Shown here: positions 1-41,784 of the stretch, piece by piece
Layout: the number at the start of each line of letters is the position of its first letter
Numbering within the stretch: position 1 is the first letter of the stretch
Source: an uncultured Clostridia bacterium
GTDB taxonomy: Bacteria > Bacillota > Clostridia > UBA1381
DNA: 41,784 bases
Direction of reading: 5' to 3'
NCBI GenBank assembly: GCA_947626075.1
Contig: CANQQW010000010.1
Coordinates: 1 to 41,784 of the forward strand
Notes under the pieces: model-generated
The model's database searches: none
Told to the model about the DNA's origin: nothing
The model's input: only the letters and a program-made list of their open reading frames with translations
Translations under genes and position numbers: made by a program

Positions 1-682
1 TACAAATACGCCCAACAGTGTAACCTGCATATTTATATCCCATAGTATAAGGGTTGCCAACACATACATAAGGTGTATCATCTATATTATCATACAAATG
101 ATTATTGTCATGTGTTAAATACAGTGCTCTTGTGATAAGTCTTGCTGCCTCTTCACGTGTGATAAACGTATTAGGTGCAATATTATCTGTGTCATCAAGA
201 TCAATTTCAAGAGCTATTGTATTTGTATCAGTTGTACCATTGATAATTTCATCGTAGTCGTCGAGGAGCGTTGCGATTTTTTTGTTGCTTGCATCGCTGC
301 CATCGCCGATAAGACCGAGTTCAAGCGCCTTATCAAGGTACGGCTGTGCCCATGACGCCCAGTGATTTGTCCAATACTGCGGATTTGTCGGATCGTCCGT
401 CGCGACTTGCCGGTAATCCGCGCCCTTAGGTGTTACGCTGCCCGGAGCGACGTACTCAACAATTGTCTTGACAAATTCTTCATGCGTCATTGCCTGACCG
501 GGGCGGAACGTGCCGTCCTCGTAGCCGGAGAACACGCCGCGCTCCGCCATTTTTGTAACGCTGTTATACGCCCAATGGTCGGGACCGATGTCGGTAAACT
601 GCGCGGCTTGCGCCGTTGCCGGCGCCGTTGCCGTTATCGCCGCTATTGCAAGCGATAAGATTTTTTTGATTCTTCTTTTCAT
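1..682 (-). CDS. S-layer homology (SLH) domain protein, N-terminal part, runs off the left edge
   Basis: An open frame of about 227 codons continues past the window start, so the C-terminus is unseen. It begins with a signal peptide (MKRRIKKIL, then an Ala-rich hydrophobic stretch ending TAQAAQ). A first SLH module follows (FTDIGPDHWAYNSVTKMAERGVF, with GYEDGTFRPGQAMTHEEF about 25 residues on), then a second divergent module with HWASWAQPYLDKALELGLI and ITREEAARLITRAL. SLH modules bind pyruvylated secondary cell-wall polymer, so this is probably a surface protein. The ATG at 682 is chosen because AAAGGA lies 12 bases upstream; an in-frame ATG at 703 is the alternative. The gene follows a structured leader with a terminator. 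GC content falls sharply in the distal coding part (1-240). Family call secure; function of the missing part unknown. Confidence 0.85.
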   Translation of the reverse strand, partial: MKRRIKKILSLAIAAITATAPATAQAAQFTDIGPDHWAYNSVTKMAERGVFSGYEDGTFRPGQAMTHEEFVKTIVEYVAPGSVTPKGADYRQVATDDPTNPQYWTNHWASWAQPYLDKALELGLIGDGSDASNKKIATLLDDYDEIINGTTDTNTIALEIDLDDTDNIAPNTFITREEAARLITRALYLTHDNNHLYDNIDDTPYVCVGNPYTMGYKYAGYTVGRIC

Positions 683-727
683 TGTGTAGAACCGTCCTTT
701 CATTTTGTTTTTTTGAGGATTTTGCGC

Positions 728-770
728 AAATAAAAATGCGTGACCTCACTTAACGCAAAGCCACGCACTA
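728..770 (-). terminator. Intrinsic terminator in the leader of the SLH gene
   Basis: On the minus strand a 31-base element at 737-767 folds into a continuous 13-bp hairpin with a five-base loop (GTTAA). It is followed directly by TTTTTATTT. Several pairs are G-U, so the reverse complement would fold poorly, which fixes the strand. It lies about 46 bases before the SLH start codon, so the gene would need read-through. Confidence 0.8.
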
Positions 771-916
771 AAAAACGCGGTCTTTGACATTAAATGTTGT
801 CACACATTTCTCCTCAATAAATCCAACAATAGTGGTAAAAAATAGTTGCCAAAGTTACCTACGCCTTTTTCATAGCGTAAGCACTATTATTGGAAATATT
901 AAAGAAATATGTGACA
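730..916 (-). ncRNA. Structured leader RNA or small RNA of about 187 nt, unknown family (riboswitch-like)
   Basis: Transcription from the promoter at 923-951 should begin near 915-917, exactly at the first base of a long helix. P1 pairs 903-915 with 799-811 (13 bp, one G-U). P2 pairs 882-893 with 823-834 (12 bp, one G-U). P3 pairs 875-881 with 858-864 (7 bp, one G-U) and has a 10-base loop. A 22-base single-stranded joiner (836-857) and an AT-rich internal loop separate the helices. The RNA ends in the terminator at 737-767. I compared it by eye with consensus motifs I remember for c-di-GMP-I/II, c-di-AMP, T-box, SAM, TPP, purine, THF and 6S RNAs and found no match. It may be a cis-regulator of the SLH gene or a free small RNA. 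Confidence 0.6.
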
Positions 917-922
917 TTGTGT

Positions 923-951
923 ATTGTATCACTTTTTGGGAAAATTGTAAA
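923..951 (-). promoter_or_regulatory. Sigma-A promoter for the leader RNA and SLH gene
   Basis: The -35 TTTACA (946-951) and -10 TACAAT (923-928) each match consensus at five of six bases, with a 17-bp spacer. The promoter sits between the smpB terminator and the structured leader, so it gives the leader its own transcription unit. Confidence 0.8.
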
Positions 952-973
952 GGGAGAAATTGAAAATGAGCGC

Positions 974-1005
974 AAAAAAACGGCTTGTGTGTGAGCCGTT
1001 TTTTT
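974..1005 (-). terminator. Terminator after smpB
   Basis: AACGGCT and AGCCGTT (979-985 and 994-1000) form a 7-bp stem with an 8-base loop, extended by flanking A and T runs. Because of the A and T runs it could act in both directions. It overlaps the smpB stop codon and closes the nadK-to-smpB operon. Confidence 0.85.
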
Positions 1006-1468
1006 AGTATCTGTTTCTGTTTTTTAACGCGCGGTCTATATTGCGCTTCGCGTCGCGTTTCGCCATGTCGGCGCGTTTATCGTAGAGTTTTTTACCCTTT
1101 GCCACGCCGAGCGCCACTTTGACGAGCGAGCCTTTTAGGTACACCGACAGCGGTATGAGCGCGTAACCGTCACGCTGCATTTGTCCGACAAGCTTCATTA
1201 TTTCACGTTTATGCAAAAGCAGCTTGCGGTCACGCATGGGGTCGCGGTTGAATATATTCCCCTTTTCAAACGGGCTTATGTTCATTTGCTTGATAAATAC
1301 CTCGCCGTCCTTTACGGACGCGTACGCGTCGGTAAGGTTTATCTTGCCCTGACGCGCCGATTTAACCTCGGTGCCGCTCAGTTCTATCCCCGCTTCCAGC
1401 GTTTCAAGTATAAAATATTCATGGCGCGCTTTTTTGTTCTGCGCGAGTGTCTTTATGTTGTCCGCCAT
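1004..1468 (-). CDS. smpB: SsrA-binding protein SmpB
   Basis: SmpB binds tmRNA and brings it to ribosomes stalled on broken mRNAs for trans-translation. The 154-residue length is normal. The N-terminus ([20 protein letters not shown]) and the segment [10 protein letters not shown] followed by [10 protein letters not shown] are family hallmarks of the OB-fold core. The basic tail ([22 protein letters not shown]) matches the C-terminal helix that enters the decoding centre. A clean AAAGGAGG lies 8 bases before the ATG. It is last in the nadK-argR-recN-thioesterase-smpB run and is followed at once by a terminator. The tmRNA gene often lies next to smpB, but no tmRNA-like 3' end (TTCGA plus CCA) is visible here. 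Confidence 0.97.
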
Positions 1469-1530
1469 GACAAGCCTCCTTTACGGCTATTCTGTCACAA
1501 TTGCCGTGTAAAATCAAATTAATACATACG

Positions 1531-2001
1531 TCAGGATTTCCGTTTATTGCGCGCCGTATACCTTTTTTCACCCTCGCGGTAAAGCTTCGTCTCGTAAGCG
1601 CTGTTTTCGTCGTACGCGACAGGAGGCACGCGCGCAGGTTTGCCGTCGCTGCCGACAGATACCATTGTGAAGAACGCGGTGAGCGCGATTTGTTTCCTGC
1701 CGTTTATCGCATCCTCCGATTCGACGGTGACAAAAACCTCCATAGACGAGCGTCCGGCGTAAATCACCTGCGACTTGCACGTCACAAGCTCGCCGACGTG
1801 TATCGGGAGCTTGAAATTAAGTTCCTCCACTCTCGCCGTCACGCAGTCCAGCCTCGCGTGTTTCTGTGCCGCAACACCGGCGGCGTTGTCCATGAGTTTC
1901 ATTATTTCGCCGCCGTGGACGTTTCCCGCGACGTTCGCCTGCATGGGCAGTACCACCTGTGCAAGCACGGAATACGATTCTTTCATCTGTTTAGGTTCCA
2001 T
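1531..2001 (-). CDS. Acyl-CoA thioesterase, hotdog fold (YciA/ACOT type)
   Basis: A 156-residue single hotdog domain. The segment VLPMQANVAGNVHGGEIMKLMDNAAG carries the conserved N-x-x-G-x-(V/I)-H-G-G pattern and the Asp of the hotdog helix, and LPIHVGELVTCKSQVIYAGRSSMEV matches the strand pair of YciA/BACH-type acyl-CoA thioesterases. These enzymes hydrolyse acyl-CoA to free acid and CoA; the chain length cannot be read from sequence. The ATG is preferred over an upstream in-frame TTG because GGGGAG lies 7 bases before it. The basic tail (RYTARNKRKS) is not conserved in the family. It lies 21 bases after recN and is co-transcribed. Confidence 0.88.
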   Translation of the reverse strand: MEPKQMKESYSVLAQVVLPMQANVAGNVHGGEIMKLMDNAAGVAAQKHARLDCVTARVEELNFKLPIHVGELVTCKSQVIYAGRSSMEVFVTVESEDAINGRKQIALTAFFTMVSVGSDGKPARVPPVAYDENSAYETKLYREGEKRYTARNKRKS

Positions 2002-2022
2002 TTTCTGTCTCCCCAATTTACG

Positions 2023-3690
2023 TTACCCGCGCGCGTTTTTCAGCATTTCCTTTGCGTGGTCAAGCGCCAGCGCGCTTACCTCGCCGCCGTCTATTATGCG
2101 CGCAAGCTCCTTTTCCCTGCCGAGCGCGTCAAGCTCGGTAAGCGTCGTGGACGCCATATCGCCGTCGGTGTCCTTTTGTATCAAATAGTGGTTATCCGCC
2201 GCCGCGGTGAGCTGCGGCAGGTGCGTGATACATATTACCTGTTTGCTCCGTCCTATCGCGGACAGCTTTCTTGCGATACTTACGGCGGTCTGTCCCGACA
2301 CGCCCGTGTCTATTTCGTCGAAAATGAGCGTGTCAACGCCGTCGGTATCGGCAAGTATTGACTTTATCGCAAGCATTACTCTTGATAATTCGCCGCCCGA
2401 CGCTATTTTTACGAGCGGCTTCAGCGGCTCGCCCGGGTTCGCGCTTATAAGAAACTCGGTTCTGTCAAGTCCGTTTTCGTAAAAATCCGCGCCGCTTTCT
2501 ATATTCACATGAAATCTTGCCTTTTCCATATTAAGCTCATGCAGTGCGTCCTCTATGCTTTTTTCAAGTACCGCCGCCGCGTCCTTACGGCGCTTTGACA
2601 GTACGTTGCCGCGTTTTTTAAGCTCGTCCGTAACGACTGCAAGACGTTCCTTTAACTCGTTTGTCCGCTCGTCGCTCAGTCTTATGTCGTTAAGCTCGTC
2701 CTCGGCTTTTTTTAAGTAGTCAAGTATTTCCTCTATGCTTGCGCCGTACTTGCGTTTTAGGCGCGAAATAAGGTCAAGCCGTTCCTCAATGTCGTTTAGC
2801 GTCTGCTCGTCAAACTCCACTCCGTCGCCAAACTCTTTAAGCTCGTGAGCTGTATCCTCTATCTGGTACATTACGTTTTGTAATGTTTCGTATATGGTTT
2901 TAAGCTGCGGATTAAGTCCGCTTATTTTAGCGAGCGCGTCCGCCGCTACGCTTATACCGTCATACGCCGACTGTTCCTCCTCGCCGCCGTATATGTTAGA
3001 GTACGCTTCCGCCGCGCTGTTCGTTATAAGCTCGGCGTTCGCGTAAATTTCACGCTGCTCTTTTAAAGCGTCCTCCTCGCCCTTTTCGAGCGACGCTTTT
3101 TTTATCTCGTTTACCTGATATTCAAGCAAATCTATCCTGCGCATTTTTTCCTGTTCGTCCATTTCAAGCGCGGCTATCTTTTTTTCTATGCCTTTTTTCT
3201 CGCTCAGCGTCTCTTTGTACGCGTCAATGTACTTTCCGTTATCCGCGTAAGCGTCCAAAAAAGCGGTATGCTTCGCGGGCGTAAGCAGCGCCTGATTGTC
3301 ATGCTGACCGTGTATGTTTATCAGCTCGTCGGAAATGTCGCGCAATATATTAAGCGTCACCGCCATACCGTTTACCCGCGCAACGCTTTTGCCGTCATTT
3401 GTAATATGACGCGTAATTATAACCTGTCCGTCCTCCGCGTCGATGTCGTTTTCGTGAAGTATATCCAGAACTTTCTTCGGCGCGTCGAATACAGCCTGTA
3501 CCACAGCCTTATCCGCTCCGTAACGGACAAGCTCCTTGTTCGCCCTGTTGCCAGAAATCATGTTTATAGAGTCTATTATTATTGATTTTCCCGCGCCGGT
3601 TTCACCCGTAAGCACGCTCATGCCGCCGCGCAGGTCAACGCTTAATTCGTCGATTACAGCAACATTTTTTATAGAAAGATGATTTAACAT
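2023..3690 (-). CDS. recN: DNA repair protein RecN
   Basis: RecN is an SMC-like ATPase that acts early at double-strand breaks. The 555 residues show Walker A GETGAGKS near residue 30 and the HGQHD motif near 127. A long coiled-coil middle (about 150-360) follows, rich in Glu/Lys heptads. The ABC signature SGGELSRVMLAI and Walker B TLIFDEIDTGVSG stand in the C-terminal third, followed by the ITHLPQ switch region. Length and order match full RecN. A GAGGAG site precedes the ATG. It follows argR by 11 bases, the standard Firmicutes order. I see no LexA box in the argR-recN gap, so any damage control would act at the operon promoter. Confidence 0.97.
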   Translation of the reverse strand: MLNHLSIKNVAVIDELSVDLRGGMSVLTGETGAGKSIIIDSINMISGNRANKELVRYGADKAVVQAVFDAPKKVLDILHENDIDAEDGQVIITRHITNDGKSVARVNGMAVTLNILRDISDELINIHGQHDNQALLTPAKHTAFLDAYADNGKYIDAYKETLSEKKGIEKKIAALEMDEQEKMRRIDLLEYQVNEIKKASLEKGEEDALKEQREIYANAELITNSAAEAYSNIYGGEEEQSAYDGISVAADALAKISGLNPQLKTIYETLQNVMYQIEDTAHELKEFGDGVEFDEQTLNDIEERLDLISRLKRKYGASIEEILDYLKKAEDELNDIRLSDERTNELKERLAVVTDELKKRGNVLSKRRKDAAAVLEKSIEDALHELNMEKARFHVNIESGADFYENGLDRTEFLISANPGEPLKPLVKIASGGELSRVMLAIKSILADTDGVDTLIFDEIDTGVSGQTAVSIARKLSAIGRSKQVICITHLPQLTAAADNHYLIQKDTDGDMASTTLTELDALGREKELARIIDGGEVSALALDHAKEMLKNARG

Positions 3691-3701
3691 TACTTCGCTC
3701 C

Positions 3702-4148
3702 TCAGTGAAATAATTTCCGAAGTTTTTCCGCTATCTGCGCCGATTTTTCCTCGGACGCGGTTATGATTAAAAGAGTGTCGTCGCCGGCTATGGAGCCGAG
3801 GAAGTCGCCGCGCATGGACGTGTCCACCGACGCGGCTACCGCCGACGCCATACCCGGATACGTCTTTATGACAACGTTATTCATCGAGTATTCGACGCTC
3901 CTTACCGTATCGGTAATCATGTTTATTCTTCTGTCGCGCTCTTTTGGTATATCGCTCGACGAGGAATACACGCTGCCGCCGTCCGGCAGAGGTATTTTAA
4001 CAAGTCCGAGTTCCTTTATATCTCTCGAAACCGTGGCTTGAGTAACATCGAAGCCGATTTTGTGAAGCTCCTCTATAAGCTGCTCATGCGTTCGTATATT
4101 CTGCTCCTGGATAATTTTGAGAATTTGTCCCTGCCTTTTATACTTCAT
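3702..4148 (-). CDS. argR: Arginine repressor ArgR/AhrC
   Basis: A 148-residue transcription regulator that binds ARG boxes when arginine is bound as co-repressor. The N-terminal winged helix contains THEQLIEELHKIGFDVTQ and the recognition segment ATVSRDIKELGLVK. The C-terminal domain carries the GDDTLLIIT strand that forms the arginine-binding trimer interface. GAGGAGG lies upstream of the ATG. It sits between nadK and recN, as in many Firmicutes, and no arginine biosynthesis genes are present in the window, so it must act in trans. Confidence 0.97.
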   Translation of the reverse strand: MKYKRQGQILKIIQEQNIRTHEQLIEELHKIGFDVTQATVSRDIKELGLVKIPLPDGGSVYSSSSDIPKERDRRINMITDTVRSVEYSMNNVVIKTYPGMASAVAASVDTSMRGDFLGSIAGDDTLLIITASEEKSAQIAEKLRKLFH

Positions 4149-4164
4149 AACGTAACCTCCTCGC

Positions 4165-5007
4165 CTATGACAGCTTTTTTATAAGCGTATCGTAAAAGGA
4201 TTGGTTTGTGATTTTTACAAGCTCGAAATCGTATTCCGACTCGGTTATAATAACCTCATCCGCGTCCTTTATATAGCCCTGCACGTCGCCGTCCGCCGTT
4301 ATAACCGCGTCGGTGCCGTAGCTGTCGTTGATTTTTATCTTTACAACCTTATCCGACGACAGTACCGCGCTGCGTACCGCAAGCGAATGCGCGCATATGG
4401 GCGTCGCGACAATCAGGCGCATGAGCGGATCTACCACAGGACCGCCCGCCGAAACGGAGTAGCCCGTCGAGCCGGTGGGTGTGGCGATTATAAGTCCGTC
4501 GGCTCTGTATCGGTTTACTTCCTCGCCGTCGGTTGACAGCTCGATACAGATAAGGTTCTCGTTTGTCGTTTTTGATACAACCACGTCGTTGAGGGCGTGA
4601 AAAGCGAACTGTACCTCGTTATTCTTTCTTATCTCGGTGCGGAGCATCATACGTTTTTCCGTTTTGAAATCATCGTTTAAAAATTTTTCAAGCGCCGCTT
4701 CCATGTCGTCCGTCTCAACCTCTGTCATAAAGCCTATCTTGCCGAGGTTTATTCCGAGAACGGGGATTTTGCGCTGCGCACACCGAGCCGCGCGCAGCAG
4801 TATTGTGCCGTCGCCGCCCAGTACTATAGCGTAGTCCGCTCTGTCGTATATCTCGGAAGGAGGAACGTAGTTTATATCCATACCGAGGACGCTGTAGCTG
4901 TCCTCCATGAAAATCTCCGCTCTGCCGCAGAGAAATTCAACGAGACGCTTTGTATTCAAAAGTCCGACGTCCTTACCGCTGTTCGGCATTACGGCAATTT
5001 TCTTCAT
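4165..5007 (-). CDS. nadK: NAD kinase
   Basis: Phosphorylates NAD to NADP using ATP or polyphosphate. Its 280 residues contain the GGDGT signature (VLGGDGTILLRAAR, near 84-97), the NLGKIGFMTE strand and the glycine-rich PTGSTGYSVSAGGPVVDP loop, which together form the NAD and ATP sites. The ATG has GGAGGTGG upstream. It is the first gene of its operon and lies just behind a near-consensus promoter. The following gene, argR, starts 17 bases after its stop. Confidence 0.97.
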   Translation of the reverse strand: MKKIAVMPNSGKDVGLLNTKRLVEFLCGRAEIFMEDSYSVLGMDINYVPPSEIYDRADYAIVLGGDGTILLRAARCAQRKIPVLGINLGKIGFMTEVETDDMEAALEKFLNDDFKTEKRMMLRTEIRKNNEVQFAFHALNDVVVSKTTNENLICIELSTDGEEVNRYRADGLIIATPTGSTGYSVSAGGPVVDPLMRLIVATPICAHSLAVRSAVLSSDKVVKIKINDSYGTDAVITADGDVQGYIKDADEVIITESEYDFELVKITNQSFYDTLIKKLS

Positions 5008-5041
5008 TTCGTTCCACCTCCGCGCATATCCTTATCGTTTT

Positions 5042-5070
5042 ATTATACACTATTTTTTTCCGCTTTTCAA
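5042..5070 (-). promoter_or_regulatory. Sigma-A promoter of the nadK-argR-recN operon
   Basis: TTGAAA (5065-5070) and TATAAT (5042-5047) are separated by 17 bp, about 35 bp before the nadK start codon. It is the only strong promoter I see for this five-gene run. Confidence 0.85.
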
Positions 5071-5168
5071 TAGATTTCGGGACTTTTGACGTTAATATTT
5101 TTAAATTTGCATTTTCTTTGTCTTTGTGTTAAAATTAGTTTTAAAAGTAATGGTAAGGAGTAAATGTT

Positions 5169-6203
5169 ATGGCGATTTCTTTCCGAGGAGCGAAAAATTA
5201 CAAAAAGCATAACGGGTCTCCCGAGTCGGCGGTGATACGTACGCCGATTGCGTCGCCTGTACATTTTTATCCGCTTACGCAAAAAAACGGGCTTTTGCTC
5301 ACGCCGACGGTCAGTGTCGGCGAAACGGTGCTTCGCGGTCAGAAATTGGCAGATCTCGACGTTTTCGCGGCGCTGCCGGTAATATCAAGCGTGTCGGGAA
5401 AAGTACTTTCCGTCACGGAAAATATGATTGCGGTGGAAAACGATATGCTGATGACCTCTCTTCCGTTAAATCCGGCCGGTAAAACGTACAATGAGCTTAC
5501 GATGCGTGAAATACTTTGGATTATGCGTGAAAGCGGTATATGCGACGCGCGTACCGCCGAGCCGGCGCACGTTCTTCTCGGCGAGGGCAAGACGCCGGAA
5601 TGTGTCATAGTATGCTGTTTCGACAGCGATCCTTATGTATCGTCGCCGCAAGCCGCCGCGCACGGCAGCGCGGAAAAAATACTTCACGGACTTGGGGCGG
5701 CGCTTCGCGTGGTCGGTATTAAAAAGGCTATTGTCGCGGTACTAAACGATACTAAAAAAACGTATTACGAGTTCAAGTACCGTTTGCGTTACAATACCGA
5801 TATAAGTTTGTACTGTCTTAAAGCGCGGTACCCGCAAAGCCGCGGCGATATACTTATAAAAACGCTCACGGGCAGGGCGGACACGAATGCGCTTATACTG
5901 TCGGCGGAAACGCTTATAAACATATCCGACGCGCTGAATTACGGCAAAAGAGTAACAGACAAAATCGTTACCGTATCGGGCGACGACATACTCCCTCCCG
6001 ACAATTTCAGAGTACCCGTGGGAGCGACGGTAAGGTCGCTCATAGAAAGCGCGGGATATTCCTCGCCGCAGGCGGTATTTGAGGGAGGCGTAATCAAGGG
6101 ACGTAAAATATCCGATTTAAACGCGCCCGTAAGCGCGTACACAAGCGCTTTAATTGCCTTTAACGACATTAAAAACATTCCAAAATACAGAAAGCTTATC
6201 TGA
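5169..6203 (+). CDS. RnfC-like protein without Fe-S domain
   Basis: This is the only clear plus-strand gene. Residues 28-82 resemble the RnfC N-terminal barrel-sandwich domain (PVHFYPLTQKNGLLLTPTVS, VGETVLRGQKLAD, SSVSGKV). Residues 108-255 resemble the complex I 51-kDa fold, where DSDPYVSS parallels the ECEPY region of RnfC and YPQSRGDILIKTLTG parallels its YP..(E)KQLIK.LTG stretch. Residues 262-320 look like an SLBB domain (VPVGATVRSLIESAG). The usual glycine-rich FMN loop (GLGGAGFPT-like) is replaced by CDARTAEPAH, and the C-terminal ferredoxin domain with its CxxCxxC motifs is absent. No other rnf genes are nearby. AAGGAG lies 8 bases before the ATG; a weak promoter (TTGCAT at 5107, TAAAAT at 5130) is possible. 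Family relation likely, electron-transfer function doubtful. Confidence 0.75.
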   Translation: MAISFRGAKNYKKHNGSPESAVIRTPIASPVHFYPLTQKNGLLLTPTVSVGETVLRGQKLADLDVFAALPVISSVSGKVLSVTENMIAVENDMLMTSLPLNPAGKTYNELTMREILWIMRESGICDARTAEPAHVLLGEGKTPECVIVCCFDSDPYVSSPQAAAHGSAEKILHGLGAALRVVGIKKAIVAVLNDTKKTYYEFKYRLRYNTDISLYCLKARYPQSRGDILIKTLTGRADTNALILSAETLINISDALNYGKRVTDKIVTVSGDDILPPDNFRVPVGATVRSLIESAGYSSPQAVFEGGVIKGRKISDLNAPVSAYTSALIAFNDIKNIPKYRKLI

Positions 6204-6227
6204 AATCAGATAAGCTTCTCTTTTTTT
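6192..6227 (+). terminator. Terminator between convergent genes, overlapping both stop codons
   Basis: A perfect 11-bp palindrome (AAGCTTATCTG, loop aaat, complement) at 6192-6217 is followed on the plus strand by CTCTTTTTTT. It includes the stop codons of both convergent genes. The minus-strand side lacks a clean T-run, so it acts mainly on the RnfC-like transcript. Confidence 0.85.
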
Positions 6228-6859
6228 ATAATCATTTTAAGCAGTTCATACGCGCAGTCCACAAAATTCCGTAATTCCTCCGGCTTGGTGTATATGTAGT
6301 CCCGCTTTTTTACCTGAGGATACTGCTCGTAATAATCGGCTATAAATTTAATCTGCTCCGTAAGCTGTCCTTTTTTGTAATACGGCAGGTAATCCTTTAC
6401 CTCGCCCGCGTTCCTGATTATGTCGTAAGCGGGGTGACCTTCGATATTGCGCAGAAATTCCACGTCTATATCGTTCCAGTCCTGCTTTATAACGCGGAGG
6501 AAATCTGGATTTTTCTCATATTCCGCGGCGTACTTTACCTTTGTCGGCATATACATTGTCACAGACCACATTATGTCGGTCATAAGATGCACATAGTAGC
6601 CGAGATAGAACCAGTAATCGTCATCACGTTTCCCCGTAAGGTACGTGCCGTAAAAGTCCTTGTAGCGGCAGTCGCGCTTCATTCCGCTCGGCGACCAGTG
6701 CGTCACGCGCGGCGGAGGTATAAACTCGCCCGGGCTGTCCTTTTCACCGTAGCCGCAGTCGGGCGCTACGCTGCCTATCATAAATTCTCTCCAATGACTT
6801 TTGTCAATGTCACCCATAAATTTTCTTGCCACCCGCAGGTGTACTCCCCAAGTTGCCAT
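6206..6859 (-). CDS. Zinc-dependent phospholipase C-like protein
   Basis: A 217-residue protein starting MATWGVHLRVARKFM, the typical opening of the zinc-dependent phospholipase C/S1-P1-like family often annotated in Clostridia. Conserved points include the early Trp/His pair, FMIGSVAPDCGYG (a metal-ligand Asp region), THWSP, and YLGYYVHLMTDIMW, a His-x-x-x-Asp helix that fits zinc binding. There is no signal peptide, so it is probably cytoplasmic. The substrate is unknown. The ATG chosen has GGAG 8 bases upstream; a longer reading would overlap the upstream gene. It ends in the shared terminator palindrome and follows the M42 trio. Confidence 0.75.
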   Translation of the reverse strand: MATWGVHLRVARKFMGDIDKSHWREFMIGSVAPDCGYGEKDSPGEFIPPPRVTHWSPSGMKRDCRYKDFYGTYLTGKRDDDYWFYLGYYVHLMTDIMWSVTMYMPTKVKYAAEYEKNPDFLRVIKQDWNDIDVEFLRNIEGHPAYDIIRNAGEVKDYLPYYKKGQLTEQIKFIADYYEQYPQVKKRDYIYTKPEELRNFVDCAYELLKMIIKKEKLI

Positions 6860-6900
6860 TATTATTCTCCGTTTCTCCGCCGCGAACGCGGCGTAATTTT

Positions 6901-7890
6901 CTACCACTCAGTTATTGCTAAATTGTATATAAGCTCCGCGCAGCTTTTTATGTCGTCCGCGCTCGCCGTTTCCGACGGCGAGTGAATGTAGCGCGTCGGT
7001 ATTGATACTCCGCCCGTCTTTATTCCCGCGCGCGTAAGATGTATCGCGCCCGCGTCGGTACCGCCGTCGGTCATTATCTCAAGCTGGTACGGTATCTTGT
7101 TCTTCTTTGCGGTTTCTATCATCTTGGTGCGCACGTCAGCGTCGCATATGATTGAACGGTCCATTACCTTTATCGCCGCGCCCTTTCCCATTTCCACCGC
7201 CATAACAGGCGCATCGGGCGTGTCGCCCGTGTCGGTTACGTCAACGGCTACCGCTATGTCAGGCTCAATTGCGAACGCGGCGGTCTTTGCGCCTCTCAGC
7301 CCGACTTCCTCCTGTACGGTGAATACAAAGTACAAGTCGTTTTTACTCTCTTTGATTTCACTCATAGCCTTCATTATTACGGCGCAGCCGGCGCGGTTGT
7401 CGAGCGCTTTTGAAATGACGGTATCGCCGCTTTTAATGAAGCCGCCTTCAAACGCGGCGCAGTCTCCTACCGTGGCTTTTTTCTCCGCCTCGGTCTTATT
7501 CTTCGCGCCTATATCTATATACAGCTTATCAACGGACGGCTTGTCCTTAAATGCCGCCTCTTTAGCGCCTATAACTCCCGCCGTTCCGTTTGTAAAGCGT
7601 ACTCGTAAATTCACGAGGTTACGCGTATTAAGTCCTCCCACGGGGGAAAAGTATATAAAACCGTTATCGTCCGCCGACGCGGCTATCACGCCTATCTCGT
7701 CCATATGTGCGGCGAACATTATTTTCTTTCCCCCGCCCGTCCTATGGGCTATTATATTTCCCATAGCGTCTGTATCTATCTCGTCGCAGTACTCGGAAAT
7801 CTTTGACAAAATATATTTGCGTATTTCGTCCTCATTGCCCGACGGGCTGTTTATTTGTGTCATTTCCTCCAATATTTTCAGAATATCCAT
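6901..7890 (-). CDS. M42-family aminopeptidase, intact active site (paralogue 1)
   Basis: M42 enzymes are cytosolic, cobalt/zinc-dependent, self-compartmentalising aminopeptidases (TET/FrvX/PepA-type) that trim short peptides. This 329-residue copy keeps all expected residues: His62 in AAHMDEIG, bridging Asp164 in KALDNR, catalytic Glu194 and ligand Glu195 in QEEVGLRG, Asp217 in VAVDVTD, and His303 in RYIHSP. It is the last of three overlapping M42 genes; its ATG overlaps the stop codon of the middle copy by one base (TAATG). The specificity cannot be read from sequence. Confidence 0.93.
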   Translation of the reverse strand: MDILKILEEMTQINSPSGNEDEIRKYILSKISEYCDEIDTDAMGNIIAHRTGGGKKIMFAAHMDEIGVIAASADDNGFIYFSPVGGLNTRNLVNLRVRFTNGTAGVIGAKEAAFKDKPSVDKLYIDIGAKNKTEAEKKATVGDCAAFEGGFIKSGDTVISKALDNRAGCAVIMKAMSEIKESKNDLYFVFTVQEEVGLRGAKTAAFAIEPDIAVAVDVTDTGDTPDAPVMAVEMGKGAAIKVMDRSIICDADVRTKMIETAKKNKIPYQLEIMTDGGTDAGAIHLTRAGIKTGGVSIPTRYIHSPSETASADDIKSCAELIYNLAITEW

Positions 7891-8909
7891 TATATCATAT
7901 CTCCGATTTTATTCAAGAATAATTTTATATAAGCGGTCATGGCGTCTATGTCGTCAAGCGACATGAGCGATACCGGCGAATGTGAATAGCGGCACGGAAC
8001 AGCCGCGCCGAGCGTCGTCACCGCGCCCGCGCTCGTCTGAATGGCGCCGCCGTCGCTCGAAAACGGCGTAAGCGTTTTTACCTGTGTTTTTATGCCCGCT
8101 TTCTCCGCCGCCTTTATCATAGCGGCTGTGGCGGTTTTGTCCGGTATAAACGATTTATCCGTAACGTTTACCGCAACGCCTCCTCCTAAAACACAGCCGT
8201 TTCGGTTGTCCTTTAAACCGTACATATCCGTGGTGTCAACGCTCCCCAAAGTAAGCAAAAAGTCAGGTTTTATGCGGGTGGAGAGGATGGAGGCGCCGCG
8301 CGCGCCAACCTCATGCTGAGCCAAAAAACACGCGTAAACGTCATGCTCGTAATCGCCGCAAAGCGCATGGATAAGCGAAAAACACGGTGCGCTCCTGTCG
8401 AGCGCCTTACCCTTTATCGTTCCTTTAAGCACCTCAAATTCGGTGCAAAATGCTGCGTAATCACCCTTTTTTATGAGTTTTTGCACCGCTTTTTTGCTCT
8501 TCTTGCCTATATCTATGAAAAGTTTATCGGGCTTTACAACGCTTTTTCTCTCATCTTTCGTCTGAAGATGGATCGCCTTCATTCCGATAACGCCCTTGAT
8601 TTTGTCCTCGCCTATTTCGACTGTCTTGGAAACAAGCTTGCGCGGGTCGATTTCCCCTACCGTCTTAAATTTCAAATAGCCCTTATCGGTTATATCGCTT
8701 ATTATAAGCCCGGCTTCGTCCATATTGGCGGTGACGGCGATTTTTTTACCGCCGCCTTTGCCTTTTTTCAAGGCTGTCACATTACCTATGGCGTCAACGC
8801 TTATCTCGTCCGCTATGGCGTTAAGCTCGGATATTATCGCGGCCCGCACCGCGTTTTCGTTTCCGCTTACGCCGTTTAATTCGCTCAGTGTTTTCAGAAG
8901 TTCAGCCAT
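7890..8909 (-). CDS. M42-family aminopeptidase paralogue with degenerate active site (paralogue 2)
   Basis: A 339-residue full-length M42 fold. By my alignment with its neighbours the first metal ligand His is Asn62 (TANMDEAG), the catalytic Glu is His199 (AQHEVGARG), and the Asp of the VDV motif lines up with Gly222 (TLGSVDTTD), although Asp225 could substitute. The bridging Asp171 (KALDR), Glu200 and His310 (RYSHSP) remain. The frame is open, codon use is like the neighbours, and the gene is translationally coupled on both sides, so it is not a decaying pseudogene. It may be a non-catalytic subunit of a mixed TET particle or an enzyme with altered metal use. Family certain; activity doubtful. 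Confidence 0.9.
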   Translation of the reverse strand: MAELLKTLSELNGVSGNENAVRAAIISELNAIADEISVDAIGNVTALKKGKGGGKKIAVTANMDEAGLIISDITDKGYLKFKTVGEIDPRKLVSKTVEIGEDKIKGVIGMKAIHLQTKDERKSVVKPDKLFIDIGKKSKKAVQKLIKKGDYAAFCTEFEVLKGTIKGKALDRSAPCFSLIHALCGDYEHDVYACFLAQHEVGARGASILSTRIKPDFLLTLGSVDTTDMYGLKDNRNGCVLGGGVAVNVTDKSFIPDKTATAAMIKAAEKAGIKTQVKTLTPFSSDGGAIQTSAGAVTTLGAAVPCRYSHSPVSLMSLDDIDAMTAYIKLFLNKIGDMI

Positions 8910-9922
8910 TTGGTTTCACCCTTTTGTTCCTTGATAAATTCCGTCAGCAGACTGACGACCGCGCAAACATCGGAAACGCTTAGCGTTTCAACGGATGTGT
9001 GCATATATTTAAGAGGTATCGACAATAGCGCCGTCGGTATGCCGCAGCGCGCCGTCTGTATTGCCCACGCGTCCGTGCCGGTGTCTCCGCTTTCCGCCTC
9101 CGCGTTTACCTTTATGCCGTGACGCTCAGCCGCATCAAACAGCGCGTCGGTAAGGCGGGGGTGCAGATTGGGTCCGACCGAAATTACCGCGCCGCTTCCG
9201 ACCTCGAAAGCGTCTTTACTGTTATCGGGCGTTATGCCGTGGCACACGTCAATTGCTATCGCCATATCGGGATTTACGCCGTATGCCGCGGTCTCCCCGC
9301 CGCGGCAGCCGACCTCCTCCTGAACCGCCGCGACAGCGCATACGTCCACGTTAAGCTCCGCGTCCGATATATTCTTCATAACGGTCAGTATCGCCGCAAC
9401 GCTCGCCCTGTCGTCAAGCGATTTGCCGGAAAACTGCTTCTTGCCGAGCCGTCCCACAGACTGTGCGAGAGTTACCGCGTCGCCCACGGAGACCTTTTCC
9501 TTAACCGTTTTCGCGTCAAGACCTGTGTCTATCGCCATATCTTTCATCGGCACCGTCTTGCCCGCGTCGAGCAGATAATCGCTCTTTATCCCGATCACTC
9601 CCCACAAGTCCTCGCTGCCGTGAACCGTCACCTCGGACGAGGGGAGCGTTCTTTCGTCGATACCGCCTACGCTCGTAAAGGTGAGATAGCCCTCGTCCGT
9701 CACGGAAGTAACCATAAGACCTATCTCGTCGCAGTGAGCCTCAATCATAAGCAGCGGCGCGTTTTCCCTGCCGCAGCGTTTAAACGCGATTACGCTGCCG
9801 AGCGCGTCGGTTACAACGCTGTCACAGTACGGCGCGAAAAGGTTTTTTATTTCGTCGGTTATTCTGTATTCAAAGCCCGATATGCCGCGCATATCGCTAA
9901 GTTGTTTGATTAGATTTTCCAT
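8894..9922 (-). CDS. M42-family aminopeptidase, intact active site (paralogue 3)
   Basis: The first-transcribed of the three M42 genes, 342 residues. Its motifs are complete: His63 in EAHCDEIG, Asp170 in KSLDDR, Glu202/Glu203 in QEEVGCRG, Asp225 in IAIDVCHG, and a His in KYMHTS near the C-terminus. Two metal ligands are flanked by Cys, which is unusual but seen in this family. Its 3' end overlaps the start of the middle copy by 16 bp, and the RBS of that copy lies inside it. It starts 9 bases after murD, so the four genes are likely one transcript. Confidence 0.93.
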   Translation of the reverse strand: MENLIKQLSDMRGISGFEYRITDEIKNLFAPYCDSVVTDALGSVIAFKRCGRENAPLLMIEAHCDEIGLMVTSVTDEGYLTFTSVGGIDERTLPSSEVTVHGSEDLWGVIGIKSDYLLDAGKTVPMKDMAIDTGLDAKTVKEKVSVGDAVTLAQSVGRLGKKQFSGKSLDDRASVAAILTVMKNISDAELNVDVCAVAAVQEEVGCRGGETAAYGVNPDMAIAIDVCHGITPDNSKDAFEVGSGAVISVGPNLHPRLTDALFDAAERHGIKVNAEAESGDTGTDAWAIQTARCGIPTALLSIPLKYMHTSVETLSVSDVCAVVSLLTEFIKEQKGETKWLNF

Positions 9923-9930
9923 TTACCCCT

Positions 9931-11313
9931 CTATCTCAATTCGTTCACGATTTTCTTAAACACATTTCCGCGTTCCTCAAAGTTTTTGAACATATCGAAG
10001 CTGGTGCTTGCGGGTGAAAGAAGTACCACGTCGCCGCTCACGGCGCGGCTTCTCGCGGCGTTTACGGCGCTTTCGTATGTCGAAGCGCGTATTACCTCTA
10101 TATTTTTCCCGCGTCCCGTGCTGTTTATTTCTTGTTTCAACGCCTTTTCTATAACGTCCGATGTTTCGCCTATAAGCACAAGCGTCTTTACGTACTCGGC
10201 AATAGCCGGTCCGAGCGCGGTATAGGGTATACCCTTATCCATGCCGCCCGCGATAAGTATTACTTTCTCGGGGAACACGCGCAATGCGTTTATTGTTCTG
10301 TTCGGACTGGAGTCTATTGAGCTGTTATAGTAGCGCACGCCGTCAAGTATTCTGACGAGTTCTATTCTGTGCTCCACGCCGCCGAATGTTTTTGACGTTT
10401 CAAAAATCACATCGTCGCTCACAAGTCCGCTTACCGCGGCTATCGCAGCCATGTAATTCTCAACATTGTGCATACCGGGTATTTTGATGTCGTTTATGTT
10501 AAGAACGGCGACATTGCCGCGTTTTATAATATCGCCGTCAAGGTAGACGTCGGCTTTTTCCTTGCGGGAGAAATATTTCACCGCGCCGCGCGCCTCGCCG
10601 CCTATCTTCGCCGTTACCTCGTTATCCGCGTTTACCACGAGGATATTGCCGCTCTTTTGGTAGAGCATGATATTTTTCTTCGCGTCGATATACTCCTGAT
10701 AATCCTTATGCTTATCAAGGTGGTTCGGACTTATATTCGTTATTACCGCTCTTTCGGGCGACTTGCGCATTGTGTGCAGCTGGAATGAGGACAGCTCCAA
10801 AATTACCCAGTCGTCAGCCGTCATTTTTTCGGCATCCGTTAAAAGCGGGTTGCCGATATTTCCGCCGAGCCATGTTTTATAGCCTGCTTTTGTCATCATT
10901 TTATGAATAAGCGTTGTGGTCGTCGTCTTTCCGTCGCTGCCCGTTACCGCTATAATGTGCGACGGACACACGTCAAAAAAAACCTCCATTTCGCTCGTTA
11001 CGACGCTGCCCTCAGCCTTAGCCCTTAAAAGCTCGGGTATGTCATATCTTATGCCGGGCGTTTTGAAGATTATGTCGCCGGACAGTCCTTTAAGGTAGCC
11101 GTCGCCGAAAATAAGCTTTACGCCAAGCGCTTCAAGCTCGTCAGCCGTTTCAGCCATATCTTTCCTCCGGCTCTTGTCGCGCGCAGTCACGTTCGCGCCG
11201 TGCGCCGCGAGATATTTTATAAGCGGCAGATTTGATATGCCTATTCCGAGGACTGTTATGTTTTTATCTTTCACGCTTTCCTTAAATTTTTCAATCTCTG
11301 TCATTTCCCTCAC
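9931..11313 (-). CDS. murD: UDP-N-acetylmuramoylalanine--D-glutamate ligase
   Basis: Adds D-glutamate to UDP-MurNAc-L-alanine in the cytoplasm, the second amino-acid step of peptidoglycan synthesis. The 460 residues show an N-terminal Rossmann-like domain (VLGIGISNLPLIKYLAAHG), the ATP loop AVTGSDGKTTTTTLI, the NISPNHLDKH Mur-ligase motif and the C-terminal HRIELV and DSSPNRT motifs. The final domain includes LIAGGMDKG. GGAGTGAGGG lies before the start. The gene lies just after the ispH::rpsA terminator, and no other mur or division genes are near, so it is separated from the usual dcw cluster. Confidence 0.96.
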   Translation of the reverse strand: MREMTEIEKFKESVKDKNITVLGIGISNLPLIKYLAAHGANVTARDKSRRKDMAETADELEALGVKLIFGDGYLKGLSGDIIFKTPGIRYDIPELLRAKAEGSVVTSEMEVFFDVCPSHIIAVTGSDGKTTTTTLIHKMMTKAGYKTWLGGNIGNPLLTDAEKMTADDWVILELSSFQLHTMRKSPERAVITNISPNHLDKHKDYQEYIDAKKNIMLYQKSGNILVVNADNEVTAKIGGEARGAVKYFSRKEKADVYLDGDIIKRGNVAVLNINDIKIPGMHNVENYMAAIAAVSGLVSDDVIFETSKTFGGVEHRIELVRILDGVRYYNSSIDSSPNRTINALRVFPEKVILIAGGMDKGIPYTALGPAIAEYVKTLVLIGETSDVIEKALKQEINSTGRGKNIEVIRASTYESAVNAARSRAVSGDVVLLSPASTSFDMFKNFEERGNVFKKIVNELR

Positions 11314-11335
11314 TCCTCCGTAGAGATATATACAT

Positions 11336-11384
11336 CAAAAAAGGCAGGATATACCTAATTTAAAGGATATTCCCCGCCTTTTGC
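11336..11384 (-). terminator. Terminator after ispH::rpsA, close upstream of murD
   Basis: AAAAGGC and GCCTTTT arms (11376-11382 and 11339-11345) are extended by an imperfect GC/AT stem and followed by a T-run on the minus strand. It ends only about 25 bases before the murD start codon, leaving little space for a murD promoter, so partial read-through is likely. Confidence 0.7.
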
Positions 11385-11393
11385 AATTCCAAA

Positions 11394-11720
11394 TTATTCC
11401 GCTTCCTCTTTTACTTCCTCGTCAGCCGCAGCTTCCTCTGCCGCCGCAGCTTCCTCTACAGCCGGCGCTTCCTCCGCAGCTTCTTCTTCAGCCGCAGCTT
11501 CCTCTGTAGATTCAGCTTCTTCAGGCGCGGCTTCCTCCGCAGCCGGCGCTTCCTCCGCGACCGCTTCGGCAGGCTCTATCTCTATTGCCTCCTCAACCTC
11601 TACATCGGGGTCGGTCGAGTATACAAGGGCTTCCTCCTTTTCGGGAATTGCGGGAGCTTCTTCCGCTTCCTCCGTCTTTTCGGGTACGGGGATAAGCGCA
11701 CGAATCGAAAGGCTTATCTT
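11394..11720 (-). repeat. Ala/Glu-rich low-complexity coding tail of ispH::rpsA
   Basis: The last 100 or so codons are built from repeated GAGGAAGCTGC-like blocks that encode runs such as EEAPAAEEAAPEEAE. The tail is acidic and probably disordered, and follows the last S1 domain. Confidence 0.8.
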
Positions 11721-13571
11721 CTTTTCCTCCCAATTCAAATCCGTAACCTTTGCCTCAACCTCTTCGCCTATCGTAAGCACGTCCTCGGGCTTGCCTATTC
11801 TTCTGTCGGCAATCTGAGAGATGTGGATAAGACCGTCAACGCTCGGTATAATCTCCGCGAACGCGCCGAACGGCATCATGCGTACTATCTTACACTTGAT
11901 AACGTCGCCCAAATGGATCTTCGACTGCGCGATTACCCACGGGTCGTCCTCTGTCTTTTTGTAGCCGAGAGAAATCTTTTTCGTCTCAGGATTTATATCC
12001 TTGATATAAACATCGAGGACGTCTCCCTCTTTAACTACCTCCGACGGGTGCTTAATCTTGTTCCATGACAGCTCGCTGATATGAACAAGACCGTCCACTC
12101 CGCCTATATCGACGAACGCGCCGAAAGACGTAAGGGATTTTACAACGCCGTTGTATCTCTTTCCTACTTCCGCGTCCGCCCAGAATTTTTCTTCTCTTGC
12201 TTTTCTTTCAGCCTCGATGAGCACTCTTACCGAACCGATTACTCTTTTTCTTCTCTCGTCAATCTCGATAATTTTGTACTTTACCGTATCGCCCACAAGG
12301 CTTTGAAGGTCCTGCACAAATCTGCCCGCTGCCTGACGCGCGGGAATAAATACCTGTGAACCATCTGTCAGCGCGATAACTCCGCCTTTCACGGCTTTTA
12401 TGATTTTGCCTTCCAAAATTTTTTCTTCTTCATAAGCCGCTTTGATTTTGTTCCAGCTTTCCATAGCTACCAATTTCTTTCTTGATAAAACTACTTTTCC
12501 CTCACCATCATTTACGCCGACAACGTAAACCTTGATTGTATCGCCTTCTTTTACAACATCAGACGGCTTAAGTGACGGGTCATCGGTAAGCTGATCAGCC
12601 GCAAGCTGTCCGTTATACTTAAATCCTCCGAGGTCAACAATGACTTCGTTGGCGCGGACCTCTACGACAGTACCGTCAATAATGTCCCCGTTGTTGAGAG
12701 TCTTGCTTTCATACTGTGCAAACAGTTCCGCAAAGTTCTCCTCATTTTTTACATTTTCACTCATAGCCTTTACTACCTCCTCGATAATACTGCCCGGCGT
12801 TGACGCCCCGGCGGTAATACCTATTTTATTATATGTTTTTTCTTGAGGTAAATCCTCAAATGTTTCGATATGATAGGTTGCGGGACAGCTGCGTTTCGAT
12901 ATTTCGTACAGCTTTCTTGTGTTCGAGCTTTCCTTTCCCCCGATAACAAGCATCATGTCCGAATTCCTCGAAAGTTCGTCCGTCTCCTTTTGCCTATCTT
13001 TCGTCGCATTACATATTGTATCAAATATCAGGGTACTTTTGCAAGTTTTTTTTATATTTTGTACGATTTCACCAAAAAATTCTCTATTTATTGTAGTTTG
13101 TGCTACAACACAAAGGTCTTTCTCGCGAAGCGGCGCGTCAATTTCACACTCAGTACTGTTAATTATAAGCGCTTCTCCGCCGCACCATCCGTTTATCCCC
13201 ATAACCTCGGGGTGGTTCTTATCGCCGACTATTACTATTTTATACCCTTTTTTGCGGTGCTCGGATACAATTCTATGTATCTTCGACACGAACGGGCATG
13301 TAAGGTCGATATACTCCCTGCCGCGAAGCTCCTCATACACGTTTTCGCCCACGCCGTGCGCGCGTATTATAACCGCGCAGTCTTTCGGTATATCGCTTAT
13401 GCGTTCATACGACTTTACGCCCTTGCTCTCAAGCTCCGCTATGACCTGACCGTTATGGATAAGGTGTCCGAGCGCCGCGATTTTGTTTCCCTTTTCTATT
13501 TCCGCGTAAACTCCGTCCACGGCGCGTTTCACGCCGTAACAAAATCCCGCCGTTTTCGCAACCGTAATCAT
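11394..13571 (-). CDS. ispH-rpsA: IspH (HMBPP reductase) fused to ribosomal protein S1
   Basis: Residues 1-265 are IspH, the last enzyme of the MEP isoprenoid pathway, with the three cluster cysteines Cys11 (GFCYGVKRA), Cys92 (LTCPFVSKIH) and Cys187 (FDTICNAT) and the AHGVGE and TAGASTP motifs. Four S1 RNA-binding domains follow, starting near 297, 387, 470 and 555; the last two have the typical FGAFVDIGGVDGLVHIS form. An acidic Ala/Glu tail covers 630-725. Such fusions are well known in Clostridia. The ATG overlaps the plsC stop as ATGA. A strong internal SD and ATG at the domain junction (Met270) may yield free S1. Confidence 0.95.
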   Translation of the reverse strand: MITVAKTAGFCYGVKRAVDGVYAEIEKGNKIAALGHLIHNGQVIAELESKGVKSYERISDIPKDCAVIIRAHGVGENVYEELRGREYIDLTCPFVSKIHRIVSEHRKKGYKIVIVGDKNHPEVMGINGWCGGEALIINSTECEIDAPLREKDLCVVAQTTINREFFGEIVQNIKKTCKSTLIFDTICNATKDRQKETDELSRNSDMMLVIGGKESSNTRKLYEISKRSCPATYHIETFEDLPQEKTYNKIGITAGASTPGSIIEEVVKAMSENVKNEENFAELFAQYESKTLNNGDIIDGTVVEVRANEVIVDLGGFKYNGQLAADQLTDDPSLKPSDVVKEGDTIKVYVVGVNDGEGKVVLSRKKLVAMESWNKIKAAYEEEKILEGKIIKAVKGGVIALTDGSQVFIPARQAAGRFVQDLQSLVGDTVKYKIIEIDERRKRVIGSVRVLIEAERKAREEKFWADAEVGKRYNGVVKSLTSFGAFVDIGGVDGLVHISELSWNKIKHPSEVVKEGDVLDVYIKDINPETKKISLGYKKTEDDPWVIAQSKIHLGDVIKCKIVRMMPFGAFAEIIPSVDGLIHISQIADRRIGKPEDVLTIGEEVEAKVTDLNWEEKKISLSIRALIPVPEKTEEAEEAPAIPEKEEALVYSTDPDVEVEEAIEIEPAEAVAEEAPAAEEAAPEEAESTEEAAAEEEAAEEAPAVEEAAAAEEAAADEEVKEEAE
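12762..12782 (-). promoter_or_regulatory. Internal Shine-Dalgarno and ATG at the IspH/S1 junction
   Basis: GAGGAGGT (12775-12782), encoded by Glu-Glu-Val of the IspH C-terminus, lies 10 bases before an in-frame ATG at 12764 (Met270, starting MSENVKNEENF). The site falls exactly between the IspH domain and the first S1 domain, so a separate 456-residue S1 protein could be made. Confidence 0.55.
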
Positions 13572-14137
13572 AGCTTTTCCCTTATCCTTGCCATAATATC
13601 GTCAGACGCCGCCTGCGTTTCCTCGGGCGTGAGCTTTTTGGTAAAATCAAGGTATACCGGCTCGCCGTAGGTGACGGTTATTTTGTGCATCCACTTGTAG
13701 CCGCCCGATATTGACGCGGGTATCACGGGCGCTTTCGCGCGGTGCGCTATCGCGACCATGCCGGGCTTCGCCTTTGGGCGTGAATTGTCGCGCACGCGTC
13801 TGCCCTCCGGGAATATGAGCATCGCGTCGCCCTCGGAGAGTATTTTAAGCGAGCCTTTTATCGCTCCCAAATCGCCGTGTCCGCGCGATATGGGGAACGC
13901 GCCGAGTGATTTTATCAGGAAACCGAAAAATTTATTTTTAAACAGCTCCTCCTTTGCCATAAAGCGCAGTCTGCGCGGGCAGGTTATGCCCGCAATCACG
14001 GGGTCCCAATAGCTGCGGTGGTTATACGCGATTATAACGCCGCCCTCTTTAGGTATGTTCTCCCTGCCTACCGTTTTTATACGAAATACAACCAAAAGCG
14101 CGGCGCGCACTATCCATAACGCTATTTTATAAAACAT
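13568..14137 (-). CDS. plsC: 1-acyl-sn-glycerol-3-phosphate acyltransferase
   Basis: Acylates lysophosphatidic acid to phosphatidic acid at the membrane. The 189 residues include a hydrophobic N-terminus (IALWIVRAALLVVF), the catalytic NHRSYWDP (H-x4-D) motif, the ISRG block and the glycerol-phosphate-binding FPEGRR block, followed by KPGMVAIAHRAKAPVIP. This set defines the PlsC family. It overlaps cmk by 11 bp and ispH by 4 bp, so translation is coupled through the three genes. Confidence 0.94.
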   Translation of the reverse strand: MFYKIALWIVRAALLVVFRIKTVGRENIPKEGGVIIAYNHRSYWDPVIAGITCPRRLRFMAKEELFKNKFFGFLIKSLGAFPISRGHGDLGAIKGSLKILSEGDAMLIFPEGRRVRDNSRPKAKPGMVAIAHRAKAPVIPASISGGYKWMHKITVTYGEPVYLDFTKKLTPEETQAASDDIMARIREKL

Positions 14138-14798
14138 TTCTTATAAGCTCCTTCATTTTTTCTGTAACTTGTCCGAAGTCAAGCTCCGTTGTGTCAAGCA
14201 GTACCGCGTCGTCCGCCTTTTTCAGCGGCGATACGGCGCGGGAAGAATCGTTTTTGTCGCGGTACTCAATCTCCGCCTTAATCTTTTCAAAATCGCACTC
14301 GATTCCACCCCCGCGCATTTCGTCATAACGGCGCTTCGCGCGCGCGTCAACCGACGCGGTAAGGAATATCTTTACCTGCGCGTCCGGCAGTACGTAAGCG
14401 CATATGTCGCGTCCGTCCATTATCACGTTGTCCGTTTTCGCCATTTCGCGCTGCATTTCAACGAGTCTTGCGCGTACCTCGGGTATTACGGCTACGTCCG
14501 ACGCGCCCACGGACACGTCCGCGCGTCTTATACGCTCCGAAACGTCTTTGTCGTTTAAGTAGACGCGCTGCGCATTGTTTTCGTTTTTAAGGGCGATTTT
14601 TATCTCGTCAAGACGGTTTATGAGCGCGGCGCGATCGGTTTGTATGTCAATGCCGTTGTCTATCGCGAAAAGCGCCACGCATCTGTACATGGCGCCGGTG
14701 TCTATATAGGTGTAGCCCAAATCTTTCGCGACAGCTTTTGAAACCGAGCTTTTGCCGGCTCCCGCCGGTCCGTCCACGGCTACGGCTATATGCTTCAT
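14127..14798 (-). CDS. cmk: Cytidylate kinase
   Basis: Phosphorylates CMP and dCMP with ATP. The protein opens MKHIAVAVDGPAGAGKSS with a P-loop and continues YIDTGAMYRC, IMDGRDICAYVLPDA and RYDEMR, all family motifs. The ATG at 14798 has GGGAGGA 7 bases upstream and gives the normal 223-residue length; an ATG six codons earlier is less likely. The cmk-plsC-ispH-rpsA order is a common Clostridia cluster. Confidence 0.96.
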   Translation of the reverse strand: MKHIAVAVDGPAGAGKSSVSKAVAKDLGYTYIDTGAMYRCVALFAIDNGIDIQTDRAALINRLDEIKIALKNENNAQRVYLNDKDVSERIRRADVSVGASDVAVIPEVRARLVEMQREMAKTDNVIMDGRDICAYVLPDAQVKIFLTASVDARAKRRYDEMRGGGIECDFEKIKAEIEYRDKNDSSRAVSPLKKADDAVLLDTTELDFGQVTEKMKELIRNVL

Positions 14799-14812
14799 AT
14801 TCGTTCCTCCCA

Positions 14813-15175
14813 TCATTTCGCCAAATCGGGTCTTAACTTCTTCGCGCCGCGAAGGTAGACGTGGTTGATCTCTTCCTTAGTCTTGTCGGTGTTGATATGT
14901 ATCATAATGCGTATGCACTTCTCGAGGCTGCCGTCTATGTCGGGCGCCTGCATGTCGAGAAGCGGTACGAACGTAAGTCCGAATTCTCTTGCCGCCGCGG
15001 CGGGAAATACCGCCGTTAAGTCCTTTGTGACGGTGAAAATTATTGAAATCGAGTCGGCGCGTTTTAAGTCGTTAGCGTCCTCTATCGCTTTTATAAGCTC
15101 CAGCGTCGCGCCGAGTATCGCGTCGCGCGTGTTTTCCTCCGCGGTCGTCGCGCCGCGTATTGCTCTTACTGCCAT
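14813..15175 (-). CDS. aroH: Chorismate mutase, AroH type
   Basis: Converts chorismate to prephenate for phenylalanine and tyrosine synthesis. The 120 residues match the trimeric AroH pseudo-alpha/beta barrel: VRAIRGATTAEENT at the start, ELIKAIEDAN, TVTKDLTAVFPAAAARE and VPLLDMQAPD. The Arg of RGAT, the Glu region (CIRIMIHINTD), and the C-terminal HVYLRGAKKLRPDL supply the active site. Its ATG is preceded by AAAGGAGA. It follows the tandem repeat, which separates it from the HutP-like gene, and starts the aroH-cmk-plsC-ispH run. Confidence 0.95.
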   Translation of the reverse strand: MAVRAIRGATTAEENTRDAILGATLELIKAIEDANDLKRADSISIIFTVTKDLTAVFPAAAAREFGLTFVPLLDMQAPDIDGSLEKCIRIMIHINTDKTKEEINHVYLRGAKKLRPDLAK

Positions 15176-15230
15176 AGTATTTTTCTCCTTTTTTGTTTAT
15201 TGGTTTGTATTTTTTATGTATTTATACGTA

Positions 15231-15448
15231 TTTCAGACCGCGCCCGTGCGAGCCGGAAATTCACTTAGGCAAGACAAACGGGGCGCTGTCGTATGCTGAT
15301 ACGTCAAGCTCCGTTTAACGCAGCATGAGCGGATTTTATGCCGCGCCCGCGCGAGTCGGAAATTCGCTTAGGTAAGTCAAACGGGGCGCTGTCGTATGCT
15401 GATACGTCAAGCTCCGTTTAACGCAGCATAAGCGGATTTCAGACCGCG
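15231..15448. repeat. 103-bp tandem repeat with internal stem-loops
   Basis: Two full units (15231-15333 and 15334-15436) differ at about nine positions, and the start of a third unit (15437-15448) overlaps the stop codon of the HutP-like gene. In each unit AAACGGGGC and GCTCCGTTT pair over 9 bp (15276-15284 with 15308-15316 in the first) around an inner CGTAT/ATACG hairpin. The half containing the stem has only one difference between copies. The 103-bp period and the absence of a long frame argue against coding. This fills the gap between the HutP-like gene and aroH. Confidence 0.85.
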
Positions 15449-15849
15449 CGGTGACCCATACCGATTGCCATGTCATTAAGATTTAACAGTCCTATCGCGA
15501 AGAATACGCATACGCTTATGTGCGAATTGTCGCGCGCTATGCCTATTTTGCCGCCGAGGTTTAAGCCTACGCATTTATCTATAATCTGCTCTACCGCCTC
15601 GTGAGCCGCGCCGGCAACGGCGCCTTCCTCGGCGTGAGTCGTTCCTATCACGTTTTCGCGTTTCGCCGCCACAACGGCGCGCTCCAAAATCTTCGGTACC
15701 GCGCTTTGGAAGTCGCTGCCGAAATCTATCGCCACGGAGCGTATACCGCGTTCAAGATTTTTCTCTTTCAGGCGCGCTTCCTCGTCTCTCGTATCCGTCA
15801 TGGCGATTTCAATCGCCGCTTTGCAAACCTCTCTGCTGCCCACTTCCAT
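15439..15849 (-). CDS. HutP-family RNA-binding protein homologue
   Basis: A 136-residue protein similar to the HutP-family proteins found widely in Clostridia: it opens EVGSREVCKAAIEIAMTDTR and ends with the glycine- and histidine-containing MAIGMGHRAV, preceded by GKIGIARDNSHISVCVFF. In Bacillus, HutP is an antiterminator that binds hut mRNA with L-histidine and Mg2+. The paired His residues near the middle (IGTTHAEEG) and at the C-terminus could fit metal binding. No histidine-use genes are nearby, so its target here is unknown. Its last codons lie inside the tandem repeat. Family call good; role unknown. Confidence 0.82.
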   Translation of the reverse strand: MEVGSREVCKAAIEIAMTDTRDEEARLKEKNLERGIRSVAIDFGSDFQSAVPKILERAVVAAKRENVIGTTHAEEGAVAGAAHEAVEQIIDKCVGLNLGGKIGIARDNSHISVCVFFAIGLLNLNDMAIGMGHRAV

Positions 15850-15874
15850 AATTACAATTACCTGCTCCTTTCCA

Positions 15875-17122
15875 TCAATCTGTTCCCCTGCTTATATCTT
15901 TGCGCGGCGCGTTATCCCCTGCTACAAAGCCAGTTGAAAACGCCGCCTGCAAATTATATCCTCCTGTGCAGCCGTCAACGTCTATCACCTCGCCCGCAAA
16001 ATACAGTCCGCGCACGAGCTTGGACTCCATTGTGGACGGATTTATTTCGCTTACTTTCACGCCGCCCGAGGTGACTATAGCCTCCTCGACGGGGCGCACA
16101 TCCTTTGCCGTGAGCGGGAAATGCTTCAAAACTCTCACGAGCGCGTTTCTTTCCTCGCGCGTTATCTCATTTACCGCCTTATGCGCATCTATTTTAGCAA
16201 GGCGCACCGCCACGGGTATAATCGCCTTTGGGAGAAGATCGTCAAGGCTGTTTACAATATGCTTTTTATTATACTTTTCAAAATCGCGCATTACGCGCGC
16301 CGTAAGCTTTTCCGTGTCGAGCGCGGGCTTTAAATCAATTTCAAGCCTGTACCTTTCTCTGCCGATGTCCCGAAGGCGCGCCGACATGGACAGCACAACG
16401 GGACCCGATATGCCGAAATGCGTGAAAAGCATTTCCCCAAAATCCGAGTACGCCTTTTTCCCTCGGGCATCATACGCCGTTATGCGTATGTTCCTAAGCG
16501 ACAGTCCCATAAGCTCCTTTACCCATGTTTCCTCCGTCACTATAGGCACAAGCGACGCTTTAGGCTCTATTACCGTATGTCCCGCCCGCGCCGCGAGCTT
16601 GTATCCGTCTCCCGTGGAGCCTGTTTTCGGATACGACTTGCCGCCGGTGCAGACTATCACGCTGTCCGAGTAAATATCGCCCTTATCGGTCTTTACTCCT
16701 TTTACCGCGCCGTCCCGTATTATGAGCGATTTTACTTCCGCTCTCTTTAACGTCACGTTGCTTTTGAGCGCGTACCTTTTCAGCGCGTCCACGACGTCGC
16801 GCGCGCTGTCGCTCACCGGGAAAACGCGTCCGCCGCGCTCCGTCTTTGTCCTGACGCCATAGCTTTCAACAAGGTTAATTATATCATGATTTGTAAATGT
16901 ATACAACGGTGAATAGAGAAATTTGGCGTTCCTCGGATATGACGCTATCATGTCCTCAATATCCGCCGCATTCGTCAAATTGCAGCGTCCCTTGCCCGTA
17001 ATCAGCAGCTTCTTGCCGACAATATCGTTCTTTTCAATCAGTATTACTTTATCCGCCTTTTCCGCCGCCCTGCCCGCTGCTATAAGTCCCGCGGCTCCCG
17101 CGCCTATTACCGTAACCGTCAT
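15875..17122 (-). CDS. YhiN/HI0933-family flavoprotein (NAD(P)/FAD-dependent oxidoreductase)
   Basis: About 415 residues starting MTVTVIGAGAAGLIAAGRAA, a dinucleotide-binding Rossmann motif. KKLLITGKGRCNLTN, the TERGGRVFPVSDSA stretch, VIVCTGGKSYPKTGSTGDGY and the C-terminal LYFAGEVIDVDGCTGGYNLQAAFSTG are hallmarks of the HI0933/YhiN family, which binds FAD and has no settled function. The start chosen overlaps the stop of the upstream lipoprotein gene by one base (TGATG); an ATG five codons earlier is possible. It is part of the uvrC-to-hutP-like run. Confidence 0.92.
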   Translation of the reverse strand: MTVTVIGAGAAGLIAAGRAAEKADKVILIEKNDIVGKKLLITGKGRCNLTNAADIEDMIASYPRNAKFLYSPLYTFTNHDIINLVESYGVRTKTERGGRVFPVSDSARDVVDALKRYALKSNVTLKRAEVKSLIIRDGAVKGVKTDKGDIYSDSVIVCTGGKSYPKTGSTGDGYKLAARAGHTVIEPKASLVPIVTEETWVKELMGLSLRNIRITAYDARGKKAYSDFGEMLFTHFGISGPVVLSMSARLRDIGRERYRLEIDLKPALDTEKLTARVMRDFEKYNKKHIVNSLDDLLPKAIIPVAVRLAKIDAHKAVNEITREERNALVRVLKHFPLTAKDVRPVEEAIVTSGGVKVSEINPSTMESKLVRGLYFAGEVIDVDGCTGGYNLQAAFSTGFVAGDNAPRKDISRGTD

Positions 17123-18723
17123 CACTTCACGCTCCATGTTTCCACCGAGCGGAACTGCCGCGCCGCCGACGGGGTAAGCGCGGTCTTTATCTTAGCGCTT
17201 GACAGAACGTCGCCCTTTCTGAAAAAAAGCGGAGTAAACGGCATATCCTCTATTATCATATTCCCGTATCGGCGAAACAGTTCCTTTAACTCTTCCTCGT
17301 CGCGCGTCATTCCTATCTGACCCGCGAGCGTGTCAAGATCGGTATTGCTGTATGAAAAGTAATTGCCGCCGGACGATATGAGCGGCGACAGGTCAAGGTT
17401 CGCGCCTATTTCAATTTCGCCTACCATAATATCAAAATTCTTCGCGTTTATTCTTTCCATGTATTGGTCATACGGCAGCGCCGTAACAGCCGCGTCCACT
17501 CCGAAGCTCCTGAGATTTTCAGCCGCTGCGGAAGCTATATTTACCTTTTCGGCGTTGTCGCCATCGGTCAATATCTCAAACGACAGCACCTGCTTCGTAC
17601 CGTTTACGTTTCTCGTGTACTTACCGTTCTCGTTTACTCCCCAGTTGTCGTTACCGAGAAGCTGCTGCGCGAGAAGGTCGTCAGGCTTAAAGCGCGTATT
17701 GGTATCGAAGTAAAACAGCGACGACGGATTTATCGGTATATCGCACGCGACGCCGCGCGAGTATATCGTTGAGTTTACAATCGCGTCCTTATCTATAAGC
17801 TCCGCGAGCGCGCGGCGCGTATTCGCGCCCCACAGCGCCTCGTTGAGCAGATTAAATCCGATAAACGTCATTTTATTCGTAATGTACTCGTTGTTATGCG
17901 CGCTGCCCCTCGGCGTGTACTCTGACAGGTCTACCGTCTCGCCCGTCATAAGGTCAATCTCGCTCGCCTCAAACATAGTCTCGTATCTTTGCAGGTCGGG
18001 CGCAATATAGACATACAGATTATCAATCAGCGCTCTGCCGTTATGGTAATTGTCAAACGCGGCAAACGACATCTTGCCCGTACTCGGCTGCGTCTCGAAC
18101 TTGAACGCGCCAGTGCCGTTCGGTATATATCCCGAATTAAGGCTCATGTCCGAGCGGTACTTCACAATCGGGAATGTAAGCAGGGACACAAAATTCGGCA
18201 CGGAATAATTAAGCACAAGCTGAAGCGTGTAATCACCCGTAGCCTTGTAGTCCGCTATATTGGAAAGCAAGGAGGTGTACTGCGTTACCCCCGAGCGTAT
18301 CTGCTTTATCGTGTACGCCGCGTCGTAAGCGTTAAAGTTTGAGCCGTCGTGCCACATTACATTGTTTTTCAGCGTTATGTCTATCGTTCTTCCGTCCGGC
18401 GACACGGTGTAGCTCTCCGCGAGCACCGGCGACGGCATCAGATTTTCATCAACGTCAAACAAAGGCTCATATACAAACTGCATACACTCCTTTACCGTCT
18501 CCGACTTTGTAAGGAGCGGATTGAACGTGTCAAAATCCAGCACGCCGACGCTTATGCTGTTTGATACCTCGTCCTCCGTATTGTTCTCCACCGCCGCCGG
18601 ATTTTCTGTTTTAGTGTCCCCGTATATTTTCTGCTTTATCGTATCCGTAACCGCGCACCCTGTCAGGGACACTAAAATACACGTTACGGCAACGTATAGT
18701 ATAATTCTTTTTATCCGATTCAT
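17122..18723 (-). CDS. Extracellular solute-binding lipoprotein, family 5 (peptide/OppA-like)
   Basis: A 533-residue protein with a lipoprotein signal: hydrophobic stretch then lipobox LTGC at residues 20-23. The mature part matches family-5 binding proteins of oligopeptide/nickel ABC importers: FNPLLTKSETVKECMQFVYEPLF, LAESYTVSPDGRTIDITLKNNVMWHDG, YDAAYTIKQIRSG and the C-terminal lobe with ALAELIDKDAIV. No permease or ATPase genes lie in the window, so it must work with a distant transporter or act as a sensor. It is embedded among unrelated housekeeping genes. It lies 16 bases after pgeF and overlaps the flavoprotein gene by one base. Confidence 0.9.
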   Translation of the reverse strand: MNRIKRIILYVAVTCILVSLTGCAVTDTIKQKIYGDTKTENPAAVENNTEDEVSNSISVGVLDFDTFNPLLTKSETVKECMQFVYEPLFDVDENLMPSPVLAESYTVSPDGRTIDITLKNNVMWHDGSNFNAYDAAYTIKQIRSGVTQYTSLLSNIADYKATGDYTLQLVLNYSVPNFVSLLTFPIVKYRSDMSLNSGYIPNGTGAFKFETQPSTGKMSFAAFDNYHNGRALIDNLYVYIAPDLQRYETMFEASEIDLMTGETVDLSEYTPRGSAHNNEYITNKMTFIGFNLLNEALWGANTRRALAELIDKDAIVNSTIYSRGVACDIPINPSSLFYFDTNTRFKPDDLLAQQLLGNDNWGVNENGKYTRNVNGTKQVLSFEILTDGDNAEKVNIASAAAENLRSFGVDAAVTALPYDQYMERINAKNFDIMVGEIEIGANLDLSPLISSGGNYFSYSNTDLDTLAGQIGMTRDEEELKELFRRYGNMIIEDMPFTPLFFRKGDVLSSAKIKTALTPSAARQFRSVETWSVK

Positions 18724-18738
18724 TTTATATCTCCAAAT

Positions 18739-19539
18739 CTATACAAGCTCCATAAACGCCCCGAGATTCCCTCTTTGTCCGTTTGTTTTTCTGTGCGAAA
18801 AAAGCAAGGAGCTGTTACAATATGTGCATATGGCGCTGTCGTCGATATTTTCACGCGGTATGCCGCTTTCTGTAAGCTGGTCCGTTATCGCCCTCTGCAT
18901 ATTTACGTGATACTTTTCGCCGTACTTTACCGCCGCGGACGAGCCGAACTCGTCAATAAAAATCCGCGCCACGTCGCCGCCGACCTCAAAATGACATTCC
19001 TGTATGGACGGTCCTATAGCCGCGAGTATATCCTCCGCGCGGCTTTTGTAGTCCTTTTTCATCTTCTCAACCGTTTTTTGTCCGATACGTTTTACTGTCC
19101 CTTTCCAGCCGGAATGAGCCAGCGCGATTACGCCCTGTCTTTTGTCAAGAAAAAACAGCGGCACGCAATCCGCGTAAAGCGTGACGAGCGGTATGCCCTT
19201 TTTGTCTGTTATGAGCGCGTCCGCGCTCGTAAAGGCGTTTTCGCGCGTAATTCCGTTACCCGCGTCGCTTTCAGTGACGGTGCGGATCACGTCCTCATGT
19301 ACTTGTTTTGACAGTACGAGTTTCTTATAGTCCATGCCGAGCGTGTCGGAAATTATTCTGTAGTTTTCAAGCACGTTTTCGCGCGGGTCGGCGCAGTTAA
19401 AGCGTAAATTCATCGAGGCGTAGCAGTCTTTGCTGACTCCGCCCTCTCTCGTGGAAAAGCCGTGTTTTACCAGCCCCGTTTCTTCAAACGAAGTTATGGT
19501 ATAATATGAAACGCCGTTTTTTCTGTTCAGTTTAAACAT
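18739..19539 (-). CDS. pgeF: Peptidoglycan editing factor PgeF (YfiH, multicopper-oxidase-like)
   Basis: The 266 residues match the YfiH/PgeF family, cytoplasmic enzymes reported to act on UDP-MurNAc with wrong amino acids and also described as purine nucleoside phosphorylase-like. The metal-site motifs are present: TLYADCVPL, ALAHSGWKGT, GPSIQECHFEVG and near the end CTYCNSSLLFSHRKTNGQRG. The start HGFSTREGGVSKDCYASMNL is typical. Its ATG overlaps the uvrC stop as TGATG. Proximity to cell-wall functions is loose; call by motifs. Confidence 0.93.
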   Translation of the reverse strand: MFKLNRKNGVSYYTITSFEETGLVKHGFSTREGGVSKDCYASMNLRFNCADPRENVLENYRIISDTLGMDYKKLVLSKQVHEDVIRTVTESDAGNGITRENAFTSADALITDKKGIPLVTLYADCVPLFFLDKRQGVIALAHSGWKGTVKRIGQKTVEKMKKDYKSRAEDILAAIGPSIQECHFEVGGDVARIFIDEFGSSAAVKYGEKYHVNMQRAITDQLTESGIPRENIDDSAICTYCNSSLLFSHRKTNGQRGNLGAFMELV

Positions 19540-21401
19540 CAGCCGTTCCTCCGAAAATAATTATACACGCTTTCGGCCGATTTTCTATCCATCTCTTTGA
19601 CTTTCATAAGTTCATCTATGTCCGCCTCTTTTATTTTATCAATAGTTTTGAAAGTAGTCAATAGCGCTTTGCGTCTTTTTTCACCGACGCCCTTAATTTT
19701 ATCGAGTTCCGAGGTGATTTTGCCGTGCAGCTTACGGTGGTACGTTATCGCCGCGTTATGAACCTCGTCCTGTATGTTCGTTATCAGTTTGAAAACGGGG
19801 CTTGCGGGGCTTAGTTCTATCTCGCCCTTTGAGGATATAAGCCCGCGCGTGCGGTGGCGGTCGTTCTTAACCATACCGAAAACGGGTATGGTGCAGTCCA
19901 TCATATCCATAAGCTCCGTAATTACGCCGAGATGTCCCTTGCCTCCGTCAAGAAGTATAAGGTCGGGCAGGGGCAGAAATTTCGCGTCCTTGCGCGGCAA
20001 TTCGCCCATGCGTATTTTATCCTCCTCGTCGAGCGCGTGGCGGAAACGGCGGTATATTACCTCGCGCATAGCCGCGTAATCGTCCGCGCCCTCAAAAGAC
20101 TTTATCTTAAACAGTCTGTACTTGCGCTTCGCCGCTTTACCGTTTTCAAACACAGCCATAGCTCCCACGTTGTCCGCGCCCTGTATGTTTGAAATGTCGT
20201 AAGCCTCGATACGGTACGGGCTTTTTTCAAGGCGCAGCGTCTCCCGCATACTGTCGAGCAGAGTGTTCTTCTCCCGCTCTTTCATAACGTGTATCTTATA
20301 ATTGCCGAGAGCGATTTCCGCGTTCTTCTTGACCATCTCGACCATATGGCGCTTTTCGCCGCGCTTTGGCGTGATTATCGTAACTTTGCGTTTCTTCATA
20401 CCGCGCAGCCATTCCGTAATGGCGCCGCAGTCCTCGATTTCGTACTCGGCAAGTATTTCCTCGGGTATAAAATCGCTTTCCTGATAAAACTGCTTTATAA
20501 AGTCCGTCAGTATCTCGGAGTCGGAGCTGTTTAAGGTGTTGTCTATTTTATAGCTCTCGCGTCCTATTACCTTGCCGCGCCTTACAAAAAACACTTCGCA
20601 GAACGCCGCCGAAGCGTCGCGGGCAAGCGCGATAACGTCGCGGTTGTCCTGCTTGTCGGTATCTATGACTTTCTGCTGCTCCTCTATATCGCGTATGGCG
20701 CGTATCTTATCCCTTAAATCCGCCGCTTTTTCGTACTTCATTTCCCGTGAGTATTTGTTCATCTGCTCAGTAAGCTCGGCGACAAGCTCCTTATGGTTGC
20801 CGTCGAGAAAATGGCAGATATTAAAATACACCTGCCTGTACTCTTCCTTGCTTACCTTGCCCGTACACGGGGCAAAGCAGTTGTTTATGTGGTAGTTAAG
20901 GCACGGTCTGCCTTTCCCTATGTCGTCGGGGAATTTACGGCGGCACGCCGGCGGCTTAAACAGCTTTTGAACAAGCTCAAGCGTGTTTTTAAGCGTAATT
21001 CCGGATACATACGGTCCGTAATATCTCGCGCCGTCCTTTTGCAGCTTTCTGACCTTTACAAGACGCGGATACGGCTCGTTTATCGTAACCTTTATATACG
21101 GGTAGTGCTTGTCGTCCTTTAAAAGTATGTTGTACTTCGGGCGATACTTTTTTATCAGAGTACATTCAAGCGCAAGCGCTTCCGTCTCGGAGTCCGTGAC
21201 GATATATTCAAAATACGCTATGTTTGATACCATTGCGAGTACTTTCGGCGTGTGGTTCGAGTTCTTTTGAAAGTACTGACGCACACGGTTTTTAAGCACC
21301 TTGGCTTTGCCGACGTATATCACAGTCCCCTCTTTGTCGTGCATTATATACACGCCGGGGTCTTGGGGTAGATTTTTCAGTTCCTGCTCCAAGTCAAACA
21401 T
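19539..21401 (-). CDS. uvrC: Excinuclease ABC subunit C
   Basis: UvrC makes both incisions around UvrB-bound DNA damage in nucleotide excision repair. About 620 residues carry the N-terminal GIY-YIG nuclease (PGVYIMHDKEG, VIYVGKAKVLKNRV), a four-cysteine-like segment near the middle (CFAPCTGKVSKEEY), the UVR motif (YEKAADLRDKIRAI), the RNase H-like nuclease (YDISNIQGADNVGAMAVFE, LILLDGGKGHL) and a C-terminal helix-hairpin-helix (IKGVGEKRRKALL). The ATG at 21401 has AAAGGAGG upstream; a longer frame has no such site. It leads the uvrC-pgeF-lipoprotein-YhiN-HutP run. Confidence 0.97.
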   Translation of the reverse strand: MFDLEQELKNLPQDPGVYIMHDKEGTVIYVGKAKVLKNRVRQYFQKNSNHTPKVLAMVSNIAYFEYIVTDSETEALALECTLIKKYRPKYNILLKDDKHYPYIKVTINEPYPRLVKVRKLQKDGARYYGPYVSGITLKNTLELVQKLFKPPACRRKFPDDIGKGRPCLNYHINNCFAPCTGKVSKEEYRQVYFNICHFLDGNHKELVAELTEQMNKYSREMKYEKAADLRDKIRAIRDIEEQQKVIDTDKQDNRDVIALARDASAAFCEVFFVRRGKVIGRESYKIDNTLNSSDSEILTDFIKQFYQESDFIPEEILAEYEIEDCGAITEWLRGMKKRKVTIITPKRGEKRHMVEMVKKNAEIALGNYKIHVMKEREKNTLLDSMRETLRLEKSPYRIEAYDISNIQGADNVGAMAVFENGKAAKRKYRLFKIKSFEGADDYAAMREVIYRRFRHALDEEDKIRMGELPRKDAKFLPLPDLILLDGGKGHLGVITELMDMMDCTIPVFGMVKNDRHRTRGLISSKGEIELSPASPVFKLITNIQDEVHNAAITYHRKLHGKITSELDKIKGVGEKRRKALLTTFKTIDKIKEADIDELMKVKEMDRKSAESVYNYFRRNG

Positions 21402-21455
21402 ACCGCTCCTCCTTTCGTATACCGTTACCGTCCGATGCGGGGAATTTCCCAAAGG

Positions 21456-21489
21456 CAAAAATAACTCTACATACAAATGCAGAGTTATT
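21456..21489 (-). terminator. Terminator after the HPr gene
   Basis: AATAACTCT and AGAGTTATT (21481-21489 and 21460-21468) form a 9-bp stem with a short loop, followed by TTTTG on the minus strand. It separates HPr from uvrC. Confidence 0.8.
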
Positions 21490-21509
21490 TATTAACATAT
21501 TATTTTAAA

Positions 21510-21773
21510 TTATTCAGAGAAATTAGACTCAATAAGGTCAACCAAAGTCTTTACAGCTTCTTCCTCGTCGCTTCCGTCGGCGATTATCGAAATCTTAGTT
21601 CCCTTAACAATTCCAAGAGAAAGCACACCTAAAAGACTCTTCGCGTTTACTCGTCTTTCATCCTTTTCGACCCATATGCTTGATTTGAACTCGTTTGCTT
21701 TTTGGATAAAAAATGTCGCCGGTCTTGCGTGCAAGCCTACCGAATTTTGAACTGCCACTTCACTTGAAACCAT
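21510..21773 (-). CDS. ptsH: HPr-family phosphocarrier protein
   Basis: An 87-residue HPr domain. GLHARPATFF contains the active-site His15 that carries phosphate from enzyme I to PTS permeases, and NAKSLLGVLSLG contains the regulatory Ser46 that HPr kinase phosphorylates in Firmicutes carbon catabolite repression. The presence of His15 excludes Crh. The ATG is preceded by a GGGGG-type SD, so translation may be modest. It is a single gene with its own promoter and terminator; ptsI is not adjacent, so it is separated from the usual ptsHI operon. Confidence 0.93.
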   Translation of the reverse strand: MVSSEVAVQNSVGLHARPATFFIQKANEFKSSIWVEKDERRVNAKSLLGVLSLGIVKGTKISIIADGSDEEEAVKTLVDLIESNFSE

Positions 21774-21837
21774 GAATTGCGCCCCCTGTCTTTTATTTAC
21801 ATCTTTATAATCTATAATATCTTTATTTGACATAATT

Positions 21838-21866
21838 AGAATACTAAAAAAATTGTTCCGCGTCAA
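21838..21866 (-). promoter_or_regulatory. Promoter of the HPr gene
   Basis: TTGACG (21861-21866) and TATTCT (21838-21843) with a 17-bp spacer. The leader before the HPr start is about 60 bases and AT-rich. I see no clear CRE-like operator. Confidence 0.6.
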
Positions 21867-21967
21867 TATTTTTTTCAATTTTGTAACAATTTTTAGTTAA
21901 TATTGACTTATAGTAATATTCATTCGCGGATTTTTTTGTATATTTGTACATTTGTATTTATGTTTTA

Positions 21968-23065
21968 TCATTTATTTGTTTCCGCGTTGTCCGTTTCCGC
22001 GTTTTCGTTCGGAGCGGCGGGAGCCGTTCCCTGTTTGCTCTTTAGCAGCGCTCTTACCTGCTTGTCTATTTCTTCGGTAAAGTCCTTATGCTCCACCATG
22101 TATTTCCTTACGTTATCGCGTCCCTGTCCTATTTTCTCACCGTTATAGCTAAACCATGCGCCCGATTTTTTAATTATGTCATTTTCAACGGCGTAATCGA
22201 GGATATTGCCCTCCTTTGATATGCCTTCACCGTACATTATGTCGAACTCGGCGGTCTTAAACGGCGGCGCCACCTTATTCTTTACAACCTTTACCCTCGT
22301 CTTGTTGCCGACGATCTCCGTGCCGTTCTTGATAACGTCCGCGCGGCGCACATCAAGCCTTACCGACGCGAAGAATTTAAGCGCGCGTCCGCCCGGGGTG
22401 GTTTCGGGATTTCCGTACATAACTCCCACCTTTTCGCGCAGCTGATTTATGAAAATAACTACTGTGCCGGAGCGTGAGATAACGGCGGTAAGCTTTCTCA
22501 AAGCCTGTGACATAAGTCTTGCGAGAAGTCCCACGTGCGCGTCGCCCATTTCGCCCTCTATTTCCGCCTTCGGAACAAGCGCCGCAACCGAGTCGATAAC
22601 GACTACATCGAGCGCGCCGCTCCTTACAAGGGCTTCGGCTATGTCAAGCGCCTGCTCGCCCGTGTCCGGCTGCGCGACGATAAGGTTATCAATATCAACG
22701 CCGAGATTTTTCGCGTACACGGGGTCGAGCGCGTGCTCCGCGTCGATAAACGCAGCTTCGCCGCCCATTTTCTGAGCCTCGGCGACAACGTGCAGCGCCA
22801 CCGTCGTTTTACCCGACGATTCGGGACCGTAAATCTCGATAACTCGTCCGCGCGGCAGTCCTCCCACGCCCAACGCCATATCGAGAGTCAATGAGCCGGT
22901 GGATATTGCGTCCACGTTTGAAACGTTTACGTCGCCCAGCTTCATAATACTTCCCGTGCCATATTCCTTTTCTATTACGTTAAACACGGATTTAAGCGCT
23001 TTTTTCTTCTCTTCCGCGTCGGTCATTTTTATTACCTGCGGCTTTTCTTTCTCTGTTTTTGCCAT
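21968..23065 (-). CDS. recA: Recombinase RecA
   Basis: The 365-residue strand-exchange ATPase has Walker [15 protein letters not shown], the MAW-like and L1/L2 regions ([38 protein letters not shown]), Walker [11 protein letters not shown] and the DNA-binding loop. Length and order are normal; the C-terminal tail is short and weakly acidic. AAAAGGAGAAAAG precedes the ATG. It has its own promoter just upstream. The 3' side is AT-rich without a clear hairpin. Confidence 0.98.
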
Positions 23066-23106
23066 TATCTTTTCTCCTTTTGTTTTTACATAAATTTTAT
23101 GATTTT

Positions 23107-23135
23107 ATTATATATTATATACCTATCTTTTTCAA
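23107..23135 (-). promoter_or_regulatory. Sigma-A promoter of recA
   Basis: TTGAAA (23130-23135) and TATAAT (23107-23112) with a 17-bp spacer, beginning 9 bases after the thiI stop codon. No GAAC-N4-GTTC (LexA/DinR box) is visible between 23066 and 23143. Confidence 0.82.
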
Positions 23136-23143
23136 GTATTTTC

Positions 23144-24322
23144 TTAATTCGGGTATACTTCTATTTTTTCGACATTCATAAGCGCCGCTTCTATAAGCGC
23201 CTCCGTGTCGAGGTGCTTTTCCGATTTCTCTATGTTTTCGCGCTTCGGGTTCGTCGTGGGGTGCTTCGGCGTGAACACCGTGCAGCAGTCCTCGTAAGGC
23301 AGTATGGACGTTTCATACGCGCCTATCGCGACGGAGCGGTCTGTTATTTCAAGCTTGTCCATACCGATAAGCGGCTGCAGTATCGGCATATCAACCACCG
23401 CGTTCGTCACGTCGAGCGCGGCGAGCGTCTGTGACGCGACCTGTCCCACACTCTCGCCCGTTATGAGCGCTTTGGACTTATGGTCAATCGCCAACCGCTC
23501 CGCTATACGCATCATGAACCGCCGCATTACGAGCGTCATATGCTCCTCGGGGCATTTATCGCGTATTTGAAGCTGTATCTCGGTAAACGGCACGATGTAC
23601 AAATTTATCTTCGACGTGTACCGCGCGAGTATCGACGCGAGCGTTATAACCTTTTCCTTTGCGCGTTCGCTCGTATACGGGTAAGAGAAGAAGTTTACCG
23701 CGTCTATCTCCACGCCGCGCTTCGCTATCATATGTCCCGCTACGGGGCTGTCTATACCGCCCGACAGAAGCAGCGTCGCCTTTGAGCCGGTGCCTATCGG
23801 CATACCGCCCTGTCCCTTTATTCTGTTTTCGTCTGCGTACACGTACGCGTCAAAATCGCGAACCTCGACCTTTACCGTCACGTCGGGGTTATGCACGTCA
23901 ACTATTATGTCGGGAAACTCGTCGTCAAGATAACCGCCGACTTCACGGCATATCTGCGGCGACTTGTACGGGAACGCCTTATCGGAACGTTTTGCCTCGA
24001 CCTTAAAGCGTTTGCCCGCCGTGAGGTCATTTTTGAGGTACTCCTTCGCGACTGCCTTTATATCCTCAATGTCCTTTTTGCACACCGCCGCCTTAGTTAT
24101 CGCGACAAGTCCGAAAACCATTGAAAGGCGCTCTGCTACGAGGTCGATTTTGCTCCCGTCCTCGACTTCGACGTACACGGTCGCCTGTGCGAGGCGTATT
24201 TTCGTTTCCGCGACGTTTCTGAGGGCGTTTTTGATGTTTGACATGAGTATGTTCTCGAACCGCGTGCGGTTGCCGCCCTTTAATATTATTTCGCCGTATT
24301 TGGCAAGCACAATTTCTTTCAT
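23144..24322 (-). CDS. thiI: tRNA 4-thiouridine synthase ThiI, without rhodanese domain
   Basis: Adenylates U8 of tRNA and inserts sulfur; it also serves thiamine synthesis in some bacteria. The 392 residues have a ferredoxin-like/THUMP N-terminal part (LAKYGEIILKGGNR) and the PP-loop SGGIDSPVAGHMIAKRG. Motifs VVDMPILQPLIGMDK and ETSILPYEDCCTVFTPKHP are family features. The C-terminal rhodanese domain of E. coli ThiI is missing, as is usual in Firmicutes, where the adjacent cysteine desulfurase gives sulfur directly. The ATG follows that gene's stop with no gap. Confidence 0.96.
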   Translation of the reverse strand: MKEIVLAKYGEIILKGGNRTRFENILMSNIKNALRNVAETKIRLAQATVYVEVEDGSKIDLVAERLSMVFGLVAITKAAVCKKDIEDIKAVAKEYLKNDLTAGKRFKVEAKRSDKAFPYKSPQICREVGGYLDDEFPDIIVDVHNPDVTVKVEVRDFDAYVYADENRIKGQGGMPIGTGSKATLLLSGGIDSPVAGHMIAKRGVEIDAVNFFSYPYTSERAKEKVITLASILARYTSKINLYIVPFTEIQLQIRDKCPEEHMTLVMRRFMMRIAERLAIDHKSKALITGESVGQVASQTLAALDVTNAVVDMPILQPLIGMDKLEITDRSVAIGAYETSILPYEDCCTVFTPKHPTTNPKRENIEKSEKHLDTEALIEAALMNVEKIEVYPN

Positions 24323-25444
24323 CTACATAAATCTCCTTATATTGCGCGCTTCCTCAATTAAAACGCGCGCCGCTTCGTCAATTTCGTCCTTGGTCGTTGT
24401 AGGATCGAGGCTTATACGCACCGCGCCGCCTACTTCCTTAGCGCTAAGTCCCATAGCCGTCAGAACGTGGCTCGGCTGCGGCTTGTGCGACGAGCACGCG
24501 GAGCCGGTCGAAACGTACACTCCCCTTGCCTCGGCGGCGTGGAGCAGTATTTCGGCTTTTATGCCGACGAACGACACGTTTAATATGCTGCCGCTGTTAT
24601 ACTCGTCCGAGCCGTTGAATTTTATGTTTTTATCCTCCGACAGTCTGTCCGCGAGCCGTTTCCTTAACGATAAAAGGTACGAATTATCGCCGCTCGTTTC
24701 CTCCGCCGCCGCCGCGAACGCGAGTATGCCGCCGACGTTTTCCGTGCCGGGGCGCATTTCACGCTGCTGCTCGCCGCCGTAAATGAGCGGCTTTATAAGG
24801 CGGAAGTCGCGGACGTACAGCGCGCCCGTACCCTTGAAGCCGTGTATTTTGTGTGCGCTTACAGTTATCAAATCCGCGCCCGTGTTTCTCACGTCAAGCT
24901 TGCCGAACGACTGTACGCAGTCACAGTGGAACACCGCGTTCGGCGCGTACTCGGCAATCAGCTTTTTTATTTCGTTTACGGGCTGAATTACGCCCGTTTC
25001 GTTGTTTACGTGCATAACGCTCACAAGCGTTGTATCGTCCGTGAGCGACGCTTTAAGCTCGTCAAGGTTCACGCGTCCGTCGCTGTCCGCGCCGACGTAT
25101 ACGACGTCAAATCCGTCTTTTTCAAGCTGCTTAAACGCTTCAAGCACCGACGGGTGCTCGATTTTCGACGTTATGACGCGCCTGCCGATTTTTCTCTTCG
25201 CGCGCGCCGCGCCGAATACGGCGGTGTTGTTCGCCTCCGTGCCGCCGGACGTAAAGAGCAGACCTTTCGCGTCCGCGCCGAGTTTTGACGTGATCGTTTT
25301 ACGCGCGCGCTCGACGTATTTCTCCGCTTCGAGTCCCAGTCCGTGCAGCGACGACGGATTGCCGAACGCTTCGGCTGCCTGTATCATCGCTTGCACGGCG
25401 GCAGCGGACGGTTTCGTCGTCGCCGCGTTGTCAAGATATATCAT
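24323..25444 (-). CDS. Cysteine desulfurase (NifS/IscS-like, ThiI partner)
   Basis: A 374-residue PLP enzyme that takes sulfur from cysteine. It opens MIYLDNAATTKP, has the PLP lysine in SAHKIHGFKGTGALYV and the His in HVNNETGVIQP, and the active cysteine in STGSACSSHKPQPSHVL. Its position before thiI with adjoining stop and start mirrors nifZ-thiI in Bacillus, so sulfur donation to ThiI for 4-thiouridine is likely. It could also serve other pathways. AAGGGAG lies upstream. No own promoter is visible; the upstream region is the palindromic repeat. Confidence 0.93.
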   Translation of the reverse strand: MIYLDNAATTKPSAAAVQAMIQAAEAFGNPSSLHGLGLEAEKYVERARKTITSKLGADAKGLLFTSGGTEANNTAVFGAARAKRKIGRRVITSKIEHPSVLEAFKQLEKDGFDVVYVGADSDGRVNLDELKASLTDDTTLVSVMHVNNETGVIQPVNEIKKLIAEYAPNAVFHCDCVQSFGKLDVRNTGADLITVSAHKIHGFKGTGALYVRDFRLIKPLIYGGEQQREMRPGTENVGGILAFAAAAEETSGDNSYLLSLRKRLADRLSEDKNIKFNGSDEYNSGSILNVSFVGIKAEILLHAAEARGVYVSTGSACSSHKPQPSHVLTAMGLSAKEVGGAVRISLDPTTTKDEIDEAARVLIEEARNIRRFM

Positions 25445-25504
25445 GTGGAATTTTCTCCCTTCAAATATGAATGGCGGGGCGTGTGGGCGGGACATCGGGG
25501 TGAA

Positions 25505-25741
25505 CAACACGCTCCGCGTGTTGTAGGCATGTTGCGAAGCAACAAATGCCGTAGAAAAACGCCGTCCCCTACACCCGTAATTTTGAAATCGTGCGCCGTA
25601 GGGGCTGGCGCCCTCGACAGCCCGTCCCCCGACAACCTGAATGTAACGGCACCGTAGGGGCGGTCATCGGCCGCCCACCGCGCTGCATTGGGAACGGGCG
25701 GCCAATGACCGCCCCTACACCCACGCCATAAATATGTGTTC
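25505..25741. repeat. GC-rich interspersed palindromic repeat region
   Basis: The 297-base gap between thiN and the desulfurase gene is mostly repeat. A 23-bp inverted pair (25654-25676 and 25696-25718, one mismatch) starts GTAGGGGCGGTCAT and encloses 19 bases. Fragments of the same GTAGGGG/CCCCTAC motif recur at 25563 and 25602. Two short hairpins, CAACACGC/GCGTGTTG near 25505 and GTTGC/GCAAC near 25530, lie alongside. It resembles the GTAGGGGCGG-type intergenic repeats common in gut Clostridia. Short frames in it are not real genes. It may end transcripts of thiN. Confidence 0.75.
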
Positions 25742-26350
25742 CTACACCCGCCGCACCTTTATGACAAGCGCGATTCCTTTTTCCGCTGTTACCGCGCACC
25801 TATCCGCCGTCATGACGTTGCTCACGCCGCGGCTTTTGCTAAAATACAGCGTCTCGCCTCTAAGCGGATACTCCAGTCCCTCAGTGACGATACCCTCCAA
25901 ATCGCCGTTTATCGGCACTATTGAAACGGTGTCGCCCTTTTTGCCCTGAATTTCAACCTTTGTTTTCAGCATATAAATCTCGTTGTTATCGTCAATCAGC
26001 ACGCCGTTCTCGCACCTTGCGAGCAGAAGTATATCCGTAACCGTGTGGTCGGCTCTGTCTCCCGTCATGGCGAGCAGTACAACGCCGTCACAGCCGCGCT
26101 CCAAAGCGTATTCGACGGCAAGCTCGCCGTCGGTATAGTCCTTGCGCGTCGGGTAGCGTATCACGTTTTCCGCGCTCTCGTACCCCACGGCGCTGTCAAA
26201 ATCGCCTATTATAACGTCGGGCTTTACGCCAAGCCTTACAGCGTGGTTATACCCGCCGTCGGCGCAGATTATGAAATCGTCCGCGCGGATTTTGCTTTTG
26301 ATATAGCCGTAGTCGTTTATGCTCCCGTTACCTATTACAACCGCTCTCAT
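25742..26350 (-). CDS. thiN: Thiamine pyrophosphokinase
   Basis: Makes thiamine diphosphate from thiamine and ATP. The 202 residues fit ThiN: an N-terminal DxD-type domain (ICADGGYNHAVRLGVKPDVIIGDFDS), VIRYPTRKDYTDGELAVEYAL, LLAMTGDRADHTVTDILLL and a C-terminal beta domain (SIVPINGDLEGIVTEGLEYPL). Its ATG overlaps the rpe stop as ATGA. It closes the yicC-to-thiN operon; its stop codon lies at the edge of the palindromic repeat. Confidence 0.95.
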   Translation of the reverse strand: MRAVVIGNGSINDYGYIKSKIRADDFIICADGGYNHAVRLGVKPDVIIGDFDSAVGYESAENVIRYPTRKDYTDGELAVEYALERGCDGVVLLAMTGDRADHTVTDILLLARCENGVLIDDNNEIYMLKTKVEIQGKKGDTVSIVPINGDLEGIVTEGLEYPLRGETLYFSKSRGVSNVMTADRCAVTAEKGIALVIKVRRV

Positions 26351-26976
26351 CGCATAAGCCTCTTGATATTGCTCTCTATATCGCCGTTAAACACCGCGCT
26401 GCCCGCCACGATAACGTTCGCGCCGGCGGCAAGAACGGAGTCGATATTGTTTTCCCTTACGCCTCCGTCGACCTCAATCTTAAAATACTCGCCCTTGATT
26501 TCGCGCAGGTACTTTATTTTTTCGTTTACGGCTGTTATGTATTCCTGACCGCCGTAACCGGGTTCGACGCTCATTACAAGCACCATGTCAACTTTTTCGA
26601 GGTACGGTATTATTCTCTCAACGGGCGTGTCGGGCTTTATGGATATACCCGCAAGCTTACCGCGCGAGCGTATCATTTCTATGCAGCGGTCGGGGAAATC
26701 CGTCGCCTCAATATGGAACGTCACGCCGTCCGCGCCGCAGTCTATGAAGTCGTTTATATACCGCTCCGGCTCCGTTATCATCAAATGCACGTCAAAAAAC
26801 ATATCGGTGTACTTGCGTATTGATTTTATTACGGGCATGGCAAACGAGATGTTCGGCACAAAGTGTCCGTCCATTACGTCTATATGTAGCCACTCGGCGC
26901 CCGCGTTTTCACATTTTTTGATTTGCTCGGCAAGTATTCCGAAGTCAGCCGACAGTATCGATGGCACAAGTATCAT
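26347..26976 (-). CDS. rpe: Ribulose-phosphate 3-epimerase
   Basis: Interconverts ribulose-5-phosphate and xylulose-5-phosphate in the pentose phosphate pathway. The 209-residue TIM barrel shows SILSADFG, LHIDVMDGHFVPNIS, FDVHLMI, MSVEPGYGGQ and the EVDGGVRENN phosphate loop. The ATG at 26976 is chosen because it overlaps the rsgA stop as ATGA and gives the usual N-terminus MILVPSILS; an ATG four codons earlier is possible. Translation is coupled with rsgA and thiN. Confidence 0.96.
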   Translation of the reverse strand: MILVPSILSADFGILAEQIKKCENAGAEWLHIDVMDGHFVPNISFAMPVIKSIRKYTDMFFDVHLMITEPERYINDFIDCGADGVTFHIEATDFPDRCIEMIRSRGKLAGISIKPDTPVERIIPYLEKVDMVLVMSVEPGYGGQEYITAVNEKIKYLREIKGEYFKIEVDGGVRENNIDSVLAAGANVIVAGSAVFNGDIESNIKRLMR

Positions 26977-27845
26977 TTTATTAACCATTCCTTTGTTTGT
27001 TTTAATTTTTCGTAAAGCTCCTTGTAGCTTTCGTACCGAGACTGCGCTATTTTACCCTCCGCGAGCTTGTCCTTTACCGCGCAGTCCGGCTCGTTTACGT
27101 GGGCGCAGCCTCGGAAACGGCATTTGCCGTCACAGTCCGCCATTTCGGGGAAGCAGCGCCATAAGTCCTCGGCGCGTATACCCTCCACCTCCAGCTGTGA
27201 AAAGCCGGGCGTGTCCATCACGTAACCGCCGTCCGCAAGCTCAAAAAGCTCGACGTGGCGCGTCGTGTGTCTGCCGCGCCGTATCTTCTCCGACACCGCG
27301 CCCGTTTCCAAATCATCGTCCGTTATAAGGCTTAAAAGGCTCGACTTGCCCACGCCCGAAAGTCCGGCAAACGCCGTGCTTTTACCTTTAAGGAATGAGC
27401 GGAGCGTGTCTATACCCTCGTTTTTTTCCGCGCTTACCTCTATTACCTCATATCCCGCCTTTAAGTACGCGTCCTTTATACCGTCGCTTTCAGCGAGGTC
27501 GGTTTTGTTTACGCACACCGCCGGCTTTATGCCGCTTATTTTGGTGTTTACGAGCATCTTGTCCGCGACCGCGAGGTTTGGGGACGGCTCTGCCGCGGCT
27601 ATTACGATAAGCATTGTGTCCACATTCGCGACCGGCGGACGCGCAAGATACGACGTACGCGTCATTATTTCGGTAATGCTGCCCTTTTCGCCGTCGGTTT
27701 CTATCGTCACCCTGTCGCCTATCGTCGGAGTGATTTTCTGCTTGCGGAAAACTCCGCGCGCTTTACACTCATATATGTTTCCGGAGGCTTTTACATAGTA
27801 AAAGCCTCCTATTCCTTTTATTATTATTCCGTTTGCATAGTTCAT
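26973..27845 (-). CDS. rsgA: Ribosome small-subunit assembly GTPase RsgA (circularly permuted)
   Basis: Checks late 30S subunits. The 290 residues begin with an OB-fold, then the permuted GTPase order: G4 VNKTDL before G1 GLSGVGKSSLLSLI, RRGRHTTRHVEL as the G2/switch region, and G3 DTPGFSQLE. The C-terminal zinc knuckle has CRFRGCAHVNEPDC. The rsgA gene directly follows prkC, as in many Firmicutes, where PrkC phosphorylates RsgA in studied species. Its start lies one base after the prkC stop. Confidence 0.97.
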   Translation of the reverse strand: MNYANGIIIKGIGGFYYVKASGNIYECKARGVFRKQKITPTIGDRVTIETDGEKGSITEIMTRTSYLARPPVANVDTMLIVIAAAEPSPNLAVADKMLVNTKISGIKPAVCVNKTDLAESDGIKDAYLKAGYEVIEVSAEKNEGIDTLRSFLKGKSTAFAGLSGVGKSSLLSLITDDDLETGAVSEKIRRGRHTTRHVELFELADGGYVMDTPGFSQLEVEGIRAEDLWRCFPEMADCDGKCRFRGCAHVNEPDCAVKDKLAEGKIAQSRYESYKELYEKLKQTKEWLIK

Positions 27846-29975
27846 TTAGTTAAAATTTATTGTTCTGTCGCTTACCTTACTGCCGTCAATATACGCCTGC
27901 ACCTCGGCTGTACCCGTACCTTTTACGTCTACGGATACGGTACCCTCTTCTTTAGAGTGCGTCTCGTGGTGTACGCTCTGTCCGTTTACGACTATTTCAA
28001 CGTCCACCGTATCGTTCGCCGTGTCGGGTATTTTCACGGTAAATGTGCGCGTTGACGGCTCGCTTGACTGTTCGCCGTTATCGCCGCCCGACGTGTAGCC
28101 GGTTTCGCCGCCGCCATTATTCGTCTGCGGCTGCAAGGGCTCGGTATTTTGCGTCTGATTTTGTCCCTCCGCAGCAGCGTCCGAGCCTTTTGACAGAACG
28201 ATGCTCACATACGAGCCTTTCATAACGTTCTTGCCAAACTCGGGACTTTGCGATATTACAGTTCCCTCAGCCGACGAGGAAGCCTTTCTTGTAACGTTTC
28301 CGAGGCTCAGTCCGTTTGCCGCGAGCGTGGCTTCCGCCTGGTCCTTGCCGAGACCTATTATACTCGGTACCGATACCGTTTCACCCGTTCGGTTTTGCAC
28401 GTCCTCGCCGTTCGCGCCGCGGCTGACGTGCAGGTTTACGCTGTCGTCCTTATTGAGCTTTGTACCCGCGAGAGGCGTCTGACGAATTATATATCCTGCC
28501 GGTACAGTGTCGGAATCCTCCTCCTGCACGGTGTAATTAAGTCCCGCGTCAAGTATTTCCGCCACCGCGTCTTCAAACAGCTTATTAACCACATTCGGCG
28601 TGGAAATATCACCGCCGGAGGAACCTATCGATACCACGAGCTTTATCTCGCTGTTCTTGCTCACTATCTTATTAGGCTCGGGGTCCTGTGATATTACGCG
28701 GTTTTCCGCAACAGCGTCGGACAGCGAGTACTCAATTTCGTCCGCTATCCTAAGTCCCTCTTTCTGCGCCGCCGCCGTCGCTTCCTCAATCGTCATATTG
28801 GCAAGGTCGGGGACGCTCGCTTCCTTGCTCATTGTTACTCCGAAGTAAACCGCGAGCGCCACAAGCGCCGCCACGATAACCGTGGAAATGGCAAGTACCA
28901 CCGCTATGCGGTCCTCTTTTTTCGCCTTTTTATTCTTTTTCTGTACCTCGGTCTTACGGTTTGAGCGTCCGCGCGGAGCGATTTCTTCAAACTCCGGCTC
29001 GTCCGCTTCCGATTCCGCTTCCCGGATAATGTCTATGTCATCTTCGTCGTCCGCGTCAATCTCGGCGTAGTCGACGCTTTGCGCGTTTTCTTCTTTCTCG
29101 CCCATAGTTTTTCTGTATTTTTCCTCACGGCTCGGCAGCGGTTCGTCGGCGAGTACCGCGTGCAGGTCGTCCAAAAGCTCCTGGACGCTCTGATACCGCG
29201 CATGCTGCTCCTTTGATATAGCCTTCATTGTGACATACGCAAGATCCGTCGGTATATCAAGATTTATCACTTTCACATTAACGGGGTCTTTCTCAAGGTG
29301 CATAAGCGCTACGCTAACCGCATTGTCGCCGTCAAACGGCACCTTGCCCGTAAGCATTTCGTAAAGAACAATACCCAAAGAGTATATGTCGCTTCTTGCG
29401 TCTGTAAAGCCGCCGCGCGCCTGCTCCGGCGAAATGTAATGCACGCTTCCCAGCGCCGCGCCGCCCACAACGGTTGTTTCTCCCGCCACGGCTCTGGCGA
29501 TACCGAAGTCGGTAACCTTTAGAGTCTTGTCCTTAGTCATCAGAATGTTCTGCGGCTTTATGTCGCGGTGTATAATATTTATCGAGTGCGCCTCGCTTAT
29601 ACCCTGACCTATTTGTATCGCAAAGTCGCAAGCCTCCTGCCAAGGCAGCGCGCCCTTGCTTTTTATGTACGCCTTCAGCGTTATTCCGTCAACGTACTCC
29701 ATTACCATGTAATTGAGACCGTTTTCCTCGCCCACGTCGTATACCGACACTATATTGTTATGCACAAGGCTGGCGGAGGACTGCGCCTCCTTTATAAAGT
29801 TGGTTACAACGCTTTTCTCATCCTCGAGCGAGTCTCTAAGTATCTTTATCGCAACGTAGCGGTTAAGCAGCGTGTCCTTCGCCTTATAAACGGTAGCCAT
29901 ACCGCCCGTGCCTATTTTTTCAAGCATATCATATCTGTTGGCAAGTGTTATGCCCACTAAATTATCACTGTTCAT
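27846..29975 (-). CDS. prkC: PASTA-domain Ser/Thr protein kinase PrkC/StkP
   Basis: A membrane kinase that senses cell-wall fragments and controls envelope growth. The cytoplasmic kinase (about 15-285) has IGTGGMATVYKAKD, the catalytic HRDIKPQN, DFGIARA and GSVHYISPEQARGG. An acidic linker follows, then one transmembrane helix near 357-380 and three PASTA repeats (about 387-450, 458-518, 533-596) outside. A Gln/Asn/Gly-rich spacer and a final beta-rich domain of about 70 residues complete the 709 residues. The ATG at 29975 has GGGAG upstream and gives the typical start. It overlaps the phosphatase gene by 11 bp. Confidence 0.95.
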   Translation of the reverse strand: MNSDNLVGITLANRYDMLEKIGTGGMATVYKAKDTLLNRYVAIKILRDSLEDEKSVVTNFIKEAQSSASLVHNNIVSVYDVGEENGLNYMVMEYVDGITLKAYIKSKGALPWQEACDFAIQIGQGISEAHSINIIHRDIKPQNILMTKDKTLKVTDFGIARAVAGETTVVGGAALGSVHYISPEQARGGFTDARSDIYSLGIVLYEMLTGKVPFDGDNAVSVALMHLEKDPVNVKVINLDIPTDLAYVTMKAISKEQHARYQSVQELLDDLHAVLADEPLPSREEKYRKTMGEKEENAQSVDYAEIDADDEDDIDIIREAESEADEPEFEEIAPRGRSNRKTEVQKKNKKAKKEDRIAVVLAISTVIVAALVALAVYFGVTMSKEASVPDLANMTIEEATAAAQKEGLRIADEIEYSLSDAVAENRVISQDPEPNKIVSKNSEIKLVVSIGSSGGDISTPNVVNKLFEDAVAEILDAGLNYTVQEEDSDTVPAGYIIRQTPLAGTKLNKDDSVNLHVSRGANGEDVQNRTGETVSVPSIIGLGKDQAEATLAANGLSLGNVTRKASSSAEGTVISQSPEFGKNVMKGSYVSIVLSKGSDAAAEGQNQTQNTEPLQPQTNNGGGETGYTSGGDNGEQSSEPSTRTFTVKIPDTANDTVDVEIVVNGQSVHHETHSKEEGTVSVDVKGTGTAEVQAYIDGSKVSDRTINFN

Positions 29976-30708
29976 TATCGCATTTCTCCCTTTCAAAAGC
30001 CACAATAGTTATATTATCTCCGCCGCCGCGCTCGTTGGCAAGCGCCACAAGGTTCGCGCAGTTTTCTTTAAGCGGTTTTTCTCTTACAATATACGCCATG
30101 ATTTCTTCATCGCTTACAAAATTGGTGAGTCCGTCGCTGCACAGCACTACTGTCTCGTCATTATACGGTTTTATGGAAATATCCACCTTAACGGTGTCCT
30201 CTGCGCCCATAGCGCGCGTTATGTAATTTTTCTTCGGGTGGTTTTTAGCCATTTCGGGACTTATCTCGCCGCGTATCAAAAGCTCGTTGACATACGAATG
30301 ATCCCTTGTTACCTGTTTTATTTCATCGCTTACAAGATACGCTCTGCTGTCTCCGACGTGAGCCGTTATGAGCTTCCCCGAATAAATCATCGCAAGCGTA
30401 GCCGTCGTACCCATTCCCATTATTTTGTAATGAGTTTTCGCGTAGTTGTAAATAGTGCTGTTAGCTGATATGAACGCCTGTCTCACAACCTCGCCCGCCT
30501 CGACATAATCAAGATTTTCATTGAGATTTTTTGTCAAGTAATCTTTCACTATATCGACAAGCATCTTACTCGCGATTTCGCCCGCCTGGTGTCCGCCCAT
30601 GCCGTCGGCTACTATCGCGTACGGGAAAGTGTCGTTCTCGTTTACATAATAGCTGTCCTCGTTAATTTTTCTTCGCATTCCTATATCGGTAATCGCACCA
30701 AATTGCAT
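29965..30708 (-). CDS. prpC: PP2C-type Ser/Thr phosphatase (PrpC/Stp)
   Basis: Removes phosphate from PrkC and its substrates. The 247 residues hold the PPM motifs: GMRRKINEDSYYV near the start, IVADGMGGHQAGEIAS, GTTATLAMIYSGKLITAHVGDSRAYL, VLCSDGLTNFV and GGGDNITIVAF; the Asp residues bind the two metals. The ATG at 30708 has AGAGGTG 9 bases upstream; a GTG four codons earlier is possible. It has its own promoter in the rlmN end and overlaps prkC, the usual pairing. Confidence 0.95.
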   Translation of the reverse strand: MQFGAITDIGMRRKINEDSYYVNENDTFPYAIVADGMGGHQAGEIASKMLVDIVKDYLTKNLNENLDYVEAGEVVRQAFISANSTIYNYAKTHYKIMGMGTTATLAMIYSGKLITAHVGDSRAYLVSDEIKQVTRDHSYVNELLIRGEISPEMAKNHPKKNYITRAMGAEDTVKVDISIKPYNDETVVLCSDGLTNFVSDEEIMAYIVREKPLKENCANLVALANERGGGDNITIVAFEREKCDNEQ

Positions 30709-30753
30709 ATCAAAAATCACCTCTTTTCGTCAAAAAATATCACTTTATTAAAC

Positions 30754-30782
30754 ATTATAGCACCTTTTTCCGCAGTTGTCCA
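30754..30782 (-). promoter_or_regulatory. Internal sigma-A promoter for prpC-prkC
   Basis: TGGACA (30777-30782) and a perfect TATAAT (30754-30759) with a 17-bp spacer. The -10 box overlaps the rlmN stop codon, so it allows the phosphatase/kinase part to be expressed apart from the long operon. Confidence 0.72.
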
Positions 30783-31774
30783 CAGGAAGCTGAAATATCG
30801 CCCCCAAGTTCTCTGCGTACGGTGGCGTTTACACCGAGTGAGATAAGCTTATCGCGAAAGGCGAGTATGTCCGCCCTGCTGCCTTTTCTGAAATTCCTTT
30901 CCTCAACATTATTCACCGGTATAAGATTTACGTGCGGACGCATATCTTTTATAAGACGCGCAAGCTCCGCCGCGTTATCCATGCTGTCGTTTACGCCGTG
31001 AATAAGCGAGTATTCAAAGCTTATCCGCCTGCCCGTCTTTTTAGCGTAAGCCATGCACGCTTTGAGCAGCTCGGTTATGTTATACTTATGATTTACGGGC
31101 ATGATTGTATTCCTTATGCCGTCATTCGGCGCGTGAAGCGATATTGTCAGCGTTATCGGAAGATTTTCCTCCGCAAGACGGTATATCTTATCCGCTACGC
31201 CGCATGTGGACAGCGATATATGCCTGTAACCGATATTTAAACCTTTTTCACAGTTTACGTTATGAAGAAATTTTATAACGTTATCGTAGTTATCAAGCGG
31301 CTCGCCTATCCCCATCATGACTATGTTGCTTATCCTCTCGCCCATGTCCTTCTGCGCGAATATAACCTGATTAAGTATTTCTCCCGCAGTAAGGCTCCTG
31401 TATAGTCCGCCGATTGTTGACGCGCAAAACCGGCAGCCCATACGGCAGCCCACCTGACTGGATATACATATTGTAAGCCCGTGATGGTACCTCATCACGA
31501 CGCTTTCTATACAGTTTCCGTCGGGAAGTTCAAACAGATACTTTACAGTACCGTCGAGCTTCGACACATACTTTTCTCGTATTTTAAGCGTTGAGACGTA
31601 AGTTTCCTTTTCAAGCTTTTCACGAGCCGTCTTGGAGAGATTGCTCATCTCCGCATAGCTTTCCGCGCCCTTATGCAGCCATGAAAATATCTGCTGCGCG
31701 CGGAATTTTTGCTCGCCTATCGACAGAACGTATTCCTCAAGCTCGTCAAATTCAAAATCCTTTAAATCTATCAT
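30755..31774 (-). CDS. rlmN: 23S rRNA (adenine2503-C2)/tRNA methyltransferase RlmN
   Basis: A radical-SAM enzyme that methylates A2503 of 23S rRNA and A37 of some tRNAs. Its 339 residues have QIFSWLHKG, the cluster motif GCRMGCRFCAST, NIVMMGIGEPL, ISLHAPND, FEYSLIHGVND and the second catalytic Cys region near the end (SASCGQLRKK). The ATG immediately follows the rsmB stop. It lies between rsmB and prpC, as in Bacillus. Confidence 0.97.
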   Translation of the reverse strand: MIDLKDFEFDELEEYVLSIGEQKFRAQQIFSWLHKGAESYAEMSNLSKTAREKLEKETYVSTLKIREKYVSKLDGTVKYLFELPDGNCIESVVMRYHHGLTICISSQVGCRMGCRFCASTIGGLYRSLTAGEILNQVIFAQKDMGERISNIVMMGIGEPLDNYDNVIKFLHNVNCEKGLNIGYRHISLSTCGVADKIYRLAEENLPITLTISLHAPNDGIRNTIMPVNHKYNITELLKACMAYAKKTGRRISFEYSLIHGVNDSMDNAAELARLIKDMRPHVNLIPVNNVEERNFRKGSRADILAFRDKLISLGVNATVRRELGGDISASCGQLRKKVL

Positions 31775-33025
31775 TTATCCTGTCCTTTTCATTTTACACA
31801 CGTAAAAGCCGTCCGTGCCGTCCGTGTGCGGGTAGAAAGTCTTTTCATAAAGCTTTTCAAAGTTGGGATTGTCCCTTAAAAAGCCGTCCGTGACCTCCTC
31901 GTTTTCGCGTTTTTCCACAGTACAGGTGGAGTAAACCATTTCCCCGCCTTTCCTTAAATACCGCGCGGCATTTTCGAGCAGCTTTAGCTGCGTTACGGGC
32001 AGGTCGTTATCCGCGTCATAGCCGTACTTTATTTCCGGCTTTCGGCGTATTATCCCGAGACCGCTGCAAGGCGCGTCGCACAGTACTTTGTCCGCGCGCT
32101 CCGAATACGACGCGTCAAACTCGCGCCCGTCGCGAAGCTTTGCCTCTATAATCGTTATACCGAGTCTCTCCGCGTTTTTACGTATTAAATCTATTTTATG
32201 CTCGTGTATGTCAAAAGCGAGTATCTTACCCTTGTTGTTCATCATCTCCGCCATTGCCGTAGCCTTACCGCCCGGCGCGGCGCACATATCTATCACCGTC
32301 TCTCCCGCTTGCGGCGCGAGCGTCTTTACCGCGCTGTACGCCGCCGCGTCCTGCACGGTGTAAAAACCGTTTTTATACATATCGTCAGACGCAACATCGA
32401 AGCCCGCGCGCATTACCGCGATACCGCCGCGCGCGTAGCCGCCGCCCAGCCTTTTTACAAGCTCGTCCGCCGTTATTTTAAGAATATTGGGTCTTAGGCA
32501 CAGTTCGGGCGGCTTTTCAAACGCTTTCATCATTTCTTCGGTAAACTCGTACCCGAAATCGTCTATCCACCTTTTGCACATACTTTCGGGGAACGAGTAC
32601 CGTACCGATAAAAACTCCGTTTTATCCGTCGGATATTCTACGCTTTCTTTCGACACGCTCCTCAAAACTCCGTTCACGTACCCCGCCGACGCTCCGTGAC
32701 CGTACCGTCTCGCGAGCTTAACGCTTTCGTTTACCGCCGCGCTTACGGGTATTTTGTCCATGAACATAATCTGATATATTCCCATTCTGAGTATTATCAG
32801 AATATATTTCGACAGCTTCTTTATTTTAAGCTTTGAAAATTTACTTATTACATAATCGAGCGTAAGCTTCTTGTCGATAACGCCGTAGACAAGGCTTGCC
32901 GTCATTGCCCTGTCGCGCCGTTCCATACCGGCGGGAATTGCCTTTTTCAAAGCCATGTTGGAATACGCGCCGTTAAACTCAACGTCGTATATGACCCTCA
33001 TGGCGGTCTCTCGCGCGGAAGCCAT
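31775..33025 (-). CDS. rsmB: 16S rRNA (cytosine967-C5)-methyltransferase RsmB
   Basis: Methylates C967 of 16S rRNA. Residues 1-130 form a NusB-like RNA-binding domain (SARETAMRVIYDVEFNGAYSN). The methyltransferase domain has CAAPGGKATAMAE for SAM, DAPCSGLG and the catalytic YSTCTVEKRENEEV. The 416-residue length is slightly below E. coli RsmB but normal for Clostridia. It overlaps the zinc-peptidase stop by one base (TGATG) and adjoins rlmN. Confidence 0.95.
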   Translation of the reverse strand: MASARETAMRVIYDVEFNGAYSNMALKKAIPAGMERRDRAMTASLVYGVIDKKLTLDYVISKFSKLKIKKLSKYILIILRMGIYQIMFMDKIPVSAAVNESVKLARRYGHGASAGYVNGVLRSVSKESVEYPTDKTEFLSVRYSFPESMCKRWIDDFGYEFTEEMMKAFEKPPELCLRPNILKITADELVKRLGGGYARGGIAVMRAGFDVASDDMYKNGFYTVQDAAAYSAVKTLAPQAGETVIDMCAAPGGKATAMAEMMNNKGKILAFDIHEHKIDLIRKNAERLGITIIEAKLRDGREFDASYSERADKVLCDAPCSGLGIIRRKPEIKYGYDADNDLPVTQLKLLENAARYLRKGGEMVYSTCTVEKRENEEVTDGFLRDNPNFEKLYEKTFYPHTDGTDGFYVCKMKRTG

Positions 33026-33717
33026 CAGTCTCTCCGTCTGTTGGCTATCAGCAGTAAGCGCAGGAACTGCATAGCCGTGGACGCCACCGCCGCGACATAC
33101 GTCATAGCCGCCGCCGTAAGCGTCTTTCGCGCGCCCTTAAGCTCGTCGCCCGCGAGCAAATCCATTTCTTCAAGAGTGCGCATCGCTCGTCTTGACGCGT
33201 TCGTTTCCGTCGGCAGCGTTACGAGCTGGAACAAAAACACCATACCGAAAAGTATCGCTCCCGCGAACGCCAAAGGCGTTATTCCTATAATCAGTCCTAT
33301 TATAAACAGCGGCATGGACAGCGCGTTGCTTATATTTACTATCGGCACTATACCGTTTCTTATTTTAATCGGCACATATCCCACCTGATGCTGCACCGCG
33401 TGTCCGCACTCGTGCGCGGCAACGCCTATCGCCGCCACCGACGTGGAGTTAAATGTGGAGTCCGACAGGCGTATAACGTTTTCTTTCGGACTGTAGTGGT
33501 CGGTAAGCTCGCCCGCGACGCGTTCTATTCGTATATTCTGTAAGCCGTTCGCGTCGAGTATGCGTCTCGCCGCCTCCGCCGCGGTAATTCCGCGCGAGTT
33601 ATGAACCTCGTCGTATTTTCTGAACGTCGATTTTACTCCGAACGACGCAAACATTGTGAATATAAATGCCAAAATCACAAGCACGTACGTCGGGTCAAAA
33701 TAATATCCGTAAAACAT
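33025..33717 (-). CDS. Membrane zinc metallopeptidase, YugP family
   Basis: A 230-residue membrane protein with an N-terminal transmembrane segment (YVLVILAFIFTMFASFGV), the zincin motif AAHECGHAVQHQ, and further membrane helices (FIIGLIIGITPLAFAGAILFG). The NVIRLSDSTFNSTSVAAIGV strand and NASRRAMRTLEEMDLL are family features. Substrates are not known. The location between fmt and rsmB is common in Clostridia. GGAGG lies before the ATG. Confidence 0.92.
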   Translation of the reverse strand: MFYGYYFDPTYVLVILAFIFTMFASFGVKSTFRKYDEVHNSRGITAAEAARRILDANGLQNIRIERVAGELTDHYSPKENVIRLSDSTFNSTSVAAIGVAAHECGHAVQHQVGYVPIKIRNGIVPIVNISNALSMPLFIIGLIIGITPLAFAGAILFGMVFLFQLVTLPTETNASRRAMRTLEEMDLLAGDELKGARKTLTAAAMTYVAAVASTAMQFLRLLLIANRRRD

Positions 33718-33728
33718 TCATAATCCTC

Positions 33729-34661
33729 CTATTCCAATACCGCGCCTATCTCTATTTCATGTCCGCGCGCGTAGTCCTCCACATTCATTTTCCTGCTCCC
33801 CGCAAACTGCGCCGTTTTTATATAAAGCGCGCCTGAGCCGCAGGCTACCTTAAGTCCTTTTCCCTTGTCTATCGAAAGTATCTCGCCCGCTTTACGCGCA
33901 AAATCGCCGCTTTCCGCCTGCGCCTCGCATATTTTAAGTACGCCGCCTTTGTACTCCGTCCACGCGAGCGGCCACGGATTCATGCCGCATACAAGCTTTG
34001 AGATTTCTTTCGCGCTTTTTGTCCAGTCTATCCTGGCAGTTTCCTTTGAAATCATCGGCGCGTAGGTATGCTCCGCGTGATTTTGCGGCGTGGGCGTTAC
34101 AGTACCCGTCTCGAGCGCGTCGAGCGTTTTTATGATAAGCTCTCCGCCCATTACCGCGAGACGGTCAAACAGCTCTCCCGCCGTTTCGTACTCGCCTATC
34201 TCCGTTTTTTCGGTAAGCAGCATAGCGCCCGTGTCAAGTCCCTCGTCCATTTGCATGGTCGTCACGCCCGTGACTTTTTCACCGTTTATAACCGCCCACT
34301 GAATGGGCGCCGCGCCTCTGTACTTGGGCAGAAGCGACGCGTGAATGTTCACGCAGCCGTATTTTGGGTAATTTATTATATACGGCGGAAGTATTTTACC
34401 GTACGCCGCCACAACTATCACGTCCGGCTTCAGCTCGTCCAAAACAGGCATAAGCGCGTTATCTTTCAGCGTTTCGGGCTGATACACCCCAAGCCCCGCG
34501 TCCAAAGCCGCCGCTTTCACCTCCGTGGGAACCGTTTTATGTCCCCTCCCTTTCGGCTTGTCGGGCTGCGATACCACTCCGACAACGTTTTGCCCCGCAT
34601 TGGTAAGCGCTTTTAGCGCCGCCGCGGCGAAGTCCGGCGTTCCCATAAACAAAATCCTCAT
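33729..34661 (-). CDS. fmt: Methionyl-tRNA formyltransferase
   Basis: Formylates initiator Met-tRNA with 10-formyl-THF. The 310 residues open MRILFMGTPDFAAAALKAL, then show GRGHKTVPTEVKAAAL, the catalytic NIHASLLPKYRGAAPIQWAV and a C-terminal RNA-binding domain (NPWPLAWTEYKGGVLKI). Its upstream partner is def, which later removes the formyl group. GGAG lies upstream of the ATG. Confidence 0.97.
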   Translation of the reverse strand: MRILFMGTPDFAAAALKALTNAGQNVVGVVSQPDKPKGRGHKTVPTEVKAAALDAGLGVYQPETLKDNALMPVLDELKPDVIVVAAYGKILPPYIINYPKYGCVNIHASLLPKYRGAAPIQWAVINGEKVTGVTTMQMDEGLDTGAMLLTEKTEIGEYETAGELFDRLAVMGGELIIKTLDALETGTVTPTPQNHAEHTYAPMISKETARIDWTKSAKEISKLVCGMNPWPLAWTEYKGGVLKICEAQAESGDFARKAGEILSIDKGKGLKVACGSGALYIKTAQFAGSRKMNVEDYARGHEIEIGAVLE

Positions 34662-34674
34662 GTCAAATCTCCGT

Positions 34675-35157
34675 TTACCGTTTTGTGTACTCCGTCACTT
34701 TCTCGATAAATACATGTCCGTCGAGATGGTCTACCTCATGGCATATCGCCCGCGCGAGCAGTCCCTCGCCGGTGAGCTTAAACCACTTTCCGTTTCTGTC
34801 CTGCGCCTTTACCGTAACCTTGTACGGGCGCGTCACCTTTCCGAAAAGGTCCGGGAAGCTCAGGCATCCCTCGTCGTCTGTCTGTTCTCCGCTTTCCTCC
34901 GTTATCTCGGGATTTACAAGCTCAATTTTACCCGTTTCCGGGAGGTTCTTCCTTTTATCCGCGTCGCTTATATCTATGACGACGACTCTCTTAAGTATTC
35001 CTACCTGAGGCGCGGCAAGACCCACGCCGTCGTTTTTTTTCATCGTCTCGTACATGTCGTCGAGCAGTATGCAAAGCTTATTGTCAAAATTCTTTACCTC
35101 CTTGCACTTCTTGTAAAGAATTTCGTCGCCCTCTTTTCGTATTTCGCGTATTGCCAT
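34675..35157 (-). CDS. def: Peptide deformylase
   Basis: Removes the N-formyl group from new proteins. The 160 residues contain all three motifs: GVGLAAPQVG, EGCLSFPD with the metal Cys, and HEVDHLDG with two metal His. The ATG at 35157 starts MAIREIRKEGDEILYKKC and has GAGAGGGG upstream; a longer in-frame reading runs out of frame with priA and is not real. It stands between priA and fmt, the standard Firmicutes order. Confidence 0.97.
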   Translation of the reverse strand: MAIREIRKEGDEILYKKCKEVKNFDNKLCILLDDMYETMKKNDGVGLAAPQVGILKRVVVIDISDADKRKNLPETGKIELVNPEITEESGEQTDDEGCLSFPDLFGKVTRPYKVTVKAQDRNGKWFKLTGEGLLARAICHEVDHLDGHVFIEKVTEYTKR

Positions 35158-35171
35158 TACTTTTCCCCTCT

Positions 35172-37607
35172 CTAATATATCATACCCGGTGATTTGTCCG
35201 TTACTATGGAAACACCTTTGCAATTCTTGTTGTCTCTGCACATCATTTCCGCTTTCATAAGCTCCTTGCCGAGCTTGTCGTCGTCCTCGCATTTAAAAAT
35301 GATCTGCCAGCGGTACTTGTTTTTTACTTTCGACACATATGCGGGAATAGGTCCCAAGACTTGTATTTTTTGTCCCATTGTCTTTATGTCTCCCAAAGCC
35401 TTGACGAAGTAACGCGCCGTGCGCGAGACAAGCTCCTCCGCCGCGCCCTGGAAATAAACGCCTACCATTTTGCAAAACGGCGGATACCACATCGCGCGCC
35501 GCTCGGCTATCTCGCTGCGGTAAAATTCTCTGTAATCATGCGTGGTTACAAGCCTTACCGCCTCATGCTCCGGCGTGTAGGTCTGTATAACGGCGCGTCC
35601 CTCTTTGTCGCCGCGTCCGGCGCGTCCCGATACCTGTTCGAGCATCGCGAATGTGCGTTCCCCGCTGCGGAAGTCGTGTATATGAAGCATGGTATCGGCT
35701 GTTATCACGCCCACCAGCGTCACATTTTCAAAGTCAAGCCCTTTCGCTACCATTTGAGTACCGATGAGCATATCAATTTTTTCTTTCTCGAATTTTCTCA
35801 GAATTTTTTCGTGCGACTGCTTTTTACCCGTCGTGTCCATATCCATGCGTATCGTTGTCGCGGACGGGAAAAGGCGCTTTATTTCCTCCTCCACTTTCTG
35901 CGTCCCGCCGCCGAAGTAGCGTATATACTTACTCCCGCACTCCGGGCATAATGTGTAATTCGGTCTTGTAAAGCCGCAGTAATGACACTTTAAGTTACCC
36001 TCGTACTTGTGATACGTAAGCGAAATGCTGCAATTCGGACATTCCGGCACATACCCGCAGGTACGGCAGGAAACAAACGTCGAAAAGCCCCGTCTGTTCA
36101 GAAATAAAATGGTCTGCTCGCCCTTTTCGAGATTTCTTCTTATTTCCGTATACAATCGTTTTGACAGCATACTCTTGTTGCCGCGCGCAAGCTCGCCGCG
36201 CATATCCTCAACGTATATGTACGGCATTTTATTATTGTTAAAGCGCGTATTCATTTCAAGCAGCTCGTATTCGCCCGTCTGCGCCTTGTAGTAGCTTTCC
36301 ACGCTCGGCGTCGCCGAGGCGAGCACAACCGCCGCGCCCGACTGCTTCGCGCGCTGCAGCGCGGCTTCGCGCGCATGGTAACGCGGAGACATATCCGACT
36401 TGTACGTGTCCGAATGCTCCTCGTCCATTATGATTACGCCTATATTTTTAAGCGGGGCAAACACCGCGCTTCTCGCGCCTATTACTATATCCGCTCCGCC
36501 GTCTTTTATTCTTTTCCACTGGTCGTACCGCTCGCCCTGCGACAGCGCGCTGTGAAATATCGCGATGCGTCCGCCGAAGCGCGACATGAACCTTGACACC
36601 ATCTGAGGAGTCAGGGAAATTTCCGGCACGAGCATAACAGCGCTTTTACCCATATTCACGGCATACTCGATAACCTGCATAAAAACCTCGGTTTTGCCGC
36701 TGCCCGTAACGCCGTGGAGCAGATACGTTTTTCCGTCGCCGTTTTTTACCGACTCCGTTACCGCGTTTATAGCCCTTGCCTGGTCGGGCGTGGGCGTCAT
36801 TTTCTCGTTTTTTTCAAACGTTCTGTCCTTGTAAGGGTCCCGCCGCGTCTCCGCTTCAAATACCTCTATATATCCCTTTTTCCGAAGCGCCGCCACGGCG
36901 TTTGCGCCGCCGCCCGTCATTTTTTTAAGCTCCGCCGCCGCGACCGTGCCGTTAAGCGCGAGTATTTCGAGCATACGCGACTGCACCGGCGCTTTCGAGC
37001 GCATTTTATACGCCGCTTCAACCGCCTCGTCGCCCGTGACCGAAAGACGCGCGAGCTTGATCTTTTTATCGCGTACCGCCGACGTTTGCCGATATTCCTT
37101 TCGCAGTATGCCGTCCCTAACCATTTCGCGCACATGGTTTTGTATATCGCGTCCGCACCGTTCTTTCAGCGTATTATACTCGATACCGCCGCCGTTATCG
37201 CGGATAAGCGATATAATCTCATTGCGTATTTGCGACCTCAGCGGCTCGCCGTTTTCAAGTATTATCCACTCCTCGCTTTTAAGCGCGGTACCCGCGGGTA
37301 CGACTGTGCGGATTACGTCAAGATACGGCGACAAATACTTTTCCCGCATCCACTCTATAAGCGACAGCATATCCTCGTCAAACGCCGGCACGTCACCCGC
37401 AAGCTTAATTATGGATTTCATCTTTTTTCCCGAGCCTTTTTCGGAAAATCCCACGCAAAAGCCTTCCACCTCTCTGTTGCCGGAGGAAAACGGCACAAGC
37501 ACTCTGCTTCCTACCTGAATTTCCTCTTCCATATGCGCGGGAACAAGATAGTCGAACGCGCGGTCAACGTGCTTCGACCTGCAATCCACAATAACTTTCG
37601 CAATCAT
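35172..37607 (-). CDS. priA: Primosomal helicase PriA
   Basis: Restarts stalled replication forks. The 811 residues have the N-terminal DNA-binding domain (VDCRSKHVDRAFDYLVP), Walker A GVTGSGKTEVFMQV, the DEEH box IIMDEEHSD, ARSAVFAPL, and a cluster of zinc-binding Cys (CRTCGYVPECPNCSISL, KCHYCGF, LCPECGSKYIRY). LDFENVTLVGVI and QVSGRAGRGDKEG are helicase motifs V and VI. Length is typical. The stop is 15 bases before def. Confidence 0.97.
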   Translation of the reverse strand: MIAKVIVDCRSKHVDRAFDYLVPAHMEEEIQVGSRVLVPFSSGNREVEGFCVGFSEKGSGKKMKSIIKLAGDVPAFDEDMLSLIEWMREKYLSPYLDVIRTVVPAGTALKSEEWIILENGEPLRSQIRNEIISLIRDNGGGIEYNTLKERCGRDIQNHVREMVRDGILRKEYRQTSAVRDKKIKLARLSVTGDEAVEAAYKMRSKAPVQSRMLEILALNGTVAAAELKKMTGGGANAVAALRKKGYIEVFEAETRRDPYKDRTFEKNEKMTPTPDQARAINAVTESVKNGDGKTYLLHGVTGSGKTEVFMQVIEYAVNMGKSAVMLVPEISLTPQMVSRFMSRFGGRIAIFHSALSQGERYDQWKRIKDGGADIVIGARSAVFAPLKNIGVIIMDEEHSDTYKSDMSPRYHAREAALQRAKQSGAAVVLASATPSVESYYKAQTGEYELLEMNTRFNNNKMPYIYVEDMRGELARGNKSMLSKRLYTEIRRNLEKGEQTILFLNRRGFSTFVSCRTCGYVPECPNCSISLTYHKYEGNLKCHYCGFTRPNYTLCPECGSKYIRYFGGGTQKVEEEIKRLFPSATTIRMDMDTTGKKQSHEKILRKFEKEKIDMLIGTQMVAKGLDFENVTLVGVITADTMLHIHDFRSGERTFAMLEQVSGRAGRGDKEGRAVIQTYTPEHEAVRLVTTHDYREFYRSEIAERRAMWYPPFCKMVGVYFQGAAEELVSRTARYFVKALGDIKTMGQKIQVLGPIPAYVSKVKNKYRWQIIFKCEDDDKLGKELMKAEMMCRDNKNCKGVSIVTDKSPGMIY

Positions 37608-37616
37608 ATTGTCTCC

Positions 37617-37922
37617 TTAATTATCCGTTTCGGAATAGTCCTCCGCGTTGTCAAGGTCAATCGAGTTAAGTGAAAGTATGGCGGCTGCTTTTTCGTCCGC
37701 CCATGCCTTGGCGCGTTCTATCGCCTCCGAGCGCACATATCCCACCTTGCCCGACATAATCTCGTCCGCGGCGATTGATACGGGATTTATAACTTCGTCG
37801 TTCTCCTCGTCCTGAGCGTGCTCCTCTCCAATCATTCTTGCGCGCTTCGCCGCCATTGCGACAAGCGTGTAACGACTGTCCACGCGCTTTGAAAGCTCTG
37901 AAATTCCCGGTTTGATCATCAT
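37617..37922 (-). CDS. rpoZ: RNA polymerase omega subunit
   Basis: A 101-residue omega subunit starting MMIKPGISELSKRVDSRYTLVAMAAKRARMI, the family signature, followed by an acidic segment and PVSIAADEIMSGKVGYV. It aids assembly of RNA polymerase. GGAGGA lies 9 bases upstream of the ATG. It sits between gmk and priA; the coaBC gene that stands here in Bacillus is missing and only 9 bases separate it from priA. Confidence 0.93.
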   Translation of the reverse strand: MMIKPGISELSKRVDSRYTLVAMAAKRARMIGEEHAQDEENDEVINPVSIAADEIMSGKVGYVRSEAIERAKAWADEKAAAILSLNSIDLDNAEDYSETDN

Positions 37923-37957
37923 AATAGCATTCCTCCAAAAAAGCAATTTTATTTAAA

Positions 37958-38560
37958 TTAATATTTTTCATGCAATAAGTTATCCACCCGTTCGCGTTTT
38001 TTGGCGTTGTCTCGCAAAATTTCCTCAATCTCACAAACGCACGCGTCAAGGTCGTCGTTTACGACTATACGGTTATACTTCGCAGCCTGCTCCATTTCCC
38101 ATTTCGCCGCCGCGAGTCTTTTTTCGATTTGGTCCTCCGTTTCGCGGTTCCTGTCCACAAGCCTTTGCTTAAGCGCCGCCATCGACGGCGGTATGATAAA
38201 TATAAGCACCGCGTCGGGGAATATACCCTTGACCTTAAGCGCGCCCTGCGGCTCTATTTCAAGAATTACGTTCCGACCCTCGGCGAGCATTTTTTCAACC
38301 GTTTTCTTCGGCGTACCGTAATAGTTCCCGCTGTATACCGCGTATTCAAGCATTTCCCCATGCCCGATCATACGCTTAAACTCCTCCGGGGTCACGTAAT
38401 TGTACGTTTCTCCGTCGACCTCGCCCACGCGTTTTTCGCGCGTTGTGGACGAAACCGACAAAAACAGATTATTGTCCTTGTTCGCCAAAAGCTCCTTACA
38501 GACCGTACCCTTACCCGTACCCGACGGTCCTGAAATTACAAATAAGCATCCTTTACTCAT
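37958..38560 (-). CDS. gmk: Guanylate kinase
   Basis: Phosphorylates GMP. The 200 residues start [25 protein letters not shown] with the P-loop, then [16 protein letters not shown] (GMP-binding lid), [22 protein letters not shown] and [15 protein letters not shown]. It overlaps remA by 8 bp and precedes rpoZ. Confidence 0.97.
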
Positions 38561-38810
38561 CGCGTTCCTCCTCGCCCGCGCCGCCGAGCCTCGCCGCCGC
38601 CGTCTCCGTCTGCAGCGCGGACAGCACTATGTGGTCGGAATCGGTCACTATAACGGCTCTCGTACGTCTGCCGTAAGTGGCGTTTATAAGGCGGCCCTTA
38701 TCCTCCGCCTCGCGTATTATACGTTTTATCGGCGCCGAGTCGGGGCTTACGACCGCGATTACGCGCTCGGCGTTTACCATGTTGCCGAAGCCTATGTTTA
38801 TAAGCCGCAT
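38553..38810 (-). CDS. remA: RemA-family DNA-binding regulator (DUF370)
   Basis: An 85-residue protein opening [21 protein letters not shown], with [29 protein letters not shown], matching RemA, a ring-forming DNA-binding regulator of biofilm matrix and osmoprotection genes in Bacillus. In Clostridia the targets are largely unknown. The ATG has GAGGGTG 6 bases upstream. The acidic tail ([10 protein letters not shown]) overlaps gmk. Gene order yicC-remA-gmk-rpoZ is standard. Confidence 0.95.
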
Positions 38811-38822
38811 CAAAATCACCCT

Positions 38823-39701
38823 CTATTCTATATTTTGTATCTGCTCTCTGAGCTTTTCAATCTCGCCCTTTAGAGTAACGACCGTTTTCGCTATATCTAT
38901 ATCGCTCGCTTTAGAGCCTATCGTGTTCACCTCGCGGTTGATTTCCTGTATAAGGAAATCCAGCTTCCTACCCGCCGGCTCGCCGCTCGAAATAATCTCG
39001 CCAAACTCCGAGAAATGGCTTGCCAGCCTCACCGTTTCCTCGTTTACCGCAACCTTGTCCGCGTATATGGCGACCTCGGTAATTATGCGCGTCTCGTCTA
39101 TTTCCTTACCGTCCAGCACCTCTTTGATTTTCTCGTAAAGCCTGTCGCTGTACTCCCGTACCGTTTGAGGCGAACGTTCCTCTATTTCTTTTACAAGCGT
39201 TCCCATGTACTCGATTCTCTGACACAAGTCCGCCTGTATCCTCTCGCCCTCTCTCGAGCGCATGGCGACAAAATCCTCAATCGCGCCGTCCAATACCGTT
39301 TTCACGCTCTCCCATAGCGCGTCCTCGTCCTCCTCGATTCTGTCGGTTTTAAAAATCTCCGCGTTCCGCGCCACGGTCATGACCGATATATCGTCCGCGA
39401 GAGAAAACTCGTCCCGAAGCTGCCTCAACACCTCGATATAGTTTTCCGCCGCGGCCTTGTTAAGACTTATTTCCTTATCCGCCGTATCGTAGCTTTCGAC
39501 ATTCACATATATGTCTACTTTTCCGCGCGTTATAAAGGTTGACGCGTACTTTCTTATTCTGTCCTCCAAAAATCCGAGGTGTCGCTGCACCTTTATGTTG
39601 TAGTCCGAATAGCGGTGATTTACCGACTTTATCTCCGCGAGTATCTTCTTCCCGTCGGTTACGGCTTCGCGTCTGCCGTAGCCCGTCATACTTCTCAGCA
39701 T
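38823..39701 (-). CDS. yicC: YicC-family endoribonuclease
   Basis: A 292-residue protein starting MLRSMTGYGRREAV, with IKSVNHRYSDYNIKVQRHL and a C-terminal DUF1732 (ETVRLASHFSEFGEIISSGEPAGRKLDFLIQEINREVNTIGSKA). YicC proteins act as endoribonucleases in E. coli. It is the first gene of the long operon. AGGGAA lies near the ATG. Call by full-length family match. Confidence 0.96.
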   Translation of the reverse strand: MLRSMTGYGRREAVTDGKKILAEIKSVNHRYSDYNIKVQRHLGFLEDRIRKYASTFITRGKVDIYVNVESYDTADKEISLNKAAAENYIEVLRQLRDEFSLADDISVMTVARNAEIFKTDRIEEDEDALWESVKTVLDGAIEDFVAMRSREGERIQADLCQRIEYMGTLVKEIEERSPQTVREYSDRLYEKIKEVLDGKEIDETRIITEVAIYADKVAVNEETVRLASHFSEFGEIISSGEPAGRKLDFLIQEINREVNTIGSKASDIDIAKTVVTLKGEIEKLREQIQNIE

Positions 39702-39757
39702 ATTCCCTCACCCGTCGTTTCAGTTAGTGTATAGGCATAATAACCCATTATTTATCC

Positions 39758-39786
39758 ATTATAACACATAAATTCCTTTTTGCACA
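39758..39786 (-). promoter_or_regulatory. Extended -10 promoter of the yicC-to-thiN operon
   Basis: A TATAAT (39758-39763) preceded by TGT gives an extended -10; the -35 (TGTGCA, 17 bp away) is weak. It stands 57 bp before yicC. Confidence 0.72.
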
Positions 39787-39835
39787 CTCTTTTTGAAAAA
39801 AATTTATATTTTTTTTACATTTCTTTTTTATCGCG

Positions 39836-39866
39836 CGAAAAAACCGCGCCCATAAGACGCGGTTTT
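39836..39866 (-). terminator. Terminator after the copper-amine-oxidase-like protein gene
   Basis: ACCGCG and CGCGGT arms (39843-39848 and 39858-39863) with a 9-base loop, flanked by A and T runs; on the minus strand the T-run is GGTTTTTTCG. Confidence 0.85.
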
Positions 39867-39878
39867 GTGTTTTTTCGA

Positions 39879-41267
39879 TTATTTTCCCAGAATGATACTC
39901 GTTATATCCACGCTGCCCTCGGGTATTTGCGCGGCTGTCACGCTCGGGTCGTTTTCCGAAGCCTCGGAGCCTGTGAAGGTAAGCTTCATATTCTCTCCCT
40001 GCGCGTTCACGCCTGCACTCAGATTGATGTTCGACTGTTCCTTTTCGCCGTCGCACTCATCTTTCGCCGATATGCTGACGCTCATCATATCCTTTAACGT
40101 CTGTATTTCCTCCGCTGACATTGTGCCGGCGAACATGTCGCTGCTAATCATGCTTATAAAGTCATCGTTGGTTATGTTTACCGAAATACTGTAAGCACCG
40201 TTACCGTTGTCCGTAACAGATATGTGCTTATCCACGGACTCGTACATGTCAAGCATCGCCGTGAGCCTGAGTGCGTCGTTAATAACCGCGTCACCCTCTT
40301 TATTTATTCCCTCGAATACGTTTGCGGTCAGATTGGCGGTATTTTTTGAAAGCCAATCCTTAAGCAAAGCCTTCTCGCTTTCGCTTATATCCATGCTGTC
40401 TATTACCTGCGCAATATCTATGCTGTACCAAGTGTCGCCGCTGAGCGCCGCCGCGGCGCCAAGCTCCGCGCTGCCGCTGTTTTTGGCTATCTGTTCAATA
40501 AGGCTTGTCTTAACGTAAAGCTTACCGTCCTTGAAAATCATCTCGGCGGACGCGTCTTTGGCGCTTATGCCCATACCGTCAAAATCAAGCTTTGCTGTCG
40601 TTTTGCTCGTATTTTCAGCCGTTTCGGTCAGCAGTGTGCCGGATGTCTTTATATTGACCGTCTCGCCGTTGTTGTCATAACCAAGCTCAAACGCGAACTC
40701 TACCGAGCTTTTATTGAACTTCGGCGCCTGAAGCTCCGTAAGCTTCGCCATGTTCGGAGCGGCAGCCTTGAACTCGTCAAGATAATCGTCGTAGTCCATT
40801 ATAATAACGGTCTGCGTGTCGCCGTCCCAGCCCACCTGCATATCGAACGCGTTGCTCATAAAGCGTATCGGGACAAGCGTTCTGTCCTCGACGATAATCA
40901 TCGGCACATCCATCGTCACGGTGGATTGCTCGCCGTTCTTGTCAACGTAGATTGTATCGTCCATCAGCGTGAAGCTTATTGTAATGTCTCCTTTGGTCGC
41001 CGTAACGAGTCTTGCCGCGTCGTCGTAATTCACCGTCGCGCCCATATTTTCAAGAGCCGCGCGGAACGGTATCATAACTCTGCCGTCCGTGTTCACGGGC
41101 TTAACGTCCTCATACTGCACAACGGTATCGTTGTAAAGTATATGTATCTCGGACGCATCGGCAATTTTTTCCGATACGGAAGCCGTTCTTCCCGCCGCGC
41201 CCGCGCCGCAGACCGAGCAGGAAAATATCATTGACGCCGTAAGCAGCGCCGCTGTCAGTTTTTTCAT
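39879..41267 (-). CDS. Secreted protein with copper-amine-oxidase N-terminal-like (stalk) domain
   Basis: A 462-residue exported protein. The signal peptide (MKKLTAALLTASMIFSCSVCGAG) contains two Cys near the cleavage zone but no good lipobox. Residues about 45-155 hold two copies of the copper-amine-oxidase-like (stalk) motif: GRVMIPFRAALENMGATVNYDD and DRTLVPIRFMSNAFDMQVGWDGD. This domain is common in Clostridia surface proteins and does not bind copper. The rest (160-462) is beta-rich with a repeated pattern of aliphatic strands and acidic turns and has no family I recognise. It has its own promoter and terminator. GGAGGG lies before the ATG. Confidence 0.85.
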   Translation of the reverse strand: MKKLTAALLTASMIFSCSVCGAGAAGRTASVSEKIADASEIHILYNDTVVQYEDVKPVNTDGRVMIPFRAALENMGATVNYDDAARLVTATKGDITISFTLMDDTIYVDKNGEQSTVTMDVPMIIVEDRTLVPIRFMSNAFDMQVGWDGDTQTVIIMDYDDYLDEFKAAAPNMAKLTELQAPKFNKSSVEFAFELGYDNNGETVNIKTSGTLLTETAENTSKTTAKLDFDGMGISAKDASAEMIFKDGKLYVKTSLIEQIAKNSGSAELGAAAALSGDTWYSIDIAQVIDSMDISESEKALLKDWLSKNTANLTANVFEGINKEGDAVINDALRLTAMLDMYESVDKHISVTDNGNGAYSISVNITNDDFISMISSDMFAGTMSAEEIQTLKDMMSVSISAKDECDGEKEQSNINLSAGVNAQGENMKLTFTGSEASENDPSVTAAQIPEGSVDITSIILGK

Positions 41268-41299
41268 GTAAATCCCTCCAAGAAATTTAATTCGTATTC

Positions 41300-41328
41300 A
41301 TTTTAGCACAAAGATAAAAACAAATCAA
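41300..41328 (-). promoter_or_regulatory. Promoter of the stalk-domain protein gene
   Basis: TTGATT (41323-41328) and TAAAAT (41300-41305) with a 17-bp spacer, about 33 bp before the start codon. Confidence 0.65.
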
Positions 41329-41374
41329 TATTTTTTATTGTTTTTTTACGATTGGAAAATATTATATTTTTGCA

Positions 41375-41400
41375 CAAAAAAGAGCAACACCCGTCGCTCT
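41375..41400 (-). terminator. Terminator after the YdeI-family gene
   Basis: An 8-bp stem (AGAGCGAC with GTTGCTCT, one G-U) with the four-base loop GGGT at 41381-41400, followed by TTTTTT on the minus strand. Confidence 0.85.
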
Positions 41401-41442
41401 CGATTGTAGTATTTAGTTTTTAACTGCTTGACAAACGGGAAT

Positions 41443-41784
41443 TTAATAATCTAACAGTCTGCCATAGTCATTCCATTCGCCAAACATTTTACCTTGTCTG
41501 GTCTCCTCGATTAAGTGTGCCAACATTTTGTCGTACATCTCTGGGTTTCGTTTCTTATAGAAGGCGATATTTCCCGCTCGCACCCTTTGGTATAAAGGAG
41601 GAAATGATTTGAACTTTGACCACGCCCGTGCAATCTTCAACGCCGCCTCAATATCAGGGTCAATTTGAAAACTGCGAATCCCCATAGCAGGGAGAACTGC
41701 TCTTCCGGCATCAGTCATCAGACCTAAAGCGTCCAGTCTGCGAACACGCTCCTTGTTTAGTTCTGTCCACTTGCTCCCCTTTTT
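41443..41784 (-). CDS. YdeI/OmpD-associated-family protein, C-terminal part, runs off the right edge
   Basis: The last 113 or so residues of an open frame continuing past the window end. WTELNKERVRRLDALGLMTDAG and the ending PPLYQRVRAGNIAFYKK, then GEWNDYGRLLDY, match YdeI/OmpD-associated proteins, a small cytoplasmic family that in some bacteria protects against antimicrobial peptides. The active role here is unknown. The gene uses AT-richer codons than the neighbours and few GCG/CCG triplets, which may mean separate ancestry. It ends with its own terminator. Confidence 0.75.
   Translation of the reverse strand, partial: KKGSKWTELNKERVRRLDALGLMTDAGRAVLPAMGIRSFQIDPDIEAALKIARAWSKFKSFPPLYQRVRAGNIAFYKKRNPEMYDKMLAHLIEETRQGKMFGEWNDYGRLLDY

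Follow-up and report, generated by a model that had tools for sequence, protein, structure and literature searches.

The RNA element and its neighborhood

The minus strand of the window (the whole 41,784-nt stretch of DNA analyzed here) carries, at positions 732 to 917, an RNA element that follows a promoter and consists of an outer helix (P1) enclosing a second helix (P2), a hairpin (P3) and a joiner, with a terminator at its end. Its upstream neighbor is smpB, and its downstream neighbor is a gene for an SLH-domain protein (Pfam SLH E value of 4.5e-22, obtained with the longer frame 2-703), the start of which is most likely at position 682 (MKRRIKK...), 49 nt past the element. Just upstream of the RNA promoter, a terminator-like hairpin on both strands (973-1006) closes smpB, so the leader is probably not transcribed from that gene. 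The features, with the evidence behind each, are as follows.

923 to 951, minus strand: sigma-70-type promoter, -35 TTTACA at 951-946, 17-nt spacer, -10 TACAAT at 928-923 (motif scan)
903 to 915, minus strand: P1 5' strand, 13 bp in the model, with the predicted start at or adjoining its first base (fold and covariation)
882 to 894, minus strand: P2 5' strand, 13 bp in the minimum-energy fold (fold and covariation)
858 to 881, minus strand: P3 hairpin, 8 bp (881-874 with 858-865), loop 873-866 with an A-run (fold, covariation and conservation)
857 to 835, minus strand: joiner, 23 nt
848 to 854, minus strand: 5' strand of the predicted pseudoknot (CUUUGGC), within the joiner (strand-swap and covariation tests)
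822 to 834, minus strand: P2 3' strand (fold and covariation)
799 to 811, minus strand: P1 3' strand (fold and covariation)
782 to 788, minus strand: 3' strand of the predicted pseudoknot (GUCAAAG), in the linker, partner 848-854 (strand-swap and covariation tests)
776 to 786, minus strand: 5' strand of the predicted antiterminator (CAAAGaCCGCG), in the linker, partner 756-765, A781 bulged (strand-swap and covariation)
770 to 775, minus strand: conserved U-run between linker and terminator, within the antiterminator loop (conservation)
756 to 767, minus strand: terminator 5' arm (767-760) and bases that extend the antiterminator (759-756) (covariation and strand-swap)
732 to 744, minus strand: terminator 3' arm (744-737) and U-tract (736-732) (scan and covariation)
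2 to 682, minus strand: downstream gene for an exported SLH-domain protein, running off the window (Pfam and gene-position rule)

The 203-nt region folds at -77.9 kcal/mol, compared to -40.9 +/- 3.6 kcal/mol for its shuffled versions (z of -10.3, with none of the 200 shuffles as good), and the 126-nt segment 792-917, comprising only P1 to P3, still gives a z of -9.3. P1 (915-903/799-811) spans 13 bp in the family model; in the minimum-energy fold it reaches 15 bp, with 5 more inner pairs past a bulge. The terminator stem (767-760/737-744) and its U-tract sit inside a terminator-like site found by scanning. The promoter TTTACA-17-TACAAT scores 10 out of 12, its -10 element ending at 923 and P1 starting at 915, and the predicted transcription start of the window leader is the first pair of P1; shuffles of the region yield on average 1.1 sites of such a score, so that the site alone is weak evidence.

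An earlier note on this DNA, made from the letters alone, had already described a promoter that begins transcription at the outer helix and had given this helix 13 bp, and both statements agree with the predictions made here. The inner helix, the hairpin and the joiner are likewise present, but with 13 bp, 8 bp, and 23 nt rather than the 12 bp, 7 bp, and 22 bases given there, and the terminator, placed by the note about 46 bases before the SLH start codon, is also recovered, 49 nt from the likely start. The pseudoknot, the antiterminator and the further copies described below go beyond that note.

A family of leaders in Clostridia

Neither the window nor 20 loci that included divergent members gave a match at the gathering score to any Rfam 15 covariance model, the T-box (RF00230) and the c-di-GMP-I riboswitch (RF01051) among them, in agreement with the earlier note, which saw no resemblance to a familiar riboswitch consensus. 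The best subthreshold hits were implausible (mir-547, 22.1 bits versus 90, E value of 0.017). A literature search found no description of this RNA family; the “SLH motif” riboswitch candidate, discussed below, was compared by its description only. Several other identities were tried and rejected. The length and the long hairpin suggested 6S RNA, the sole RF00013 match of which in this genome is found elsewhere (G000:C13:8407-8598, 68.9 bits). ARAGORN finds no tmRNA in the window, despite the proximity of smpB, and a comparison of the leaders by eye detected no conserved ATG or frame that could represent a leader peptide. As for a phage or plasmid origin, the window copy was unmatched in phage and plasmid records, and a single pattern scan of viral contigs was empty.

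Homologues of the leader, the helices of which the earlier note had proposed to check for conservation, were found, and these helices are kept with extensive compensatory change. A nucleotide-level DNA search detected them at an E value of <=0.01 in 31 of 101 genomes, many through short pieces only, and some of these genomes carry several leaders. The covariance model R1, which was built from 11 leaders picked because MAFFT aligned their helices and did not include the window's own leader, matched 42 of 70 genomes of the taxonomic family to which the window belongs at an E value of <=0.001. The window's own genome contains 19 R1 matches at E values of <=0.001 (one of just 86 nt), 20 at <=0.005, and 22 at <=10; under stricter filters, there are 16. 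The covariance model R2 matched 79 of 391 sampled Clostridia genomes, representing 45 of 222 genera, and two genomes, both from Clostridia, in a sample of 398 genomes from across the phylum. All searches over more than 40 genomes were run with the stricter filters, so these carrier counts are lower bounds. The 19 stretches retrieved by a pattern scan of named genomes all come from metagenome-assembled genomes of Monoglobus sp., Clostridia, Oscillospiraceae, or Bacillota bacterium.

R2 and the alignment A5 were derived from 60 matches (E value of <=1e-9) in 55 sources, taken from a parent set of 108 matches in 88 sources, some of them antisense to better matches. The R2 alignment used below, A6, contains 115 matches, which come from the window and 98 of ~160 loci (99 sources). 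It omits duplicates, L138 to L156, and weak or short loci, including L017, L026, L040, L104, and L105, which are R1 matches of 26 to 41 bits (L104 and L105 are two weak copies from the window's own genome). The antisense match L039:3227 was kept in the covariation scores and dropped from the strand-swap, gene-position, promoter, conservation, and balance analyses, leaving 114 copies, from which three more with too short a strand were dropped in the balance folding and one in the promoter analysis. Members of one subgroup (L033, L042 to L045, and L047 to L053) have extra helices between P1 and P2 and leaders of 241 to 277 nt, with a linker and a terminator of the same kind as in the rest of the family.

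The promoter geometry is a family trait. A promoter scoring at least 9 out of 12 lies directly upstream of 83 of 113 copies, compared to 12% of shuffled upstream regions. With one exception (82 of 83), the spacer is 17 nt long, and the distance from the -10 element to the first P1 pair is 6 nt (71 copies) or 7 nt (11 copies). Among the 30 copies below this score are some that carry additional helices between P1 and P2 and whose 5' end is missed by the model.

So is the position in front of genes. By a crude rule that looks solely for co-directional frames, 87 of the 114 copies are followed, at a median distance of 44 nt, by such a frame with a Shine-Dalgarno-like sequence, in 60 cases within 60 nt. 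Of the remaining copies, 11 belong to tandem arrays and have another copy downstream of them, and 16 have no gene by this rule; without the 11 array members, a co-directional frame follows 87 of 103 copies. As a control, the rule was turned outward along the other strand, past the promoter, where it found frames in 32 of 94 cases, 3 of them within 60 nt. If one considers instead the longest frame with 100 or more amino acids downstream of each copy, it is co-directional in 76 of the 103 copies, opposed in 10, and missing in 17 (P = 1e-13 for co-directional versus opposed under independence of the copies, which related copies violate). Inspection of the 16 unassigned copies revealed in 9 of them a co-directional frame that is short, weakly supported, farther away, or disrupted; in L068, L080, L123, and L016, a helix-turn-helix-like gene lies on the opposite strand; near L117, L029, and L100, no obvious target was seen. 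Tandem arrays have gaps of 28 to 287 nt. Three tandem RNA copies precede a small frame, MDYEKMYFELFN..., at L095:3741-4383 (G000:C59), and three more precede a small frame, MEGTNYREMYYLLSQ..., at L020:942-1566 (G073). As judged by eye, each copy in these two arrays has its own promoter and terminator, which is odd for a plain cis switch. An adjoining convergent XRE-type gene at L095 has its own RNA copy on the other strand (5039-5183).

This is a real family of structured RNAs, missing from Rfam 15, with the anatomy of riboswitch-type transcription attenuators and associated with surface-protein genes; its existence, pairings, promoter geometry, and gene position are established by computation. 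It is apparently uncatalogued, being set apart from the SLH motif by that motif's description only.

Alternative pairings and the proposed switch

In the 115 aligned matches, every one of the 41 pairs of P1, P2, P3 and the terminator changes on both sides in some sequences (13 of 13 in P1 and 13 of 13 in P2), and 95.3% of the cells are standard pairs. The covariation score of these model pairs is 0.704, compared to 0.226 for shuffled and 0.08 to 0.11 for slid pairs, in an alignment, A6, that was fitted to this very structure and hence favors it. The two further pairings are not part of the model behind the alignment; they were first spotted by eye and then tested. One is a pseudoknot between the joiner (854-848) and the linker (782-788), with 81.7% of the cells paired and a covariation score of 0.254; the other is an antiterminator in which the linker (786-776) pairs with bases of the terminator 5' arm and those next to it (756-765), with 87.4% of the cells paired and a score of 0.300. 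None of 500 shuffles came as high in paired fraction or covariation score for either pairing, and sliding the strands reduced these values to 31 to 55% and at most 0.120 for the pseudoknot and to 18 to 59% and at most 0.134 for the antiterminator.

Other measures are mixed. The pseudoknot leaves 18.3% of its cells unpaired. Pairs with double changes are no more numerous than in the shuffles (312 of 500 were as high for the pseudoknot and 114 of 500 for the antiterminator), the variety of pair types is partly higher (1 and 23 of 500 as high, respectively), and some slid pseudoknots equal or exceed the observed one in double-change cells (64 versus 62), pairs (8 versus 7), and pair types (26 versus 25). 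The mixed measures for the pseudoknot slightly lower our confidence in the attenuator reading.

The strand-swap test compares the duplex energy of native strands, cut at A6 columns, with that of strands swapped between sequences, in samples with less than 75% identity (n = 75) or less than 65% identity (n = 33). It gave z values of -10.3 and -7.0, respectively, for the pseudoknot, -13.0 and -9.4 for the antiterminator, and -17.5 and -11.6 for the terminator. Two negative controls gave -0.6 and -0.1 (joiner with terminator 3' arm) and -2.5 and -0.4 (joiner with P1'; for n = 75, 5 of 2,000 permutations were as low). A third combination entered as a control, P1' with the terminator 3' arm, turned out positive (-6.1 and -4.6). 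P1 and the terminator are alike in sequence throughout the family (window positions 799-811 and 737-744, minus strand), which might point to one more alternative fold or to a protein-binding site that occurs twice. With the caveat that P values are overstated because the copies are related, covariation in the aligned sequences supports P1, P2, P3, and the terminator strongly and the antiterminator and the pseudoknot well.

Unpaired bases that are strictly conserved outside the U-runs are few, mainly the A's of the P3 loop (three of which reach 96% conservation or more among 53 sequences), one A that follows P1, and some of the linker. Two features of riboswitches are present in this RNA: a conserved aptamer-like domain with covarying helices and, as predicted from covariation and position, mutually exclusive structures before a co-directional gene.

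We consider the element to be probably a cis-acting transcription attenuator of the riboswitch type, one of a family of such leaders in Clostridia. Transcription would start at the first base pair of P1, and P1, P2, and P3 would form an aptamer-like domain, after which the joiner that follows P3 could pair with the linker that follows P1, producing the pseudoknot. Once formed, the pseudoknot would bar the linker from the terminator 5' arm, so that the terminator would form and transcription would stop before the Shine-Dalgarno sequence. If the pseudoknot did not form, the linker would take the terminator 5' arm as an antiterminator, and the surface-protein gene would be transcribed. The conserved U-run between the linker and the terminator might serve as a pause site. 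The 5' strand of the antiterminator and the 3' strand of the pseudoknot overlap in the linker, and this shared anatomy predicts termination upon pseudoknot formation. We infer that these RNAs are transcribed, that the pseudoknot is the OFF state, that the polymerase pauses at the U-run, and that the pseudoknot is stabilized by a small ligand, not by a protein or some other factor. The linkage in cis to the downstream gene is supported by the gene position, which, together with the set of pseudoknot, antiterminator and terminator, backs the riboswitch or attenuator layout envisaged by the earlier note.

When the part from linker to terminator was folded for 111 of the 114 copies, the terminator state was predicted for 61, the window among them, and the antiterminator state for the other 50. 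With the linker blocked, as it would be by the pseudoknot, the terminator helix persists in all 111, at a median cost of 1.1 kcal/mol, and the nominal energy of the pseudoknot (mean, -8.5) outweighs this cost in 106 of 111, in a calculation that disregards loop entropy and kinetics. With the antiterminator and the terminator so nearly balanced, the pseudoknot could decide between them.

Downstream genes, competing readings and known RNAs

A Pfam scan covered 74 of the 87 downstream frames, from copies biased to the window's lineage. Among the 25 of 38 families listed, the most common are BspA-type leucine-rich repeats (22 proteins), the N-terminal domain of copper amine oxidase (7), and SLH (6), followed by dockerin (3), cohesin (2), CHAP (2), and HTH_3 (2). 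The SLH share of 6 in 74 is too low because five SLH orthologues (the window protein, L114, L004, L008, and L011) were left out; counting these, there are at least 11 in 87. The other omitted frames were near-duplicates (L012, L119, L112, L050, and L048), very short ones (L038 and L110), and the 1,655-amino-acid protein of L034. By a crude signal-peptide rule, 56 of the 87 proteins begin like exported proteins. A surface-layer gene regulator, one of the two roles considered in the earlier note, is therefore right as far as it goes but too narrow.

The leader is present at the window SLH gene and at all four of its orthologues (76 to 95% identity), and 12 more distant SLH loci (38 to 49% identity) gave no significant leader match, one of them reaching 19.3 bits with an E value of 0.08; the leader tracks gene lineages, not the SLH domain itself. 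Further downstream products recognized by eye include SLOG-fold-like proteins, zinc ribbons, and small frames beginning MNEYEEMY.... The SLOG-fold-like frames, with GHRK, GSRS, or similar motifs, are found at L015, L018, L076, L082, L110, and L137 and possibly hint at a nucleotide-like signal. Since the downstream genes share no common pathway, no ligand can be deduced from them.

The second role proposed in that note, an independent small RNA, has to be weighed together with other readings of the same data. That the copies are trans-acting small RNAs with their own promoter and terminator, the downstream gene being incidental, would account for the promoter-RNA-terminator layout typical of small RNA genes, for the tandem arrays, and for the copies that have no co-directional gene nearby. 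The gene position speaks against it (76 co-directional versus 10 opposed longest frames; a frame within 60 nt in 60 of 103 copies versus 3 of 94 on the control side), and so does the covarying antiterminator, which has no obvious use in a small RNA gene; we regard it as quite improbable as a general explanation, and it may hold for a minority of the copies. It is yet more improbable that the RNA is a mobile, MITE-like repeated cassette that brings a promoter and a terminator to surface genes and keeps its structure for the sake of mobility. Such cassettes could explain the many paralogues, the very close likeness of copies (L005, L007, L009, and L034) that precede different genes in related genomes, and the RAYT- or IS200-like transposase frames seen by eye near L013, L014, and L120, but mobility does not need three mutually exclusive pairings to be conserved, the promoter distance is kept fixed with most copies facing a gene, and the search of phage and plasmid records with the window copy and the single pattern scan of viral contigs were negative.

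The attenuator could also work as described with another input, namely a protein or other macromolecule (an antitermination or termination factor, a tRNA, or a small RNA) that binds P1 to P3. The paucity of strictly conserved unpaired bases outside the U-runs is consistent with this option, as is the likeness of P1 and the terminator, which could be two sites for one protein. Nevertheless, an unsystematic look beside the copies noticed no shared gene for a cognate regulator, many copies adjoin unrelated genes, and the T-box model found no match, which makes a macromolecular input rather unlikely. Finally, the RNA might be what Stav et al. 2019 (PMC6429828) published as the SLH motif, a riboswitch candidate, in which case a small number of its members would already be in print. 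According to the available portion of that source, the motif comprises 80 examples in Synergistaceae, Clostridia, and Negativicutes, ~60% of them before SLH genes, and its authors propose that it senses a cell wall signal, e.g., c-di-GMP. The same kind of downstream gene and the overlap in taxa (Clostridia) favor this identification, but the share of SLH genes downstream is far from ~60% in our set (6 of 74, or at least 11 of 87), and the 398-genome phylum sample, searched under strict filters, matched in two Clostridia only. As judged from numbers, taxa, and gene classes, all of which differ from those in this partial description (PMC6429828), identity or distant kinship is possible, with outright identity being distinctly doubtful.

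Coming back to the small-ligand riboswitch, c-di-GMP is a possible signal here as well. GGDEF proteins are encoded in all 16 searched genomes of the genus. Only one of these 16, G010, has a match to RF01051, and the other 15 have none; G010 is one of the two genomes in the genus with no R1 match, the second, G013, having neither R1 nor RF01051. RF01786 matched none of the 16 genomes, but its control also matched nowhere, so that this negative carries no weight. Among the 391 genomes of the class, RF01051 is found in 26 of 79 carriers and 139 of 312 noncarriers of the RNA (Fisher P value of 0.07, uncorrected for relatedness), a co-occurrence that neither favors nor rules against c-di-GMP as the ligand. 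It is our tentative proposal, offered with less assurance than the attenuator reading, that the family could be an undescribed riboswitch class, with up to ~19 copies per genome, that ties a surface and secreted proteome of BspA-type leucine-rich-repeat, SLH, cohesin/dockerin, and lipoprotein components to one intracellular signal in gut Clostridia, both in the Monoglobus lineage and in numerous further families. If so, a many-copy RNA switch missing from Rfam would be a major omission from the catalogue of bacterial regulation, and much of the surface proteome of these little-studied gut bacteria would be under a single RNA-based control. The leaders would then offer ready constructs for hunting the signal, and the set of pseudoknot, antiterminator and terminator makes the mechanism testable.

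Among known systems, the SLH motif, as described in the available portion of Stav et al. (PMC6429828), resembles this family in being a structured leader before SLH-domain genes, partly in Clostridia, whereas the RNA described here occurs in many copies per genome, more often precedes genes for BspA-type leucine-rich-repeat and other exported proteins, and was found only in Clostridia. A term search of the available portions of two later surveys (PMC11109978 and PMC8632094) returned no mention of S-layer, SLH, or surface.

Like the c-di-GMP-I riboswitch (RF01051), which reached 11 matches in one genome, the family has several copies per genome in Clostridia, and both families co-occur in 26 of 79 carrier genomes; unlike it, the RNA has no Rfam match. 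The c-di-GMP-I riboswitch is known for the control of surface genes; it has 87 model positions and is not known to form a joiner-linker pseudoknot of this kind. With T-box leaders (RF00230), which have mutually exclusive antiterminators and terminators, the family shares many copies per genome and just such an exclusive pair, and its antiterminator strand contains a CCGCG-like sequence that we take to resemble that of T-boxes. The differences are the lack of an Rfam match, of a visible stem I, and of aminoacyl-tRNA or amino-acid genes downstream among the 25 of 38 Pfam families listed. Transcription-terminating riboswitches with a pseudoknot, such as fluoride, ZTP, and preQ1 riboswitches, work through competition between the pseudoknot and a strand of the terminator or antiterminator. 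The helices and the length of the RNA described here differ from theirs, and its pseudoknot is predicted to sequester the antiterminator strand, which would make it an OFF switch.
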